Source: Acidisoma sp. PAMC 29798 (lineage in GTDB: Bacteria > Pseudomonadota > Alphaproteobacteria > Acetobacterales > Acetobacteraceae). From it: DNA of 64,000 nucleotides. The stretch covers positions 62,001 through 126,000 of the forward strand of contig NZ_CP126995.1 in assembly GCF_030252425.1 (NCBI RefSeq), in the 5' to 3' direction. The position numbers were made by a program, and so were the translations under genes. Every line of letters begins with the position of its first letter. The first letter of the stretch is position 1. Below the pieces are notes generated by a model, which saw nothing but the letters and a program-made list of their open reading frames with translations, searched no databases and was not told the origin of the DNA. Below, piece by piece: positions 1 to 64,000 of this stretch.

Positions 1-1379
1 GCCATCGACCAAGCGCGTCGATGTTACGGCTACGAAGGATGCCTCGAAATCGCATCGCGAGCTGCCGCATGACCACGAACTCTGGCGAATTCGCCTTGAG
101 CGCATCGACCGTTGCCATTTGACGGACCGATAGCAGCGGGCGGGGCTTGATACACAATGCGCCCGCCGTCAGGGGCGAGAGGGGCCGACCGGTGGTAGAA
201 TCGCGAGGCATCGGTATTGATGACGGGGGCGACTGTCGCTCCTTTTCCTGGCCTCTGCGGCTTGTCTTGCTGCGCCAGGGCGCAAAAAGACGTGCCAAAT
301 GCGTGCAGCATCCCGTGTACCCGAGACCCTTGATCTCAGTGAACAGGCGGGTCGCGAGTGTGCAACCCTCTTTCCAGCGACGAGCCAGGTAGTCGTGGAA
401 GTGTCCCGGTGAACGCGGTGACCTGGCGATTGCGTTACGCGATGGCAGTTGCTCGAGCCTCACCCAGCGGTCCACGCGTCGACGGCTGAGGCCGGGTTCC
501 TCGCAAATAGTCGTTGCAGTCTTCCGGCGTCGTAGAGGGCACGAATCTGCGCAAACAGGTCTTCCCGCACGCCGTGGAGACCGGCCCTGGTATCTGCCGC
601 TTCGGCCGCGACGGAGGCGCCCCGTCGAAGTGGTCTGCCCAAGCGGCCCAACTGCTGCTCGATCCGCTCGTGCAGATTCTGCAGCAGGTGGAAGCGGTCG
701 GCAACCTGGACCGCTTGCGGGGCACCATCACGCGCCCCCTCGGCATAAAGACCATGACGGTCACGGCTGACGACTTCGACTCCCGGATACGCACGCAGCC
801 ACGCTGCGGTGCTGGTCGAGCTTCGGTCTGGCAGGATGTCCACCACGCGTCGCCGCTTCAGGTCCACCATGATCGTTCCATACGTCTGCCCCTCCGTCCA
901 GGACCAGTTGTCGATCCCGACCACTCGGAGCGAGGCTCGCGGTGATCTGGCGCGGGCGCGACGTTTGAGATGGTTCAAAACGGTATCATCGCTGGCCTGA
1001 AGACCGAGCCTTGATAGGATGCGCTCAGCGGGTTTGCCACCTGCGGCATGCCCGAGCGCCTGCAGGATGTCGATGACCTGACGCGTATGTCGAAGCAGGG
1101 GCTCAGCCAAGCAAGCCGGCTGCTCGGCCAATATCTTCTGGTCGCAAGTGGCCTCGCGACATCGCAGGCAGGCGACCCGAAGGCGAACGACGACCGGGAT
1201 GCCATGCATTGGAAGGTCTCGTAGCCGCCGCCAGTAACTGCTGTGCCGACCTTCAAGCGACAGCCGCAGGCCGGACACAGGCCGTCGCCAAGCGCAGACA
1301 CGGAGACGACCCGTTCCGCACCCACTCGCTCAGCACCCAGCACATGGATTCTGGGACCGAAGGCGAAGATAGCCTTCAT
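1..1379 (-). pseudogene. ISL3-family transposase, frameshifted and partial
   Basis: The product resembles ISL3 transposases: an N-terminal zinc-ribbon start (CPACG), then an HSSYWRRLRDLPMHG-like stretch, the helix region (AAGGKPAERILSRLG) and the DDE core (GIDNWSWTEGQTYG, DRFHLLQNL). It cannot be read in one frame. Between CPACG and the HSSYWRRL stretch (about 1250-1265) the frame shifts, and again near 480-500, after which the reading continues with a DRWVRLEQLPS stretch in another frame. The start at 1379 (MKAIFAFG) follows an AAGGAG ribosome binding site. The C-terminal end is off the window. Copy B carries the second frameshift too, so the damage predates the duplication unless that shift is programmed. 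Confidence 0.8.
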
Positions 1380-1453
1380 CGTCATCTCCTTCCCCGTCCC
1401 TGAGCAATATCTCCTTAAATCGTCACGAACTGCACCAAGAACCAGGCAGGACC
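1..1453 (-). mobile_element. ISL3-family element, copy A (runs off the left edge)
   Basis: An ISL3-type insertion sequence lies on the minus strand, with its transposase 3' end beyond the window. Its right terminus is placed at 1453: the outward-reading end at about 1432-1453 contains AGAACCAGGCAGGACC, and the same sequence reads outward from the other end of copy B (about 25640-25655), so the two are the inverted terminal repeats of one element type. The part shared with copy B is practically identical; I saw one base difference near 1085. Confidence 0.75.
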
Positions 1454-1607
1454 TAGTTAAGGGAAACTGACACATGCGGGCGTTCGCGATCTCGTCGACA
1501 CAGCCTTTCGCTCGTGAAGTGGAATTTGGCATTTTGGAACGGCAGCGCTCGCCGTAATCGATAAGCGAGCTGGTATTGTTCGCTAGGGAGGGGCTACGTC
1601 GTACCCC

Positions 1608-2258
1608 TCACCCTCGGAGAATGAGCAGCACGTCTGCAACGAGATTACGGATATGGCGCCGCATCGCAGCGGCGGCGGCATCGGCATCGCCAAGGCTGAA
1701 GGCGTCGAGGATGGCGAGATGCTCTTCGGCATCGGCGCGCACGCGCTGAAAAGGGCCCGCAATCTCGAATAACCGCGTCGAAATCCGCACCTCACGCACG
1801 AGGCGACTGAGAACGGCGTTGCCGGAGGAATCGGGAAACATCACATGCAGCCGGTCATCGACCTGCCAATGCGCGCTGAGTTGCGAGGGTGCCTCCCCGA
1901 GCCGCGTGATATCACGACGCAGGCGCTGGATATCGGCCTCATCGATCTTGCCGATTGCGAGCCGGATCGCCTCGCATTCCAGCAACTCCCGCACTTTCAT
2001 GCTCTGAAAATATTCAGAGGCCGAGATCTGGCGCACCGTGAACGTCCGTGATCCCTGCTTGACCAACATACGTTCGGCGGCCAGACGCAGCATCGCCTCG
2101 CGCATCGGCGTGCGTGTGATCCCGAGTTGGTCGCCGAGACGCTGTTCGACAACGGCGCTACCGCCGGGAAGCGCGCGTTCCAGGATCAGTCGGCTCAGTT
2201 CGGCATAGGCGTGTTCGGCTAGGTTGTGTTCCGGCTCGTCTTTTGGATGCGTGATCAC
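1608..2258 (-). CDS. GntR/FCD-family transcriptional regulator
   Basis: The 216-residue protein has an N-terminal winged helix typical of GntR proteins (LGDQLGITRTPMREAMLRLAAERML at about 45-69, broken here by numbering only) and an FCD-like all-helical ligand domain after residue about 90. The start is a GTG at 2258 that overlaps the stop of the DHDPS-family gene by four bases, so it is the last gene of the minus-strand operon and probably controls it. FCD regulators usually sense small organic or amino acids. The ATATG-N3-CATAT palindrome at 6096-6110, in the divergent promoter of the operon, is a plausible operator. Target and ligand are inference. Confidence 0.85.
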   Translation of the reverse strand: MITHPKDEPEHNLAEHAYAELSRLILERALPGGSAVVEQRLGDQLGITRTPMREAMLRLAAERMLVKQGSRTFTVRQISASEYFQSMKVRELLECEAIRLAIGKIDEADIQRLRRDITRLGEAPSQLSAHWQVDDRLHVMFPDSSGNAVLSRLVREVRISTRLFEIAGPFQRVRADAEEHLAILDAFSLGDADAAAAAMRRHIRNLVADVLLILRG

Positions 2259-3217
2259 GGCCCGGCGTTCTCTCCTGCGTCACCATCGAGCAGTCCGGCG
2301 ACGATCAAAGCGCGTCTAAGCGCGTCAATCTCGTCGGGTGGCAGTGTGACGATCGGTGCGCGTGCCTGGCCGTTCGGCCAGCGGCCAAGAAGCGCCATGC
2401 AGGCCTTCAACCGCGCGGTGGCGTGGCCACCGGGCGACGTGCCGTAGATCGCGACCGCCAAGGGCTGAATTTGGTCGTGGAGCCGCCGCGCCGTGGGGAG
2501 ATCGCCGACTGTCACGGCGCGATCCAGCGCCACGATTGCTTCCGGCATGAGCACGGCGAGGCTGACGAGGCTGCCCTCGCTGCCGATCGCGAAGCAGGGG
2601 AACAGATGCTCGTCGCCGGAGGCCATCATCGCGACATGCGGCGCCTCCCGCGCGAGCAGGCGACGATGCAAATCGTAAGCGCCCACCTCCCAGCTTCCTT
2701 CCTTGACGGCGACGACGCCGGGCAGTTGTGCGAGACCGACCAGCAGTTCCGGGCGATAGGCCATGGCGCCGGCGCCGACACTCGCTTGGTAGAGCATCAT
2801 CGGCATGTCGGCAGCTGCGGCGATGAGGCGGTGATGCCGCAACACCATCGCCGCATCCTGCGACAAGGCCCAGGAAAACGGCGGAAAGACGAGCACGGCA
2901 TCCGCCCCGGCTTCTCGCGCGTCTGCCGCGTGGCGCCCGGCTTCGCCGCTTTCCTCGCACAACACACCGGATACGATGATGGCGCGGTCGCCAATGGTCT
3001 GTTTCGCGATTTGAGTGACGCGGCGACGCTCCTCGCGGTCGAGCAGGAAGCTCTCGCCGGCATGGCCGTTGCACAACACGCCAACGATGCCGTCCACGGC
3101 TGCCAGATCCGCGAAATGCCCGGCGAGACGCGTCTCGTCGATATGACCGCGGTCGTCGAGCGGTGTCAGCGTGGCGGCATAGATGCCACGATAGGGGTTC
3201 TGGATTTGAGGAATCAT
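2255..3217 (-). CDS. Dihydrodipicolinate synthase-family lyase/deaminase
   Basis: This 320-residue (beta/alpha)8 protein matches the DHDPS/N-acetylneuraminate lyase superfamily: Schiff-base lysine in VVAVKEGSW (about 172), the upstream tyrosine in MMLYQAS, and the GHAGE substrate loop near 51-55. Members attack keto acids or deaminate ring compounds. Next to a three-part FAD/[2Fe-2S] dehydrogenase it resembles the pyrroline-4-hydroxy-2-carboxylate deaminase of hydroxyproline catabolism, but no hydroxyproline epimerase or ketoglutarate-semialdehyde dehydrogenase is seen nearby, so the substrate is open. It overlaps its neighbours by four bases on both sides, which indicates translational coupling. 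Confidence 0.85.
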   Translation of the reverse strand: MIPQIQNPYRGIYAATLTPLDDRGHIDETRLAGHFADLAAVDGIVGVLCNGHAGESFLLDREERRRVTQIAKQTIGDRAIIVSGVLCEESGEAGRHAADAREAGADAVLVFPPFSWALSQDAAMVLRHHRLIAAAADMPMMLYQASVGAGAMAYRPELLVGLAQLPGVVAVKEGSWEVGAYDLHRRLLAREAPHVAMMASGDEHLFPCFAIGSEGSLVSLAVLMPEAIVALDRAVTVGDLPTARRLHDQIQPLAVAIYGTSPGGHATARLKACMALLGRWPNGQARAPIVTLPPDEIDALRRALIVAGLLDGDAGENAGP

Positions 3218-4347
3218 GCGACACTATCCTGTAGGCTTGATCCGGCGGCCGCAAGCAGCCGCGCCGGGTTGAAGGCGTGCGGGGACTCGGCCACGCCCAG
3301 CACGATGTCCGCGAGCAGCCGGCCCATGAAAGGGCCGCTCGTATAGCCCGAATGCACGCAGCCGACGACGAAGGCATCCGGCACGCCGGGCAGGGGCCCG
3401 ATCGCCGGCATGGCGTCCGCCGTTTCCGATTCCAGGCCGAGCCAGATGCGGGCGATCCGCGCTTTCCCCAGCGCGGGAACGGTGTGGCGCGCGAGCCGAA
3501 CATTGCCGATCAGATTGTCGGGAATCGCCTCGACCCCACCGCGCACCACGTCGCCGCGGCCCTGCCAACCGCCGCCGATCAGCACGGTTCCGTTCTCGAA
3601 CTGCTTCAACGACAGCAGGCCGTTGGCGATGCCAAGGACACTGCGCATGACGGGCCCAAGACGCTCCGTCACGACCAGTTGGTTGATCAGGCAACGAATT
3701 GGCACCGTGAGGCCGAGCCAGGACAGCATCTCCTCCAGCCAGACGCCGCCGGCCAGAACGATGCGCGTGGCGCGCACGCAACCTGCGCCGACGCGGACGG
3801 CCCAGGCGCCGCTTTCGCGCGCGATGCCGGCGGCGGCTTCGCCTTCGAACAGGGTCACGCCTGCGACCGTGAGCGCCTGACGATAGGCGCGGCCCGTGAG
3901 ATAGGCCGTCACGTGGCCATCGAGCGCGCAATAGGCGGCAGCCAGGATCGTGGGATTGACGCCCAGCTCGATCTCGGCTGCCTGCGCGGCCGTGATCAGA
4001 GTGATGGGGGCCCCAGCCTCCCGCCGCGCGGCCGCGCGCTTTTCCAGCATGTCCCGTTCATCAGCGGTGAAGGCGACGGAAAGGCCTGGCGCGGAGCGCG
4101 CGCCGACATCCATGCCCAGCCAGTTCGGCGCGTCGAGCCACATCTCGCGCCCTCGCATCGCATGGGGAATGAGGGCCGCGCGTGTCATATGCAGCGTCAG
4201 CGTGCCGGCATTCACGCCGGAGGCTTCCTGGCAAATGCCGCCGCGATCGATCAGCGCCACCCGCATGCCGCCGCGCGCCAGAAAGAGAGCCGCCGTCGCG
4301 CCCATGACGCCCGCGCCGATCACCGCGATATCGAAGACCTCGGTCAT
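3214..4347 (-). CDS. FAD-dependent oxidoreductase, DAO family (opine/D-hydroxyproline dehydrogenase beta-like)
   Basis: The 377-residue protein begins with a Rossmann motif (VIGAGVMGATAALFLA, residues 9-24) and ends with the DAO-type FAD-binding region (GCVHSGYTSGPFMGRLLAD near 335-355). Such subunits oxidise the C-N bond of secondary amines or D-amino acids. With the adjacent NAD(P)/FAD-type subunit and the small [2Fe-2S] subunit it forms the set known from opine oxidases and D-hydroxyproline dehydrogenases (LhpB/E/F-like). It overlaps both neighbours by four bases. The assignment to the complex is by family and context; the true amine substrate is not visible. Confidence 0.85.
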   Translation of the reverse strand: MTEVFDIAVIGAGVMGATAALFLARGGMRVALIDRGGICQEASGVNAGTLTLHMTRAALIPHAMRGREMWLDAPNWLGMDVGARSAPGLSVAFTADERDMLEKRAAARREAGAPITLITAAQAAEIELGVNPTILAAAYCALDGHVTAYLTGRAYRQALTVAGVTLFEGEAAAGIARESGAWAVRVGAGCVRATRIVLAGGVWLEEMLSWLGLTVPIRCLINQLVVTERLGPVMRSVLGIANGLLSLKQFENGTVLIGGGWQGRGDVVRGGVEAIPDNLIGNVRLARHTVPALGKARIARIWLGLESETADAMPAIGPLPGVPDAFVVGCVHSGYTSGPFMGRLLADIVLGVAESPHAFNPARLLAAAGSSLQDSVA

Positions 4348-5771
4348 AGAGGGGCCGCCGGTGGCAGACGAATATCCGCATATTCGTAGACGCCCGTGAG
4401 CGCCTCGACCGGAAGCGGCCGCAGCGGGGTGCGGGCGGTGAAGACGCCCACCTCAGCCCGTGCCCGGCCGGTGCCGGCAGCGACGAGAGCGCCGACGATA
4501 TCGCCGCAGACCCGGCCCTGGCACGGCCCCATGCCGCAGCGCGTCCAGGATTTGAGCTGGTTGATGTCGCGCGCACCCTCGCCGATCGCGCGGTCGATCT
4601 CCGCGCGGGTGACATCCTCGCAGCGACAGACGATCGTTTCCGGCGCGATGGCGGCAATCTGCCCGCGGCGCGGCACGCTGAGCCGCGCCATGGCGGTGCC
4701 GACGGTGCCGACACGGGAGGCGCTGCGGCGCAGGGCCGCGATCTCCTCAGCCGGAACGGCGCATCCGTGATCCGCCGCTGCCGACAGGCCCGCGATCTGC
4801 CCCTGGAGGAACGCGGCATCCGCGCCGGCGATGCCCGCACCGTCCCCGGCGACGTAAAGGCCGGGCAGGCTGGCGCGGAACCCGGCATCCGTGCGCGGCT
4901 GCCAATGGCCGCGCGCCTGATCGTAGTCCGAAGCCGCCCGCAGCAGGCGCGCGGCATCGGATGCGGGAACCAGGCCGTGACCGACGGCGACACTGTCCAC
5001 GGTCATCCGCCGTCTGGCGCCGTCTTGGAGGCGGCCCGTGCGGTCAACCGGCGCCAGAGTGATCTCAAGCTTCGCGCCATTGGCCTCGGCTTTTTCGATG
5101 ACATGGCCGAACAGCAGCGGCACTCCGGCCGCCCTGATCTTGGCGTGCCAGCCGAGGCCGCGCCCGAACAGGGCCGGCCGCGAGGCGAGGGCGGGCAGTG
5201 TGGCGAGCCAATCGGCGCGGCTGGCGATATCGACGACGGCCGCGACGTGGCCACCCACCTTCAGGATGCCGGCGGCGACTGCGGCCAGAAGCGGCCCGGT
5301 GCCGGCGACGAGGGTGGCTGTCCCCGGCGCCATGCCTTGCGATTTCAGCAGGATGGTCGCCCCCGCAAGGCCGATGATGCCCGGCAGCGTCCAGCCGGGG
5401 AAGGGCACCACCCGCTCCTGCGCGCCAGTGGCGAGGATGAGGCGCGTCGCCTCGACCATGCGCGGGCCGGCCTCGCCCAGAGAATCGACGCGAAAGCCGG
5501 CGCCGTCTGCCAGGGGCGTGATCGACCAGACGATTTCGCCTAGCCGGCATAGGGCGCCGCTGGCGGCGAGCGTCGCACGCAGAGTTTCGCCCGGGCGCGT
5601 CTCCGCCGTATCGCGTGGAAGGCCGGGCGCGGGGGCGCGGTAGACCTGACCGCCCGCTTCGGTCGCCTCGTCCATCACGATGACGGAGAGTCCGTATCGA
5701 CGCGCGGCGATGGCGGCCCCGACACCCGCCGGTCCAGCACCGAGCACCACCACGTCTGTCTTTGCCGTCAT
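4344..5771 (-). CDS. FAD/NAD(P)-binding subunit with BFD-like [2Fe-2S] domain (opine oxidase alpha-like)
   Basis: The start at 5771 (MTAKTDVVVLGAGPAG) is chosen because its ATG overlaps the upstream stop by four bases, like every junction in this operon. Two dinucleotide-binding regions are visible (GAGPAGVGAA near residue 10; a second nucleotide-binding region around 130-180), a late FAD motif (GLYVAGDGAG), and a C-terminal BFD-like [2Fe-2S] site with CRCED followed about 30 residues later by CGMGPCQG. This is the architecture of the large subunit of opine oxidase and D-hydroxyproline dehydrogenase. It probably passes electrons between the DAO-type subunit and an acceptor. Confidence 0.87.
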   Translation of the reverse strand: MTAKTDVVVLGAGPAGVGAAIAARRYGLSVIVMDEATEAGGQVYRAPAPGLPRDTAETRPGETLRATLAASGALCRLGEIVWSITPLADGAGFRVDSLGEAGPRMVEATRLILATGAQERVVPFPGWTLPGIIGLAGATILLKSQGMAPGTATLVAGTGPLLAAVAAGILKVGGHVAAVVDIASRADWLATLPALASRPALFGRGLGWHAKIRAAGVPLLFGHVIEKAEANGAKLEITLAPVDRTGRLQDGARRRMTVDSVAVGHGLVPASDAARLLRAASDYDQARGHWQPRTDAGFRASLPGLYVAGDGAGIAGADAAFLQGQIAGLSAAADHGCAVPAEEIAALRRSASRVGTVGTAMARLSVPRRGQIAAIAPETIVCRCEDVTRAEIDRAIGEGARDINQLKSWTRCGMGPCQGRVCGDIVGALVAAGTGRARAEVGVFTARTPLRPLPVEALTGVYEYADIRLPPAAPL

Positions 5772-6043
5772 TCCAGGGTGACCCGTCGCACGTCCATATC
5801 GGCGACGAGGGATGTGCGACAGGCGAGGCGCCGATGCCCATCCACGTCCACGAGGCATTCTTGGCAGGATCCCATCAGGCAGAAGGCGCCGCGTGGCATC
5901 TCTGCTCTGGGGCTGCGCCTCAGGATGCGGCGGCCCTGCGCGATGAGAACGGCGGCCAACATGCGGCCGGCCGCGCCGGTCAAGGTTTCGTTGTCGAAAG
6001 TGAAGGCCACCACTTCCGGCGCATGCGCGCCTTTATCGCTCAA
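5768..6043 (-). CDS. (2Fe-2S)-binding small subunit of amine dehydrogenase complex
   Basis: A 91-residue Fer2_4-type ferredoxin domain with cysteines at 55, 60, 63 and 75 (FCLMGSCQEC ... ACRT), the usual plant-type [2Fe-2S] spacing. It is the first gene of the minus-strand catabolic operon and overlaps the FAD subunit gene by four bases. It matches the small subunit of opine oxidase-like or hydroxyproline dehydrogenase complexes, where it carries electrons from the flavin. Confidence 0.87.
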   Translation of the reverse strand: MSDKGAHAPEVVAFTFDNETLTGAAGRMLAAVLIAQGRRILRRSPRAEMPRGAFCLMGSCQECLVDVDGHRRLACRTSLVADMDVRRVTLE

Positions 6044-6095
6044 AGCTTTTCTCCGTCGGCCGCAAGATGAGAACTTCTCGGGCGCGCGTTTTTGA

Positions 6096-6110
6096 TATAT
6101 GGATCATATA
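6096..6110. promoter_or_regulatory. Candidate GntR operator in divergent promoter
   Basis: A 15-bp perfect inverted repeat, TATATG-GAT-CATATA, lies between the divergent catabolic operon (starting at 6043) and the ABC transporter genes. Its size and AT-rich arms suit an FCD-type GntR operator; the GntR gene at 1608-2258 is the obvious candidate ligand. Binding is inferred. Confidence 0.5.
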
Positions 6111-6162
6111 CGATAACCGTCCGGCAGACAACACGCCCGCCGGCAACATGAAAGAGATGCTG

Positions 6163-6972
6163 ATGCGTTTGCGCTTTGGAGCGGCTTTGGCCGTCGGACT
6201 AGGCCTGTGTTCCGCGATCTCCGCGGCCGCTTCCGCCCATACGCTGAGCGAAGTGATCGCCGCCAAAACGATCAACGTTGGCATCAATCCCAACCTGCCG
6301 CCGCTGGGTGAGTTTGGCGCCACGAACCAGATGCAGGGCTTTGATGTCGATGTTGCGAACAAGCTCGCGGCACTGCTCGGCGTGAAGGTCAATCTCGTCC
6401 CGGTCAATTCGTCTGACCGCGTGCCGTTCCTGCTCGCGGGCAAGATCGACATGGTGATGGGCGGCCTGACCCGCACGGCCGACCGCGCACAGGTCGTGGC
6501 CTTCACGGTGCCGTTGCAGACCGAAGCGCTCAGCATCCTGACGACCGAGGGTAAGCCCTTCACGAAGTTCAGCGACCTGAACGCGGACGGCGTTCGGCTG
6601 ATCGAAGTGCGCGGCACGACGCCGATCGACTATATCAAAGCGAACCTGCCCAAGGCGCAGGTGACATTGTTCGACAACTATCCCGACGCGGTGCGCGCGC
6701 TGGCGCAGGGCCGCGGCGACGCGATCATCGACGTTGTCGATTATCTCGGCCAGTACATGAAGAACTACAATCAGAAGTGGCGCGTGATCGCCGACAAGAC
6801 GACCGAAGTGGACTATGATTGCATCGGCGTCACGCAGGGCAATGACGCGCTGCGCAGCTGGCTGAATGTGGCGCTCTACCAGATCGAAAGCTCGGGCTTC
6901 GTGAGCGACACGTACAAGAAGTGGTTCGGGATTCCGATGACCTATCCCGTTTCCCTGAGCCCGTACTTCTAA
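6163..6972 (+). CDS. ABC transporter substrate-binding protein, polar amino acid type
   Basis: The start at 6163 (MRLRFGAALAVGLGL) gives a clean signal peptide with likely cleavage after ASA near residue 23 and has AAAGAGA about seven bases upstream; 6148 is an alternative in-frame ATG. The mature protein is a family 3 solute-binding protein (VGINPNLPPLGEF..., GFDVDVANKLAALLGV, DMVMGGLTRTADR). It should deliver an amino acid or similar amine from the periplasm to the two permeases that follow. Its divergent position to the dehydrogenase operon suggests the imported compound is that enzyme's substrate. Confidence 0.9.
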   Translation: MRLRFGAALAVGLGLCSAISAAASAHTLSEVIAAKTINVGINPNLPPLGEFGATNQMQGFDVDVANKLAALLGVKVNLVPVNSSDRVPFLLAGKIDMVMGGLTRTADRAQVVAFTVPLQTEALSILTTEGKPFTKFSDLNADGVRLIEVRGTTPIDYIKANLPKAQVTLFDNYPDAVRALAQGRGDAIIDVVDYLGQYMKNYNQKWRVIADKTTEVDYDCIGVTQGNDALRSWLNVALYQIESSGFVSDTYKKWFGIPMTYPVSLSPYF

Positions 6973-6978
6973 ACGGCG

Positions 6979-7656
6979 ATGGGTTACACGCTACAGTTTG
7001 GGCAGGTGCTGACGCACCTGCCTTATCTGCTCGCCGGCGCGCTCATTAGTCTGGAACTCGCCTTCCTCAGTTTCTGTGGTGGGGTCGTTCTGGGTTTGCT
7101 GGGTGCGATCGGCCGCGTGCATGGCGGCCGCGTTGTCTCCGGGCTGGTGCGTGGCTATGTCGTGTTCTTCACCAACACGCCCCAGCTTGTGCAGATCTAC
7201 GTGATCTTCTTCGGCCTGCCCGATTTCGGCATTCTCCTCTCGCCCTTCTCGGCCGTGCTGCTCGGCATGACGCTGAATGCGGCAGCCTATCTCGTCGAGA
7301 TCCAGCGGGCAGGGCTTGCGTCCGTGCATCGCCCGGAAATTGAGGCCGCCGAGGTGCTCGGCATGAGCCGCCTGCAATCGCTGCGCTACGTCACGCTGCC
7401 GCATATGGTGCGGACGCTGTTTCCGCCGCTTAGCAACCAATATATCATCATGACGCTCGGCACCTCGATGGCCGCGATCTTCGGCGTCGAGGAACTGACC
7501 GGTCGGGCGCTTAATCTGAATGCGACGACGTTCCGGTCAATCGAGATCTTCACCATCACCGCCGGAATCTATGTCGTGCTGACGATTGTCGCGACAGGTC
7601 TTTTGAGCCTGGTTGGTCGCACGCTGTTTCGCGCCCGGATCGGCTGGTCGCTATGA
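6979..7656 (+). CDS. Amino acid ABC transporter permease 1
   Basis: A 225-residue inner-membrane protein with about five hydrophobic segments and the HisM/GlnP-type permease signature (VEIQRAGLASVHRPEIEAAEVLG, then LRYVTLPH near residues 111-142, given in two parts) including the EAA loop that contacts the ATPase. It begins six bases after the binding-protein stop and overlaps the second permease by four bases, so the four genes form one transport operon. Confidence 0.9.
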   Translation: MGYTLQFGQVLTHLPYLLAGALISLELAFLSFCGGVVLGLLGAIGRVHGGRVVSGLVRGYVVFFTNTPQLVQIYVIFFGLPDFGILLSPFSAVLLGMTLNAAAYLVEIQRAGLASVHRPEIEAAEVLGMSRLQSLRYVTLPHMVRTLFPPLSNQYIIMTLGTSMAAIFGVEELTGRALNLNATTFRSIEIFTITAGIYVVLTIVATGLLSLVGRTLFRARIGWSL

Positions 7657-8354
7657 GCACGCTTCTGTTCGAGTTGCAGCGCATCCCGACCGTTTTCGGC
7701 TATTACAATCTGCTGTTGCTCGGTCATGCCGCTGTCATCACGCTTCTGCTCTCGGTGCTTGGCGGTATCATCGGTGGCGCCGGCGGCCTGGCGACCGCGA
7801 TTCTGCGTCGCTCGCGCATTGCATGGCTGAAGCCGCTGCGGATGGCTGCATTTCTCTTTGTGCATCTCTTTCGGCGCATCCCTTTTCTGATCACGCTCTA
7901 CATTGTCTTCTTCGGGACCCAGGCGCTGAACTGGAACCTGTCGCCCATTACGGTCGCGCTCATCAGCATTAGCCTGATAGGCACGGCCTATCTGTCGGAG
8001 ATCATGCGCGCCGGTCTGGCGGCGGTTCAGGTCAATCAGACCGAGGCCGCGCAGGTGATGAATTTCGGCGCCCTGCGAACGCTGCGGCTGGTCGTGTTGC
8101 CACAGGCCTGGCCCATCATCCTGCCCCCGGCCTTTGGCTACCTTGTGCTTTTCATCAAGGACACCGCGCTTGCGTCGCAGATAGGGGTGCTGGAGCTGAC
8201 GGATGCAGGCAAGATCCTGAATGACAAGGGCCTGCCCGCCTTCCTCGTCTACGCTGCGGTGCTGCTGATCTACTTCCTGATTTCCTACCCGCTGACACTG
8301 CTGGGTTCCTGGCTGGAGAAACGCCTTGCCGCACCTCGAACTCAAAGCGCTTAG
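7653..8354 (+). CDS. Amino acid ABC transporter permease 2
   Basis: A second HisM-type permease of 233 residues with an EAA loop (EIMRAGLAAVQVNQTEAAQVM) and LRLVVLPQAWPIILP. It is translationally coupled to the first permease (four-base overlap) and overlaps the start of the ATPase gene. Two different permeases make the usual heterodimeric channel of polar amino acid ABC importers. Confidence 0.9.
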   Translation: MSTLLFELQRIPTVFGYYNLLLLGHAAVITLLLSVLGGIIGGAGGLATAILRRSRIAWLKPLRMAAFLFVHLFRRIPFLITLYIVFFGTQALNWNLSPITVALISISLIGTAYLSEIMRAGLAAVQVNQTEAAQVMNFGALRTLRLVVLPQAWPIILPPAFGYLVLFIKDTALASQIGVLELTDAGKILNDKGLPAFLVYAAVLLIYFLISYPLTLLGSWLEKRLAAPRTQSA

Positions 8355-9069
8355 CGCGAGCTACGGCCGCCTGCCGGTGTTGCGGGACATCAGCCTCGAT
8401 GTCGCGCGCGGTGAGGTGGTCAGTCTTATCGGGCCGTCCGGTTCGGGCAAGAGCACGCTGCTGCGCGTGCTCGTCGGTCTCCTGCCGCCGAGCGGCGGGA
8501 CCGTGCGGCTCGACGACCAGGATATCCGCTACGACAATCGTGCATCGCTTCACGCCGCGCGCGACAAGATCGCCATCGTCTTCCAGCAGTACAATCTTTT
8601 CCAGAACATGACGGTTCTAGCAAATGCGATGATCGCGCCGGTGAAGATCAAGGGGCGCGACTGGAAAGTGGTGGAAGCCGAGGCCCGCGCGCTGCTGACG
8701 CGCATCGGACTCGGGGAGCGGCTTCACGCCTATCCCGATCAGCTTTCCGGTGGCCAGCAGCAGCGCGTGGCGATTGCGCGCGCGCTGCTGCTGCGGCCTG
8801 AAATCCTGTTGCTAGATGAGGTGACATCGGCGCTCGATCCCGAACGTGTCAGCGAGGTGCTCGACACGATCAGTATGCTGTCGGCAGACCGCATCACCAT
8901 GCTGATCGTCTCGCATGAGATGAGCTTCGTGCGCGAAGTCTCCTCCCGCGTCGTCTTCATGGATGGCGGCGTGATCCAGGAGATCGGGTCTCCCGCGCAA
9001 ATCTTCGATGCGCCTCAGATGCCGAGGACGCAGGCCTTCGTCAGCCGCATCCTCGGCCGCAGCAGCTAG
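8326..9069 (+). CDS. Amino acid ABC transporter ATP-binding protein
   Basis: A GlnQ/HisP-type ATPase of 247 residues with Walker A GPSGSGKST (36-44), Q-loop FQQYN, signature LSGGQQQRVAIARAL, Walker B ILLLDEVTSALDP and a switch histidine in VSHEMSF. Here the Walker B motif ends in the usual glutamate. The start is probably a TTG at 8326 inside the permease gene. The stop codon lies in a CTAG shared with the stop of the convergent hydantoinase gene. Confidence 0.9.
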   Translation: MPHLELKALSASYGRLPVLRDISLDVARGEVVSLIGPSGSGKSTLLRVLVGLLPPSGGTVRLDDQDIRYDNRASLHAARDKIAIVFQQYNLFQNMTVLANAMIAPVKIKGRDWKVVEAEARALLTRIGLGERLHAYPDQLSGGQQQRVAIARALLLRPEILLLDEVTSALDPERVSEVLDTISMLSADRITMLIVSHEMSFVREVSSRVVFMDGGVIQEIGSPAQIFDAPQMPRTQAFVSRILGRSS

Positions 9070-10496
9070 AAGACCGCCGGCGCCCTCGGCTTCGCCTGCT
9101 CGGGCAGATCCCGCGACAGGAAGGTGCCTCCGCCCTTGGCCCCGCACAGGACGCCGTTCTCGACCACGATCGTGCCGCGCAAAATTGTGGTGACAGGCCA
9201 ACCCGTGACGTCGAAGCCCTCATAGGGCGTGTAGTCCGCGCCATGATGCAGCAGCGATTGACTGAGCGTGACCTGCCGTGCGGGATCCCACAGCACGATA
9301 TCCGCGTCGGAACCTATGGCGATGGTGCCCTTGCGCGGATACAGCCCATACATCCGCGCGTGATTGGTTGCGGTGAGAGCCACAAAGCGATTGATCGAAA
9401 TTCGACCTTTCGTGACCCCTTCGGAGAAGAGAATCGGCAGGCGTGTTTCGATGCCGGGAATGCCGTTGGGAACCCAGCGGAAAGAGCTGCGCGCTTTCGG
9501 GTGCATCTTGCCAGTCGCTTCACGAAAGCGGAAGGGACAATGGTCGGAGGAGAAGACCTGGAACACGCCGGTTTCGAGACCTTCCCAACAGGCCTCCTGG
9601 CTTGCGACATCGCGAGGTGGGGGCGAGCAGACGAATTTCGCGCCCTCCATATCCGCGCCGTCCATGTCGGCCTCCGTCAGAACGAGATATTGCGGGCAGG
9701 TCTCCCCGTAGATCTTCAATCCGCGCGCCTGTGCCCAGCGAATCTGCTCCATGCTTTCGCGGCCGGAGACATGGACGATCATGATGGGGACATCGACCAA
9801 CTCGGCGAGGGAGATGGCCCGATGCGTTGCCTCGCGTTCGACCACGGCCGGGCGTGAGGCGCCGTGATACAACGGTGCCGTCTTGCCTTCGTTCTCCAGC
9901 TTCTGGGTGAGGAAGCGGATGGCGTCGAAGTTCTCGGCATGCACCATCACCAGCGCGCCCTGTTCGCGTGCCACCGACATGACGTCGAGGATCTGCCGAT
10001 CGTCGAGGCGGAGATCCTCGTAGGTCATGAAGACCTTGAAGGAGGTGTAGCCATCCTGCACGAGGGCCGGCAGGTCCTGGCCCAGCAACTGCTCCGTGGG
10101 GTCGCTCACGATGAGATGGAAGCCGTAATCGACGTAGCATTCGCCGTCGGCCTTCGCATGGTAGTCGCGCACGGCATCGCGCAAAGACTGGCCCTTTTGC
10201 TGAAGGGCAAAGGGGAGAACAGTGGTATTGCCGCCGAAGGCCGCCGACAAGGTGCCCGACTCGAAGGTATCCGCCTGCACTGTTTCCGGCCCATTCGGCT
10301 GGTCGATATGCACATGGCTATCGATGCCCCCGGGCAGAACGAGAAGGCCTGTCGCGTCCACGTCGCGCGCGCCTGGCGGCAGATTTGCCGCCAGAGCGAC
10401 GATCTTGCCGTCACGCACGCCCACATCGCATTGCATGGTGTCCGAAGCGGTGACGACGGTGCCACCACGGATCACGAGATCGAATTCAGAGGTCAT
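9066..10496 (-). CDS. hydA: Dihydropyrimidinase / D-hydantoinase
   Basis: The start at 10496 (MTSEFDLVIRGGTVV) gives a 476-residue cyclic amidohydrolase. It has metal ligands His61 and His63 (HVHID), the carboxylated lysine Lys154 (SFKVFMTYED), His186 (VHAENF), His242 (VHVSG) and a late catalytic Asp (SSDHCPF). It should open hydantoin or dihydropyrimidine rings to N-carbamoyl products. No carbamoylase gene is in view. It is convergent with the ABC ATPase gene and may handle the compound imported by that system. The 246-bp gap after its start (10497-10742) shows no gene. Confidence 0.9.
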   Translation of the reverse strand: MTSEFDLVIRGGTVVTASDTMQCDVGVRDGKIVALAANLPPGARDVDATGLLVLPGGIDSHVHIDQPNGPETVQADTFESGTLSAAFGGNTTVLPFALQQKGQSLRDAVRDYHAKADGECYVDYGFHLIVSDPTEQLLGQDLPALVQDGYTSFKVFMTYEDLRLDDRQILDVMSVAREQGALVMVHAENFDAIRFLTQKLENEGKTAPLYHGASRPAVVEREATHRAISLAELVDVPIMIVHVSGRESMEQIRWAQARGLKIYGETCPQYLVLTEADMDGADMEGAKFVCSPPPRDVASQEACWEGLETGVFQVFSSDHCPFRFREATGKMHPKARSSFRWVPNGIPGIETRLPILFSEGVTKGRISINRFVALTATNHARMYGLYPRKGTIAIGSDADIVLWDPARQVTLSQSLLHHGADYTPYEGFDVTGWPVTTILRGTIVVENGVLCGAKGGGTFLSRDLPEQAKPRAPAVF

Positions 10497-10742
10497 GGTA
10501 TCCCTAGGACGAAGCGCCAACATCTCTGGAGGCCATATCCGGCGCGGGGGGCTTGTTGCAAGCCGGCCTGAGGATTTCGACATGATGGCGAAACTGGCCT
10601 GTGTGCAATTATTCCGGTTCGGTTGCAAACGGTAGGAAGGCCTGCTGGAGGTGAGGAATGACGAAGCTGGGACAGGGGGCGGGCCAGATGGCAGCGGATC
10701 AGGACGGCTCGTTTAAGGGACGGCTGTAAGTTTCCGCCAAAC

Positions 10743-12486
10743 GGGTCCTCCTCAATCTGCGTGCTGCTCGAGTGCATGAAGGGGCAGCATGCGCGCGCGG
10801 AGCAATTCGACCCCGGCGCTGCCGTACATGGCCCGCTTGAGTGTCTTCAAACGATTGATCTGGCCCTCCGTTTGGCCATTGCTCCAGGCCTCGGTGATTG
10901 CATTGCGAACAGCTGCGAGGTCGTGACGCAATGATCGAGCGAAGCGCCGGAGGCAATAGAGTCCGGATTGATCGGCGTCGTGCATCCAAGCGTCGAGCTT
11001 TACCGTGTCATTTCCACGCAGGATGCCACGGAATCGCATCGCCAACGCACGCATCGTCGCGAATATTGACGACGTGATCTCGAACGCGTCCACTTTGGCT
11101 GCCCGGGACTTGGTCAGCATTCCTCGTGGCTTGATGCACAGGGCGGCGGCCACAATCGGCGAGACCAAGTGCCCCGTGGAGGAATCGGTCAGTATGCCCG
11201 TCGTTCCATCCGGTGCGGCTACGATTGCTGGATGGCCTGCGCGGCGCCATTGCGTCAGCAGGCGCTCAAGCTGCGATAAACTGCCGGTAAAGCCGAGACG
11301 TGTGACCTCTGGCAGTAGATCCCGGCCCGAGGTGCATCCCTCTGCGTATCGCTGCGACAAATAAGCTTGAAATCTTCTCGGCGTCGTCGCCTTTGCCGCC
11401 ATGACGTTGCGCGCCGGCAATTCCTCAAGCGGCGCCCACTTCGTAACAGTGCGCCAGTTAAAGCCGGTTTCCTGCATGATCGCCCGAACTCCTTTACCAG
11501 CAGCCTGCAGGACTTTGACCCGATCAAACATATTTTTACGAACAGAAAGCCTACCTTCCTGGGCAAGCTGGCGATGTTCCGCCGGCGCCTGCTGCTGCCC
11601 GTGACCGCCGCCATAGATCGGTGTCGTGAGCAAGTTGGTGTCCGCCATCGCCGGTTGCCGGGTCGGCCTAGGGGCACGGCTAAGTTGCTGCTCAATCGTC
11701 TCGCGCAAATTTTGCAACAGATGGAAGCGGTCGGCGACCTGCAGCGCTCTCGGCGCACCCTGGCGCGCGCCCTCCGCATAAAGGCCGGCACGATCCCGGC
11801 TAACGACCTCTACCTCGGGGTGCCTCTTGAACCAAATCGCGGTCGACGCTGCCGACCGGTCCACCAGTATGTCGACGACCTCTCGTCGCTCCAGATCCAC
11901 AACGATCGTTCCGTAGCTGCAGCCCTTGCGCCAGCTCCAGTCATCAATGCCCGCCACCCGAATTAGCGTCGCCCCGCCACGCTCCGCCTGGTGGCGTTTG
12001 AGATGCCGCAGAATAGTATCGTCACTCTGTGGGAGGCCAAGACGCTTCATCAGCCGCTCAGCCGGCCGTCCCCCAGCAGAATGGCCGACCACATGGGCCA
12101 ATTCGCTTACTCGACAGGTCCGCCTGGCAAAAGGTTGGGCGATCGGAAGAATAAGATCGGAAAACGTCTGTCGCTCACAGCTTTTGTTGTGGCACCGCCA
12201 TCGATTCAACGTGACGCTGAGCGCTACGGCTGCGCCTTGAGCCGGCAAGTCTTGCAGGTGTCGCACATACCGACTGTGACGAGAGGTTGATAATGACCCG
12301 CACCCCGGACATCTTCCGGAACCTCGTCCCAAGGCCTTCACTATCCAACTACCATTAAGGTTCTTGGCGTCCAACACCTCAATACCGGGGCCGGGTGCCC
12401 ACCTCGTCAAGTTTTTCATGAGTAATCAATGAGAGTGCCCCGTCTGAATGCCAACTTGGCACCTGCACGCAGATTGAGGAGGACCC
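10743..12486 (-). mobile_element. ISL3-family insertion sequence, apparently complete
   Basis: A 1744-bp element bounded by 22-bp perfect inverted repeats: GGGTCCTCCTCAATCTGCGT at 10743 onward and its complement ending at 12486. It contains one full-length transposase gene. The 8 bp outside the two ends (10735-10742 and 12487-12494) do not match, so no target duplication remains. Its right end abuts a 5'-truncated IS5 element, which points to deletion or rearrangement after insertion. Confidence 0.88.
10752..12419 (-). CDS. ISL3-family transposase (intact)
   Basis: A 555-residue ISL3 transposase in one open frame: zinc ribbon (CPGCG near 37 and C..C.. about 75-85), helix-turn-helix region, and the DDE core with AGIDDWSWRKG, ADRFHLLQNL and the C-terminal WSNGQTEGQINRLKTLKR motif. 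It is related to, but clearly different from, the frameshifted ISL3 copies A and B. It lies nine bases inside the element's left inverted repeat and is probably functional. Confidence 0.93.
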   Translation of the reverse strand: MKNLTRWAPGPGIEVLDAKNLNGSWIVKALGRGSGRCPGCGSLSTSRHSRYVRHLQDLPAQGAAVALSVTLNRWRCHNKSCERQTFSDLILPIAQPFARRTCRVSELAHVVGHSAGGRPAERLMKRLGLPQSDDTILRHLKRHQAERGGATLIRVAGIDDWSWRKGCSYGTIVVDLERREVVDILVDRSAASTAIWFKRHPEVEVVSRDRAGLYAEGARQGAPRALQVADRFHLLQNLRETIEQQLSRAPRPTRQPAMADTNLLTTPIYGGGHGQQQAPAEHRQLAQEGRLSVRKNMFDRVKVLQAAGKGVRAIMQETGFNWRTVTKWAPLEELPARNVMAAKATTPRRFQAYLSQRYAEGCTSGRDLLPEVTRLGFTGSLSQLERLLTQWRRAGHPAIVAAPDGTTGILTDSSTGHLVSPIVAAALCIKPRGMLTKSRAAKVDAFEITSSIFATMRALAMRFRGILRGNDTVKLDAWMHDADQSGLYCLRRFARSLRHDLAAVRNAITEAWSNGQTEGQINRLKTLKRAMYGSAGVELLRARMLPLHALEQHAD

Positions 12487-13190
12487 CATTTTCCGCAATC
12501 GCATGGCGTGCCGCGGGTCGATGACCGACGCGTGATCAGCGGCATAATCTTCGTGATCCGCAATGGCCTACGTTGGCGCGACGCTCCGAAGGACTACGGC
12601 CCTCACAAGACAATCTATAACCGGTTCATCCGCTGGAGCCGCCTCGGCGTCTTCAACCGCATCTTCGCGGCGCTGGCGGCCAAGGGCGGCAAGCCTGATC
12701 GGTTGATGATCGATGCCACCCATCTGAAGGCGCATCGGACGGCTGCCAGTCTTTTAAAAAAGGGCCTGTTCCCCGACGTATCGGGCGCACCAAAGGCGGC
12801 CTGAACTCGAAACTCCACGCTGTCTGCGACGGCCAAGGACGGCCGCTGGTCATGCTGCTCAGCGAAGGCCAAATGAGCGATTATAAGGGCGCGGCGCTCA
12901 TGATTGACGCGCTCCCCAAGGCCAAAGCCTTGTTGGGCGATAGAGGTTACGATGCCGACTGGTTCCGCCAAGCCCTGACAACACGCGGCATCACGCCGTG
13001 CATCCCGTCCAAAGCCAACCGCAAAGTCCCGATCCCGCACGACCGAACCCTCTATCGCCAGCGTCATCGTATCGAGAACATGTTCGGCAGGCTCAAGGAT
13101 TGGCGGCGCATCCACACTCGCTACGATCGCTGCGCCCACACCTTCATGTCGGCGATCTGCATCGCCGCCGCCGTCATCTTCTGCCTCTGA
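12487..13190 (+). pseudogene. IS5-family transposase OrfA/OrfB, N-terminally truncated
   Basis: The first frame (to 12804) carries the IS5 N-terminal domain (GVPRVDDRRVISGIIF, RNGLRWRDAPKDYGPHKTIYNRF) and the first catalytic Asp (MIDATHLKAH). The second frame carries the rest (LLGDRGYDADWFR and the C-terminal RIENMFGRLKDWRRI). They join at a TTTTAAAAAAG run near 12753-12763, a classic slippery site, so the two frames are the normal OrfAB layout of IS427-group elements. What makes it a pseudogene is the missing start. Confidence 0.85.
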
Positions 13191-13207
13191 TCAATGAGTC
13201 CTGAGCC
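12487..13207 (+). mobile_element. IS5-family (IS427-group) element, 5'-truncated
   Basis: The right terminus ends at 13207 with ATGAGTCCTGAGCC, typical of IS427-group ends, next to a TA/CTAG target in the integrase gene. The left end, with the first 20-30 codons of the transposase and the left inverted repeat, is missing where the ISL3 element begins. Confidence 0.8.
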
Positions 13208-13790
13208 TAGGTAGAGAACGGTATTCGCGATCTTGGTATGACCAAGCAGGATCTGGCACGGCGCGCAAATTGGCGGTTGCTTTGTAGATGATCGACGCTT
13301 TGGTGCGGCGCAGCGAGTGGGTGCCATACTTCTCTCGGCGAAGACCAACGCCAACGACCCACTCGTCGACGAGCCGGGCATATTGCCGAGTGCTGAGATG
13401 ATCGGCATGGTTGATGCGGCTCGGGAAGACATAGTCACCCATCGTGCCGCCCCGTCGTTCCAGCCAGACAAGTAGGCTCGCTCATGCGTCTGCCAGCAAC
13501 TCGAACTGAACTGGCCGGCCTGTCTTCTGCTGCACGACGATGGCGCGAGTGCGGATTTGGCCGCCTATGACCAAATTCCCAATTTTAATCTTGACCACAT
13601 CGCAACCACGCAGCTTGCTGTCGATCGCCAAGTCGAACAACGCCCGATCACGTAGGCGTCCATGCTGGTCAAGTAAGAAGCGGATGGCCCAAACCTGTCT
13701 GGGCTTCAGCGCCCGCTTCGCGCCAACTTTCCGTCCAGCGTTCCACGCACGTCGATCGGACGCCGCGGGATCGAATTCCGAATTACCCAT
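13208..13790 (-). pseudogene. Tyrosine recombinase/integrase, broken
   Basis: The gene starts at 13790 (MGNSEFDPAASDRRAW) and resembles small phage-type integrases: RDRALFDLAIDSKLRGCDVV, a catalytic HSLRRTKASIIYK box, and GHTKIANTVLYLG. Three lesions are visible: an in-frame TGA at about 13482 between FELLADA and ASLLVWLERRGG, a frameshift near 13260 just before the QILLGHTK box, and truncation at YLG, where the IS5 end begins at CTAG. The final catalytic tyrosine region survives only out of frame. Confidence 0.82.
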
Positions 13791-14152
13791 GATTGCCCTC
13801 CAACGGCCGAAATGGCCAGAGAAGAAGATGCGGCGGTACATTGTCAGTGACCCTGGTATGGCGACTGTCAACCAATAGCTGACCTCAGCGACGCATCTGG
13901 GGGAGCTGCCGCGTCGGGTCAGCGGCGAAGCTTTAGGTTCACGACGTGGGGCTGCGACCCGTGGTAACGGTAGTAGTCTGCAACGCGGTCGTTCAATTCG
14001 TCATAGGGCGCGTCTTCCAAAACGGGGTTCTCCATATCGGGGGTCGAGTAGCAGCGGAACCGAAAATGCATTTCGCCAAGGCTTCATCGCCCAGCAGCGC
14101 TCGGCGGCTGTTTACGCCGCTTACGGGGCTAAGAAGCAGCGGAACGGAAAAC
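13791..14152. other. Intergenic, no gene recognised
   Basis: An open reading frame can be drawn at 13946-14212 but it overlaps the 3' end of the LysR gene and resembles nothing I know. Two short near-repeats, AGCAGCGGAAC followed by C/GGAAAA, occur at about 14050 and 14131. I see no convincing feature. Confidence 0.4.
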
Positions 14153-15037
14153 CTATGTAATGGCCATGTGCGCCACCAGCGCGTCGATGAAGACCCGTAC
14201 TTTGGCCGATAGGCTACGGTGACTTGGGTAGATCGCGTGGACGTCCACGCTGCCTGGCTCCAACTCGGCTAAAACTCGTACCAGCTCGCCTCGGGCGATT
14301 GCGCTGCGGGCCATGAAGTCCGGCAGGCGGCCGATGCCTGCGCCGCCTGCGAGCACCACTTGGGTTGGTGCCGGATCCGGCACGGCCAGGCGTGGATGGA
14401 TGTCGATCTCCTCCGTCTCGCCACCGAGCGTTCGGAACGTCCATCGGGTTCTTCCCTCGACCCTGCCAACCAGATCGTGGCTACTGAGATCCTCGACTGA
14501 CGCCGGCGTGCCTCGGGCGGCGAGATAGGCCGGGCTGGCGCAAGCCCACAATTCCATCGTGGCCAGGCGGCGTGCGATGAGACCGGACGCGGACAGGGGG
14601 CCGATACGGATGAAGAGATCGGCTTGCTTAGCCAAAACATCGACCTGCCGGTTGTCGACGTCGAGCGTCACCAAGACCTCGGGATAGCGCCCCAGGAACG
14701 CTGGCAGCATCGGCGCGACCAGTGCGAGCGCGAAGGCATAGGGCGCGTTGATCCGCAGGGTGCCGCGCGGCACGCCGGCGAAACTACCGAGCGCGGTCTC
14801 CGCCTCGTCGACGTCATTGAGAATTCGCAGAGCGTGGGGGTGGAACAGCGCACCGGCATCGGTCAGGCGCAAGTGACGGGTGGATCTTTCCACCAGCACG
14901 ACGCCGACCTCCGCCTCCAGCCGGGCCAGTGATCGGCTGACGGAGGATTTCGGCGCCTTCAGCGCACGCGCCGCGGCCGATACGCTTTGAAGGTCGGCGA
15001 TCCGGACGAAGGCCCGCACGTCAATCAGATCCAGCAT
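14153..15037 (-). CDS. LysR-family transcriptional regulator
   Basis: The start at 15037 (MLDLIDVRAFVRIADLQS) is the usual LysR beginning and places the winged helix at residues 1-60 (SVSAAARALKAPKSSVSRSLARLE, residues 18 onward). The rest is the periplasmic-binding-like effector domain (RGTLRINAPYAF; GAGIGRLPDFMA). It is divergent from the interrupted NmrA-family gene at 15149, with a 111-bp shared promoter region, and by the common LysR arrangement probably regulates it and the second NmrA gene. Confidence 0.9.
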   Translation of the reverse strand: MLDLIDVRAFVRIADLQSVSAAARALKAPKSSVSRSLARLEAEVGVVLVERSTRHLRLTDAGALFHPHALRILNDVDEAETALGSFAGVPRGTLRINAPYAFALALVAPMLPAFLGRYPEVLVTLDVDNRQVDVLAKQADLFIRIGPLSASGLIARRLATMELWACASPAYLAARGTPASVEDLSSHDLVGRVEGRTRWTFRTLGGETEEIDIHPRLAVPDPAPTQVVLAGGAGIGRLPDFMARSAIARGELVRVLAELEPGSVDVHAIYPSHRSLSAKVRVFIDALVAHMAIT

Positions 15038-15148
15038 GGTTCTACCGTTCCAGAATAGGAACGCGGTGTCCAGGATCGTAGGGCTAATCCCGCCTCGGGA
15101 ACACCTTAGGTTATTACCAGGCCGACGTGTGCGGCATCTAGGAGTTCC

Positions 15149-16069
15149 ATGTCTCAGACAGTCTTGGTTGCCGGAGCCACCGGCATGCTCGGTGGCCGCA
15201 TCGCTCATCATTTGCTGGCCGAACCGGATGCGACGGTGCGTCTTCTAGTACGCCCCGGGGCATAGGATGACCCAGCCAAGACGGTGTTGCTCTCGCCGCT
15301 CCTGGCTAGAGGGGCGAAGATCATCCAGGGCAACCTTGCCGACTCCGCTAGCCTGGACCGGGCGACTATGGGCGTCGACGTCATCGTCTCCGCGGTTCAA
15401 GGCGGTCCGGATGTCATCCACGATGGCCAGCTTGCCCTGCTCGAAGCGGCCAAGAAGAACGGCGTGCGTCGCATCCTGCCGTCGGACTTCGCGCTCGACC
15501 TGTTTGAAACCCCGAACGGGGAGCACCCGCCTTTTGACCTGCGCCGGGCCGCGGACCAGGCAATCGCGGCGAGCGGGCTGGAACACGTGCACGTCCTCAA
15601 CGGCGTCTTCATGGACGTGTTCCTCAGTCCGAGATCCATGTTCGACCGGCATCATGCGACGGCTCGCCTCTGGGGGGACGGCCAGGAGTGGTTCGGCGCA
15701 ACGAGCGTCGATGACACCGCACGGTATGCGGCCCGAGCTGCGCTCGACCGGGGCCTGCCTAGCGGCAAGTTCGCCGTCGCCGGCCAAGTGCTGTCGTTCG
15801 ACGACGTGGCGTCCGCGTTCGAGCAGGCCACCGGCCAGGCCTTCACGCGCGAACGCCTTGGCTCGGTCACCGATCTGCGGGCGTTCATCGCCGGCCAGCG
15901 CGCCCACGATCCCATGGCGGCCACCATCGGTACCTACGTGCTCTACATGCTGACCGAGCCGGCGGCGCTGCGCGATCTGCAAAACGGCCGCTACCCCGAC
16001 ATCCACCCCTGCAGCTTCGCCCAGTTCCTCGAGCGTGCCCTCACGCCCGCCGGGGCGAGCCGCGCGTGA
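15149..16069 (+). pseudogene. NmrA/isoflavone reductase-like NAD(P)-binding protein, interrupted by an in-frame stop
   Basis: An ATG at 15149 after a GGAG site starts MSQTVLVAGATGMLGGRIAH, a normal NmrA-type nucleotide-binding motif (GATGMLGG). Codon 39 is TAG (15263-15265), and the same frame then continues to 16069 with DDPAKTVLLSPLL, GAKIIQGNLAD and the C-terminal fold of the family. A single nonsense change therefore separates the NAD(P)-binding motif from the rest. If translation restarts downstream (15284), the product lacks the cofactor site. It is inactive unless the stop is read through or is an error. Confidence 0.85.
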
Positions 16070-16101
16070 GCACGCTGCTTCAACCACGAGGACCGCACGC
16101 T

Positions 16102-16950
16102 ATGACCGACAGACTGCTGCTCATCACCGGAGCGACCGGCAACCAGGGCGGCGCGTCAGCGCGGGCCTTGCTGAAGGAAGGCGGCTGGAAGCTCCGCGCC
16201 CTGGTGCGTGACCCGGCCTCGGACCGGGCCAAGGCCCTCGCGGCCCAAGGCGTGGAGCTGGCCAAGGGCGACCTCGACGATGAAGCCTCGATCAGCGCGG
16301 CGCTACAGGGCGTATACGGTGTCCACAGCGTTCAAACCCCGATGAAGATCGGGGCGGCGGGAGAGGAGCGGCAGGGCAAGCTGCTGGCGTCGGCCGCGGC
16401 CAAGGCCGGGGTCAAACATTTCATCTACTCGTCGGCTGGCGGCGCCGAGAGGAACTCCGGCGTCCCGCACTTCGAGAGCAAGTGGCGGGTCGAGCAGCAT
16501 ATCCAGGCGCTCGAGCTGCCGGCGACCATCCTGCGTCCCGTCGCGTTCATGGACAATTTTGCCACGTTCGCGTTCCGCAACACCATGCTGTCCATGTGGA
16601 AGACCTATCTGCGGGATAGCGAGACGATGCAGTTGGTCGCCGTCAGCGACATCGGCTGGTTCGTGGCCCGTGCGTTCGCTGAGCCCGACCGTTACATCGG
16701 CCAGGCGATCGAACTCGCGGGAGACAGCGCCACCCGGCCACAGGCGGTTCGACTGCTCAAGGGCGCCGGCCGCACACCGGCCCTCTCGTTCCGCATCCCG
16801 AAGCTACTGCTGCGCCGGATGCCCGATGAGTTTACCATCATGATGACCTGGATGGCGCGCGACGGCTTCAAAGCCGACATTCCGGCTGCGCGCGCGACCC
16901 ATCCCGGCATGCAGACGTTCGAAGGCTGGGCGACGAACGGTTCACCCTGA
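16102..16950 (+). CDS. NmrA-family NAD(P)-binding oxidoreductase
   Basis: The start at 16102 (MTDRLLLITGATGNQGG) gives a 282-residue protein with the NmrA motif GATGNQGG near residue 10, a KGDLDDEASISAAL segment and YSSAGGAERNSGVPHFESKW. NmrA-like proteins bind NAD(P) and act as redox sensors or reductases. The gene follows the interrupted paralogue by 32 bp and is probably cotranscribed with it. Confidence 0.88.
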   Translation: MTDRLLLITGATGNQGGASARALLKEGGWKLRALVRDPASDRAKALAAQGVELAKGDLDDEASISAALQGVYGVHSVQTPMKIGAAGEERQGKLLASAAAKAGVKHFIYSSAGGAERNSGVPHFESKWRVEQHIQALELPATILRPVAFMDNFATFAFRNTMLSMWKTYLRDSETMQLVAVSDIGWFVARAFAEPDRYIGQAIELAGDSATRPQAVRLLKGAGRTPALSFRIPKLLLRRMPDEFTIMMTWMARDGFKADIPAARATHPGMQTFEGWATNGSP

Positions 16951-16971
16951 CGCCCTCGGGGGGCCGGCACA

Positions 16972-17607
16972 TCAGGCGCCTCTGCGAGCGAGCCCCTTCA
17001 CGAACCGTTGCAACGTCATGTCGATGAGCCGATCGGTCTCGAGTTGCGTCTCCCGTGCCGCCAAGCCGTCGATCGCAAGCAGGGTGAAGCCGTGAACGAG
17101 CGACCACGCTGACACCACGGCCACCGCGACCGCATCTTCATCGTCAGAAGCGACATCGAAGCTGCCGTCGCGCGACCCCCGGATGATAATCTCGCGCAGG
17201 ACGGCTCGCGCCGCCTCTGCCGCTTGGCGGACAGGCTCCGGGAGTTGCCCATCAACGGTAAGGGCCTGGCCCCACATTAGCCGGTAGCGCGCGACGTGCC
17301 CGAGGCCAAACATGACGTAGGCCCTGCCGATCGCCAGCAGCGCCTCCTCTGCGGTCCGGCACCCGGCGGCGGCCCCCGTGGTCGCGGCTTGCAGGCTTTC
17401 ATAGGCGCGCACCCCGATCGCGGCCAGGAGGGCGCCCTTGTCCTGGAAGTGGGCGTAGGGGGCGTTGTGGCTGACGCCGGCCCGGCGTGCCACTTCCCGT
17501 AGGGAGAAGTCCGAGAGCTGGGTCTCCTCAGCCAGGGCCAATGCCGCATCGACCAGCGCGCGGCGCAGATCGCCGTGGTGATAGGTCATGGACATTTCGT
17601 CAGACAC
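16972..17607 (-). CDS. TetR/AcrR-family regulator
   Basis: A 211-residue TetR protein with the N-terminal helix-turn-helix (FSLREVARRAGVSHNAPYAH, about 33-52) and a helical effector domain of the WHG type (YVMFGLGHVARYRLMWG). The start at 17607 is the first of two candidate ATGs (a second is at 17589, MTYHHGDLRRAL, which matches the family's usual beginning). It is divergent from the MBL-fold hydrolase gene and probably represses that gene and itself through the repeats at 17636-17675. Confidence 0.9.
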   Translation of the reverse strand: MSDEMSMTYHHGDLRRALVDAALALAEETQLSDFSLREVARRAGVSHNAPYAHFQDKGALLAAIGVRAYESLQAATTGAAAGCRTAEEALLAIGRAYVMFGLGHVARYRLMWGQALTVDGQLPEPVRQAAEAARAVLREIIIRGSRDGSFDVASDDEDAVAVAVVSAWSLVHGFTLLAIDGLAARETQLETDRLIDMTLQRFVKGLARRGA

Positions 17608-17635
17608 GTCATGCGGACTTGAGTGCCTTTCTATC

Positions 17636-17675
17636 TTGACAGTGTCAACTCAGCCTTTAATCTGGTCAGTGCCAA
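17636..17675. promoter_or_regulatory. Paired TetR operator candidates
   Basis: Two related 13-bp sites, TTGACAGTGTCAA (17636-17648, perfect palindrome around a central base) and TGGTCAGTGCCAA (17663-17675, imperfect), are 27 bp apart between the TetR gene and the MBL hydrolase gene. The first also resembles a -35 box. This is the layout expected for a divergent TetR operator. Confidence 0.6.
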
Positions 17676-17734
17676 CATAGGGCTCGGACCTTCCTGAGGT
17701 CTGTCGCCTTCATCAGCAGATTAAGGAGATCACC

Positions 17735-18430
17735 ATGGGCATGAAGCGGATCATCGACGGCGCCTACCTCGTGCCGCTGGGCCAGGCCAACACCGTGCTG
17801 CTCGATGCCGGCCCCGAACTCGTGCTGGTCGACGCCGGGTTCCCCGGTAAGGCCACGCTGGTGTTGGACGCGATCCGGCAGCTCGGGCGTGACCCGCGCG
17901 ACCTCCGGCACCTGGTGTTCACGCACGTCCATCCCGACCACATCGGCAGCGCGGCCGAGATCGTCCGGCAGACTGGCGCCACCACCTACATGCATGCAGC
18001 CGACGCTCCCTTCGCCGAGATGGGTGGGCCCTTTCGTGCCATGACGGCACCGCCCAATGCGTTGTTGAAGGTCATGAACCGCCTCGTCTGGCATCAGCAG
18101 GAGCGGATGGAGCCGTTCAAGATCGACCGGTACCTGATCGATGGCGAGACGCTGCCGCTTGTAGGCGGGCTGCAGGTCGTCCACACGCCCGGCCACTGCG
18201 CCGGACAGGTGGCCTTGCTGTGGCAGGGCGAGCGGCTGCTGATTGCGGGCGATGTCGGCATGAACGTCGTCGGGCTCAGTGATCCCGTCGGCTTCGAGGA
18301 CATCGACGAAGGACGCCGCAGCCAGCGCAAGGTCGCCAGACTTCGCTTCGACGCGGCCGTATTTGGGCATGGCGCGATGATCCGCTCCGGCGCGGCTGAA
18401 CGTGTCCGCTCCAAATGGGCAAGGGTTTAG
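17735..18430 (+). CDS. MBL-fold metallo-hydrolase
   Basis: A 231-residue metallo-beta-lactamase-fold protein with the metal motif HVHPDH (His64, His66, Asp68, His69), a further His154 (HTPGHCAGQ) and Asp173 (IAGDVG). It starts at 17735 after a good AAGGAG site. The family includes glyoxalase II-like thioesterases, lactonases and other hydrolases; there is no way to name the substrate from sequence. It is likely controlled by the divergent TetR protein. Confidence 0.88.
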   Translation: MGMKRIIDGAYLVPLGQANTVLLDAGPELVLVDAGFPGKATLVLDAIRQLGRDPRDLRHLVFTHVHPDHIGSAAEIVRQTGATTYMHAADAPFAEMGGPFRAMTAPPNALLKVMNRLVWHQQERMEPFKIDRYLIDGETLPLVGGLQVVHTPGHCAGQVALLWQGERLLIAGDVGMNVVGLSDPVGFEDIDEGRRSQRKVARLRFDAAVFGHGAMIRSGAAERVRSKWARV

Positions 18431-18482
18431 GCTTTGGCAGCCGGGTTTTCCCGGCATATTGTGGCGCGAATGTTATTGTGCC

Positions 18483-18625
18483 TCGATCATGTACAGCTTG
18501 ATCGTCATGACAAAGATGAACGACGTCGATCCGCAGTCCTGGCTGGTCGACATACTGGTCCCGACTGCGGAAGATCCGGTGCAACGCCTCGATGGTCTAG
18601 TGCCACGGCAGGGCCGCAAAATTAA
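18483..18625 (+). pseudogene. IS66 transposase (TnpC) C-terminal remnant
   Basis: A short stretch translates to MYSLIVMTKMNDVDPQSWLV and then DILVPTAEDPVQRLDGLVP, very close to the usual C-terminal end of IS66 TnpC (YSLIVTAKLNDVDPQAWLADVL). No start or catalytic domain is left. It fills most of the 215-bp gap between the MBL hydrolase and the CocE-like gene. Confidence 0.7.
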
Positions 18626-18645
18626 ATGGCTGGGCCGGATGCACA

Positions 18646-20310
18646 TCATTTCGGGACAGGCGATCTCGTACCCAGAAACAGGCAAGAGTCGTTGCCTGCG
18701 CCTGTGTGTATCACGCAATAGCCTTTCGAATTGGGCTGATAGTTGGCGGGGAATTGGCCGTGAAGGGGATCGTCGGGAAAGAACCAATGGCCTCTGATCT
18801 CAAGCCTTAGCTCGTCGCCCTTGCGGAAACGGGTGGCATGCGGACGTAACGCGATTTCGACCCGCACGATCTCACCCGGGCGTAACGGTTCGGCCTTGCA
18901 ATGCCGATGAACGGGCTGCGCCTCCGTCGAGAGATCGACATCCAGCTCGCGATGCGCAGCGCGCTGCCAGCCCTTGGAGACCATGTCGCCCGCAAAGCCG
19001 TAGGACCCCTCGAAAACAGTCTCCACTCCCGACCGGAATTTTCGGACGCCGGCATAGAGGAACACATCGTCCGTCCCCTTAACCTCGACGTTCAGGACCA
19101 GCGCCATTGGGCCGATCACATCCAGATCCTCGGGCACCGTCCAACGCAGCGACAGGACGCCGCGCGCCGCATCGAAGCCGGCGGACCCGGCCGCAACCGG
19201 TGTCGATTGATCCGCGAGGGTAGCCGATCGTGCATCGAGCCGGAGCTTGCGCCAGACCAGGTCCGCTGGGGGCCAAGCTGTCTCGTGGACGACCGCGACA
19301 GGATCGGGGCCGGCCTCCGTGATCGCCAGGCGGACGGCCGGGTCGTCGTCCCAGCCGTTGTCGATGCCCTTGAGCGTGCAATCGAAGAAGCGGAGGCGGG
19401 CCTCCGCAGCGTCCGCGCCGTAGTATGCGCACCATTTTCCGTCGCGGTGGGTATAGACTTTCTTGCGACGTGAGCCGGCGCGGCGGAATACTTCGAACGA
19501 TCCCCGCGTATGCAGCGAATGGTCGGAGAAGCTGGCGCATACGAGCATCGGCACCTCGATCCGCTCGAGGTCCGGGGTGAGCGACTCGTACCAAGCGTCG
19601 CGCTCGGGCCGTTTGACGATTTCTTCGCGCAGCGCGGTGGTGACGCGTGCCGATCTCCCGGTCAGCTTGCTCCAGAGCTTGCTGAATCCGTCCTCTCGAA
19701 CGCCGCCGGGGTAGGCGAAGTCGCGATACAGATCGCTGAAGCCCTCCCACGGGCAGATCGCGGTCAGTGACGGCGGACGCAGCGCCGCGACCTTGTATTG
19801 GCTGATCGCCAGGTAGGACACGCCGTCCAACCCGACCCGGCCGCTCGACCAGTCCTGTGCGCCGACCCACTCGATCAGGTCGTAGTAGTCTTCGGCCTCC
19901 GCATCGGAGAACAGCGCGCCGACCCCGTCCGACGTGCCGCCCCCACGGAGGTCGGCGTTGACCACCGCGTAGCCGTGCCGGGTCCAGAACGCCGGGTCCG
20001 GGGCCTCCCAGCTGGTGAGCGCGGAGATCGTCATCTTGCGAGGCTGCGGCACCAGCCGAGCCTGAAGGTTCGGACTGCGACCGCTCCAGGTCTTGGCGGG
20101 AATCTTGTCCTTGCCGTAGGGATGGGCGGACATGATGACGGGAAACGGGCCCGGGCCGCTCGGCCTGAACACGTTGACCCGCAGCACGGTGCCATCCCGC
20201 ACCGGGACCGGCACATTCCACTGGATGTCGATGTCGGCGGGCGCCGGCGTGATCTTCGTGCTGGGCCGCAGCGTACCCCGGAGCAGCCGAAGCGCCATTT
20301 TGCCGATCAT
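18646..20310 (-). CDS. CocE/NonD-type hydrolase (peptidase S15 family)
   Basis: The start at 20310 (MIGKMALRLLRG) overlaps the stop of the upstream gene by four bases and gives 554 residues. The N-terminal alpha/beta-hydrolase domain carries the S15 nucleophile motif GLDGVSYLAISQ (Ser165) after ADLRGGGTSDG; the Asp/His pair is in CASFSDHSLHTRG (about 270-283). The C-terminal part is the jelly-roll X-Pro dipeptidyl-peptidase-like domain (GHWFFPDDPLHGQFPANYQP). Relatives hydrolyse esters and amides such as cocaine and cephalosporin derivatives. No signal peptide is obvious. Confidence 0.88.
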   Translation of the reverse strand: MIGKMALRLLRGTLRPSTKITPAPADIDIQWNVPVPVRDGTVLRVNVFRPSGPGPFPVIMSAHPYGKDKIPAKTWSGRSPNLQARLVPQPRKMTISALTSWEAPDPAFWTRHGYAVVNADLRGGGTSDGVGALFSDAEAEDYYDLIEWVGAQDWSSGRVGLDGVSYLAISQYKVAALRPPSLTAICPWEGFSDLYRDFAYPGGVREDGFSKLWSKLTGRSARVTTALREEIVKRPERDAWYESLTPDLERIEVPMLVCASFSDHSLHTRGSFEVFRRAGSRRKKVYTHRDGKWCAYYGADAAEARLRFFDCTLKGIDNGWDDDPAVRLAITEAGPDPVAVVHETAWPPADLVWRKLRLDARSATLADQSTPVAAGSAGFDAARGVLSLRWTVPEDLDVIGPMALVLNVEVKGTDDVFLYAGVRKFRSGVETVFEGSYGFAGDMVSKGWQRAAHRELDVDLSTEAQPVHRHCKAEPLRPGEIVRVEIALRPHATRFRKGDELRLEIRGHWFFPDDPLHGQFPANYQPNSKGYCVIHTGAGNDSCLFLGTRSPVPK

Positions 20311-21701
20311 GGCGCCACGTGGAACTGGGGCAGCGCCGGCGGCGTGACGGCGCGCTCCGCATGCGGAACGGGCGGCACCCAGTTGTAGGGCACGGCCTGG
20401 GCGCGATAGATCCAGTTGGATTGGGCTTTCCCACGGAGGAGCTGAGGCACCAGCGGCGCCGTGCCGGAATAGGGCGAGACATACTCCCATACGATCTCGC
20501 CGCCCGACGTCACCTGGAACAAGCGGCCGTCGATTCCCTCGTCGATCAACGTGTTGCCGTTCGGCAGGCGCTGCACGCTGCCGATGAAAGGCGTCCAGAA
20601 CGCCCAGTTCGCCTGACCGCTGTAGTATGCCTCGTACTCCCACACGATCCGTGTGCTGACGGGGTCGATCTCGAGCACCCGCGAGCCGCTGGTGATCTGC
20701 ATCTTGGCCGGCGGGTATCCGGCCTCGCCCTGGTTATCGAGCAACAAGATGTTGCCCGCCCCCGGCAGGCCTTGCGCGATCATATGCGGGTCGTGCTGGC
20801 CGACGATCTGGTCGACCGGGCGCGGCGTCGTCTCCGGCTTGTAGTCGGAGCCTCGGGGTGGATAGTCGGGGCCCAGGTGCCAGACGATGGCGCCGGTCTG
20901 CTTGTCGACGATCGCGACGATGTTGGCATCGCGGGAGCTGATCATGATGTTGTCTGGCGCGAACCGCTCGTCGCCGTGCTCGGCCCAGTGGTTCGGGCCC
21001 AGCACCGCCATGGCGTTCAGATGGAGGTAGTCCACCTCCGTCGTCTGCCGCAGGAGCGCCAACTGTTCCGGCGAGAAGCCGAGCTGATCGAGATGGTCGG
21101 AGGTGCGCCAGGTCCACACCGTCTTGCCGACTTGATCGACCTGGTAGATCACGTCGTCGGTCATCTTGCGGTCGCCGAAACCCGGCAGCGTCTTGGCGTC
21201 GCTCGAAAGGATCAACGTGTCGCCGTTCTCGAGCCGCGCCCAATCATGGTGCTGCAGGGCGTTTCCGGTCGGGGCCTGATCACCCCACTGCCACAGTACC
21301 TTGTCGTTCCAGTCGACATAGCCGAACGTCTTGTCATTGAACTGCGCCGGCCCGCCTGGGATGACGCCGGTGGCGCCGTCCATGAAAAAGCCCGCGATCA
21401 GCGAGATCGACGCCAACTGCGTGCCGAGGACGCCCTTTTGGCCGCCCATGAGTTTGGGATCGACGATCTTGGACGGGAAGCCCGGCCGGTCCCATGTATG
21501 GACGACGGTGCCGTCCATGTCGATAAGATAGACGACCTGATCGGGACCGTTAAAGAGAACGAAGCCGTTTTGGGCCTTGGCCGGATCATAGACCGTGACC
21601 CCGGTGGGATAGACACTTGGGCTTGCCTTCGCCGGGTTGATGGACAGGATCGGCAGAGCGAGTGCCACCAAGCACCGACGCCATCCGTTGGTGGTTCTCA
21701 T
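20307..21701 (-). CDS. Arylsulfotransferase (ASST)-family secreted protein
   Basis: This 464-residue protein begins with a signal peptide (WRRCLVALALPILSINPAKA, about 7-26) and then a beta-propeller-type repeat region with ASST features: DMDGTVVHTW near 60-70, ALQHHDWARLENGDTLIL, VDYLHLNAMAVL, and repeated W-x-W/D blades. Bacterial ASSTs transfer sulfate between phenols in the periplasm through a transient sulfo-histidine. The histidines in HLNA or QHHDW could serve, but I cannot assign the catalytic one. It is coupled by four-base overlaps to both neighbours. Confidence 0.8.
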   Translation of the reverse strand: MRTTNGWRRCLVALALPILSINPAKASPSVYPTGVTVYDPAKAQNGFVLFNGPDQVVYLIDMDGTVVHTWDRPGFPSKIVDPKLMGGQKGVLGTQLASISLIAGFFMDGATGVIPGGPAQFNDKTFGYVDWNDKVLWQWGDQAPTGNALQHHDWARLENGDTLILSSDAKTLPGFGDRKMTDDVIYQVDQVGKTVWTWRTSDHLDQLGFSPEQLALLRQTTEVDYLHLNAMAVLGPNHWAEHGDERFAPDNIMISSRDANIVAIVDKQTGAIVWHLGPDYPPRGSDYKPETTPRPVDQIVGQHDPHMIAQGLPGAGNILLLDNQGEAGYPPAKMQITSGSRVLEIDPVSTRIVWEYEAYYSGQANWAFWTPFIGSVQRLPNGNTLIDEGIDGRLFQVTSGGEIVWEYVSPYSGTAPLVPQLLRGKAQSNWIYRAQAVPYNWVPPVPHAERAVTPPALPQFHVAP

Positions 21702-22105
21702 TGGCGGGAAAGCGCCTGGTCGCCGCTACCGGCGAAGGAGACCGTGACCTGCTTCGGGTAGACCCACATCGCACCGGTCACGGCATCGATCGGGTAGCCG
21801 AGCGGATATTCCACGATCGACCAATCCGAATAGGTCGATGCGATCGTCTGGGTCACCGGTGCGCGACCCGGCGCGTTGCAGGCCACATGGATGTCTTTCT
21901 TGCTCTTGGAAACCGACACGCTGCCCGGGGTCTGAACGGTCGCGTTCACGCCGTCACCGCCGGTCAGCGTGCACGTCGCGGCCGACACGCCCGGCGTGCT
22001 GATCGCGATCTGCTGGCCTGTCCCAGTGACGATGGTCGAGCACGCATCGAGGCAAAGGCAGGCCAGCGGTAGGGCGAGCATGGCAGGGCGTCGTGATTTA
22101 GACAT
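21698..22105 (-). CDS. Small lipoprotein
   Basis: A 135-residue protein with a lipoprotein signal: hydrophobic stretch and lipobox LDAC (Cys22). The mature part begins CSTIVTGTGQQIAISTPGVS and has two further cysteines (ATCTLTGGDG; HVACNAPG) that could form a disulfide, with a short beta-rich region. Similar small lipoproteins occur in many proteobacteria without known function. It is the first gene of the operon with the ASST-like and CocE-like genes (overlap with the ASST start). Confidence 0.75.
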   Translation of the reverse strand: MSKSRRPAMLALPLACLCLDACSTIVTGTGQQIAISTPGVSAATCTLTGGDGVNATVQTPGSVSVSKSKKDIHVACNAPGRAPVTQTIASTYSDWSIVEYPLGYPIDAVTGAMWVYPKQVTVSFAGSGDQALSRQ

Positions 22106-22137
22106 TGTGAGCTCCGTGAGTGATAAGATGCCTCATA

Positions 22138-22151
22138 GTTTATATGTAAAC
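22138..22151. promoter_or_regulatory. Candidate MarR operator
   Basis: An AT-rich inverted repeat, GTTTA-TATG-TAAAC, sits in the 114-bp gap between the lipoprotein operon and the divergent MarR gene. MarR proteins usually bind short palindromes of this type in shared promoters. Confidence 0.5.
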
Positions 22152-22219
22152 CGTGTATTGCAAGGCGGCTTGCCACACGAGATCGCGATGGTCATTTCAC
22201 GGCGAGGAGGGGAGTATCG

Positions 22220-22720
22220 ATGGCGAGAGTTGTGCGGGGTGCCCATCCGACGTTGCAGAGCGTCCTGGAGACCAGCTCGATCCGTGGACCGGAGAATTCG
22301 GTTGGGTTCTGGCTATGGCGCCTTTCGCTGATGTATCAGCGCCGAGTTGAGCCCGTGCTGGATGAGGTCGACCTGACTCATCTGCAGTTCCTGATCCTCG
22401 TGCTGTCCGCCTGGTTACAGAACAGCGCGCCGCCCGTTCGGCAATCCGACATCGTGGCCATCAGCGGCGTGCAAGCTGCGCAGGTATCGCTGATGGTGAA
22501 ATCCATGAAGGCAAAGAAGCTGCTGACGCAACGGACAGACAAGGACGACACCCGGGTTCGGCACATTGAGTTGACGAAAGCTGGCATCGCCGCGCTGGCG
22601 CGGGCCACACCGGTGATGGGTGACCTGCAGCGTCAGTTGTGGCCGCCGGGTCCTGAGACGGACGCTTTGCTACGCTCGATGCAGGCGACCGCGGAGCGGT
22701 GGAAGGCCGTCAAACCGTAG
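22220..22720 (+). CDS. MarR-family transcriptional regulator
   Basis: A 166-residue MarR-like protein: helical dimer region (GFWLWRLSLMYQRRVEPVLDE first part), winged helix with recognition helix in VRQSDIVAISGVQAAQVSLM and the wing DKDDTRVRHIELTKAG (about 117-132). Start at 22220; the first 25 residues are non-conserved and a later start is possible. The divergent lipoprotein/ASST/CocE operon is the likely target. Confidence 0.87.
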   Translation: MARVVRGAHPTLQSVLETSSIRGPENSVGFWLWRLSLMYQRRVEPVLDEVDLTHLQFLILVLSAWLQNSAPPVRQSDIVAISGVQAAQVSLMVKSMKAKKLLTQRTDKDDTRVRHIELTKAGIAALARATPVMGDLQRQLWPPGPETDALLRSMQATAERWKAVKP

Positions 22721-23120
22721 CGCCACGACGAACCCGCGTCGTGTAATCGCCTTGGAGAACAATTATCTGCTCATCCCGGCACCGGGCTGCCCTGTTCCGA
22801 CGCTATTACGGGAAACGGGTAAAGTCCGCTGTCCACAGATCTCGTTGAAAATTTCATTTGGCAGTTTTGTCACCATTTCTGGACGAAATCGCAACGACGT
22901 CTACAAGCTTCGACAATCGCTTAGCCATTCCGATAGGCAACCAATTACGATGTGAGAGCGCCGCTCCGGACGTTTGAACACAATCCACCCCAAGCGACTT
23001 AGCCCCAATAAGGTATACCCCAGCGGCACGTCAGCACGGAACACATCCTCCGTGCCATTAGGGTTGCTTTGAGTATTCTGGGACACTAGCGTTTTATGGT
23101 CTAGACCCTTTCGGAACAGA
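22721..23120. other. Intergenic, no gene recognised
   Basis: About 400 bp between the MarR gene and the resolvase fragment. A minus-strand frame at 22901-23086 could encode 61 residues but resembles nothing I know. A recombination (res) site for the truncated resolvase might be expected just upstream of 23121, but I cannot point to clear repeats. Confidence 0.35.
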
Positions 23121-23323
23121 ATGGCTTCATACGGCTACGCACGCGTCAGTACTATCGACCAGGACCTCACGATCCAGCGTGCCGCCCTAAAGGCTGTTGG
23201 CTGCAGTGTCGTTCGCGCCGAGAAGGCCAGCGGTTCCCGCCGTGACGGGCGAACCGAGCTGCAGGTGCTGCTCGACTTCGTGCAACCAGGCGACACCCTG
23301 GTTGTGACCCGCATCGATCGTCT
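23121..23323 (+). pseudogene. Serine resolvase/invertase, N-terminal fragment
   Basis: The 67 codons before the IS6-type element match the catalytic domain of Tn3-type resolvases: YGYARVSTIDQDLTIQ with the nucleophile Ser10, and a DTLVVTRIDRL segment. The reading is cut at 23323 where the inverted repeat of the IS begins. The remainder of the resolvase is not found on the far side of the IS, so it has been lost. Confidence 0.85.
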
Positions 23324-24301
23324 GGTTCTGTCAGGTGTCGCGCCGGCATTCTGAAGTTCTACGCGGCACGCACGAGGGTCTACGCGTTCTGCATGATGTT
23401 GAGCGCAATGGAGGTTGCTTTGGCGAAGCGGGCGCGGCGCAGAGAGGCGGAGACGATCTGGTTGTGACGGCGACGGGGGCGAAGAAGATTGCGGAGTTCC
23501 CCGTGTTCTCGGCAGAAACGCTCGGCAGCGTCATGGTTCTTGAAGCCACGCATACATCGGATCCTGCCCTTGATCCCGCGATGGTCCTGTTCAAGGCGAT
23601 TATTCAGATAGACACTAGACCGTTGCTGCACGGTCTTGCCCAGCACGATGCGGATCGCTCTCGGGTAGGAGCCATGACCGTCTGTCGTAACCCGGTCCGG
23701 CCGAATGCCCATGGTCGCCCGCGCCGAGCGGAAGAAGGCCTTGGCCGCCTGCATGTCGCGATGCTCGCTCAGCATCGCGTCGATCAAGTTTCCGTCCCGG
23801 TCGATTGCCCGGTAGAGGTAGCACCACCGGCCGCGGACCTTCAGATAGGTTTCGTCAACATACCAGCTGACGCCGGCTGCGCGCCGGGTCCCGTGACGCC
23901 GTTTGCGCAGCGCGTTACCCATGATGGGCAACAGCTTTACCTCCCAGTCGCGGACAGTCTCGTGGCTTATCTCGATCCCGCGCAGCGCCATAATCTCGCT
24001 CAGGTCCCGCAGCGTCAGCCGGTAGCGCAGCCGGCAGAACACCACGAAGGCGATGATGTCGCTCGGCAGGCAACTCCGGTTCAGCACCCCACCGCTGCGC
24101 TCGTTGAACTGCCGTCCGCAATCGCGGCATCGGTATCGCCGGTAGCCTCGTGCCGTGACCTCCCGGCGTTCATTTACCGCCGACGAGCCACAGCCAACGC
24201 AATCCATTCCCGGCGCCCCTACCTATCGTCCAACGCTCAGTTTACCCGTTTGGTGAAGGCATCCAAACCTTCCCCGTCGTGGCGCGAGGACTGACAGAAC
24301 C
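23324..24301 (-). mobile_element. IS6-family element with zinc-ribbon transposase
   Basis: The 978-bp element starts GGTTCTGTCAGGTGTCGCGC at 23324 and ends with the complement of GGTTCTGTCAGTCCTCGCGC at 24301, an imperfect inverted repeat of IS6 type. The 8 bp on each side (GATCGTCT and GGCTAGCT) differ, so there is no target duplication: resolvase on the left, truncated ISL3 on the right. Confidence 0.87.
23380..24207 (-). CDS. IS6-family transposase
   Basis: A 275-residue transposase with an N-terminal zinc ribbon (MDCVGCGS ... YRCRDCGRQF) and the IS6/IS240 DDE core: WYVDETYLKVRGRWCYLYRA, VTTDGHGSYPRAI and NRLEQDHRGIKGRIRCM. It fills the element and appears intact. Start at 24207 is the natural first residue before the zinc ribbon. 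Confidence 0.92.
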   Translation of the reverse strand: MDCVGCGSSAVNERREVTARGYRRYRCRDCGRQFNERSGGVLNRSCLPSDIIAFVVFCRLRYRLTLRDLSEIMALRGIEISHETVRDWEVKLLPIMGNALRKRRHGTRRAAGVSWYVDETYLKVRGRWCYLYRAIDRDGNLIDAMLSEHRDMQAAKAFFRSARATMGIRPDRVTTDGHGSYPRAIRIVLGKTVQQRSSVYLNNRLEQDHRGIKGRIRCMRGFKNHDAAERFCREHGELRNLLRPRRRHNQIVSASLRRARFAKATSIALNIMQNA

Positions 24302-24306
24302 GGCTA

Positions 24307-25622
24307 GCTGAGCCCCTGCTTCGACATACGCGCCAGGTCATCGACATCCTGCAGGCGCTTGGGCATGCCGCAGGTGGCAAACCCGCTGAGCGCATCCTAT
24401 CAAGGCTCGGTCTTCAGGCCAGCGATGATACCGTTTTGAACCATCTCAAACGTCGCGCCCGCGCCAGATCACCGCGAGCCTCGCTCCGAGTGGTCGGGAT
24501 CGACAACTGGTCCTGGACGGAGGGGCAGACGTATGGAACGATCATGGTGGACCTGAAGCGGCGACGCGTGGTGGACATCCTGCCAGACCGAAGCTCGACC
24601 AGCACCGCAGCGTGGCTGCGTGCGTATCCGGGAGTCGAAGTCGTCAGCCGTGACCGTCATGGTCTTTATGCCGAGGGGGCGCGTGATGGTGCCCCGCAAG
24701 CGGTCCAGGTTGCCGACCGCTTCCACCTGCTGCAGAATCTGCACGAGCGGATCGAGCAGCAGTTGGGCCGCTTGGGCAGACCACTTCGACGGGGCGCCTC
24801 CGTCGCGGCCGAAGCGGCAGATACCAGGGCCGGTCTCCACGGCGTGCGGGAAGACCTGTTTGCGCAGATTCGTGCCCTCTACGACGCCGGAAGACTGCAA
24901 CGACTATTTGCGAGGAACCCGGCCTCAGCCGTCGACGCGTGGACCGCTGGGTGAGGCTCGAGCAACTGCCATCGCGTAACGCAATCGCCAGGTCACCGCG
25001 TTCACCGGGACACTTCCACGACTACCTGGCTCGTCGCTGGAAAGAGGGTTGCACACTCGCGACCCGCCTGTTCACTGAGATCAAGGGTCTCGGGTACACG
25101 GGATGCTGCACGCATTTGGCACGTCTTTTTGCGCCCTGGCGCAGCAAGACAAGCCGCAGAGGCCAGGAAAAGGAGCGACAGTCGCCCCCGTCATCAATAC
25201 CGATGCCTCGCGATTCTACCACCGGTCGGCCCCTCTCGCCCCTGACGGCGGGCGCATTGTGTATCAAGCCCCGCCCGCTGCTATCGGTCCGTCAAATGGC
25301 AACGGTCGATGCGCTCAAGGCGAATTCGCCAGAGTTCGTGGTCATGCGGCAGCTCGCGATGCGATTTCGAGGCATCCTTCGTAGCCGTAACATCGACGCG
25401 CTTGGTCGATGGCTCAAGGATGCACACGAGTGCCGAATATACGAGATGCAGCGCTTCGCCCGAATGTTGCAAAGCGATTTGGACGCGGTGACGAACGCGC
25501 TCACGCTCCCCTGGAGCAACGGCCAGACAGAGGGCCAGATCAGCCGACTGAAGACCCTGAAGCGCTCCATGTATGGCCGCGCGGGAGTGGAATTGTTGCG
25601 AGCTCGGGTTCTTCCGTTCTGA
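24307..25622 (+). pseudogene. ISL3-family transposase, truncated and frameshifted
   Basis: The first frame ends at 24954 (LFARNPASAVDAWTAG) and the second carries the remainder from about 24939 (DRWVRLEQLPSRN ... WSNGQTEGQISRLKTLKRSM). The C-terminal DDE glutamate region is thus out of frame with the first two catalytic Asp residues. Copy A has the same shift. No obvious slippery heptamer is seen at the junction (AGGAACCCGGCC), so mutation is more likely than programmed frameshifting. Confidence 0.85.
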
Positions 25623-25655
25623 GTGCGTTGCCTGCACCGAGAACCAGGCAGGACC
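24307..25655 (+). mobile_element. ISL3-family element, copy B, 5'-truncated
   Basis: This is an inverted copy of the element at 1-1453, about 23 kb away. Homology begins at about 24307, five bases after the IS6 terminus, and runs to the right terminal repeat ending at 25655 (AGAACCAGGCAGGACC). The left terminal repeat and the first 100 or so codons of the transposase are missing, presumably lost in an IS6-mediated deletion. Confidence 0.82.
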
Positions 25656-25997
25656 CGATTCAGTGGCAAATGGTCGGCAAATTTGCTGGTCAGCACCATC
25701 GCCAGCAGTTCGGCTTTCAATCGGCGCGCAAAAGGGGTGCTGTTTTACGCTTGATGTAATGAGATGATTGCATGACATTGGGCTCAGCGAGGAAATCGAT
25801 ACCATGATAAGGATACCGTCAAGCGTCTCTCTTAGAGTGGATCGCACTGGCGCGTTTAATTTTTGATAACCTCCCCCAGGTGGGGGATGCGGACGCACGC
25901 TCTTAGGCGCTTAGTGAGTGTCCGGAACTCGATCAAGCCTTCGAAGCATAACCAAGGAAAATGTCCGGCTCGCAGATCAAGAAAAGGAGAGTCGAGC
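25656..25997. other. Intergenic with a small hairpin
   Basis: No gene is recognised. A hairpin TCCCCC-AGGT-GGGGGA is at 25872-25887, without a following T-run. The segment presumably carries the promoter of the small ORF and Hint-domain gene. Confidence 0.4.
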
Positions 25998-26123
25998 ATG
26001 GATCTATGGGGAGTTTCTCAACTAATCGGGGCCGACTACCCCGGCGCGTCGTCCACGCGCATACAATTTTCGCGATCAACCGTATCTCGGCTGATACTGG
26101 GTCATGAGCTAACCATAGAATAA
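25998..26123 (+). CDS. Small ORF (41 aa) ahead of the Hint-domain gene
   Basis: An ATG at 25998 is preceded by a strong AAGGAGAG site (six-base spacing) and opens 41 codons ending in TAA at 26123, 12 bases before the next gene. The product starts MDLWGVSQLIGADYPGASST and has no recognised domain. It could be a leader peptide or a chance frame; the good ribosome binding site is the only evidence that it is translated. Confidence 0.4.
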   Translation: MDLWGVSQLIGADYPGASSTRIQFSRSTVSRLILGHELTIE

Positions 26124-26135
26124 GGTGGCCGGCAG

Positions 26136-27977
26136 ATGGACGTTGTGGTGACCGTTGGCGGTGCGACATATACATTTGATTTCTTGACGATTGACGCCGC
26201 CGCCGCCGCGAGCGGCATTGCCAACGCAATCAATGCCGAAGGTGGAGTAAACACCGACGTTGTCAGCGCGGATGGGACCACCTTCCTCGGCTCGACCTAT
26301 GATTCCATTGTCATTGATGCTCTTGGGGCAGCAACGGTCGTAGCCGCCAGTTCGGTCAGTGTCATCGGCGGCAGCAACGGCATTGCCTTCTACGGGGCAG
26401 CCGGTAGCACGGACAACATTGCCTTTGCCGGTGGCGCCAACACCATAAATGCCGGCACCGGCTCCACCTATAACATTGCAACAGGCAACGGGAACGATCT
26501 CATCTCCGCTTCTGGCAGCGGCTCGGTCGACGCTGGCGCCGGTTCAAATACGATCTTGGCAAGCGGTGCTGGGTCTCAAGAAATCACCTCTTATGGCGTC
26601 GGCGATCTGATCGCGCTCGGATCCGGAAACACCACAGTCGCTTCAGGCGGGACCGGAGCCATCATTTTTGGGGGCTCCGGCGCTGACGTCATGGCCGACA
26701 CCGGGACGGCTGACACTGTTGTGGCCGGCACAGGAGCCATGACGATATTTGGCGGTTCGCAGGGCGTCTATCTCCTGTCGTCCTCCCAGAGCGATTTTGT
26801 TGTAGCAGGCACACAGCCCACGTCGTCCGATACGATCGTCGGTGCCGCCGGTGGCGCTGAAACCGTGTTTGGCGGAACCTCGGACCTCGTCTTTGCAGAG
26901 AATTCCTCGCTGCTTTACGTCGCGAGCCAAGGCAGTGCCGCTACTATTTCTGGTGGCACTTCGGGCAACGCAACTGTCTTTGGTGCAGCGGGAGCAAATA
27001 TTGATTTTTATGGTGGGTCGGGAGAGCCGGAAGCAACTCTCGTACAAGGTAGCGGAGCGGAAACGATAAGTGCCGCGACCTCGCAGGCGAGCGTCGTTTT
27101 TGCTGGAGCGCCAGGCAATGCATTGCTCATCGGCGGCACAGCCCCGGACACGTTCATTTTTTCGAGCGGCGGCGGCACGGATGATACAATCGAGAACGCC
27201 ACGGAAGCGGATGTCTTTGCGCTTCAAAACTATGGCAGCAACGAAGTGTCCAATGACCTTGCCCATGCGACCTATTCCAACGGCAACGCCACGATCACGA
27301 CAAGTGACGGATCCGCGTTCACCTTCATTGACGTGACATCGCTGACCCAGACGTCAGCCGACACCTTCAGTGTGGCCTGTTTCTCTCGCGGCACTCGGAT
27401 CGCGACCAGCCGCGGCGAAATCGCAGTCGAGGCGCTGACATTGGACGATCAGGTGCTTACGGTAGACTCAGGGCCCAGCGCAATCCGCTGGATCGGCTAT
27501 CGCGATATCGACCTCACGCGCCATGCCGCCCCTGACCACGTGCGACCCATACGCGTGCGGACAGGCGCTTTCGGCCAAGGTCGTCCACGACGTGACCTGA
27601 TGCTGTCGCCCGACCATGCCATCTTCGTTGAAGGTGTGCTCATCCCGGTCAAATACCTTGTCAACGATATCACTATCCGGCAGATGGAGGCAGAGACGGT
27701 CACATACTTCCACATCGAGTTGGAGCGTCACGAGATCGTCCTGGCCGAAGGCCTTCCGTGTGAGAGCTACCTCGACACCGGCGACAGAGCGGCCTTCGCC
27801 GGCGGAGTCACAATGGAGATCCACGCCGTATGGGGATCAGAAGCCCGCGACGTTGCGCTGATCATGGACGCTCTAGGGTATGCGCCAATGCGGGTGGCAG
27901 GTCCGGAGGTCGAACTCGTCAAAGCACAACTCGCGTCTCGCTGTCATTCGGAGGAACAGGCATCGGCTGCGGCGTAA
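26136..27977 (+). CDS. Hint-domain protein with glycine-rich repeats
   Basis: A 613-residue protein. Residues 1 to about 400 are low-complexity, rich in Gly, Ala, Ser and Thr, with recurring GG/GAG turns (VFGG, IFGGS, ISGGTSGN), as in beta-solenoid surface adhesins. From about 413 a Hint domain begins at cysteine (ACFSRGTRIATSRGEIAVEA), with LSPDHAIFVEGVLIPVKYLV and LAEGLPCESYLDTGDR, matching the Hint_2 family common in Acetobacteraceae and related alphaproteobacteria. Hint domains can cleave themselves at the leading Cys, perhaps releasing or anchoring the repeat part. There is no classical signal peptide. Confidence 0.85.
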   Translation: MDVVVTVGGATYTFDFLTIDAAAAASGIANAINAEGGVNTDVVSADGTTFLGSTYDSIVIDALGAATVVAASSVSVIGGSNGIAFYGAAGSTDNIAFAGGANTINAGTGSTYNIATGNGNDLISASGSGSVDAGAGSNTILASGAGSQEITSYGVGDLIALGSGNTTVASGGTGAIIFGGSGADVMADTGTADTVVAGTGAMTIFGGSQGVYLLSSSQSDFVVAGTQPTSSDTIVGAAGGAETVFGGTSDLVFAENSSLLYVASQGSAATISGGTSGNATVFGAAGANIDFYGGSGEPEATLVQGSGAETISAATSQASVVFAGAPGNALLIGGTAPDTFIFSSGGGTDDTIENATEADVFALQNYGSNEVSNDLAHATYSNGNATITTSDGSAFTFIDVTSLTQTSADTFSVACFSRGTRIATSRGEIAVEALTLDDQVLTVDSGPSAIRWIGYRDIDLTRHAAPDHVRPIRVRTGAFGQGRPRRDLMLSPDHAIFVEGVLIPVKYLVNDITIRQMEAETVTYFHIELERHEIVLAEGLPCESYLDTGDRAAFAGGVTMEIHAVWGSEARDVALIMDALGYAPMRVAGPEVELVKAQLASRCHSEEQASAAA

Positions 27978-28313
27978 GACTAACGCTGTTCAAATCGGAT
28001 GGCATGACGACCAGTTCGGGCGGCTGGCAACGGCCTCATTCACCCATTCCAACGCCCTTACACTCCTTCCCGCCTCGCGATCGAGTGGCCTCCGACAGAC
28101 CCGTCCCAATTCGGGCAAGTGCCCTAATCCTACCCAAAAGGCACGCTAAGCATGTCTTAGAGTGCCCGGGAACTGCTAAGCCATTGAATTATAGACGCGA
28201 ACAAGAACGCTTTCTGTCTCCTGTATGCTCGATTACTCCACATCTCACGCGACCGCGATGCCGGCCGGCTTTTCCCAGGTCGCTTGTTTGGCAAAAAACC
28301 GCATCGGACGTGA
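27978..28313. other. Intergenic, no gene recognised
   Basis: This stretch between the Hint gene and the IS6-type remnant has no coding signal I trust and lacks the expected left IS6 inverted repeat. Confidence 0.35.
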
Positions 28314-28337
28314 GCGGGCTTCTGGCCGCCTGATCGA

Positions 28338-28958
28338 CCAGGATTTTTCCGCTCCCTCGCGTATCCGATCAGCTACCGCCAGCTCGAGGAAATGATGGCA
28401 GAGCACGGCGTCGAGGTGGACCATGCCACACTCAATCGCTGGGTGGTCAAGTATGTTCCTCTGTTGGATCGGGAGTTCCGGCCGCGCAAGCACCCGGTGG
28501 GTCCAAGTTGGCGAATGGACGAGACCTATGTCCGAGTCAAAGGCGCGTGGATGTACCGAGCCGTTGATAAGGCCGGAGCCACGGTAGATTTCCTTCTGAC
28601 TGCGAAGCGAGATCGCAAAGCCGCCCTGCGGTTCTTGCGCAAGACGATCAAGGGGAGTGGCACGCCTCAGAAGATCACGATCGACAAGAGCGGCGCCAAC
28701 ACGGCTGCGATTGTGAGCCACAACGCTAAATTCGGGGCGGCAATTGAGATCCGTCAGATCAAATACCTCAACAACATCGTCGAACAAGATCATCGAGCCA
28801 TCAAACGACTGGCGCGACCAATGCTCGGTTTCAAATCCTTCCAGTCAGCGGCGGTGACGCTTGCCGGCATTGAGCTCATGCATATGCTTCGGAAAGGCCA
28901 GTTGCGCACGACAGGCAACCTGTGTCCGGCGCAGCAATTCTATTCTCTGGCAGGATAA
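28338..28958 (+). pseudogene. IS6-family transposase, N-terminally truncated
   Basis: The frame can be followed from about 28338 (FFRSLAYPISYRQLEE) to 28958. The helix-turn-helix (VEVDHATLNRWVVKY), the catalytic DETYVRVKG, TIDKSGAN and EQDHRAIKRL motifs are present. The first 25 or so residues are lost, and the usual KYLYRAVDK segment is shortened to MYRAVDK, an in-frame deletion close to the active site. It is probably inactive. Confidence 0.8.
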
Positions 28959-29012
28959 ACCCAGAGCGTACCCCGCCCTCGCGTGTCAATTCCGGAAATT
29001 TGCGACAGAACC
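28338..29012 (+). mobile_element. IS6-family element, 5'-truncated
   Basis: The right end is clear: the complement of GGTTCTGTCGCAAATTTCCG, an IS6-type inverted repeat, ends at 29012, only 11 bp before the stop of the acyl-CoA-synthetase-like gene. The matching left repeat is not found upstream, so the element is truncated. Confidence 0.75.
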
Positions 29013-29023
29013 GTTTCGCATGG

Positions 29024-30799
29024 TCACTGCGGCAAATAGCGTCGCATGATCTTCCCAGATCGGGTGCGGGGCAGGCTGTCCAGGAACACGACGCGCCGAA
29101 ACCCCGCGAAACCACCAATCTGCGCGCGCACTGCGGCCACGAGTTCCGCACGGAGATCGGTCACCGGGCTGTCTCCGACGCGCCGGACGATAAAGCCGAC
29201 TGGAACCTGCCCCCGCGCTGCATCGGCCCGGCCCGCAACCGCGCATTCCGCAACCTCGGGGTGCGCCGCCAACACCTCCTCAATCCGCCCGGCGGCGATG
29301 CGCCGGCCCGCAACCTTCAGCACATCATCGGTGCGTGACATGACATGCACCTCGCCACGCGCGTCAGTCATTCCCTGGTCGAAGGTTCGGTAATAGCCAG
29401 GAAACCGCGCCAGGTAGGTGGCCTGCATGCGCGCCTCCGCCTGCCACAGCGTGGTAAGGCAGCCCGGCGGAAGCGGCAGTTTTATGGCGAGTTCGCCCTC
29501 TGTCCCCGGCGGCAGAACCCCGCCGGTCTCGCCCAACACTACAAGGTCGAAGCCGATCGCGGCGCGACCCGCCGGCGTGTTCAGGCCGCGCAGCGACCCG
29601 GCGATGGCCGAGCCGGTTTCGGTTTGCCACCAGTGATCGCAGATCGGCACGCCGGCCGCGCCAGCCGCCCAGGTGAGCGTCGCCTTATCCGCCCGCTCAC
29701 CTGCCACGAAAACCGCAAGCAGGGCGGACAGATCGCAGCTACGCCCATGCGCGCCCTCGGGGTCTTCAGACCGCATCGCCCGCAACGCACTCGGCGAGGT
29801 AAACAGCAAGTTTACACCGTGGCGCGCGCACAGTCGCCACAGCGCTCCGGCATCCGGCGTGCCTGTCGCGCCGCCCTCATACAGTACGGTCGTGCAGCCG
29901 GTGAGCAGCGGCGCATAGACGGCATAGGAATGGCCGACCACCCAGCCGAGATCCGCTGTGCAGCAAAAGACCGCGCCTGGCTCGATGTCATAGACATGCC
30001 GCATCGATCGGCGCAGCGCGACGGCGTGGCCGCCATGGTCCCGCACCACGCCCTTCGGGTTGCCCGTGGTGCCGGAGGTGTGGAGGATGTAGAGCGGATT
30101 TGTCGCCGCGACCGGCACCGGCGCTATGGCCACTGACCGCGCCTCAACCTCGGCAAAGTCATGCACCCGCCCCGGGAGCGCCATCATCCGGCCACCGGGC
30201 CGCTGGAACACGATTGTCGCATCCGGCCGATGCGCTGCGATGCCCAGGGCCTCCGCCATCGCGGGCAGCAGCGATATCGCCCGCACACCCGTATAACCGC
30301 AGGTGGTAGTCACCACGACGCGGGGTGACGTGTCGTCGATCCGGGTGGCGAGTTCCGGCGCCGGGAATCCCGCGAAAACGAAGACATGCACGGCGCCCAG
30401 GCGCGCGGCGGCGAGCATGGCAATCACCGACTCCGGCACTGGCGGCATGCAGATCAGCACGCGGTCCCCCTGCTCCACGCCCAGCGCGCGCAACCCGCCC
30501 GCGAAGCGCGCCACGCGCTCGGTCAGCGCCGCATAGGTGAAGTGCTGCGTCCCCCCCGTGACCGGGCTTTCCCAAATCAGCGCCATCCGGTCGCCATCGC
30601 CCGCTACGACGTGGCGGTCGAGCGCATTGGCGCAGATGTTCAGCCGCCCATCCGGGAACCAGTCGGCAAGGCCGTCCGGCCTAAGCCGAAACGCGGTCTC
30701 GGGCGGCGTCTCCCAATCGATATCCTGTGCGGCGTCCAACCAATAGGCGGCCCTATCGGCCCGCCAGGCCGCAACCTCGGCGGTATAGAGGTTAGGCAT
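29024..30799 (-). CDS. AMP-dependent acyl-CoA synthetase (acetyl/propionyl-CoA synthetase-like)
   Basis: The start at 30799 (MPNLYTAEVAAWRADRAAYW) gives 591 residues. ANL-superfamily motifs are all present: P-loop-like TSGTTGNPKG, the aromatic-rich DHWWQTETGS, YYRTFDQG, RTDDVLKVAGRRI (hinge), and the acyl-adenylating lysine in PRTRSGKIMRR near the C terminus. It is closest in form to acetyl-/propionyl-CoA synthetases. It overlaps the flavoprotein gene by eight bases and is the last gene of the Nit1C operon, so it may activate the acid made by the nitrilase. It is not one of the seven core Nit1C genes I know. Confidence 0.88.
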   Translation of the reverse strand: MPNLYTAEVAAWRADRAAYWLDAAQDIDWETPPETAFRLRPDGLADWFPDGRLNICANALDRHVVAGDGDRMALIWESPVTGGTQHFTYAALTERVARFAGGLRALGVEQGDRVLICMPPVPESVIAMLAAARLGAVHVFVFAGFPAPELATRIDDTSPRVVVTTTCGYTGVRAISLLPAMAEALGIAAHRPDATIVFQRPGGRMMALPGRVHDFAEVEARSVAIAPVPVAATNPLYILHTSGTTGNPKGVVRDHGGHAVALRRSMRHVYDIEPGAVFCCTADLGWVVGHSYAVYAPLLTGCTTVLYEGGATGTPDAGALWRLCARHGVNLLFTSPSALRAMRSEDPEGAHGRSCDLSALLAVFVAGERADKATLTWAAGAAGVPICDHWWQTETGSAIAGSLRGLNTPAGRAAIGFDLVVLGETGGVLPPGTEGELAIKLPLPPGCLTTLWQAEARMQATYLARFPGYYRTFDQGMTDARGEVHVMSRTDDVLKVAGRRIAAGRIEEVLAAHPEVAECAVAGRADAARGQVPVGFIVRRVGDSPVTDLRAELVAAVRAQIGGFAGFRRVVFLDSLPRTRSGKIMRRYLPQ

Positions 30800-32051
30800 G
30801 GACGGCCACGCGGTCCGCGATACGCTCGGCGAGGTAGCCCGCGTCGCGCGACACGCCGGAGAAGCGACCGGAGCCCCAACTGTGCAGCCAGGGCAGGCCG
30901 AGGAAATAAAGGCCCGGCGTGCCGGTGACGCCGCGATAATGGCCGGGCATGCCGCGCCCGTCGAAGACCGGCACCTCGATCCAGCGGAAGTCGGCACGGA
31001 AGCCGATGCACCACACGATGCCGGTGATGCCCGCCGCCTTGAGGTCAAGGCTTCGTGCCTCCTCACTCGGCGTCCAGACCGGCTGATACGGCGCTTCCTC
31101 GGGCGCGCTCATACCACTCTTGGCGATAAAGCCGTCGACGCCGCGCTTGATGCTTTCTGAGACGGCGTCTGCGGAATCGAGATTCCGCGTCAGCCCTTCG
31201 CGAATCAGCAGCCGTCCGTCCTCATAGCCGTCGGCGCGGCCATAGAGGTGCATCCCCTCCAGCGCGCGCAGTCGCAGATCGATATCCCGACCGCCGTCAC
31301 GCCCCGTCACGTAATGGTTGGTATTGTCGCGCACCCCTTCCTTGAGGGGGTGGTTCTCCACGGGCATGTCGTAATAGCTCATGAGATCCAGCCAAGCGAC
31401 GACATCCCGGCCGCGATAGCGCCGCGCAACGCGCGGAGCCTCCCCGACGCACAGATGGACCTTCCGGCCGGCGATATGGAGATCCTCGGCGATCTGGCAG
31501 CCGGATTGGCCGGTACCCACCACCAGTACCGCGCCTTCTGGCATCTGCGATGGCCGAAGATAATCGGCGGAATGAACCTGCCCGATGCTGGGGTCGATGG
31601 CATAGGAGAAGCCTGGGCGGATGGGGTCGTGGTAGCCGCCGGTTGCCACCACGACCTGCGCGGCGGTGATCGGACCTGCATCCGTCTCCAGCGCGAAGCC
31701 GCCCTTCACCGGGCTCAACCGTCGCACGGAAACGCCGGCATGCACCGGTGGATCGAAGGATGCGGCGAAAGCTTCGATATAGCGCACAATATCATCTCGC
31801 CTCATGAAGCCCTCGGGGTCATTGCCGGCATAGGGGAAGCCCGGGAGTTGGCATTGCCAGTTCGGAGTGACGAGGCAGAAACTGTCCCAACGCTGCGCCC
31901 GCCAGGCGTGACCGATCGCAGATCGTTCCAGAAGGACATGATCGATTCCGGCCTGACGCAGATACCAGCTCATGGAAAGCCCGGCCTGGCCGCCGCCGAT
32001 GATTGCAACGGGGATCTCCGCTGGCAGTCGTGCCGCAGCGATCGCGTTCAA
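30792..32051 (-). CDS. nitH: MSMEG_0569-family flavin-dependent oxidoreductase (Nit1C)
   Basis: A 419-residue FAD/NAD(P)H monooxygenase-like protein: FAD motif IIGGGQAGLSMSWYL (residues 17-31), a NAD(P)H motif VVGTGQSGCQIAEDL (about 178-192) and a final FAD contact in FLGLPWLHSWGSGRF. It belongs to the flavoprotein family found in the conserved Nit1C cluster (nitH in Pseudomonas cyanotrophs). Its ATG overlaps the preceding gene by four bases. The reaction is not known to me; oxygenation of a nitrile-pathway intermediate is an inference. Confidence 0.87.
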   Translation of the reverse strand: MNAIAAARLPAEIPVAIIGGGQAGLSMSWYLRQAGIDHVLLERSAIGHAWRAQRWDSFCLVTPNWQCQLPGFPYAGNDPEGFMRRDDIVRYIEAFAASFDPPVHAGVSVRRLSPVKGGFALETDAGPITAAQVVVATGGYHDPIRPGFSYAIDPSIGQVHSADYLRPSQMPEGAVLVVGTGQSGCQIAEDLHIAGRKVHLCVGEAPRVARRYRGRDVVAWLDLMSYYDMPVENHPLKEGVRDNTNHYVTGRDGGRDIDLRLRALEGMHLYGRADGYEDGRLLIREGLTRNLDSADAVSESIKRGVDGFIAKSGMSAPEEAPYQPVWTPSEEARSLDLKAAGITGIVWCIGFRADFRWIEVPVFDGRGMPGHYRGVTGTPGLYFLGLPWLHSWGSGRFSGVSRDAGYLAERIADRVAVHA

Positions 32052-32347
32052 TGGGAGCCTCCATCCAAACGACGAAAGCCTGTGACTGTCACTCGGGACG
32101 CCGGGTCGAAGGCCAGTGCCCGCTGTTCCATGGCGGCGAGCGTTCCCAGCGCGCGGCTGCAGGGAAAGCCGTATTTCGCCTCCACCCGTGCGCTGGCCGT
32201 GGTCATCGCCGCGCGGGTCCGCTCCAGTAAATCTGCGAGAGGATAGGTTTCACCCGGCGTCAGATGATCTTCCACGACGAGGGAGGGCGAGTAGCAGGCA
32301 CTTTCCGCGCCATCGGGCCAGCGCAGGCCGAATTCCATTTCAGGCAT
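32048..32347 (-). CDS. MSMEG_0570-family nitrogen starvation response protein (Nit1C)
   Basis: A 99-residue protein, MPEMEFGLRWPDGAESACYS followed by PSLVVEDHLTPGETYPLADL, that matches the small conserved family found only in Nit1C clusters. It overlaps both its neighbours (four bases with the flavoprotein, eight with the glycosyltransferase). The N-terminal half has a predicted beta-sheet look and the second half is helical. No biochemical role is known; in published naming it should correspond to NitG. Confidence 0.82.
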   Translation of the reverse strand: MPEMEFGLRWPDGAESACYSPSLVVEDHLTPGETYPLADLLERTRAAMTTASARVEAKYGFPCSRALGTLAAMEQRALAFDPASRVTVTGFRRLDGGSH

Positions 32348-33440
32348 GGGTCAGGGTTTCCACATCGGCATAGGCAGGAAGATGAGCGGCCGCGACATCG
32401 CGCCAGGTGAAGCGGGCGGCGGTGCGCGGACCGGAGCTTTGCAACCGGTCCGCGATCTTGGGCCGAAGAGACTCCGCCATGGCGGTGGCGATGGAGGCGA
32501 CGTCGGTCGGATCGGCCCAGAGGCATTCGTGCGGCCGGAAATGCTCGTTGAAAGGCGCGATGTCGGAGACTATGACGGGGCGACCGCAGGCCATCGCCTC
32601 GATCGCGACAAGGCCGAAGCCTTCGGCGACAGACGGTGACACGACCGCATCAACGCGCCGGTACAGCGCCGGCATATCCTCATCTGCGATCACGCCCAGA
32701 CGATGAACGGCCGCGTTGCCGGCACAGAGCGCGTCGAAGGCCGCGCGGGTGGCACCATGATCCAGCAAGGTCGCGCCACCGGCAATCAGCAGCCGGGCGG
32801 TTGGATGCTGATCTTGCAAACTCAGGAAGGCGCGGAGGATGGACAGGCTGTTCTTGCGCGCCTCGATCCCGCCCATCGCCAGGAACAAGGGCCCTCGTGG
32901 CAGCGCCAATCGCGCGTCACCCGCTTCGGGGGCGGGTGTGAAGCGAGGGGTATCGACGCCATTGCCGACGAGCACGGTTACACGACCGGTTATGGCGGCA
33001 ATGCGATCGCCCCAGATACGGCTGACACAAAACAGCCGCTCTGCCGCGCGCATGCCCCGGTCCTGCCAGGCCGCCAGACGCGGATCGGCGAAGTCATCTA
33101 GGTGATGCACCGTGCGCAGGAATGGCCGCGCGAGACGATCGAGCGCATTGGCGCTGATCGGGTCCTGCGCATGGAAGATGTCGTAGCGCGCATTGCATAG
33201 GAAATCGGCGATCTCTTCGATGCGCTGCGCCACCATGGCGGCTGTCCCGCTCACCGGCACGGCGGGGATCAACCGATAATCGCAGCGGGGTATGCGAAAG
33301 AAGGTCTGGCCGGGCAGCGCGGGGGCGAGCAGCGTCACATCCTCACCCATGTCGCACAGTGCTTCGGCCAGTTGCATGGCATGAACCACTCCGCCGCGCG
33401 GATTGGTGGAATGGGTAAGGACGGCGATGCGGCGGTTCAT
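32340..33440 (-). CDS. MSMEG_0565-family glycosyltransferase
   Basis: A 366-residue GT4/GT-B glycosyltransferase: N-terminal HSTNPRGGVVHAMQLAEAL, middle GNGVDTPRF, and the donor-site region SPSVAEGFGLVAIEAMACGRPV with the EX7E pair (about 272-280). It belongs to the family linked with Nit1C in mycobacteria and other species but absent from some clusters. It overlaps the AIR-synthase-like gene by four bases. The presence of a sugar-transfer step suggests that the cluster makes a glycosylated small molecule, which is inference. Confidence 0.88.
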   Translation of the reverse strand: MNRRIAVLTHSTNPRGGVVHAMQLAEALCDMGEDVTLLAPALPGQTFFRIPRCDYRLIPAVPVSGTAAMVAQRIEEIADFLCNARYDIFHAQDPISANALDRLARPFLRTVHHLDDFADPRLAAWQDRGMRAAERLFCVSRIWGDRIAAITGRVTVLVGNGVDTPRFTPAPEAGDARLALPRGPLFLAMGGIEARKNSLSILRAFLSLQDQHPTARLLIAGGATLLDHGATRAAFDALCAGNAAVHRLGVIADEDMPALYRRVDAVVSPSVAEGFGLVAIEAMACGRPVIVSDIAPFNEHFRPHECLWADPTDVASIATAMAESLRPKIADRLQSSGPRTAARFTWRDVAAAHLPAYADVETLTHA

Positions 33441-34396
33441 AACGTGCCGCAGCCGGTCAGTGGCGTCTCCGCCAGATCCCAGAAAGTCTCGACGCTACCG
33501 TCATGCCGCAGATCGACGCGGGTGCCGGCCTCGCATCTGCCGATGACGGCGCAGGCGATGCCGCGGGCCGAAAAGATCGCCGTGACTGCCGGCGCATCGG
33601 CCTCGGTCGCCGTCAACAGAAAGCCGTAGCTCGGGAAGCTGGTCAGCCAGCGCTGCAGGTCCACGCCATCCGGGCGGGGCACAGCGTCGACATCGATGAT
33701 CAGGCCGATGGCGGAGCACTCGGCCAGCATCAGCGCTGTGCCGACGAGCCCGGCCATGGAGATGTCCTTAGCCGCGCGGCTGAGCCCGGCCTCCGCGATC
33801 TCCGCGAGCAGATCGAGATCTGCCCGTAGCCTGCCAGAATCGACTTGGGTGGAGGCGGAGTCCCAATAGGGATAGGGCTCGTGGTAGGCGCCGCGCAGGT
33901 CGATGGCAGCCAGCAGCACCTGCCCCGGCTTCGCGTCGAAACTAGTGAGCAGGCGGGATGCACGGCCGAGGATGGCGACCGAAAGCTGCTCCCCTGCGCT
34001 GCGAGTATTGGTATGGCCACCGATGACCGGAATGCCGTAGGCGGCAGCGGCAGCGGCCAAGCCCTCCAGCACCGGGGTTGCGTGATCCTGGTCGCGGCTC
34101 CAGATCGCATCCACGACGGCGATGGGTCGCCCGCCCATGCTGGCGATGTCGCTGGCATTGACCATGACGCCGCACCAGCCGGCGAACCAGGGCTCCGCCG
34201 CCACTAAGTCGGTCACGAATCCCTCGATGGCGAGCAACAGCCAGCCGTCCCTGTCCGGGATCGCGGCGCAGTCGTCGCCCAGGCGAATGCCAGCCGGCGA
34301 CAGACCGAGTTTCCGCACAACGGCTGCGATGTCGGTCTTGTGGGCGAGGCCCCGCTGCGCGCGCAAGGCCGACGTAAGGGATTGCGTCAACATCAC
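33437..34396 (-). CDS. nitF: Sll0787-family AIR synthase-like protein (Nit1C)
   Basis: A 319-residue protein with the PurM/ThiL/SelD-like ATP-binding fold: LGDDCAAIPDRDGWLLLAIE near 39-58, VNASDIASMGGRPIAVVD and the GGHTNT loop (about 120). Such enzymes form phosphorylated or cyclised intermediates with ATP. It matches the Nit1C family member of cyanobacteria (sll0787) and NitF of Pseudomonas. Four-base overlaps on both sides show tight coupling. Confidence 0.87.
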   Translation of the reverse strand: MMLTQSLTSALRAQRGLAHKTDIAAVVRKLGLSPAGIRLGDDCAAIPDRDGWLLLAIEGFVTDLVAAEPWFAGWCGVMVNASDIASMGGRPIAVVDAIWSRDQDHATPVLEGLAAAAAAYGIPVIGGHTNTRSAGEQLSVAILGRASRLLTSFDAKPGQVLLAAIDLRGAYHEPYPYWDSASTQVDSGRLRADLDLLAEIAEAGLSRAAKDISMAGLVGTALMLAECSAIGLIIDVDAVPRPDGVDLQRWLTSFPSYGFLLTATEADAPAVTAIFSARGIACAVIGRCEAGTRVDLRHDGSVETFWDLAETPLTGCGTL

Positions 34397-34962
34397 GCAG
34401 CCCGCTCTATCATTGGCCGCGCCACGGCTTGGCGGCCGATCAGGCTGGTGGTGTCGCGACCATGCGGCAGGTAATGCGCGAGGTCGACGCGCATGACGTG
34501 ATGCGCCCGGCCATGCAGATCAACCTCCCGCAGGCTCTCCCAATGCAGCCGGCGGAACAGGGACAGATTCTGCACCTGGACATGGGCCAGGAAGGTGCGG
34601 CAGCCGCGCTCGTTCGCCGTGCAGACGGCCATGCGGATGAGTTCAGCGCCCAATCGGCCGACGCGGCGATGCGCCTCATCCACGCCCAGGCGCGACCCCC
34701 ACCACAGCCCCGGCTCCGCCTCATGGATGCGCACGACGCCCACCACTTCCTGCGGCGCAGCGGCAATGCAGGTCACGGCAACAATCGTCGTTGCAACTTC
34801 ATCGATCGCATCAGCGTCGTCATCCGCGAAGATGCCCTGTTCAGCGCAGAAGATTTGTCGCCGCAGCCGATGATGCCCAGCGCGCTCCCAGGCCTCGGAG
34901 GCGAGCCGGATGCGATACTCTCCGGGGATGAAGGTGCGGATCGGCGCATCATACAACAGCAT
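34393..34962 (-). CDS. nitE: MSMEG_0567/Sll0786-family N-acetyltransferase (Nit1C)
   Basis: A 189-residue GNAT-fold protein with FCAEQGIFADDDADAIDE near 38-55 (an autoinducer-synthase/PEP-CTERM-like start), VVGVVRIHE and the acetyl-CoA loop region SRLGVDEAHRRVGRLGAELI. It belongs to the acetyltransferase family of the Nit1C cluster. It lies three bases after the radical SAM gene and overlaps the AIR-synthase-like gene by four. Confidence 0.86.
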   Translation of the reverse strand: MLLYDAPIRTFIPGEYRIRLASEAWERAGHHRLRRQIFCAEQGIFADDDADAIDEVATTIVAVTCIAAAPQEVVGVVRIHEAEPGLWWGSRLGVDEAHRRVGRLGAELIRMAVCTANERGCRTFLAHVQVQNLSLFRRLHWESLREVDLHGRAHHVMRVDLAHYLPHGRDTTSLIGRQAVARPMIERAA

Positions 34963-34965
34963 GCG

Positions 34966-36087
34966 TCAGCCCTCGTAGGAGGAGAGCGAGGAGCACGCGC
35001 CGCATTTCGTGCAGCCGGCTTTCACCTCGGTCGACCGCAATCCGGCCGCGGTCAGCATCCGGCCGAGCGGCGCCAGCACCGACCGCATGAAGTCAGGCGT
35101 CGGCGGCGCGTGGTGTTCGAGCGGCGTGCCCGTGATCGGCACGAATGGCACCACAAAGGGATAGACGCCGAGCGCCACGAGTTGCTCGCACAAGGCCAGG
35201 ATCTCGGCAGCGGTATCGCCGAGGCCCGCAAGCAGATAGGTGCTGACCTGCCCACGCCCGAAGACCGGCACCGCCTGTGCAAAAGCCTCCAGATACCGAT
35301 CGACCGATACGGTCGCCTTTCCCGGCATGATGCGCGCCCGTACTGCCTGGGTCGCGGCTTCCAGATGCATGCCCAGGGTATCGACGCCGGCATCGCGCAT
35401 ACGCCCATACCAGGCGTGATCGCGCGGCGGTTCGCACTGGCCCTGAATGGCGAGATCGACAGCGTCTTTGATGGCGACCGCACTGTCGCACAGCAACGCG
35501 GCACCGCGATCGATCACGTTCGGCGTGCCCGTAGTCATGACCATATGCTTGACGTCGTCGAGCAGTACGGCCGCGCGGGCGACCTCGGCCAGTTGCGCGG
35601 GCGTCTTATGGGCGATGGTGCGCCCGGCTTCCAGGGACTGGCCGATCGCGCAGAACTGGCAGGCGGTGTGGCGATCAGTATAGCGGATGCATGTCTGCAT
35701 GACCGTTGTGGCCAGCACATCAGCGCCATGCAGCACGGCGATCTTCCAGTATGGGAGACCGTCAAGCGTTTGCAGGCCGTAGAAGCGCGGCTGCTTGGGG
35801 AAGGTGATGCGGCCGACGGTCGCACCATCCCGCAACAGGATGCTGCCGCCGGTCACATCCGGCAGCGCCGCCTCGAACGGTGAGGTGCGGGCCGTACCGG
35901 TATAGATCGGCACCATCACCGTCTGCCCGGCGATGGTGATGGCCTTGTGGTCTGAAGGCCCGGCCCCACCCCGGCGCCCGGAGGCACCGGTATCGGGATC
36001 AGCCAGTCGCAGCCCAAGGGATTGCAGATCCGTGATCAGGCTCCGGCTGCTCGGCGGCATGTAGGTCACGTCTGTGTTGGTCTGCAT
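34966..36087 (-). CDS. nitD: MSMEG_0568-family radical SAM protein (Nit1C)
   Basis: A 373-residue protein of the biotin-synthase-like radical SAM type. The probable 4Fe-4S cysteines are Cys133, Cys143 and Cys146 (C-X9-C-X2-C), unlike the common CX3CX2C. A second cluster of cysteines at the very end (Cys359, Cys362, Cys365) could hold an auxiliary cluster. Core strands ([26 protein letters not shown]) fit the TIM-barrel. The start at 36087 overlaps the nitrilase gene by 89 bp; a later start is possible but [10 protein letters not shown] resembles other family members. Confidence 0.87.
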
Positions 36088-37030
36088 CCGCGTCGCTCCG
36101 GTTGGGGGCTCGGGTCATGGGCGTTTCGGCTGCATCGCGCAGCACCAGGCTGAGCAGTTCCGGCCGTGCGTAATGGCCGACGCTGTCCATCATCCGTTTG
36201 CGCTTGGTGATGAGCGACATATCGAGATCGGCGATGACGACGCCTTCGCCCTCGCGCAGTGGCGTCGCCAGGTGCACGCCCTCCGGCGAAATGATGGCAG
36301 TGTTGCTGCCGCCGCGCAGCGCGCGCTGCATGGCCGGATCGAGTGTGATCGATTGGATCTGTGATTCCGTCAGCCAGCCGGTGGCGTTGACCACGAAACA
36401 ACCGCTTTCCAGCGCATGGTGCCGGATCGTGACCTCGATCTGATCGGCGAAAATCGGACCTACCATTGAGCCCGGAAACTGACCTGCATGAATTTCCTCG
36501 TGCTGCGCCATAAGGGCGTAGCGCGCGAGAGGATTATAATGCTCCCAGCAGGCCAGCGCGCCGATACGGCCGACGGCACTCTCCACCACCTTTAATCCGC
36601 TGCCATCGCCCTGGCCCCAGATCATGCGTTCATGGAACGTCGGCGTGATCTTCCGCCGCTTGAGCAACATCGCGCCGTCCACGTCAAAGATGATCTGCGT
36701 GTTGTACAGCGAGCCATGGTCACGCTCATTGACACCGAGCACGATGACCATGCCGTGCTGTCGCGCGGCATCGGCCACCGCATCCGTCGCCGGCCCCGGC
36801 ACCGTCGGTGCATTCTCATAGAGGCGCATATGCTCGCGCCCCATGGAGACCGCCGGTAGCACGAAGGAGAAATACGGATAGTAGGGCACAAAGGTTTCAG
36901 GAAAGACCAGGAAGCGCACGCCTTCGCGTGCCGCCTCCCCTATTGCGCGCAGAACCTTCTCCACGGTACCGTCCGCGTTCTCCAATACCGGAGAGAGCTG
37001 AGCCGCCGCCGCTCGGATGGTCCTGTGCAT
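35999..37030 (-). CDS. nitC: Nit6803-family nitrilase (Nit1C)
   Basis: A 343-residue nitrilase with the catalytic triad Glu45 (FPETF), Lys127 (LKRRKITPT) and Cys161 ([10 protein letters not shown]), hydrolysing a nitrile to an acid and ammonia. It resembles the Nit6803 group from Synechocystis, the hallmark of Nit1C clusters; in Pseudomonas the orthologue NitC is required for growth on cyanide as a nitrogen source. The last 30 residues (from about 310) are low-complexity and polar and lie in the overlap with the radical SAM gene, so the end may be extended relative to relatives. Confidence 0.9.
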
Positions 37031-37041
37031 CGTCCTGGGCC

Positions 37042-37524
37042 TCAGACCGTCCAGGAATCGATGACGAAGGCGTTGTCGCGCTTGTGCAGCAACATGCAGT
37101 CCAGCACGTCCAACGGGCTGATCGGGCGAATGCCGGGAATCAGCGATCCCTCACCATGGCCGTAAAGCGCCTGGAGCGAGAATCGGCAGGCGAAGACCTT
37201 GCCGCCCTCCTCCATGAACTTCTTGATCTGGTTATTGAAGTTCTGGTGGCCGGGGAACGCATCATCGCCCAGGCGGGGAAAGCCGCGCAGCACGCCGAGC
37301 GTCACGCCGGGCCCATAGAGAAGAACTGTCGTCTCGAAGCCCTTGCGCTGCAGGCGCGTAGCCTGGAGCAGGTTGACCAGGCCGATAGAACCCTCGAAGG
37401 CGACCGTATGAAATGACACCAGGGCCTTCTGGCCGGGTTCCGCCTTTACGTCCTCGAAGACCTTCTCCTCATAGTCGACGAGGTGGTCTCCGATCTCGTG
37501 TCTTAGCTTTTCGACCTTGGGCAT
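37042..37524 (-). CDS. nitB: MSMEG_0572/Sll0783-family nitrogen starvation response protein (Nit1C)
   Basis: A 160-residue protein ([20 protein letters not shown] ... [20 protein letters not shown]) that belongs to the small conserved family leading Nit1C clusters, named after Sll0783 of Synechocystis, whose mutation alters nitrogen-starvation responses. A DsrE-like fold is plausible from [12 protein letters not shown] and [13 protein letters not shown]. It is the first gene of the operon, 11 bp before the nitrilase gene, and its 276-bp upstream gap carries the promoter and palindromes. Confidence 0.87.
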
Positions 37525-37579
37525 CTCGCGCGTCCTTCTCGCTGTGCGGCGTTCAGGAAGCAGCGGTCAGGGCGGCCTC

Positions 37580-37604
37580 GCAATCGGGACAATGCAGCCC
37601 GATT
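37580..37604. promoter_or_regulatory. Candidate operator upstream of the Nit1C operon
   Basis: Perfect 8-bp inverted arms, CAATCGGG and CCCGATTG, are separated by 9 bp, 56 bp before the nitB start. A second, imperfect repeat (TCATAAAATC at 37609-37618 and GATTTATGA at 37636-37644) lies just upstream. The MocR gene at 37801 is the natural candidate regulator. Binding is inferred. Confidence 0.5.
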
Positions 37605-37800
37605 GATCGTCATAAAATCCGTACAATAACAGACAAGATTTATGAGATGCCGACAATATCATGGACAAGGATGGTCGCGATGCCTGGGGTGGTCGGATCC
37701 TGAGCGGTAGCCGACTAAGACAGCATCGTGTTGATCAAAATTTAAGCGGATTTTTACGGATGGCTGTTAGACATTTGGCATCACGTTTCCGTGACGGGTT

Positions 37801-39240
37801 CTAGACAATATCTGCATAAATTTGCGGCACCGGCCGCCGGATGGCACCTGCCACCGCGTTCAGTGCCGTGGCGAGTGCGTCGCGATCCTCGGCGGCGCCA
37901 AGGGCGATGCGGACATGCCCTAGGCCCGGCTGGGCACCTTCGACGGTAAAGGCACTCTCAGGCACCAACGCCAGGCCTTGGCGGCGGGCATAGGCGGCAA
38001 ATTCCGCAGAATCCCAATGCGGCGGCAGGGGCAACCACAGATGCAGCCCCTCGGGATGAGCCTGCGCTTGCTCTTCGGTCAAGATCGACGCCGCGAGCGC
38101 TTGCCGGACCACAGCTTCCCGACGGATCGCCAGGAAGAGGGCCTCGGCCTCTCCACTCCTGATCCAGCCTGTGACAAGGGTGATCAAAAGCGCGGAGCCC
38201 GTCTGCACGGTGCCGCGCAACGCCGCCGTCAGCCGGTCGACCTGGGTGCCGCTCGGCACCACAAGATAAGCAACCCGCAGACCGGGGGACAGCGTTTTGG
38301 CGAGGGTAGCGAGGTGAAAGACTATGTCGGGGCCGAAGGTCGCCAGCGCCGGAAGGCATGCGGTTGGGAACAGCCCGTAGGCGTCATCTTCCAAGATCGG
38401 CACGGCATGGGCGCGCGCGATCTCAACCACGGCCTGCCGCCGCGCGACGGACATTGTAGCGGTCGTCGGGTTCTGGATTGTAGGGGTACAGACAATCAGC
38501 CGCGGCCGGCTCTCATGGCAGACGCGGTCGAGGTCCTCAGGCAGCATCCCTTCTTCGTCCATCGCCACGCCGACCAGCGTGATCCCGAGTTGCGCGGCCA
38601 TCGCCCGTAGGCCGGGATAGGCGAAGCGCTCGGTCGCCACCACATCTCCCGCGCGGGCGAGCGAGGTCAGCACCACCAGCATGCCGCTCTGCGCGCCAGG
38701 GCAGATCAGCAGCCGCTGCGGATCGACGCGGCCCATGGTGCGGGCCAGCCATTGCGCCCCAGCCTCGCGGTCCTCCGCGCTGCCGGTATCCCAGTGATAG
38801 GTCATCAGCGCCGCCAGATTCTGGCGCCGCAGCATGCGCGCCAGCCCCTCCTGCAGCATGACGCGCAGGGACGGATCCGCCGGTAGCGGCGGCAGGTTCA
38901 TCGTCATGTCGATGAGCGGGTGGGTCCGGTTGCGCTGCCGCAGCTGCGGCGCGTCCGTCCGCACGAAAGTGCCCCGACCCACCGTCGCGGTCAGCAATCC
39001 CTGACGATGCGCCGCCGCATAGCCGCGCGTCACGGTCGCCAGATCAACCCCGAGATGGCCCGCGACGGAGCGATGTGTCGGAAGCCGGTCGCCCGGAAGC
39101 AAATGACCGTCCCGGACAGCATCCGCGATGGCGGCAGCGAGTTCACGGTAGATCGGTCCAGTGCGGCCGCTCAGGTTGGGGAGCCATCGCGGCGATGGAT
39201 CAGCGGAAGTCGTTCGTCTCGCCGCCATCTGGGCTCCCAT
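37801..39240 (-). CDS. MocR/PdxR-family regulator (GntR helix-turn-helix fused to aminotransferase domain)
   Basis: A 479-residue fusion. Residues about 20-90 form a GntR winged helix (GDRLPTHRSVAGHLGVDLATV, given from its start), and about 120-470 a fold type I PLP domain with the PLP-binding lysine in LATLAKTLSPGLR (about 315) and PILEDDAYGLF. MocR proteins sense PLP-bound amines or amino acids. A second in-frame ATG at 39228 has a better-placed GGGAGC and may be the true start. Same strand and 276 bp upstream of the Nit1C operon, it is its probable regulator. Confidence 0.9.
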   Translation of the reverse strand: MGAQMAARRTTSADPSPRWLPNLSGRTGPIYRELAAAIADAVRDGHLLPGDRLPTHRSVAGHLGVDLATVTRGYAAAHRQGLLTATVGRGTFVRTDAPQLRQRNRTHPLIDMTMNLPPLPADPSLRVMLQEGLARMLRRQNLAALMTYHWDTGSAEDREAGAQWLARTMGRVDPQRLLICPGAQSGMLVVLTSLARAGDVVATERFAYPGLRAMAAQLGITLVGVAMDEEGMLPEDLDRVCHESRPRLIVCTPTIQNPTTATMSVARRQAVVEIARAHAVPILEDDAYGLFPTACLPALATFGPDIVFHLATLAKTLSPGLRVAYLVVPSGTQVDRLTAALRGTVQTGSALLITLVTGWIRSGEAEALFLAIRREAVVRQALAASILTEEQAQAHPEGLHLWLPLPPHWDSAEFAAYARRQGLALVPESAFTVEGAQPGLGHVRIALGAAEDRDALATALNAVAGAIRRPVPQIYADIV

Positions 39241-39399
39241 CGAGGTGCTAGCCTGAAAAAATTCTCTTACAAGACCGCGGCAAGATGCAGGCCAGCCGAG
39301 TAACGGAGTGGAAATCGTCGCTCTCTGCGAGCAATCCTATTGTGCATAAGTCCTGCTCGCCAAAAGCTTGAGTGACCGATGACCTGCCTGCCAGCAACG

Positions 39400-40479
39400 C
39401 TACCACCATGTCGTCTTTTGTAGTCCGTAATATAGTCCCATCAGGGTTATGAGGGATCCTGTGTAGAGCACTGCAACAGACATCGTGGACCGAATTGCAG
39501 TGCCGCTCGTTGGCAGGATCGTCGCCTGCAGGCGGGTTGGCCCATGCATGACAATGACGAGAAAGATCGCAATGATGGGTAGATGGCCGAAGGCATCCAA
39601 CTTGCCGAATTCTGGGATAGCTGAAATAAATATCAGCATGAAGAGAAGCGCGCCAGGCCGAAGAAGAGTGCGTCCGACAACAAGATAGAAGGCCAGGCTG
39701 AACTCGACGAAACCCGCTGTAAGGGTGACGAAGGAAGACGGAAACCCCAAGGTGATATCGGGATGAACGGCAAGGACGATGTCGGTCCATCCGGGGTAGA
39801 GGAACTTCTCGATCGCCGTCCACATGAGGCTGAACCCGAGCGTCCCCGTCAGAAGGGGGACTCTCCAAAGTCTGTTCCGTCGGATCCACTCGAAGTCTGG
39901 TGAGCTCAAGATGAGGTAATTCGCGAGCCCGAGGAAAAAGACGTAGTCCACCATGTGGAACAGGCCGTAGCGCGAGACCCCGATGCAATAGAGGACAATC
40001 AAACCAAGTCCCGCAAGGGGACATGTCCGCCGAAGAATCAACATCGCCACCACGGAAAGTTGTACTATTGAAACTAAGGCATCTCGATCAAAGAGATCCG
40101 GCGTCAAAATCGCACCATCTCCTGTTTTCGCCCATGGAACAACGGCCATTGAACTCCAGAGGCTCAGCGCGTATCCGCCGACACCAAGCCGAATGACGAG
40201 TTCCTCGATGATTTCGAGTTGCGCACTATGGCCAGGTAAACGGGGCCATTGTCTGAGGACGATCGCGTCTAGTAGAGATCCTGCGGACACAAGGGCGAGA
40301 AAGGTAACGCCCCGGCCGAAGAAAGCGGCGGATAATACGGTGTGTAGGGGAAGCGGAGGAACCCTCAGATCAAGGGCGCCGCAAAACCATTTAACGTGTG
40401 CATTCGCATGGTTGGGAAATATGACGAGGGCGGGGAACAACAAGAACAAGATAAAGGCGAAGTGCGGCTTTCGGTGCAT
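39400..40479 (-). CDS. Polytopic membrane protein of unknown function
   Basis: A 359-residue protein with an N-terminal hydrophobic signal/anchor (FAFILFLLFPALVIFPNHA) and about nine further hydrophobic segments spread to the C-terminal end. After the first segment is AHVKWF, and conserved-looking polar residues include WTAIEKFLYPGW and HPDITLG. This pattern suggests a DoxX-like or uncharacterised inner-membrane family, but I cannot name it. GC content is visibly lower than in the flanking genes, hinting at separate origin. Confidence 0.75.
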   Translation of the reverse strand: MHRKPHFAFILFLLFPALVIFPNHANAHVKWFCGALDLRVPPLPLHTVLSAAFFGRGVTFLALVSAGSLLDAIVLRQWPRLPGHSAQLEIIEELVIRLGVGGYALSLWSSMAVVPWAKTGDGAILTPDLFDRDALVSIVQLSVVAMLILRRTCPLAGLGLIVLYCIGVSRYGLFHMVDYVFFLGLANYLILSSPDFEWIRRNRLWRVPLLTGTLGFSLMWTAIEKFLYPGWTDIVLAVHPDITLGFPSSFVTLTAGFVEFSLAFYLVVGRTLLRPGALLFMLIFISAIPEFGKLDAFGHLPIIAIFLVIVMHGPTRLQATILPTSGTAIRSTMSVAVLYTGSLITLMGLYYGLQKTTWW

Positions 40480-40573
40480 CAGGCCGCCCTTATTGCTTCA
40501 CAATTCCTTTACGGCTGGGTTGAGAACGCGGATGCATTCGGTACCTCCAGCAAATTTTTTAAGTGCTCAAGGT

Positions 40574-41034
40574 GGTTCTATTGTAAGTGCTGGCGGAAGA
40601 CGCGCCAACCTGTATCCGGCCCGATGTCGGCGATCTCAAGCTACTATTTGAAAGAGGTCTGCAACGAATCCGGTCTGCGCCTGCCTGTTACGACCGCCGA
40701 TGTTGTGGACCTGTCCCTTTCGGATCATCGCCACTGCTTCGTAGCTGGCCAGCGTTCGTCGGGCGGTCGGCAGACTTCCGAAGCCGAGCCCAGGCCTCAC
40801 CAGCCGCTTTATTAGTCGATGATCTTGCTCGACAATATTGTTGGGGTATTTGCATTGTCGCAGCCGCGCGAAGTGCCACAACTCGCGTCTACGCTTCATC
40901 TCTGCGGTGGCACGCGGGTAGGCCAGGTTCTTGTCGACGATGATCGTGCGCGGATTGCCGGTATGAACCCGCGCCAATGCTTTGTGTATGGAACGCTTTC
41001 CGGGCTCGCGGCAAAGCCTCGTGCAACCGCGCAT
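40574..41034 (-). pseudogene. IS6-family transposase, C-terminal fragment
   Basis: Minus-strand coding (about 40636-41034) resembles the second half of IS6 transposases: NPRTIIVDKNLAYPRATAEM, NNIVEQDHRLIKRLVRPGLG and the typical MIRKGQVHNIGGR end. The N-terminal half with the first catalytic Asp is missing. A degenerate IS6-like terminus (GGTTCTATTGTAAGT) reads inward at 40574. Confidence 0.75.
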
Positions 41035-41082
41035 GAATGAAGAACGCCGTCGCCTCAGGCTGCTGTCAGTTTCTCTAACTAG

Positions 41083-42165
41083 GTGTCAGGTTGTGAGACG
41101 TCATTGGGATGGAGTATCATGGGCTGTAGCCTACTACGCCCCCTGGTTTGGCGCCTGTGACCGGAGTGCTCGCTGATGCTCCAGATTCATCCGCAAGCCC
41201 GCACGACACCCGCTGTTCGAGCTGATATTGCTCGCTCGTCTGAATCAACAGGCGTCCTGGCTCGTCGTTATGGCGTGAGTGACGAGACAATACGCAAATG
41301 GCGCAAGCGAGGCGCGGATGACTGCCGCGACCGGACGAGCCGTCCCCGGCAGTTGATGTGGAAAGCTACGGAAGAAGAGCGCGCGATCGTCTGCCATCTG
41401 CGGCGAGGAACAGAATTTGGTCTCGACGACCTAACCTTCGTGGTGCGGCACTTTCTGCCGCATCTCAATCGCGACAGCGTTTGGCGCATCCTCAAGGATG
41501 CGGGTCTCAATCGCCTGCCGTCAAAGGAGCGCGCGCAGCCAGCCCGCGGTGAAGGGAAATTCAGGGATTATGACCTGGGTTACGTCCATATCGACATAAA
41601 ACACTTGCCGAAGCTGAGAACTGCTGATGGAGAGACGCGCAAGCGCTATCTCTACGTCGCTATCGACCGCTGTTCCCGCTACGTTCATCTGGCAATCTAT
41701 GATGCCGAGAATGCCGAAAACGCTATTGATTTCCTCACGGCCGTGAAATCTGCCTTTCCTTTCCGGGTGACCCACGTGCTGACCGATCGCGGCTCTTGTT
41801 TCACCGCCGATGCCTTCGAAAAGGCCTGCCAAGACAAAGGTGTGGACCGCCGCCGGACACGCGCCTACTCGCCACAAACGAACGGCATGGTCGAACGCTT
41901 CAATGGGCGCATCGCGGCCGAGGTTCTTCCAATCAATGTCGCCAACCATGCTGATCTTGAGAAACTCCTGAAGGGGTTCAACCAAGCGTACAATCAGCGT
42001 CGGCAGCGCGTTCTCGAAGGGCTGTCACCAGCGTCAAAAGTCGACGAACGATTGAGACAAAAACCGCGCCTCAGAAACCGGCAATGCACGTCGGCAGCGG
42101 ACGAAAGCATCATGAGTGAGGTCGACGATATCATGGTCTACGCCAATGACGTCTCACAACCTGAC
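41083..42165 (+). mobile_element. IS481-family insertion sequence, complete
   Basis: Perfect inverted repeats of 24 bp begin TGTCAGGTTGTGAGACGTCA at 41084 and end with the complement near 42166. AACTAG is directly repeated on both sides (41077-41082 and 42166-42171), a likely 6-bp target duplication (5 bp if the repeats are taken one base longer). The element sits just beyond the stop codon of the IS701-type transposase gene. Confidence 0.88.
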
Positions 42166-42171
42166 AACTAG
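41176..42171 (+). CDS. IS481-family transposase
   Basis: A 331-residue transposase with an N-terminal helix-turn-helix (GVLARRYGVSDETIRKW) and an rve-type DDE core: GYVHIDIKHLPKL, VLTDRGSCFTADAFE and PQTNGMVERFNGRI. It is uninterrupted and likely active. Its last sense codon and stop (AAC TAG) are the bases of the target duplication rather than of the element itself. Confidence 0.92.
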   Translation: MLQIHPQARTTPAVRADIARSSESTGVLARRYGVSDETIRKWRKRGADDCRDRTSRPRQLMWKATEEERAIVCHLRRGTEFGLDDLTFVVRHFLPHLNRDSVWRILKDAGLNRLPSKERAQPARGEGKFRDYDLGYVHIDIKHLPKLRTADGETRKRYLYVAIDRCSRYVHLAIYDAENAENAIDFLTAVKSAFPFRVTHVLTDRGSCFTADAFEKACQDKGVDRRRTRAYSPQTNGMVERFNGRIAAEVLPINVANHADLEKLLKGFNQAYNQRRQRVLEGLSPASKVDERLRQKPRLRNRQCTSAADESIMSEVDDIMVYANDVSQPDN

Positions 42172-42173
42172 CA

Positions 42174-42970
42174 CTACTTTGGCAGATTTTTAGTGTCGGG
42201 ATAGACGAGGGCCTTCTCGCAGTGGGGGCATCGCCTGGGTGGAGGTCGCGCGAAGAGGTCAAGGATAGCTTGCCTGATGGCCGGCATGCTCGGTTGTGGC
42301 GGTGGCCCCCCGCTTCTTTTTTTTCCGTCCCGCTGCCTTGAGACGGCGGGATTGGAGGAAGGCGTAGGCGATCATAGTCATCAATGCGTGTCGGTGTAAT
42401 CCAATCCAGGATCTTCCCTCAAAGTGGTCGAGGCCCAGCTCTTCCTTGAGCTGCTGATGCGCCTGCTCGCAAACCCATCTGGCTTTGATCGTGGCGGCAA
42501 GGGTTTTGAGGTTCGCATCAACCGGTAAGTTCGAGACGTAGTATTTCTGCTCACCGCTCGGCCGACGTTCGCCAACGAGCCAGACCTCGTCGCCAGGCAT
42601 GCACTGCATACGATTATCGAGCATGCGATGTTTGTGACCATCTGACACGCGGACACGGCGCGCCGCGAAGAGACATGTCATCCGGCCCTTGGTGCCCCGC
42701 CGCCAGCTCACCCTTTGCCATTTCTCTGCGGCTAAGGATACTTCGGCGGCCACTGGCGACTTATCCGGGAGGTGATATTTGCGGGGCTTCCCTCTCCCCG
42801 CGACAGGGAAAATCAAATCGACGTTGGCCGGATAAACGTTTTGCCGTCGCGACAGACCCACCGCCCACAGCAGACCGCGGTCGCTCAAGGCCTGGCGGAA
42901 AGAGCCACTGGACCCATACCCGGAATCAGCCAGTACACAGCCGAAACGCGCACCGGAGGCAATGACTGTG
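42174..42970 (-). pseudogene. IS701-type transposase, 5'-truncated with C-terminal frameshift
   Basis: The fragment carries the second half of an IS701/DDE transposase (YGSSGSFRQALSDRGLLWAV, then RWVCEQAHQQLKEELGLDHF EGRSW, the glutamate-containing end). It is cut at about 42970 where an ISL3 fragment begins. An eight-base A-run (42317-42324 on the complement) marks a frame change: one frame ends TTEHAGHQASYP at 42259, the other continues with PHCEKALVYPDTKNLPK to a stop at 42174. Confidence 0.78.
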
Positions 42971-43054
42971 TTTCGGCATGGAAAAAGGGCTCTGACTCAC
43001 TTTTGATGGAATTGGGGTGCTGTGTGGCTCGGATCATCGAGGGAGTTCGCTACC

Positions 43055-43345
43055 ATGCCCCAATCTTTTCGCGCCACTGCTCTCGTTCCACGCGGTTTCG
43101 TCGTCGATGAGGTCACGAGCGATGGCGCGAGCGCGCTGATCACCGTGCGCTCCGTTCAAACCGCGAGCGTCTGTCCTGGGTGCGGAACCCAATCCGGCCG
43201 AGTTCATAGCCGATATCATCGGTGCTTGGCGGACCTGCCGATCGCTGGGCGTCCTGTTCGCCTCAGGGTGCGAGCGCGTCGGTTCTATTGTCGGACCGTT
43301 CTATGCGGGCGGCGTGTGTTCGCCGAGCGCTTCGACGATGACGTG
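43055..43345 (+). pseudogene. ISL3-family transposase, N-terminal fragment
   Basis: The segment encodes MPQSFRATALVPRGFVVDEV and the zinc-ribbon start of an ISL3 transposase (CPGCGTQSGRVHSRYHRCLADLP, with a second cysteine pair in FYCRTVLCGRRVF). It stops at 43345, exactly where the IS630-type element begins. The sequence just upstream (about 42986, GGGCTCTGACTCACTTTTG) may be its left terminal repeat. Confidence 0.78.
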
Positions 43346-43648
43346 CTAGTACCTCGTCCCAGAGGATTTGACTGTTTGATCCTGGGCTGGATTGAGGCGT
43401 GGCAGGTGTTCACGATTTGCAAGAACGGTGACGCTTCGCGGCACGCCGGGTTTGCGTGAGATCAGCCCGGCTTTTTCCAGCGTGAGGAGCATCTGGTACA
43501 CCGTAGGTGGCGTGACGCGGAAGAAGCTCTGGATATCGGCCTGCGCTGGCGGGCGGCCGTTGACCAGCGTGTAGGCGTCAATGAACGCGAGATACTGCCC
43601 TTGTTTTGGGGTGAACTCTGAAGGCGATTCGCCGACGTGATTCATCAT
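43346..43648 (-). CDS. IS630-associated winged-helix (LexA-like) protein
   Basis: A protein of 100 residues starting at 43648 (or 43645) with a LexA-like winged helix: FTPKQGQYLAFIDAYTLVNG, PPAQADIQSFFRVTPPTVYQ and MLLTLEKAGLISRKPGVPRS. Small proteins of this kind are often encoded divergently from IS630 transposases and probably regulate them. The stop codon (TAG at 43346-43348) is formed by the CTAG target at the element's end. Confidence 0.78.
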   Translation of the reverse strand: MMNHVGESPSEFTPKQGQYLAFIDAYTLVNGRPPAQADIQSFFRVTPPTVYQMLLTLEKAGLISRKPGVPRSVTVLANREHLPRLNPAQDQTVKSSGTRY

Positions 43649-44829
43649 CGTCCTCCACAGCAGGGGATCGACGATGAACATACGCTACCGGGTGGTACTC
43701 GATGAAGCCGAACGGGCTCAACTGAGGGCCATGTTGAGCGGCGGCAAGCATGCGTCACGAAAGATCAAGCGGGCACAAATCCTGCTGGCTGCCGACGCGG
43801 GGGTCAGCGACGAGGAAATTGCCCGCACCGTCTCGATCGGCGGTTCGACGGTGTATCGGACAAAGCGGCGCTTCGTGGAAGGCAATCTCGAGGCCGCCCT
43901 CAGTGAGGAGCCACGTCCGGGTGCCGCGCGCAAGCTGTCAGGCAAGGAGACGGCGCTCTTGGTTGCGACCGCCTGCTCCAGCCCACCCCTGGGGCGCAAG
44001 CGCTGGACGCTCGATCTGCTGGCGGGCGAGATGGTCCGTCTGACCGAGCACGAGGCGGTGTCGCGCGAGACGGTGCGGCGGCGCTTGGCCGAGGACGATC
44101 TCAAGCCGTGGCGACGCGACATGTGGTGCATCCCGCAGATCGACGGCGAGTATGTCGCGCGCATGGAGGATGTGCTCGATTTGTATGCCGAGCGGGTCGA
44201 TCCCAGGCGTCCGGTGGTGTGTTTCGACGAGAGCCCGACGCAGTTGATTGGGGAGACGCGCGCACCGATCCCCGCCGAACCGGGCCAGCCGGAGCGTTAT
44301 GATTGCGAATATCGCCGCAACGGCACGGCCAACTTGTTTGTGTTCCTCGATGCGCACCGATCCTGGCGCCATGTAAAGGTCACTGCGCAGCGCACTGCAA
44401 AGGACTTTGCCTTATGCATGCGCGATCTAGTGGACACGCACTACTCAAAAGCGGAGTTGATCCGTGTCGTGCTGGACAATCTCTCGACCCACCCGGCCGG
44501 GGCTTTGTATGAAACATTCCCCGCGGACGAGGCGCACCGCATCCTGCGGCGGCTGGAATTCCATTATACACCCAAGCATGCCAGTTGGCTAAACATGGTA
44601 GAGATCGAGATAGGTGTGATGCGCGGCCAGTGTCTCGACCGCCGCATCGGCGAACGCGAACGCGAACGCGAACGCGAACGCCTCAGCCAAGAATTGCTGC
44701 CTGGCAGAAGAAACGCAACGCCGCAGGTGCACGCATCAACTGGAGGTTCACCACCCAAAAGGCACGCGACAAACTTGCTCGCGCCTATCCCGACATCGAC
44801 AAAGAGTCATAATCACTGCGTCGGGGTAC
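43349..44829 (+). mobile_element. IS630-family insertion sequence with an accessory winged-helix gene
   Basis: Ends GTACCTCG and the complement CGGGGTAC face each other, each flanked by TA inside CTAG (43346-43349 and 44829-44832), which is the TA duplication expected of IS630. The element carries a transposase gene and a divergent small DNA-binding protein gene. Left flank is an ISL3 fragment, right flank an MFS gene, so the flanks were not one gene before insertion. Confidence 0.85.
43674..44812 (+). pseudogene. IS630-family transposase with frameshifted C terminus
   Basis: The first frame has the helix-turn-helix region and the catalytic VVCFDESPTQLIGETR, RVVLDNLSTHPAG and HASWLNMVEIEIG motifs. 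After a run of five GAACGC units (44651-44680, encoding repeated Glu-Arg), the frame diverges: the expected ending IAAWQKKRNAAGARINWRFT and then QKARDKLARAYPDIDKES lies in another frame, stopping at 44812. A one-base loss in CAAGAATTG (about 44690) would explain it. All three catalytic residues are upstream of the shift, so some activity is possible. Confidence 0.82.
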
Positions 44830-44832
44830 TAG

Positions 44833-45780
44833 TCCGCCCCAGCCCGTACGGGATGCGACGGCCATGGGCACCGCGGCCAGCGCATCGGCGGTGGCGCCCC
44901 ACAGCAGGAGTCGCTCGCTGCCGAGGGATGTTACGAATCGGGCATTGAGCGTGCTGGTCACCATGATTCCGACGATGCCAGCCCCGAACAGGAAGCCATA
45001 GAGTTGCGGCGGCACGTGATGGACCGTGATGTAGGCGAACGTGCCGAAGAAGAAGAAGCCACCCGCACCGGCATGGGCGAGCAACCGGCGGTCGAGCAGT
45101 AGTCGGCCATATTCGGCGAAAGCGCGCCGTAGTGGTTCCGTGCTTCGGCGCTCCGGGGGCAAGGTTTCGCCCAGGGTGAACAAGGCCGCCATCGTCGCCA
45201 GGCCCACAGCGACAAGGGCGCCGAAAATAGCCCGCCAGCCCGCCGCCGCTAGGATCCCACCACCGACGAGCGGCCCCAGCAGCGGCGCTACGGCCATGAT
45301 CGCCATCAGCGTCGACATCATCTGCGCAGCGCGCGGCCCGGTGTGGAGGTCGCGCACCATCGCGCGCGCTAGGACCACGCTCGCGCAGGCGCCGATGGCC
45401 TGGAGCACCCGCCAGCCGATGAGCGCGAACGCGCTGCCCGACAAAGCGCATCCGGCAGATCCCATGATGAACAGCACCAGGCCTGCCGCGATCGGGCCGC
45501 GCCGTCCGTAGCGGTCGCCGATAGGTCCCCAAAACAACTGGCCGACACTAAACCCAACGAGATAGCTCGATATCGTCAGTTCGATTGTGCCCGGGGCCGC
45601 CTTCAAGGCCGTGGCGATGGTCGGGATCGCGGGTAAAAATAAGTCGGTCGAGATGGAGGCGAAGCCCGGCAAGACGCTCAATATGACGAGGACCCGCCAT
45701 CCATGGCGTGTCTCGCCTGGAAGATCCCAGGCGTCGTGAACCACGCGCGCTTCACCGGTCGCCGCCACCCCAGCCGTCAC
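44833..45780 (-). pseudogene. MFS drug-resistance transporter (Bcr/CflA-like), C-terminally truncated
   Basis: The protein has at least eight hydrophobic segments and the Bcr/CflA signature (LFLPAIPTIATALKAAPGTI; GDRYGRRGPIAAGLVLF, motif A). A likely GTG start is at 45780 (or 45768), 11 bp after the stop of the preceding gene. It is cut after about 315 residues by the IS630-type element; full-length family members have about 400, so roughly the last two to three membrane helices are lost. Confidence 0.8.
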
Positions 45781-45791
45781 GTGGCCGTCAG

Positions 45792-46136
45792 TCAGCTTCC
45801 AGCCTCGTCGAACACCTTGCGGGCAATTTGCAACGCGGTCATCGCAGGCGGCCATCCAGCGTAGAAAGCGAGATGTGTAATGATTTCGATGATCTCGTCC
45901 TTCGTCACGCCGTTCTCCAGTGCCCGCTTCAGATGAAACGGCATCTCGTTGGTGCGATAAAGCGAGATGAGGCTGGTGATCGTCACCAGGCTGCGGTCGC
46001 GAGGTGACAATTTCGAATTCGCCCACACCTCGCCGAACAGGACCTTGTCGGTGATCTCTGCCAAGTGGGGCGCAATGTCGCCGAACGACTTGCGTGCATT
46101 TGTTGGTTCTTCACCCATCTTGATCTCCTGTGACAT
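45792..46136 (-). CDS. Carboxymuconolactone decarboxylase-family protein
   Basis: The start at 46136 (MSQEIKMGEEPTNARKSFG) gives 114 residues of the CMD/AhpD-like helical fold: RDRSLVTITSLISLYRTNEM and ENGVTKDEIIEIITHLAFYA. No AhpD-type CxxC is seen, so it is closer to the decarboxylase-like family. It is in line with an SDR gene and a cupin gene of the type found together in small stress or catabolic operons. Confidence 0.87.
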   Translation of the reverse strand: MSQEIKMGEEPTNARKSFGDIAPHLAEITDKVLFGEVWANSKLSPRDRSLVTITSLISLYRTNEMPFHLKRALENGVTKDEIIEIITHLAFYAGWPPAMTALQIARKVFDEAGS

Positions 46137-46184
46137 TGCTGCACCCCCAGCTTCTTGCTCGTAGGGCAGAGCGGCGGCTGCCAA

Positions 46185-46943
46185 TCAGTGTGCGACGAAG
46201 CCGCCATCGACCGGCAAGGCCACGCCGAGAATGAACGATGCCCCGGGGCTGCACAGCCACAGCACGGCCGCCGCAACCTCTTCGGAACGGCCCATCCGGC
46301 CGATCGGCTGATCCTTCAGGAATTCCTTCATGGCGTTCGGATCGATTGCGTCACCCATTGGAGTGTCGATGCAGCCCGGGCACACGGCGTTCACCCGGAT
46401 GCCTCTGGTCGCGTAATCCAGGGCGGCGCTCTTCGTCAGTCCAATCACCCCATGTTTGCTGGCATGGTACGCGGCCCGGCCTGGCAGTCCGACGAGCCCA
46501 CCCAGCGACGAGCAGTTAACGATAGTGCCACTGCCTTGCTTCCTCATCTGAAGAAGTTCGTGCTTCATGCAGGTCCAGACGCCGCGCAAGTTGACGGCGT
46601 TCACCTCGTCGAAGCCTTCGCCCGTTTCGTCGGTGATGTCGCCCATCGGACCCAAGATACCGGCGTTATTGTAGGCCATGTCGAGACGGCCGAAGGTGGC
46701 GACTGTGCGCTCCACCATCGCGGCGGCCTGCGCCTCGTCTGTCACGTCGAGGGTCACCGCAATAGTCCGATGGCCTTCGGCGCTGAGGGCGTCGTTCGCT
46801 TTCAACAGTGCCGCCTCGTTGCGGTCGGCCAGCACGACGGCGGCGCCTGCCTGCGCGAACGCCTTGGCGGTCGCCAGGCCCATACCTGAACTTGCGCCCG
46901 TCACGAGAGCGACTTGGTCTTTGAAGTCATAATTTGGGTTCAT
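46185..46943 (-). CDS. SDR-family oxidoreductase
   Basis: A 252-residue classical short-chain dehydrogenase: cofactor motif TGASSGMG (15-22), NNAG at about 91, catalytic Ser in NCSSLGGLVG, and YHASK (Tyr/Lys, near 159-163). The Asp in VLADRN after the second strand suggests NAD rather than NADP. Ends with the VDGGFVAH terminus usual for the family. It is the middle gene of the cupin-SDR-CMD operon. Confidence 0.92.
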   Translation of the reverse strand: MNPNYDFKDQVALVTGASSGMGLATAKAFAQAGAAVVLADRNEAALLKANDALSAEGHRTIAVTLDVTDEAQAAAMVERTVATFGRLDMAYNNAGILGPMGDITDETGEGFDEVNAVNLRGVWTCMKHELLQMRKQGSGTIVNCSSLGGLVGLPGRAAYHASKHGVIGLTKSAALDYATRGIRVNAVCPGCIDTPMGDAIDPNAMKEFLKDQPIGRMGRSEEVAAAVLWLCSPGASFILGVALPVDGGFVAH

Positions 46944-46949
46944 GGTGGT

Positions 46950-47354
46950 CTATCCTTCGCGTCCGTATTGCGCGTCGCTGACTGGTTCGAGCCAATCGAC
47001 GTTCTTGCCGTCCACCATCTCCGTGACCGCGATGTGCGTCATGCCCGTCGTGGCGGATGCGCCATGCCAATGCTTCTCGCCCGCGGAGAAAAATACGGTG
47101 TCGCCGGGGCTCACGCTTTCGATGGCGCTATCGACGTGCTGCACCCAGCCATGGCCCGCTGTAATGATGATGGTCTGCCCCGCCGGATGCGTATGCCAGA
47201 CGGTCCGCGCTCCGGGGGAGAAGGTGACGCTGGCCGTTGTGACCCGGCTCGGCGCTTCGGCCGTGGCCATGTTGTCGACGCGCACGTTGCCGCTGAAGTT
47301 GTTGGGGACGGCGCCGATCTTCGACGGCATAGATGCGTTGCGGGTTATTTGCAT
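46950..47354 (-). CDS. Cupin-domain protein
   Basis: The start at 47354 (MQITRNASMPSKIGAVPNNF) gives 134 residues with a cupin metal site: HTHPAGQTIIITAGHGW and HWHGA. It is like the cupins annotated as (R)-mandelonitrile lyase-like, often paired with CMD and SDR genes under LysR control. The true reaction is uncertain. It is the first gene of the operon, divergent from the LysR gene. Confidence 0.88.
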   Translation of the reverse strand: MQITRNASMPSKIGAVPNNFSGNVRVDNMATAEAPSRVTTASVTFSPGARTVWHTHPAGQTIIITAGHGWVQHVDSAIESVSPGDTVFFSAGEKHWHGASATTGMTHIAVTEMVDGKNVDWLEPVSDAQYGREG

Positions 47355-47477
47355 GAGTTCTCTCTGGTCGTGAGCGGGCCTTGGGGCCCGGCGGCGATGG
47401 CTGGACAACAAATAGGGGGTCAGGCTGACCGCGATTAGGCGCTATAACCCGCATACGGCTATAAGATGGACTTCTGA

Positions 47478-48371
47478 ATGCCAAGGGCCGACCTCAACGA
47501 TTTGGCAGCATTTCTGGCCGTTGCCCGCGAAGGGAGCTTCACCAAGGCCGCCGCGCAACTCGGGGTTTCGCAGTCCGCGTTGAGCCAGACCTTGCGAAGC
47601 CTGGAGGCAAGGTTGGGCCTCCGCTTGCTGACCCGGACTACGCGCAGCGTTTCGACGACGGAGGCTGGAGAACGCCTGCTTAGGGCCGCCGGACCGCGTG
47701 TGGACGAAATCGAGGCAGAACTTGCCGCTCTGGGTAGCCTGCGAGACAAGCCCTCCGGGACCATCCGCATCACGACGCACGACCACGGCGTCAAGGCAGT
47801 TCTGTGGCCCACGCTTGAGCGATTCTTGCCCGGCTACCCCGACATCAAGGTCGAAATCGTCGTTCAATATGGCCTGACGGACATCGTCGCCGAACGTTAC
47901 GACGCGGGCGTTCGTTCCGGCGAGATGGTCGCCAAGGACATGATCGCCGTCCGCATCGGCCCAGACCTCCGCTCCGCGGTCGTCGGTTCACCTTCCTACT
48001 TCGCCGGGCGCCCGCACCCCAAATCGCCGCAGGATCTGACCGCCCACGTCGGCATTAACCTGCGCCTCCCAACCCATGGAGGTCTTTACGCTTGGGAGTT
48101 CGAGAAGGGCAGACGTGAGGTGAAAGTAAGGGTGGAGGGGCGGCTTACATTCAACACATCTCCGCCCATGCTCGACGCTGCCCTAGCCGGGTTCGGCTTG
48201 GCATACTTGCCGGATGATGATGTGGCGGACCACGTTGCCGCAGGGCGGCTGGTTCGTGTGCTGGCGGATTGGTGTCCACCATATTCGGGATATCACCTAT
48301 ATTATCCAAGCCGCCGCCAACCTACCCCGGCATTTGCGCTGCTCGTAGAGGCGCTACGCTATCGCCCTTGA
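47478..48371 (+). CDS. LysR-family transcriptional regulator
   Basis: A 297-residue LysR protein with the N-terminal winged helix (LAAFLAVAREGSFTKAAAQL, GVSQSALSQTLRSLEARLGL) and the effector domain (SGTIRITTHDHGVKAVLW; GFGLAYLPDDDVADHV). It is divergent from the cupin-SDR-CMD-MFS operon with a 123-bp shared promoter and is its likely regulator. Confidence 0.92.
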   Translation: MPRADLNDLAAFLAVAREGSFTKAAAQLGVSQSALSQTLRSLEARLGLRLLTRTTRSVSTTEAGERLLRAAGPRVDEIEAELAALGSLRDKPSGTIRITTHDHGVKAVLWPTLERFLPGYPDIKVEIVVQYGLTDIVAERYDAGVRSGEMVAKDMIAVRIGPDLRSAVVGSPSYFAGRPHPKSPQDLTAHVGINLRLPTHGGLYAWEFEKGRREVKVRVEGRLTFNTSPPMLDAALAGFGLAYLPDDDVADHVAAGRLVRVLADWCPPYSGYHLYYPSRRQPTPAFALLVEALRYRP

Positions 48372-48867
48372 TGGATGGAGCGCCCTCTCTATACCTTTAG
48401 GGTCTAAACGCCTGAGCCAGACCAAGTGCGTCGAGTCGGGTGCTGCCGATAATGACAGCCTAGTTTAATCATGAGCGTCTACGGCTCGGTTTTCCAGATT
48501 TGCAAGCGTGCGCCGCTGCTGAGATGGCCAATATGGAAGCGCCCCGCCAACTGCGTCGTGCATGTGCCCCGCTCCAAGTTGGGGACCAATGCGGTGCTAA
48601 ACACCCAGAACCTACTTCCGCTCACGTCCGCTATCGGGGAGGCGGCAGAGACTTCTGTATTACCGGCACTGGCGCTTAGCCGCCGGAGCTGAGTGGGCAC
48701 AACTGGCCGAAAGCGGAACAACCGCGTTGGAGCATTCGCCCAACCGCTCGCACCGAGGCCACTTGATCTCTACCCGTCACTGCAAGGGAGACTGGGCGAC
48801 ACGCCCCGCTCGAGGTCATTGACTATGCCGCGCCGAGATGGGCGCGGAGTTCCTCACGCAACACCCG
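48372..48867. other. Intergenic, no gene recognised
   Basis: Overlapping frames exist on both strands at about 48471-48721, neither with a recognisable product or convincing ribosome binding site. The region marks the change from accessory genes to the plasmid backbone. Confidence 0.35.
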
Positions 48868-49737
48868 TCACTGTGGCGCGACGCCGCCGATCACGGCGTC
48901 TTCTGTCGCCCGATGCGCGAAGGACATTGGACCGTAATCCTCCTCCTGCTCGATCGCGAGCACCCCTTCCCTGGCAAGTTCCAGCCCGGCCAGCAGCGTG
49001 CTGGCGACGGCGGCCCGCGCTCTGAGGTCGCGGTTTGCGACGTCAGCCGAGATCGCCGGCAGGAACGCGCTCAATTCACCGCCCTCAGGATGCTCCGCCA
49101 AGGTCAACCTGATCCGCGCCAATGCATCCGTCACGCGCCAAAGATCTGGAATGACTGGCTGGTAGGGAGGTGCCTCGTCCGGCCGCCCTCCCCTGCCCCG
49201 CAGCACGACCAGACAGGCTTCCATCAGCGCGACATAGCCACCCTCCCGCGATGGCGCCGTCGCGGCAGGCCGCGCGAAGACGTCGGTCCCGAGTTGCGGC
49301 CGCGCCGTCAGCCAGGCCGCGGCGGCACGCACAAAGACCATCTCCTCAAGCCGCCGTACTTCGGCAGCGGCGTCCTGCTCCGCCGCGATCGCCGCTTCCG
49401 GGCTGGCGGGGAACAAGAGCCTGGACCGCAGCAACACAAGCCGGGTGGCCAGCACGAGCCAATCCGCCCGATGTTCGAGAGACACGCGGCCGACCAACCG
49501 CTCCATGCTGGCCACGAATTGCTCGGCCAGGTCGCGGATGGACATCCGGCCAAAGTCGATCCGCTGCCGCTCGGCGAGATCCAGCAGCAGGTCCATCGGC
49601 CCGTCGAAACCGTCGAGATGCAGCATCGGCATCTCGGCCACCCGGGGCGGCGTGCTCCAGTCATCCCAGATGGGATCACCTGATCCCTCGGCGGCGTCTT
49701 CCTCCCGCTCCTCCCCTACCGTCGGCCCATCACTCAC
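48868..49737 (-). CDS. scpA: ScpA-like segregation/condensation protein
   Basis: A 289-residue kleisin of the ScpA family: the N-terminal motif FDGPMDLLLDLAERQRIDFG (about 43-62) and RADWLVLATRLVLLRSRLLF are diagnostic. In chromosomes ScpA links the SMC heads with ScpB; no ScpB gene is found here, and the protein may work with a host partner or alone. It is the last gene of a recombinase-unknown-ScpA unit, overlapping the preceding gene by eight bases. Confidence 0.85.
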   Translation of the reverse strand: MSDGPTVGEEREEDAAEGSGDPIWDDWSTPPRVAEMPMLHLDGFDGPMDLLLDLAERQRIDFGRMSIRDLAEQFVASMERLVGRVSLEHRADWLVLATRLVLLRSRLLFPASPEAAIAAEQDAAAEVRRLEEMVFVRAAAAWLTARPQLGTDVFARPAATAPSREGGYVALMEACLVVLRGRGGRPDEAPPYQPVIPDLWRVTDALARIRLTLAEHPEGGELSAFLPAISADVANRDLRARAAVASTLLAGLELAREGVLAIEQEEDYGPMSFAHRATEDAVIGGVAPQ

Positions 49738-50332
49738 CGCCGTAATCCGGCCTGATGTCGACGATCAGCCTGGTCCAGCGCTGACGTACGGCCTGCATCG
49801 CCGCCCAGGGCGTCCAGTCGGCCGACCAGAACGCGACTTCGAACCGGGCCGAGCGGCGTAGCCGGCGATCGTCGCTCCCCGTCTTCAAGCGGACATGGCG
49901 GAGCGCCTGCACCACGCCCCAATGGGTCCGCAGCCAGGCCAGGCTGGCCGGGTCGTCCGGCCCAAGAGCGAGGACGCAGTCCGGCACCGGCAGCAGCGCA
50001 TGCAGGTCGAAGGGACAGCTGCGGACGCGGCCGATCGCGGCAGTGACCCGCTGCTGGTTGGCCTCGATGGCGCTGCGGATCTGCCGCGCCAAGGCCCGCG
50101 CGCCGGACAGAGTGAGTCCGGTGGAACCATCCGGCGGGTGGACCAGTGCCATCACCCGGTCCTCCTCAAGCAGATCGAGGTCCGGGGACAGCCAGGGAAT
50201 GGCGCCGAGTCCGGCCGCCGCCATTTGAAATGTTGCGACATGCTCCGCCGGCCCGCTGACGATCAGGACATGCCGCAGCCAATCCGTGTTCGGCAGTGAC
50301 AAAACATCCCCGTCACGTGTCATGGGTTCCAA
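49730..50332 (-). CDS. Conserved hypothetical between recombinase and ScpA genes
   Basis: A 200-residue protein of mixed alpha/beta look (LRHVLIVSGPAEHVATFQMA near 19-38). No known domain is evident. It overlaps scpA by eight bases and follows the recombinase gene after 112 bp, so the three probably act in one process. MTRDGDVLSL at the second Met (about 50323) is an alternative start. Confidence 0.7.
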   Translation of the reverse strand: MEPMTRDGDVLSLPNTDWLRHVLIVSGPAEHVATFQMAAAGLGAIPWLSPDLDLLEEDRVMALVHPPDGSTGLTLSGARALARQIRSAIEANQQRVTAAIGRVRSCPFDLHALLPVPDCVLALGPDDPASLAWLRTHWGVVQALRHVRLKTGSDDRRLRRSARFEVAFWSADWTPWAAMQAVRQRWTRLIVDIRPDYGGE

Positions 50333-50444
50333 GGGCCTCTGGCCTTTGGCGGGTGCAGGGCGGAGCAGCCAAAGGTTCCGATCGGCGTGTTGACGCCGGT
50401 CGGAAGGGCTGCGGAGGGAGCGCCCTGCCGCTGCCTGGCCACTC

Positions 50445-51530
50445 TCACAAATCCAGCAAGCGGGCGGGGTTCTCGCCGGTGATCTTGGCCCGGCGGCGAT
50501 AGCCGCGCAGGGTCGAAAGGTCTTTCTGCCGGGTATGGGCCATCACCTGCTCGTCCGGCGCGGCGGCCAGATAGGCCTCGGTGATGAAGCCGGCGCGCAA
50601 CCCATGCGGCGACAATCGCTCACGGGGATCGACGGTCAGACCGGCGAGTGCGGCGCGGCGCAGCAGGATTTTACGCACGCCATCCGTCGTCAGCCGGTTC
50701 TCCAGCGTGCCCCAGGCGGTGACGCCACGGAACACCGGACCATGGGTGATGCCGGCGCGTTTCAGGAAGCGTTCGACGGCCTTCACGGGGCAAGTGTCCT
50801 CGCCGCGCATCCAGGGGATGGTGACATCGGCCCCCTGCCCTTCCTGGTCGCGTTTGCTGCGTGGGATGTGGATGCTGAGCCCCACCTCCTGAAACGTCAG
50901 GTGCTCGCGGTCGATCGCCACCAGCTCCGAACGCCGCAGCGCCCCGGCAAAGCCGGTCAGAAAGAGCGCGCGATCCCGGACCCCCGCGAGATCCTCGCCA
51001 CAGCTCCCGAGCAGCTGGCGGATTTCCGTGGAGGTCAGGGCGGCCGAGGGACGGATCGGCTTGCCATGCTGTTTCAGGATGCCCTGCAGGGTCGCACTGA
51101 TCGCCGGATGGCGCGTGCTCCAGAGATGCCCGTTCTGATGATGATGGTGGGCGATGGCAGCCAGCCGGGCCCGCAACCCGCTCTTGCCCAGCGCCGGCAC
51201 CAGACTGGCGAGATAGGCCGCGACCAGCACCGGATGCACCGGCAAGATCGCCGGGTTCACCGCCTGGGTCCGGCACCAGGCGACGAAGGCGCGCCAATCG
51301 CGCGCATAGGCGCGCTGTGTCGAGGCGGCCAGATGGTTATCGGCGAAAGTGGCGGCGGTCTCGATCGCCTGGCCGAGCGGCCCCGACAGCAGCGCCAGCA
51401 TCTCCGCCGAGGCCGGCGAGGCCGGCGCCATCCGGCCGACGATCGCGAGCGCCGAGGCCTGGCTGGTTGCGGGCGCGTCCAACGGGCTAACGGCCGCCGA
51501 CACGGGACCTTCGGAGGGAGGTGCCGTCAT
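50445..51530 (-). CDS. Tyrosine-type site-specific recombinase
   Basis: The start at 51530 (MTAPPSEGPVSAAVSPLDAP) gives 361 residues. The N-terminal SAM-like core-binding region includes AASTQRAYARDWRAFVAWCR, and the catalytic domain has Arg in GFAGALRRSELVAI, HGLRAGFITEAYLAA, a late His/His-like HTRQKDLSTLRGYRRR with the nucleophile Tyr near 341. It is close to Xer/phage-type plasmid recombinases and probably acts on the palindrome at 51669-51692, 139 bp upstream of its start. Confidence 0.92.
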   Translation of the reverse strand: MTAPPSEGPVSAAVSPLDAPATSQASALAIVGRMAPASPASAEMLALLSGPLGQAIETAATFADNHLAASTQRAYARDWRAFVAWCRTQAVNPAILPVHPVLVAAYLASLVPALGKSGLRARLAAIAHHHHQNGHLWSTRHPAISATLQGILKQHGKPIRPSAALTSTEIRQLLGSCGEDLAGVRDRALFLTGFAGALRRSELVAIDREHLTFQEVGLSIHIPRSKRDQEGQGADVTIPWMRGEDTCPVKAVERFLKRAGITHGPVFRGVTAWGTLENRLTTDGVRKILLRRAALAGLTVDPRERLSPHGLRAGFITEAYLAAAPDEQVMAHTRQKDLSTLRGYRRRAKITGENPARLLDL

Positions 51531-51668
51531 GCCGCGCCGTCGCTCCGCATGAACCCCATCGCCCGCTCCTTCATCAGGCCGCGGCGCGTGACACCGCACC
51601 CGCCTGCCCCGAGCCGATTCTGCCAGACACGGGGCAATTGTGGCAACTGGCTTTCTTCATATGCGACG

Positions 51669-51692
51669 TCTCGATAATAGGGATTATCGAGA
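51669..51692. other. Candidate recombination site of the tyrosine recombinase
   Basis: A perfect inverted repeat with 10-bp arms, TCTCGATAAT and ATTATCGAGA, around a 4-bp centre (AGGG). A second, smaller palindrome, TCACG-GAAA-CGTGA, follows at 51694-51707, and a half-like TTCGATAA lies at 51721-51728. The size and symmetry match core sites of tyrosine recombinases. The site may also serve as an operator; function is inferred. Confidence 0.55.
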
Positions 51693-51707
51693 GTCACGGA
51701 AACGTGA

Positions 51708-52342
51708 GGATACGCTGCGATTCGATAAAGCGTTGATATCGGACGAGGTTTTCTGCGACATTCTAGACGCGTCGGCTGCAGATCCTGACCTGCGAGCGCG
51801 TGGCTCTCGCGGCAAGTCTCGATTGCTGTCGGCACAGCGTATGGGCGCAGAAGGCTTCGCGCCTGATGCGATCAGGCTAGCCACCCTCCCTACTCGGACG
51901 CTCCGCCGATATCTCCGCTCGACGAGCGTGGTCGGGCATAAGCGTTAACACCCTCGCCCCGCGCTGCGCCGCGGTCCGCCACCCACATTTCATAGCCGGC
52001 TGCTCGGTGCCAACCGCCGAGGCCTATGTTTCGGAAACCATGGTCAGCATCATCGTGACGCCGCCGTCTGCGGTCAGGCGCCGGTCAAGAAGCTGGCGCG
52101 CAACCGGCTAGATTCTTCGCGAGATTCCGTAGCACATGACAGAATATGGTGGCGGCCTGCATGACCCTATCCTGCTGCGTAAAGGCTTCGGGGACGCACT
52201 GCGCTCCTTCGAACTCGCCGCCATCCATATCGAACATCGCAGGCACGGGGGCGCGGGTTATGCCTCACCCTGCCCAGCTCTAAAGGCAAGCGCCTGGGCA
52301 GTGGTTCCACCATCGCTATTGCATAACAGACCTATATCTCTT
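51708..52342. other. Intergenic, no confident gene
   Basis: A plus-strand frame at 51640-51948 (102 codons) starts inside the recombinase promoter region and spans the palindrome, but the product matches nothing I know. On the minus strand around 52030-52140 a stretch reading AATIFCHVLRNLAKNLAG looks like a degraded transposase. I do not call either as a gene. Confidence 0.35.
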
Positions 52343-52378
52343 TCGCGCGCGGCGTCGCTTGAAGGACGCCGCGCGCGA
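52343..52378. other. Long GC-rich hairpin near the replication origin
   Basis: Perfect 14-bp arms, TCGCGCGCGGCGTC and GACGCCGCGCGCGA, enclose an 8-base loop. It sits about 270 bp before the first iteron. There is no T-run, so a rho-independent terminator is unlikely; a structural element of the origin, such as a primosome or recombination signal, is a possibility. Confidence 0.5.
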
Positions 52379-52650
52379 TCTCAAAATGCCCCGTTGGGAC
52401 GGATGTAGACGCTGCAGGCACGCTGGTGCGATAGACAATGAGGTATCGGGGATCAGGAGCGAGGCGGTCGATGGGCCCGCTAGCGCGCGTGTTATCAAGG
52501 CACAGGGCGGCCCTCGCCTCAATTGCAAATCGATGACGAAGGACGTGGACCGAGGCGTCTACCCCAAACGCCTCACAAGAGCTCGGCGACCTATTCGACC
52601 GACACCCTTCGAGGACGTGATGGATGCAGGTGGAGTCGCCTCCGACTCGT

Positions 52651-52850
52651 GTGGACTTTACTGGGGAGGAGTCACAGCCGGTTCATGGACTTTACTGGGT
52701 AAGCCCCGTGGACTTTGCTGGGAGGGTAGTTTTGAGATTCCCTATGGAATCATGAGTCTAACAAGAATCGCCCCGAGGACTTTACTGGTGACAGTACAAG
52801 TATAAAAAACAAATATTTCCTTCCAGTAGATTGCCCCAGTAAAGTCCACA
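52651..52850. repeat. Replication iterons (upstream array)
   Basis: The 15-bp motif GTGGACTTTACTGGG occurs directly at 52651, 52685 (ATGGAC variant), 52708 (TTGCTGGG variant) and 52775 (GAGGAC variant), and once in reverse at 52836-52850. The spacings are irregular (34, 23, 67 bp). An AT-rich stretch (about 52795-52830) lies between the last direct copy and the reverse one. This is the layout of an iteron origin, with the reverse copy just before repA suited to autoregulation. Confidence 0.82.
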
Positions 52851-52885
52851 GCGACAGCAGAACCACAATCAGACAGATTGAAGTT

Positions 52886-53818
52886 ATGGGAAAAGTCCAC
52901 GACATCCTGGAACTCAAAGGTAAGCAAGGGGCTTTGCTTGCCGATTTCGAACGCGTGGTCGTGGAAGCCGCTGCGCAATACCTGGGCGATGAAGAAAATA
53001 GCATTGGATTTCTCTACTCAGGCTGGTGCCAGGCAGCCCTCCCCCATCGGAAATTGCCGAACGAGGCTGGTTGGCAAATTGAGAGCGAACGTATGGCCCT
53101 GGTCGTCGAACCCGGCATGCGCCCGACCTCCAGCGGCAAGCCAGAAGCTGTCGGCGTGCCCTATGGCAGCCGCGCTCGACTGATCATGATCTACCTGCAG
53201 AGTGAAGCCGTGCGCACCCAGTCCCGCGAGATTCTGCTCGGCCGGTCGCTTAGGGAGTGGCTCGCTAAGATGGGCATCCCAATCGGCGGCAAGAGCCTCA
53301 AGGATGTTAGGGATCAGTGCGAACGCATCAGCCGATGCCGCCTAAGCCTGACCGTGCGCCACGGCAGCCGGGTCGGCATGACCAACCAAAACGTCGTCGA
53401 TACCGCTATGTTCGTCGATACCGAGGAGCCGGGACAGGGCAGCCTCTTTGTCGAGACGGCCCGGCTGTCCGAGGGCTTTTACGAGCAGCTCCAGCGTCAT
53501 CCCGTGCCGCTCCAGGACGCCGCCATCCGGGCGATCGCCAACAACTCCATGGCGTTAGATGTCTATGCCTGGCTCGCCTACAGGCTGCATTCCCTGGACA
53601 AGCCGCGGACCATTTCATGGAAGGCCGTGAAGTCCCAATTCGGTGCGGGCTATGCGCGGATGGACCACTTCAAGATCAACTTTCGCCCCACCATGGCCCT
53701 GGCGCTCGCGGTTTATCCGGATGCGCGGGTTGATGAGGACGAAAACGGTGCTGGACTGATCCTGCACCCGTCACGGCCGCCAGTGCCGAGCCGCTTGGTT
53801 TCCGTCTCGGCGAAATAG
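52886..53818 (+). CDS. repA: Iteron-type plasmid replication initiator (RepA_C family)
   Basis: A 310-residue protein like the plasmid RepA proteins with the RepA_C domain found in alphaproteobacteria. The sequence has a central RLSEGFYEQLQRHPVPLQD stretch and YAWLAYRLHSLDKPRTISWK, typical of the winged-helix part of these initiators. It begins 36 bp after the reverse iteron and ends five bases before a further pair of reverse iterons. It should open the origin at the iterons. Confidence 0.87.
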   Translation: MGKVHDILELKGKQGALLADFERVVVEAAAQYLGDEENSIGFLYSGWCQAALPHRKLPNEAGWQIESERMALVVEPGMRPTSSGKPEAVGVPYGSRARLIMIYLQSEAVRTQSREILLGRSLREWLAKMGIPIGGKSLKDVRDQCERISRCRLSLTVRHGSRVGMTNQNVVDTAMFVDTEEPGQGSLFVETARLSEGFYEQLQRHPVPLQDAAIRAIANNSMALDVYAWLAYRLHSLDKPRTISWKAVKSQFGAGYARMDHFKINFRPTMALALAVYPDARVDEDENGAGLILHPSRPPVPSRLVSVSAK

Positions 53819-53822
53819 GCCA

Positions 53823-53880
53823 CCCAGTAAAGTCCACGCGCCCCTTCGCTCGTCGAGACGGACCACCCAGTAAAGTCCAC
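53823..53880. repeat. Replication iterons (downstream pair, reverse orientation)
   Basis: The reverse complement of the iteron, CCCAGTAAAGTCCAC, is perfect at 53823-53837 and 53866-53880, between the end of repA and the end of the convergent parB-like gene. These could bind RepA in copy-number control (handcuffing) or affect transcription at the convergence. Confidence 0.8.
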
Positions 53881-53888
53881 TCCCCCAA

Positions 53889-54938
53889 TCAGCGTTGGCT
53901 GGAATAGCGAAACCCCGCCTTCTTCTGCGGCCCCGCCATATACTCCTCATAAAGCGGCCCCATCTTGGCCAGCAAAAACTCCCCGAAGCCACGCGCGACC
54001 GCTTGGTCGATCTTGAGCACGAAGGCCTTGTCGCTCACCGTCACGGTCGCGACCGTCTCGCCCGTCTTCGCGAGCCAAGGTCGCGGTTTGCTCGGGGACA
54101 GACTCGCCGACACTTTCGGCTCCGATCGCGTCAAATGCTGGTGCAGCATGTCGAAGCGTTGATCCGACGGTATGGATAGAAAATCCTCACTTTCGAGAAG
54201 CGGATCGACCGGGCGTTCCACAGCGCGCTTTGAAAAGGATGTGGCGAGGTCGAGCCAACGGTCCCTCCCCGCTGATGGCGCCGGACCGATCGCTTCCACG
54301 ATATCCGTCGGCAGTCGGTTCACGACGCTGATGAGACGCGAGAGCGCCGTCTTGTCGATGCTCAGCGCCTGCATGATCGTCTCGCGATCATAGCCCCCCT
54401 CCTCCAGCGCCTGCGCGAACCGCCCGCGCTCGATGAAGGACAAATCCGCCCGCGCGCTGTTCTCCTGGCCTTGAGCGATCACCAGCTCCTGGTCACTGAG
54501 CGGCTTGATGATGGCGCGCACGGCGCGACCGAGTTCCGCCGCCGCACGCAAACGCCGGTGGCCGAACGCCACCTGGTAGCGGCCTGCCGAAGTGGGATGA
54601 GGCCGCACGAGAATGGGCGAATCCTGCCCCTTGGCAGCGATGCTCGCGCGCAAGGCCTGGAAGCTCTCGTCATCGCCTTCCATGCGATCGGTGATGAAGG
54701 AGCGATCGATGAGAGCGGGGTCAAGATCGAGGATCAGCTCACCGGTCGTGAGACGCGCTTCGAGCGTGCGGGCGGCGTCCGCGCGGGCGGCCAAATCGTC
54801 AATAGTTCGGGTCACGGCGCCGAAAGCGCCACGACCGGTAAAGGCAAGGGCAGGGGTCCTGGCCGCACCTTCCTCATTCGAGTTGACAGCCGGCAACTTT
54901 TTGTTCGTCAGACCTGTAAGCAGGTTTTTGCGGGCCAT
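53889..54938 (-). CDS. repB: RepB/ParB-family plasmid partition protein
   Basis: The start at 54938 (MARKNLLTGLTNKKLPAV) overlaps the stop of the upstream parA-type gene by one base; 54953 is an alternative. The 349-residue protein has a ParB N-terminal domain (PILVRPHPTSAGRYQVAFGH RRLRAA, Arg box) and a helix-turn-helix (ETIMQALSIDKTALSRLISV). It resembles RepB proteins of repABC plasmids. A parS-like palindrome lies within codons 14-19 of this gene (54882-54897). Confidence 0.92.
   Translation of the reverse strand: MARKNLLTGLTNKKLPAVNSNEEGAARTPALAFTGRGAFGAVTRTIDDLAARADAARTLEARLTTGELILDLDPALIDRSFITDRMEGDDESFQALRASIAAKGQDSPILVRPHPTSAGRYQVAFGHRRLRAAAELGRAVRAIIKPLSDQELVIAQGQENSARADLSFIERGRFAQALEEGGYDRETIMQALSIDKTALSRLISVVNRLPTDIVEAIGPAPSAGRDRWLDLATSFSKRAVERPVDPLLESEDFLSIPSDQRFDMLHQHLTRSEPKVSASLSPSKPRPWLAKTGETVATVTVSDKAFVLKIDQAVARGFGEFLLAKMGPLYEEYMAGPQKKAGFRYSSQR
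54882..54897. other. Candidate parS site 1 (inside repB)
   Basis: GTTGACAGCCGGCAAC fits the repABC parS pattern GTT-N4-GC-N4-AAC. An identical copy occurs at 56253-56268. Being inside a coding sequence, the identity of all 16 bases (18 with the flanking A and T) is not required by protein sequence alone. Confidence 0.7.
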
Positions 54939-56146
54939 CAGCGTCTCCCCCAAGCGGCATTGATCAAGTATTCGATTTCACCATTGACGGCATCGAGCGA
55001 TTCCATCGCCCGGTCATAGGTCGAGGCGGTGAACTGCCGGCGCTCCACCTCGTACAGCGTTTGCTTGGTGATTCCCGCATCCGATATCGCGACGCTTTTG
55101 AGCATGGGGTTGATCAACACATGCTGCCCGAAAAGGGAGCGCAGGAAGCTCACCATCTGGGTCTGCGGCCCGTCGGACGGCTCATACCGGGTGATGAGAT
55201 AGCGCAGCCAGTCATAGCCCATATTGCCCCCGGCCTTTTTCAGATGGCCGAGAAGATCGCCCATCATCAGCAGGAACTGGCACATCGACATCACGTCCAA
55301 CATTTGCGGATGGACGGTGATGAGAATGGCGGTCGCCGTGCAGAGGGCGGACATGGTGAGGTAGCCGAGCTGCGGCGGGCAATCGATCACCACCACATCA
55401 TAATCATCCGCGACCGGCTTCAGCGCATCCTCAAGCCGGGTGAAGAAAAGCCGTTCGTCGGCCGGTGCGCCCTTCATCGCGAGGATCCGCGGCGTATCGT
55501 ACTCGAACTCCATGAGCTCGATATTACCGGGCACGATGTCGAGGCCGGGGAAGTTCGTTTTCTTAATGATCTCGCGCAGCGGGCGCGCGGCGCCGTCATA
55601 GCGGATAGCGCCATAGAGGGTTTCATCCTCGCCGACATCGAATTCCGGCTGAAACCCGTGCAGGGAGGAGAGGCTGGCCTGGGGGTCGAGATCGATCGCG
55701 AGAACCCGGTGGCCGCGCAGCGCCAGATGCTGGGCGAGGTGGGCCGCCGTCGTGGTTTTGCCGCTGCCGCCCTTGAAGTTGACGACAGCCACGACCTGGA
55801 GGGCTTCGCCCTCGCGCCGGCCGGGCACGTAGCGTTTGCTCGATCGGCCATTCTCATCGAGATAGTGGCGAAGCTCCCGGATCTGCGCGGCGGTATAGGA
55901 GCGGCGTCCGCTGGCGGTGACTTGCGGCTCAGGCCCTTTGCCATCCAGCGATAAGTTGCGGAGATATCCGCTATTGACGCCGAGGAGCTTGGCCGCTTCG
56001 CTCACCTGGAAGCTACGCAGGGTTTTCTCGGCTGTCGGTGGGAAAAGTTCAAGCCGGTGCGCCTGGAGCTTTTCGGACAGTTCCCGCGCGTGATGACCGA
56101 TGATACTATCGATATCGCTCGCGACCAGCTTTGCATTGCTCATCAC
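54938..56146 (-). CDS. parA: RepA/ParA-family partition ATPase (repABC type)
   Basis: A 402-residue ATPase of RepABC-type partition. Residues about 45-100 form a MerR-like DNA-binding region (VSEAAKLLGVNSGYLRNLSL), which in this class mediates autorepression. The deviant Walker A is NFKGGSGKTTT (123-133), Walker B-like VVVIDCPPQLGYLT. It starts at 56146 (or 56143) and is followed directly by repB. In repABC plasmids the third gene, repC, would follow; here it is absent. Confidence 0.93.
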   Translation of the reverse strand: MMSNAKLVASDIDSIIGHHARELSEKLQAHRLELFPPTAEKTLRSFQVSEAAKLLGVNSGYLRNLSLDGKGPEPQVTASGRRSYTAAQIRELRHYLDENGRSSKRYVPGRREGEALQVVAVVNFKGGSGKTTTAAHLAQHLALRGHRVLAIDLDPQASLSSLHGFQPEFDVGEDETLYGAIRYDGAARPLREIIKKTNFPGLDIVPGNIELMEFEYDTPRILAMKGAPADERLFFTRLEDALKPVADDYDVVVIDCPPQLGYLTMSALCTATAILITVHPQMLDVMSMCQFLLMMGDLLGHLKKAGGNMGYDWLRYLITRYEPSDGPQTQMVSFLRSLFGQHVLINPMLKSVAISDAGITKQTLYEVERRQFTASTYDRAMESLDAVNGEIEYLINAAWGRR

Positions 56147-56252
56147 TTAGGCTCGCACATGCGATTTCAACTCAAAATGTGGTTGAGATCGCACTTATCG
56201 TGATACGGCTGGCGGTGCAATGTTTAGATGAAGTAAGCCCTTTTAGATTAAA

Positions 56253-56268
56253 GTTGACAGCCGGCAAC
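56253..56268. other. Candidate parS site 2 (upstream of parA)
   Basis: The same 16-mer as at 54882 (GTTGACAGCCGGCAAC), 107 bp before the parA start, where centromeres of repABC loci can lie. The two sites bracket the parA gene. Confidence 0.7.
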
Positions 56269-56284
56269 TAGTACCGAATCGGCC

Positions 56285-56566
56285 TTATGTGCTCGATGGG
56301 GGGTGCGGTTCACAGGACCGGGTGACATCCAGATAACCGCGTCGTCGCTTGGTCGTCGCCAGCTCGGCGAGGGCGATCGAAGCGGCCATGACATCCGGAT
56401 AAAGGTCGAACCTCATCCGCCCGTCGGTGCCGATTCTGCCCCAGTTACGGAGGAGGAGGACACTACCGAACAAATCGCGCGAAATCGCCAGCACGTAGAA
56501 GCGACGCTCGTTCCGCGCAGGCCGGATGCGCCTCAGCTCGATCTTGGAGGATTGGAGGTGCCACAT
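56285..56566 (-). CDS. WGR-domain protein
   Basis: The start at 56566 (MWHLQSSKIELRRIRPARNE) gives 93 residues matching the WGR domain: ERRFYVLAISRDLFGSVLLL and the signature NWGRIGTDGRMRFD, then ALAELATTKRRRGYL. WGR domains bind DNA or nucleic acid in PARP and in small bacterial plasmid proteins. The gene ends just upstream of parS site 2. Confidence 0.85.
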   Translation of the reverse strand: MWHLQSSKIELRRIRPARNERRFYVLAISRDLFGSVLLLRNWGRIGTDGRMRFDLYPDVMAASIALAELATTKRRRGYLDVTRSCEPHPPSST

Positions 56567-56611
56567 CGGAGTAGGTCCTGACCGGATTCGCAGCGGTTTT
56601 CTCGCAAGCAT

Positions 56612-56982
56612 ATCTTTCTACCAGTCGACCACATGATCCAGCCGAGCCCATTGGGAATCACTGCGATTCGTGAAATGCGTGGATTCACGTTAGATGCCTC
56701 CTGTTGGATCTTGCGGACAAAGACATCGTGTGGTCGCAAAAACCCGGAACCGCTAGCGAGCCTCCGAAAGGCAGCGCCGTCGCACATGTTAGGGCTTTTA
56801 CACGTTGTCCCTATCAAATCGTCGCCACAGCCGAGTTCCTAGAAAAACTTATCCGGTAGAACTCGGTAAGGATCGCCCGCTCCACCAGTGACACAATCCC
56901 GCATTCATCCCTCATACCTACGATCGGAAGGTTTACATTTGCGTTGCTAAAGTGTCAGCCAACTCGCAGCGACCACTATGGA
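56612..56982. other. Intergenic, no gene recognised
   Basis: A 371-bp gap between the WGR gene and the toxin-antitoxin pair. Frames on both strands (for example 56533-56817 on the minus strand) have no recognisable product. It should hold the promoter of the antitoxin gene. Confidence 0.35.
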
Positions 56983-57510
56983 ATGTCGAACCCAAAGAAC
57001 AACGCTTCATCTCTTGCGCACCAGCTTGAATGTAATCCACGTGAGGCGTATATTGGCTTCACTTGGAGCGGGGCGATGATGAGCGGACGGAGCGCGACGA
57101 TAGAGGATCTGCTGGGGTTTAAACCCATAGCCACCGACACGCGGCTCGCTTTGGCCTATTCAATCCAAGCGGGCCTGCCTGTTTCGGCTCTCGATCATTT
57201 AGCAGAAGCCGTCGCACCCGATGACACGCGTTTCAAGTTCAGGCTGATCCCTAAGGCGACCCTCGAACGTCGCAGGCGATCGCACAAGCCACTGACCACG
57301 GATGAAGGTGATCGTTTGGCGCGGATCGCCAAGGTTTTCTCGATCGGCCTCGACATCTATCGAGATCCGGTCAAACTCCGAGAGTTCCTTGGCAGACCAC
57401 ATATGATGCTCGACAACAAAGCCCCTATGGACGTTGCACTTGGAACGGGCCCAGGGGCCGATGCGGTCATCAACCTGTTGGGCCGCGCCGCTTACGGTGG
57501 CGGCGTTTGA
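56983..57510 (+). CDS. Xre/MbcA/ParS-type antitoxin (DUF2384)
   Basis: The start at 56983 (MSNPKNNASSLAHQLECNPR) gives 175 residues. The C-terminal half is the DUF2384 antitoxin domain: LTTDEGDRLARIAKVFSIGL, then PHMMLDNKAPMDVALGTGPG, typical of antitoxins that neutralise RES toxins. The N-terminal part would bind DNA as a helix-turn-helix. It overlaps the toxin gene by four bases, antitoxin first, the usual order. Confidence 0.87.
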   Translation: MSNPKNNASSLAHQLECNPREAYIGFTWSGAMMSGRSATIEDLLGFKPIATDTRLALAYSIQAGLPVSALDHLAEAVAPDDTRFKFRLIPKATLERRRRSHKPLTTDEGDRLARIAKVFSIGLDIYRDPVKLREFLGRPHMMLDNKAPMDVALGTGPGADAVINLLGRAAYGGGV

Positions 57511-57986
57511 CCGGTCAGAAGACCGATCGCGTTCTAACATGCTATCGTATAGGTGATCCGGACGGCGCCCATCCGATTTACGACACCGAGGGGGCGCGGC
57601 TGTTTCCTGGGCGATGGAACACAAAACAAAGCCCGATCCTTTACACCTCAGAGCACTATTCGACCGCGATGCTTGAAAAACTGGTGCATGCGAACAGCAT
57701 GCTGCCGCCGAACCAACACTATATAAAAATTACCATTCCCAATGGTATAAGCTACGAAATATTCCAGACCGCCCGACATGCCGGATGGGATGCAAAGAGC
57801 GAGTCGATCTGCAAGGCCTTCGGCGAGGCGTGGTATGAACGGCGCCTAACCGCTTTGCTATTCGTGCCGTCGATCCCAGCGCGGCTGGAGCGGAACATCC
57901 TCCTGAACCTCCATCATCCCGATGCAGCTTCGATCACGCACGACTTGCCCGAGCCTGTGTGGTGGGACGATCGCCTATACGGCTGA
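57507..57986 (+). CDS. RES-domain toxin
   Basis: A 159-residue RES-domain protein: RIGDPDGAHPIYDTEGARLF, PGRWNTKQSPILYTSEHYST and the late VPSIPARLERNILLNLHHPD. RES toxins deplete NAD+ (phosphorolysis or hydrolysis). The conserved Arg, Tyr and Ser-type residues of the active site seem present. With the antitoxin it forms a plasmid addiction module. Confidence 0.9.
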   Translation: MTGQKTDRVLTCYRIGDPDGAHPIYDTEGARLFPGRWNTKQSPILYTSEHYSTAMLEKLVHANSMLPPNQHYIKITIPNGISYEIFQTARHAGWDAKSESICKAFGEAWYERRLTALLFVPSIPARLERNILLNLHHPDAASITHDLPEPVWWDDRLYG

Positions 57987-58000
57987 AGCTGCTGGTCTCG

Positions 58001-58019
58001 GCGCGGGTTCTACCCGCGC
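58001..58019. terminator. Hairpin after the toxin-antitoxin operon
   Basis: Perfect 8-bp stem GCGCGGGT-TCT-ACCCGCGC, 14 bp after the toxin stop. There is no T-run, so it may act as a weak terminator or transcript stabiliser. Confidence 0.45.
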
Positions 58020-58313
58020 TCACGCCAAGCGACATTTGCGTGACTAGTTGTTGAGGGGGCCGAGGCTGACACAGGCGATGCTGCGTAGATCGACGGCGGC
58101 TTGGATGGAAAACCTGTACAGCGTCTTGATCGCTGGCTACGTGTGAACAAGCCTCAGCGCCCGGCGCATCCTCTTGCACTGGCACGTTCCGAAATCAGGT
58201 TAGATGCGCCAGTGTCTGCAAGTCGTTCAGAATAATAAATGGAATACTTTGGCTCCAACTTTCGTCGATGGTGCTGCGGCAACAGGCGTTAGCTCCCTAA
58301 ACAAGCGGCTTGT
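58020..58313. other. Intergenic between toxin gene and tra genes
   Basis: No gene recognised. A hairpin TAAACAAG-CGG-CTTGTTTA (58298-58316) overlaps the stop codon of the traM-like gene and may close that operon. Confidence 0.4.
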
Positions 58314-58811
58314 TTAAAAAAATCCGCAATGCCCAGCCAGGCACAAACCTATTCCTCCGCCCAGAAAGGCGCCGCCGACTAATACGGCGACGATTGCCGC
58401 CCAGGTCGCGACAGCCTTTGCCTTGTGGAGTTCACGAATGTCGAGCTCGATGGTGGACAGCGCAGACGTGACCGCCGCTTGTATATCATCTGCCGCACCC
58501 GCACTGGCTTGCTTAAGGTTGTCGGCCGACCAGGCACCCGCATCATTGATGAGCTTCGACGCAGTCGATTTTGCTGCCTCGCACTGGCTTGTGACTTCGC
58601 GCCGGCCGATCTCGATTTGAACCGTAAGGCGATCGGTCGCCTGGTTTGCTACGCCCTCGACAAGCTTCGTGAGGTGCTCCGCAAAGAGCTTATGGACGAT
58701 TTCCGTAACCGTAACGGTCGCTAAAATCGGATCGTCAGGAGCAAGGCGGATGTTATGCCGCCTCGCCACTTCATTGATGATAGCCTTGATGTCGACGGTG
58801 CTCTCAGACAT
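58314..58811 (-). CDS. traM: TraM-like conjugal transfer protein
   Basis: A 165-residue protein annotated by resemblance to IncP/alphaproteobacterial TraM: an N-terminal KAIINEVARRHNIRLAPDDP, a long helical middle and a C-terminal membrane anchor (WAAIVAVLVGGAFLGGGIGL). It is the third gene from oriT in the minus direction, ten bases after traL. Confidence 0.78.
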   Translation of the reverse strand: MSESTVDIKAIINEVARRHNIRLAPDDPILATVTVTEIVHKLFAEHLTKLVEGVANQATDRLTVQIEIGRREVTSQCEAAKSTASKLINDAGAWSADNLKQASAGAADDIQAAVTSALSTIELDIRELHKAKAVATWAAIVAVLVGGAFLGGGIGLCLAGHCGFF

Positions 58812-58821
58812 TGCGGTCGCC

Positions 58822-59631
58822 CTAGATGGCGAGGGCGAGCTGATCGAAGATCTCTCGCTGGATTTGCTTCAACCTTTGCTTCGCCATCAGTCGGAAATCG
58901 GGGCTATTGATGGCCTCATCGAAGGTCATCTTCTTCGTCAGGAGCTGGTCCATATCCTGCGCAAACAGCTCAGAGCGATGATAAGGTACTCGAAGGAGGG
59001 CGAGTATCTTGTCCTTGTGGTTTGCATAGGTCTGAATTTGCTCGAAATCCTTTCCGCCCGGCTGGATGAGGCCCTTTAGAGCCTCGTTCAGCCAAACGAC
59101 GATTTTCGCCTGACCGCCGATGTTGGTCGCGATGTCATCGAATCCCTGAATCGTCTCCATCATAGCTTCAGCGCCGACTATCGGTACATGCACAACCATA
59201 TCGCGGCCGTGCTCTGCCAAAACCTCGGGAACACGGTTTTCCACAAGATAGGCCATGAACGGCAGGAAGTTGGTCGCCCCATTGTCGATGACAAAGTTTC
59301 TATCTAGCGAAATGATATCGTCTATGATATCATCAAACGCACGCGAATTGACCGTATTGTTCTCCGACATGATGTCCAAAGCCGTCACATTTAATGCCTT
59401 GTAAGCGGCAAGAGATTTGTTGCTAGGATCCGCGTCAATGACTTTGGTTGGCCGGTTTTCGTGTTGGAAGTATTGCGCGATGCAGTTGGCGACGAACGAC
59501 TTTCCTACGCCGCCTTTGTGCTGCAACGTTATGTGAATAGAGCACCGGTCAGATGAGCTGGTCTTTGTTGTCGTCGGGGAGCCCGGGGCGGCGAACGAAG
59601 CCTCGCGGTCGGGGAGGGGCTTTTGGCCCAT
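58822..59631 (-). CDS. traL: TraL-like ATPase of the transfer region
   Basis: A ParA-like P-loop protein with LQHKGGVGKSFVANCIAQYF near its N terminus, like TraL of RP4. The remaining sequence has the MinD/ParA fold. The start at 59631 (MGQKPLPDREASFAAPG) overlaps traK by 83 bp and is uncertain: RP4 TraL begins just before the P-loop. No better ATG is visible closer to it, so an uncommon start codon cannot be excluded. Confidence 0.82.
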   Translation of the reverse strand: MGQKPLPDREASFAAPGSPTTTKTSSSDRCSIHITLQHKGGVGKSFVANCIAQYFQHENRPTKVIDADPSNKSLAAYKALNVTALDIMSENNTVNSRAFDDIIDDIISLDRNFVIDNGATNFLPFMAYLVENRVPEVLAEHGRDMVVHVPIVGAEAMMETIQGFDDIATNIGGQAKIVVWLNEALKGLIQPGGKDFEQIQTYANHKDKILALLRVPYHRSELFAQDMDQLLTKKMTFDEAINSPDFRLMAKQRLKQIQREIFDQLALAI

Positions 59632-59986
59632 GACTTTTCTCCTGTGGTGAGTGGGGGGTGGATGCTTCCACCGCGGTTGGCGAAGCCTCCATCCATGAAG
59701 CGATTGCCGGGGCAGGGGAGGGGGCAGCCGCTTCAAGGAGCGCGAAGGCTGCCGTACGCTTCGGCTGGATTAGTTGAAGATCGGGGTTTGGAGTGCTCTG
59801 CCGGATGCGATCGACATAGCGACAAAACTGCCGGTAGCTCATGCCTGCTAGCCTGGCTTTGAGTTGCTCGAACAAGGTCCGTGACGATTGGCCCGCTGTG
59901 ATTCCAGTGCGGATGTCCGAGAGCGCCTGAAGAACCATGACGCGGCCTTGTCCATTTGGCACCCGGGAAACGCGCTCGGCCACCAT
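59549..59986 (-). CDS. traK: TraK-like relaxosome accessory protein
   Basis: A 145-residue basic protein that reads outward from the oriT-like gap, as TraK of IncP does: ALSDIRTGITAGQSSRTLFE and GMSYRQFCRYVDRIRQ at the N-terminal half, then a proline-rich low-complexity end. RP4 TraK bends DNA at oriT. The start at 59986 (MVAERVSRVPNGQG) is the second of two consecutive ATGs. Confidence 0.8.
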   Translation of the reverse strand: MVAERVSRVPNGQGRVMVLQALSDIRTGITAGQSSRTLFEQLKARLAGMSYRQFCRYVDRIRQSTPNPDLQLIQPKRTAAFALLEAAAPSPAPAIASWMEASPTAVEASTPHSPQEKSHGPKAPPRPRGFVRRPGLPDDNKDQLI

Positions 59987-59989
59987 CAC

Positions 59990-60262
59990 ATAGCCCTTTT
60001 TGTATTCTGGTGTCCAAATGAGGCCTGATAGGGCTCGAGATGTCGCAACATGTCCCTATAAGACCAAAGAAGGTTATTCGAATCAAGCGGACGTTTTCAG
60101 ACCATTAAAGAGGCTTCTGGCCTTTTTCGGCCATCGCTCGATTCGGCAAGATATGCGCCGTAGGCCTACGGGGCTGGTTTTGGCTTACTCGCCCCTGTGG
60201 GGCTCGACGCCGCGGCTCTGCGAGACTGACTGCCGCTGCCGCGTCTAAGGAGGGAAAACACC
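59990..60262. other. oriT: Presumed origin of transfer (oriT)
   Basis: The gap between divergent traK and traJ occupies the place of oriT in IncP plasmids. It contains a 14-bp perfect palindrome CCGTAGGCCTACGG (60158-60171), the stem TGGCC-TTTTTC-GGCCA (60118-60133) and GCCCC-TGT-GGGGC (60191-60203). An IncP-like nic sequence (YATCCTGY) was not found, so the nick site is unassigned. Confidence 0.6.
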
Positions 60263-60625
60263 ATGGAAGAGGCGATTCAGGGTGAGCGTGAGGACACCAG
60301 GCCGAGGGGAAAGCGGCCGTTCAAGGTGTGGGTGACGCCAGCAGAACGGGTGCAGATCGAGCGCCTTGCGGCGGCAACGGGCCTGTCCTCCTCGACCTAT
60401 CTCCGCAGCCTCGGCCTCGGGTACGAGCCGAAATCGACGCTCGACGCGAGGAACATCCTTGAGCTGTTGAAGCTGGGAGGCGACCTCGGCCGGCTCGGGG
60501 GCTTGCTCAAACTTTGGCTGACGGATCGGCCCGGCGAGGGCGTGGTGGTGGAAGACGTAAGGGCACTTCTCCATTCGGTCGGAGAGCTTCGCGACCAAAT
60601 CGCCGATAAGGTGGCGGCCCTTTGA
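60263..60625 (+). CDS. traJ: TraJ-like oriT-recognition protein
   Basis: A 120-residue protein of the TraJ/MobC relaxosome family: RPFKVWVTPAERVQIERLAA and GLSSSTYLRSLGLGYEP give a ribbon-helix-helix; the C-terminal half is helical. It has a good AAGGAGG site before its ATG. The stop overlaps the start of traI by four bases, so both are coupled. Confidence 0.87.
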   Translation: MEEAIQGEREDTRPRGKRPFKVWVTPAERVQIERLAAATGLSSSTYLRSLGLGYEPKSTLDARNILELLKLGGDLGRLGGLLKLWLTDRPGEGVVVEDVRALLHSVGELRDQIADKVAAL

Positions 60626-62616
60626 TCGCAAAGGTGTCCCGCAGGGTTGCAGGCGGTAGCTTCGGCCGTCTAGCGGCCTACGTGTCTGACCTGAAGAAGA
60701 TTGGAGACCTCCGCGATTGGCGCAAAACCGCCGACTACATTCTGGACAAGAAGGGTGGTGGCGAGCGTGTAGAGGCAATCCGCGTCACGAATTGCCACTA
60801 CGAGGAGCCCGGCATGGCGCTTGCGGAGATCGCCCGCACCCAGGAATGCAACACGACCTCGAAGACTGATAAGACCTACCATCTGATTGTGAGCTTCCCG
60901 CCCGGCGAGACGCCGACACCGGCGCAACTCCACGACATCGAGGACAAGCTTTGCGAGGCGATCGGGCTGGCGGACCACCAGCGCATTTCCGCGGTCCATA
61001 ACGACCGCGATCATTTCCACTTCCACGTCGCCATCAACAAGGTTCATCCGCAGAGCTTCAGGACCGTCACACCGTATTTCGATCAGCCTCGGCTACAGGC
61101 GGCGTGCATCGAACTTGAGAAGAAACACGGCCTGACGCCGACGAACCACCAAATGCCGGATCGCAGTCAGTGGGCAGTGAAGGGCCGCGCGGAGGCGATG
61201 GAGCTGCATGGCAAGCAACAGAGCCTCATCCAGTGGGTGCGCGACGAGGCCGGCCCGGTGCTGCTGGCGGTGCAAGAGACCGGGCAGGGATGGCAGGACT
61301 TGCACCGCGCTGCCGCCACCTATGGGCTTGAAATCAAGCCGCGTGGCGCCGGCCTTATCATCGCGGTTGCTGGCGAGAAGTATGCGCGCGTGAAACCGTC
61401 CGAGATCGACCGGCGGCTATCCTTCGGCGCGCTGACCGAAAAATGGGGGGATTACCAGGCACCCAAAGGCCCGCAGCCGGCGCCGGAGAAGGCCTATCCG
61501 CGTGCGCCGTTACACACGCCCAGCCCGTCAACCGCGAGCCTGTTCCGTGACTTCCAGCGGGATCGCGAGCGTGCCCTTGCGGAGCGCAAGACCAGCCGTG
61601 AGACCACCCGCGCGACGGCAAGCGCCTGGCGCGCTGAAATGGCGGATTGGGCGGCCGAGCGCCGTGCCGCCATTAAGGCGATGCCATTCACGGCCGAGGG
61701 GCGCCGCGAGGCTTATGCGGCCTTGAAGCGCGAGAAGCAGCTTGTCATGGAGCGCGAGAAGGCGCGGCGCGCCGAGGAGCGCAAGCCCGCCGCCAACCGT
61801 GGCCTGCCCACCTGGCAGGGCTGGCTTCAGGAGCAGGCGGCGCGCGGCAACACGCTTGCGGCCGAAGTGCTGCGATCGACGGACCAGCGTCAGGCCGAGC
61901 TGGGGGCGGCGGTCCTCTCCGCCGAGAACGCCGACCAGGCGCGGCATGTCGTCTATCAGCACCTTCGCCCCGTCGTCGGAAAGGATGGCTCTATCACCTA
62001 TCGTGTCGCCGATGGTGGCCGGGTAACGGACCAGGCCCGCCAGGTGCGCGTTGATGAGGTCTCGGTCGCCGCGACCTTCCTTGCGCTCAGCTTGGCGGCC
62101 GACCGTTTTGGAGACCGGGCGCTTGTGGTTGGAGGAACCGACGCGTTCAAGACGCAGCTCGCGAACCTTGCCGCGATCGAAGGTATGAACGTCACCTTTG
62201 CAGACCCGGCGATGGAGGCGGAGCGGCAGCGCCAGGTGAGAGAGCACCAGGCGCGCCAGGCGGGCCGGCCGGCGGCTCCGCCCGCCACAGGGAAGACCCA
62301 GGCGGACCCCGAGCTTGCTGCCTTCATCGAGCGGCGTAACGACGCCCGCTCAAAAGTGTCGGAGATTCTGCCGCATCGAGCATGGGGGCCGTCTGATGCC
62401 GGCGAGGTGGTCTATCGCGGCCGGCGCCAACTCGGGGAGGGCCGTGAGGTGCTGTTGTTCGATCGAGACGGCGAAACGCTGGTCAAGAACGCCACACCGG
62501 CCCAGGCCGCGCGAGCGTCCACTATTCGGATCGGTGACGCCGTGGATGTGGATGCGCGCGGCCGACTGCATGAGCACCAGGTGCAGCCAGAAAAGGACCA
62601 GTGTCCGCAGCGCTGA
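60622..62616 (+). CDS. traI: MOBP-type relaxase (TraI-like)
   Basis: A 664-residue relaxase starting with TTG at 60622. By alignment with RP4 TraI (KYITDEQGK... RVTNC) the nucleophilic tyrosine is Tyr39 in ADYILDKKGGGERVEAIRVTNC (shown shorter: ADYILDKK). Motif III is HNDRDHFHFHVAINK with the metal-binding histidines (about 130-140). The C-terminal half is helical, with an LPD7-like segment from about 430. It should nick oriT and pilot the strand to the recipient. Confidence 0.92.
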   Translation: MIAKVSRRVAGGSFGRLAAYVSDLKKIGDLRDWRKTADYILDKKGGGERVEAIRVTNCHYEEPGMALAEIARTQECNTTSKTDKTYHLIVSFPPGETPTPAQLHDIEDKLCEAIGLADHQRISAVHNDRDHFHFHVAINKVHPQSFRTVTPYFDQPRLQAACIELEKKHGLTPTNHQMPDRSQWAVKGRAEAMELHGKQQSLIQWVRDEAGPVLLAVQETGQGWQDLHRAAATYGLEIKPRGAGLIIAVAGEKYARVKPSEIDRRLSFGALTEKWGDYQAPKGPQPAPEKAYPRAPLHTPSPSTASLFRDFQRDRERALAERKTSRETTRATASAWRAEMADWAAERRAAIKAMPFTAEGRREAYAALKREKQLVMEREKARRAEERKPAANRGLPTWQGWLQEQAARGNTLAAEVLRSTDQRQAELGAAVLSAENADQARHVVYQHLRPVVGKDGSITYRVADGGRVTDQARQVRVDEVSVAATFLALSLAADRFGDRALVVGGTDAFKTQLANLAAIEGMNVTFADPAMEAERQRQVREHQARQAGRPAAPPATGKTQADPELAAFIERRNDARSKVSEILPHRAWGPSDAGEVVYRGRRQLGEGREVLLFDRDGETLVKNATPAQAARASTIRIGDAVDVDARGRLHEHQVQPEKDQCPQR

Positions 62617-62804
62617 CGTCTAGCCAAGGGACGATTTGCGAACCGGAAGCGGCGGCGCGTCGTCGGACTACCATTACTTCAGCTCTTTTGATATGACGTA
62701 TGATATCTTCGCGCCAATCGACGGCCTAATGGTACGGGTCGCGCCGATCGCGCAGTTCGGCCGGGTATTTCGATACCCATCCGACAGTAACAGGGAGAGT
62801 TGAG
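62617..62804. other. Short intergenic before traG
   Basis: No gene recognised; AT-richer than its surroundings and likely carrying a promoter or translation signal for traG. Confidence 0.35.
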
Positions 62805-64000
62805 ATGGGCATTATGCCGAATATCCCCACGCTACCTGCCACGAAGAAGGGCAGCCCACGCCGCGCGCTGATCGGCATGGGCATTATGGGCGGCGGTGTT
62901 GCCGCCCTCAATTCCGCTGTTACTCAATTTGTGGCGTGGCGCTTGCACTACGACCCTGCCCTCGGGGTGCCCTGGTTCGCCCACTACTACGCGCCGTGGG
63001 CCTGGACTCAATGGGCACAAGCGCCATGGGCCGGCTCCGTTTCAAACACCTTTCAGCTCGCGGGCGCGGGCGTCATGGTCGTGATCGCCGGGGGAATCCT
63101 GATCGGCGTTCAGATTAGCGGATCGGCCCGGCGCCGGCCGCAGAAGATCGAGGGCCTTCACGGCACGGCTCGATGGATCACGACCGTAGAGGAGCTACGA
63201 GCGATAGGGTTCCTGCCGAAAGAAGGCGAGCAAGGGGCAGGCGTCTATATCGGCGCGTGGACGGACCCCAAGACCAAGATCACGCATTATCTTCGACACG
63301 ATGGACCGGAGCATATCGGCGCGATTGCACCGACCCGCAGCGGCAAGGGCGTGGGCCTGGTGCTGCCGACGCTGCTTTCGTATCCGCATTCCTGCGTCGT
63401 GAACGACATGAAGGGCGAGCTTTGGGGGCAGACTGCCGGGTGGCGGCAAGCGCATGCCAAAAACATCGTCATCAAGTTCGATCCGGCGGCAGCCGAGGGA
63501 AGCGGGAGCTTCAACCCGCTCAACGAAATTCGGCTCGATTCCATTCATGCCGTTGCAGACACGCAGAACCTCGTAACCATGATCGTGGACCCCGATGGTC
63601 GGGGTCTTAATGATCATTGGGCGAAGACATCACACGCGCTGCTGACGGGTCTCGTCCTGCATATCCTGCACACGACTTGGGAAAAGCGGGATTTGGGCAA
63701 GAAAGTTGAGGAAGCCACCCTCTATGATGTTTCCTTTTACCTGTCCGACCCCAATCGCGACGTGAAGATGCTTTACGAGGAGATGAAAAACACTCTTGCG
63801 GAGGTCAATAAAAACGACTCGCACCGCCCAAACATGAACAAAGCCAAGGAAGACGTGCTGAAGGACGCCCGCGCCGTCATCGCCGCCGCAGGCCGCGATA
63901 TGCTCAACAGGCCCGACAATGAGCGGGGCTCCGTTCTCTCGACAGCGATGTCGTTTCTGTCCCTTTATCGCGATCCGCTTGTTCGGAAAAATACGTCTCG
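62805..64000 (+). CDS. traG: VirD4/TraG-type coupling protein (runs off the right edge)
   Basis: The ATG at 62805 follows GGGAGAG and opens a frame to the window end (398 codons visible). Two N-terminal hydrophobic stretches (about 20-45 and 85-105) anchor it in the inner membrane; Walker A is APTRSGKGVGL (about 175-185), and SFNPLNEIRLDS and NDHWAKTSHALLTGLVLH follow as in VirD4/TraG ATPases. It connects the relaxosome to the type IV secretion channel. The Walker B region is not reached in all likelihood. Confidence 0.9.
   Translation, partial: MGIMPNIPTLPATKKGSPRRALIGMGIMGGGVAALNSAVTQFVAWRLHYDPALGVPWFAHYYAPWAWTQWAQAPWAGSVSNTFQLAGAGVMVVIAGGILIGVQISGSARRRPQKIEGLHGTARWITTVEELRAIGFLPKEGEQGAGVYIGAWTDPKTKITHYLRHDGPEHIGAIAPTRSGKGVGLVLPTLLSYPHSCVVNDMKGELWGQTAGWRQAHAKNIVIKFDPAAAEGSGSFNPLNEIRLDSIHAVADTQNLVTMIVDPDGRGLNDHWAKTSHALLTGLVLHILHTTWEKRDLGKKVEEATLYDVSFYLSDPNRDVKMLYEEMKNTLAEVNKNDSHRPNMNKAKEDVLKDARAVIAAAGRDMLNRPDNERGSVLSTAMSFLSLYRDPLVRKNTS

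Follow-up and report, generated by a model that had tools for sequence, protein, structure and literature searches.

A Nit1C gene cluster, of a kind linked to growth on cyanide, ends here in a gene for an acyl-CoA ligase, and the locus thus raises the question of whether this ligase belongs to the pathway and what it would do there. A dedicated CoA ligase in one branch would narrow what the pathway may release to a small carboxylic acid, and the identity of the CoA ester would give a direct handle on the pathway. We analysed the cluster in a window of 64,000 nucleotides, the whole stretch of DNA studied, and compared it with Nit1C loci of other genomes. Our preferred reading, to which we assign a probability of roughly 40%, is a cyanide or nitrile nitrogen pathway with a ligase that activates the acid released by NitC, shifted from control by nitrogen limitation to control by a MocR regulator.

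The window holds a complete Nit1C cassette, from a bacterium of Acetobacteraceae type, in a lineage-specific form, comprising a MocR gene, the seven Nit1C genes, a glycosyltransferase gene and the ligase gene in last place. Nine of these genes lie on one strand between 29024 and 37524 (window coordinates throughout), with spacings from nitB to the ligase gene of +11, -89, +3, -4, -4, -8, -4 and -8 bp. The tenth, missed in the first reading, encodes the regulator and is read in the same direction, 276 bp upstream of nitB. The features are as follows.

37801..39240, minus strand: MocR/GntR-type regulator with an aminotransferase-like domain, EhuR-like (Pfam GntR and Aminotran_1_2)
37525..37800, minus strand: gap between mocR and nitB, a candidate MocR operator, containing three TTGT[AC][CGT]G sites and lacking a sigma-54 site
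37042..37524, minus strand: nitB, MSMEG_0572/Sll0783 family (TIGR04044, 270 bits, cut-off 109.85)
35999..37030, minus strand: nitC, Nit6803-type nitrilase (TIGR04048, 562.9 bits, cut-off 502.6)
34966..36087, minus strand: nitD, radical SAM protein (TIGR04043, 581.3 bits)
34393..34962, minus strand: nitE, GNAT acetyltransferase (TIGR04045, 230 bits)
33437..34396, minus strand: nitF, AIR-synthase-like protein (TIGR04049, 456 bits)
32340..33440, minus strand: glycosyltransferase, MSMEG_0565 family (TIGR04047, 417.7 bits, cut-off 259.85)
32048..32347, minus strand: nitG, MSMEG_0570 family (TIGR04042, 117.1 bits)
30792..32051, minus strand: nitH, MSMEG_0569 flavin-dependent oxidoreductase (TIGR04046, 642.6 bits)
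29024..30799, minus strand: acyl-CoA ligase of 591 aa, Nit1C-specific clade beside PrpE (Pfam domains, tree and residues)

In the profile search eight of the nine genes, all but the ligase gene, scored above the NCBIfam cut-off of the family expected for each, which bears out the earlier note's recognition of the Nit1C set plus an MSMEG_0565-type glycosyltransferase in this nine-gene run. The seven Nit1C families themselves (nitB, nitC, radical SAM, GNAT, AIRS, nitG and flavoprotein) are contiguous apart from the glycosyltransferase gene and on the same strand. Near-invariant residues include E45, K127 and C161 of NitC, which we take to be the Glu-Lys-Cys catalytic triad of nitrilases, and in NitD the cysteines C133-x9-C143-x2-C146 and C359-x2-C362-x2-C365. 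The glycosyltransferase is not novel in Nit1C, being already on record as an optional member between ORF5 and ORF6 in the part of Podar 2005 (PMC1199592) drawn on here.

The replicon that carries the cassette (contig C2) is a plasmid of 204,534 bp with a relaxase gene, and the presence in the window of genes for RepA_C, RepB/ParB, a ParA-type ATPase and a MobA/VirD2-type relaxase gives good support to the claim, made from the first reading, that the replicon is mobile. Named plasmids from two vinegar bacteria, Acetobacter oryzoeni and Komagataeibacter saccharivorans, also carry the cassette with its ligase. In Komagataeibacter and near relatives the cassette adjoins a cytochrome bd-type oxidase gene, and locus L096 has one too (56% identity) at a different position; oxidases of this type are often cyanide-insensitive. 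IS6-type (DDE_Tnp_IS240) pieces flank the cassette at 28392-28958 and 40636-41034. Because the sole matching stretch found between them is 73 nt long at 77% identity, a recent IS6 composite transposon is not supported.

The ligase ORF is listed from 31066, and its true start is most likely the ATG at 30799, from which it shares 8 bp with the flavoprotein gene. The family scan was done on a 645-aa reading of the frame, and in that reading the protein fell below the cut-off of every one of the 25 families listed. It also stayed below the PrpE equivalog cut-offs of TIGR02316 (523.6 bits, cut-off 827.4) and PRK10524 (550.6 bits, cut-off 955). Pfam finds AMP-binding, AMP-binding_C and ACAS_N domains and the A10 lysine is kept, which places the protein in the acyl-CoA ligase superfamily; the best scores were with propionate--CoA ligase models, and the earlier description of the last gene as acetyl/propionyl-CoA-synthetase-like holds. 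Its closest solved chain is 5gxd, which we take to be DmdB.

In the ligase tree the Nit1C ligases (15/15) form a single clade beside PrpE (SH-aLRT 99), which lies outside the PrpE-like clade that includes the standalone PrpE of the same bacterial family. The subgroups within it agree with those in the trees of the core genes. The A10 lysine is retained, and the positions of Acs V310/T311/V386/W414 read V/V/A/W, in all Nit1C ligases of both sets (15/15 and 28/28); this is the pattern of the PrpE-type acyl pocket, with the Acs numbering and the pocket roles of these residues taken as presumed. Two residues, K495 and R499, are private to the Nit1C ligases (43/43, counting the window and the named-plasmid loci L119 and L120) and are N and H in 34/34 PrpE/Acs rows. 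At 588-603 residues the Nit1C ligases are shorter than the PrpE-type comparison ligases, most of which have 623-647. Ratios of dN/dS between 0.07 and 0.23 in five pairs indicate that the ligase is under purifying selection. A search with the ligase as query gave 27 loci holding PrpE-like or more distant ligases, and in their flanks, some of which are short, a tblastn search turned up none of the Nit1C core genes.

The earlier note had proposed asking how often a ligase gene adjoins Nit1C clusters. In a first set of 18 assessable other genomes of the same bacterial family, 12 have the ligase gene directly behind the flavoprotein gene, as do 28 of 30 in a later fresh set, giving 40/48 for the pooled sets, in which many of the fresh loci are close relatives. 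By group code the genomes with a ligase at Nit1C represent six genera, and some of the contigs are several megabases long. These counts leave aside loci whose contig ends before the ligase place (L053, L100, L193 and L216) or within or before the flavoprotein gene (L144 and L145) and those below the family cut-off (L017/G340, L084/G536, G1285, G1306 and the gammaproteobacterial L126-L129); L119 and L120 lie outside the 48, and neither a 26%-identity ligase near L045 nor a 45-bit ligase in L131 was counted as a Nit1C ligase. Since the ligase is absent from 8/48 assessable nitB-bearing family genomes, from 8/8 assessable loci that belong to the class but not to this family and from L143, the sole assessable gammaproteobacterial locus, it is dispensable for the core function. 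In the core tree the ligase-less L095 and L204 fall between the two ligase clades, and ligase loss or a second acquisition is therefore needed.

The regulator has the architecture of the MocR class, a GntR winged helix joined to a fold-I aminotransferase domain, and scores 417.1 bits against the EhuR model NF052286, below its cut-off of 480. Its K315, near-invariant among 30 loci, is probably the PLP lysine. A MocR relative adjoins nitB in 63/65 alpha- and gammaproteobacterial loci, with none in L144 or in L198, a ligase locus in which no MocR was found in the 3.6 kb upstream. The three TTGT[AC][CGT]G sites in the window have their 5' ends on the minus strand at 37656, 37636 and 37626. At least one forward site is present in 29/29 fresh loci with a same-strand MocR, and L205, which has the ligase and a divergent MocR, has none. 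MocR is thus a candidate regulator of the cassette. A sigma-70 promoter and terminator scan of 37000-39700 gave nothing clearly exceeding shuffles.

A sigma-54-type site precedes nitB in 16/17 ligase-less loci versus 0/43 ligase loci, a comparison of our own and not a published Nit1C criterion. One of the sigma-54 counts covered 30 loci, in a set without L053, L100, L144 and L145, and a 9-of-11 match lacking the GG core in ligase locus L215 was left uncounted. Upstream of nitB in the window the best forward sigma-54 score was 7 of 11, and 94/100 shuffles were equally good. Because rpoN is present in 8/13 ligase-bearing genomes, the window's own included, its absence cannot generally explain the missing site; no rpoN was found in the other five. 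By sequence comparison the mutual exclusion of ligase and sigma-54 promoter appears as a new observation, comprising two independent contrasts only (sign test p 0.5). A strict rule pairing the ligase with a same-strand MocR described 12/12 ligase loci of the first set, with L095 the sole assessable same-strand exception, and was broken in the fresh set by L203 and L204 (same-strand, no ligase) and, the opposite way, by L205 and L198; the sigma-54 rule, unlike this one, survived the fresh set. From the matched promoter difference one would expect the cluster to respond to nitrogen limitation in one branch but to its substrate in the other, which offers a second handle on the pathway.

In the reading that we prefer, NitC would act on a nitrile derived from cyanide, such as a cyanohydrin or a like compound, and release ammonium together with a small carboxylic acid by hydrolysis; the ligase, with its PrpE-type pocket, would convert that acid, of about C3, to a CoA ester, thereby recovering the carbon and drawing the reaction forward. 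The operon would be induced by its own substrate via MocR, not via sigma-54 under nitrogen limitation. The small-acid role of the ligase is suggested by pocket likeness and by precedent: a nitrile-degradation cluster of Pseudomonas chlororaphis B23 is reported to include an acyl-CoA synthetase (Hashimoto 2005), and this case fits catabolism at least as well as biosynthesis. A simple scheme of hydrolysis plus activation assigns no part to the radical SAM, GNAT, AIRS and glycosyltransferase proteins. A wider version, which we regard as unlikely, is that in acetic-acid-type bacteria Nit1C changed from sigma-54-dependent scavenging under nitrogen starvation to substrate-induced, full nitrile/cyanide catabolism with carbon regained by the ligase and MocR as a PLP-based cyanide sensor. 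The regulator would then detect cyanide or a cyanide-derived amino acid through PLP, as a cyanide or aminonitrile adduct or as the external aldimine of a compound such as 3-cyanoalanine.

Alternatively the cassette may be biosynthetic, as the earlier note proposed in suggesting that it makes a small nitrile-containing or cyanide-scavenging compound, the ligase supplying an acyl-CoA that the GNAT protein transfers onto a product of the radical SAM, AIR-synthase-like, flavoprotein and glycosyltransferase proteins, with the nitrilase trimming or salvaging; we consider this possible, if doubtful. The 13 actinobacterial nitB loci mostly keep a radical SAM relative (12), AIRS (10) and GNAT (8) and have no NitC-type nitrilase (0/13, with three of the contigs ending close by), which suggests that there is more to the cluster than hydrolysis. 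For the GNAT protein there is a weak FeeM-like match below the Pfam cut-off (E 6e-4), and simple hydrolysis leaves unexplained the altered NADPH/NADP ratio and peroxide resistance that the portion of PMC6039565 used here attributes to the gpr operon of Mycobacterium smegmatis. However, the ten genes have no generally conserved neighbour: ORFs of at least 80 aa common to at least three of 30 loci were confined to shadow ORFs of core genes, stretches that near relatives have in common and LysR-like genes scattered over six loci. Neither the glycosyltransferase nor the ligase is obligatory, and cyanide assimilation in P. pseudoalcaligenes depends on nit1C (PMC8567248, in the part consulted).

It is somewhat unlikely that the ligase is the cell's ordinary propionate/acetate ligase, which ended up behind Nit1C and serves general acetic-acid-bacterial metabolism. 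The pocket would suit this, and a second PrpE-like gene (>45% identity at E 1e-100) was absent from 12/12 ligase-bearing genomes tested and from the window's genome, while a standalone PrpE (52-53%) occurs in 4/8 family genomes in which no cluster ligase was seen (G415, G416, G580 and G427, the last on a truncated contig); in G387, G388, G470 and G560 neither was found. Against it stand the separate clade, which rules out the simple version of a relocated family PrpE, the two residues that differ in every Nit1C ligase, and the fixed position of the gene, its start within the flavoprotein gene in the window and its inheritance together with the core. That the ligase is an unrelated gene delivered by the neighbouring IS, an outcome that the earlier note named as refuting its membership of the operon, is scarcely credible: the IS6-type gene fragment does lie 65 bp past the ligase stop, but the position shared by 40 family genomes, some on megabase-scale contigs, the matching trees, the single clade and the purifying selection all contradict it and support the ligase as a member of the operon.

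Among known systems, the nitrile pathway reported for P. chlororaphis B23 is like our preferred reading in that a CoA ligase ends a nitrile-to-acid route, and differs in using aldoxime dehydratase, nitrile hydratase and amidase where Nit1C has a nitrilase. The ligase resembles PrpE and DmdB-type propionate and methylmercaptopropionate CoA ligases in domains, acyl pocket residues and A10 lysine, and departs from them in its separate clade, shorter length and K495/R499 in place of N/H. The gpr operon of M. smegmatis (MSMEG_0565-0572), a nitrogen-starvation operon, has the same gene families, but is under GlnR control, has a peroxide resistance phenotype and, in the part of PMC6039565 drawn on, names no CoA ligase. 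The closest comparison is with Nit1C of P. pseudoalcaligenes CECT 5344, where a MocR has been proposed to repress the cio genes for cyanide resistance (PMC8567248, in part). As far as the portions of PMC11049912 and PMC8567248 used here describe that cluster, it shares with ours the seven families on one strand in the order nitB-C-D-E-F-(GT)-G-H, whereas the cassette described here adds an acyl-CoA ligase, is borne on a plasmid and, with no sigma-54 site before nitB, adjoins MocR rather than the sigma-54-dependent NitA.

The earlier note described a nine-gene Nit1C cluster that includes an acyl-CoA ligase gene, and this observation was confirmed: eight of the nine genes match their expected NCBIfam families above the cut-offs, and the ninth encodes an AMP-forming acyl-CoA ligase, in which ACAS_N, AMP-binding and AMP-binding_C domains are recognized. 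Read from the ATG at 30799, its most likely start, this ligase is 591 aa long, and its gene overlaps the flavoprotein gene by 8 bp. The cassette and its regulator are arranged as follows:

29024-37524, minus strand: nine genes head to tail
37801-39240, minus strand, as the cassette: MocR/GntR-type regulator, 276 bp upstream of the nine-gene run

The radical SAM protein (34966-36087) carries a CX9CX2C motif and a near-invariant C-terminal CX2CX2C set, the latter suggesting that it may hold a second iron-sulphur cluster.

Genomes carrying nitB were counted by TIGR04044 matches above the cut-off. These were found in 10 of 385 class genomes and in 4 of the 5 genomes of the window's genus (own genome included in both), in 19 of 200 family genomes (own included, overlapping the genus set), in 52 of 397 in a larger family draw that overlaps the earlier one, in 13 of 246 drawn from the phylum of a Streptomyces genome, and in 3 of 369 drawn from the class of a Neptuniibacter genome. 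We analyzed the regions of all 9 other class loci, 19 other family loci, 13 actinobacterial loci and 3 gammaproteobacterial loci, and, after our rules had been formed on this first set, a fresh set of 32 new nitB loci from the larger family draw. The earlier note asked how often the ligase adjoins Nit1C: not counting the window, 12 of the 18 family genomes that could be assessed have it directly behind the flavoprotein gene, as do 28 of 30 assessable fresh loci, which are not 30 independent tests because many of these genomes are close kin of the first set. In other families of the class, none of 8 assessable loci has it there, and neither does L143, the one gammaproteobacterial locus whose contig reaches far enough (those of L144 and L145 stop short). 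By group code, the ligase-bearing genomes are spread over six genera.

A quick-method tree with some long end branches, which also included 25 PrpE-like and 9 Acs rows, unites the 15 Nit1C ligases in a single clade (SH-aLRT 99, stem 0.62); its two subgroups match those of the core genes. The A10 lysine and a PrpE-type V/V/A/W pocket pattern are kept in all 43 ligases (15 + 28). All 43 also have K495 and R499, at positions that belong to the A8 region and are close to the CoA side of known structures; N and H stand there in 34/34 PrpE/Acs rows. The low dN/dS of the ligase, 0.07-0.23 over five pairs (rough for the pair including the window, because its dS is high, 0.85-1.5), indicates a gene kept under constraint; other genes gave 0.03-0.37, with one saturated-dS pair left out.

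Of 65 alpha- and gammaproteobacterial loci, 63 have a MocR gene next to nitB, the exceptions being L144 and the ligase-bearing L198. Where MocR is on the same strand as nitB (16 first-set loci), the candidate operator TTGT[AC][CGT]G occurs 36 times forward and 12 times in reverse, against 3.6 +- 1.9 expected for both directions together, an excess partly due to choice because the pattern was derived from words of these same loci; the 14 divergent first-set loci have 4 against 2.5 +- 1.6. In the fresh set, at least one forward site is present in 29/29 same-strand loci and none in either divergent locus. The window has three, spaced 20 and 10 bp. Related repeats of an ATTG type occur in divergent loci (31 forward and 7 reverse against 5.9 +- 2.4 expected), a pattern chosen after looking and counted on first-set loci alone.

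A forward sigma-54-type site (9-11 of 11 positions) lies in the mocR-nitB gap of 13 of the 14 divergent ligase-less loci, L051 having none; those of L092 and L099 (9 of 11) are individually weak, being equaled in 9 and 5 of 100 shuffles. Beyond the gaps of the same loci, sites with at least 10 matches occur 10 times in 1.26 million strand-bases. Both assessable ligase-less fresh loci (L203, L204) and L095, ligase-less with a same-strand MocR, also have the site, making 16 of 17 ligase-less loci. No such site was counted in the ligase loci, 0/15 in the first set and 0/28 in the fresh set; L215 reaches a score of 9 without the GG core and is not counted as having a site. A 10-of-11 match at L093 is on the opposite strand and so cannot drive nitB. 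Eight of the 13 ligase-bearing genomes, one being the window's own, have rpoN; no match was found in the other five, family genomes with a ligase-type cassette (G565, G570, G517, G457, G524).

On a six-gene tree of 44 chosen loci, the ligase requires two changes, the sigma-54 site three and MocR orientation three. No more than two independent pairs differ in the ligase; the sigma-54 site is opposite in both, in nearly all pairings; with p = 0.5, this opposition could be due to chance. Ligase-less L095 and L204 fall between the two ligase clades, so the ligase was either lost there or acquired twice.

The contig is 204,534 bp, and the window has RepA_C, RepB/ParB, ParA-type ATPase and MobA/VirD2 relaxase genes. 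Plasmids of Acetobacter oryzoeni and Komagataeibacter saccharivorans carry the ten genes in identical order, and family genomes such as L098 encode ligases that hardly differ from the Komagataeibacter one; both findings point to Acetobacteraceae as the family. A ScpA-like segregation gene and a tyrosine recombinase lie near Nit1C both in the window (48868-51599) and on the Komagataeibacter plasmid L120 (24421-28403), possibly reflecting a common backbone. The window's genus has three ligase-type cassettes (the window, L085 and L087), one genome without a nitB match, and L086 (G388), which has a divergent MocR, no ligase and the sigma-54 type; this mixture suggests exchange of whole cassettes.

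NitC would most likely convert a cyanide-derived nitrile to ammonium and a small acid, which the ligase would most likely convert to its CoA ester, making the carbon usable; freeing a carbon-recovering operon from nitrogen control would then make sense. Pseudomonas chlororaphis reportedly has an acyl-CoA synthetase within a nitrile pathway, a precedent for this role. Cytochrome bd-type oxidase genes adjoin Nit1C in Komagataeibacter and near relatives (L120, 15974-18565), with a separate one placed differently in L096 (6245-7585), consistent with cyanide exposure. The earlier note's interpretation is supported in part. A biosynthetic reading stays in play because hydrolysis plus ligase gives no explanation for the radical SAM, GNAT, AIRS and flavin enzymes and because actinobacterial nitB loci are without a NitC-type nitrilase: none of 13 (L130-L142) has a Nit6803-type nitrilase near nitB, the contigs of L133, L137 and L139 ending close by, and the closest match is 27% (L131). 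Relatives of radical SAM (12/13), AIRS (10) and GNAT (8) are present in these loci. L130 has other CN-hydrolase-like proteins, and L132 a CoA-disulfide-reductase-like gene.

Nit1C was described by Podar 2005, with Burkholderia and Rubrivivax having a glycosyltransferase between ORF5 and ORF6 (PMC1199592), so this member was already known; Pseudomonas requires the cluster for cyanide assimilation (PMC8567248), its NitA being a sigma-54-dependent regulator (PMC11049912, PMC8567248); and relatives of the Nit1C genes in M. smegmatis form the GlnR-dependent gpr operon (PMC6039565). A ligase or MocR in Nit1C was not found in the literature our search could reach, which excluded most papers of subscription journals, nor in these four papers or PMC5391958; PMC10138600 was the one paper to match both terms of a search. 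For research on cyanide use the window cassette matters as a newly seen form of Nit1C: its ligase and its differing regulation offer ways to test what the pathway produces.
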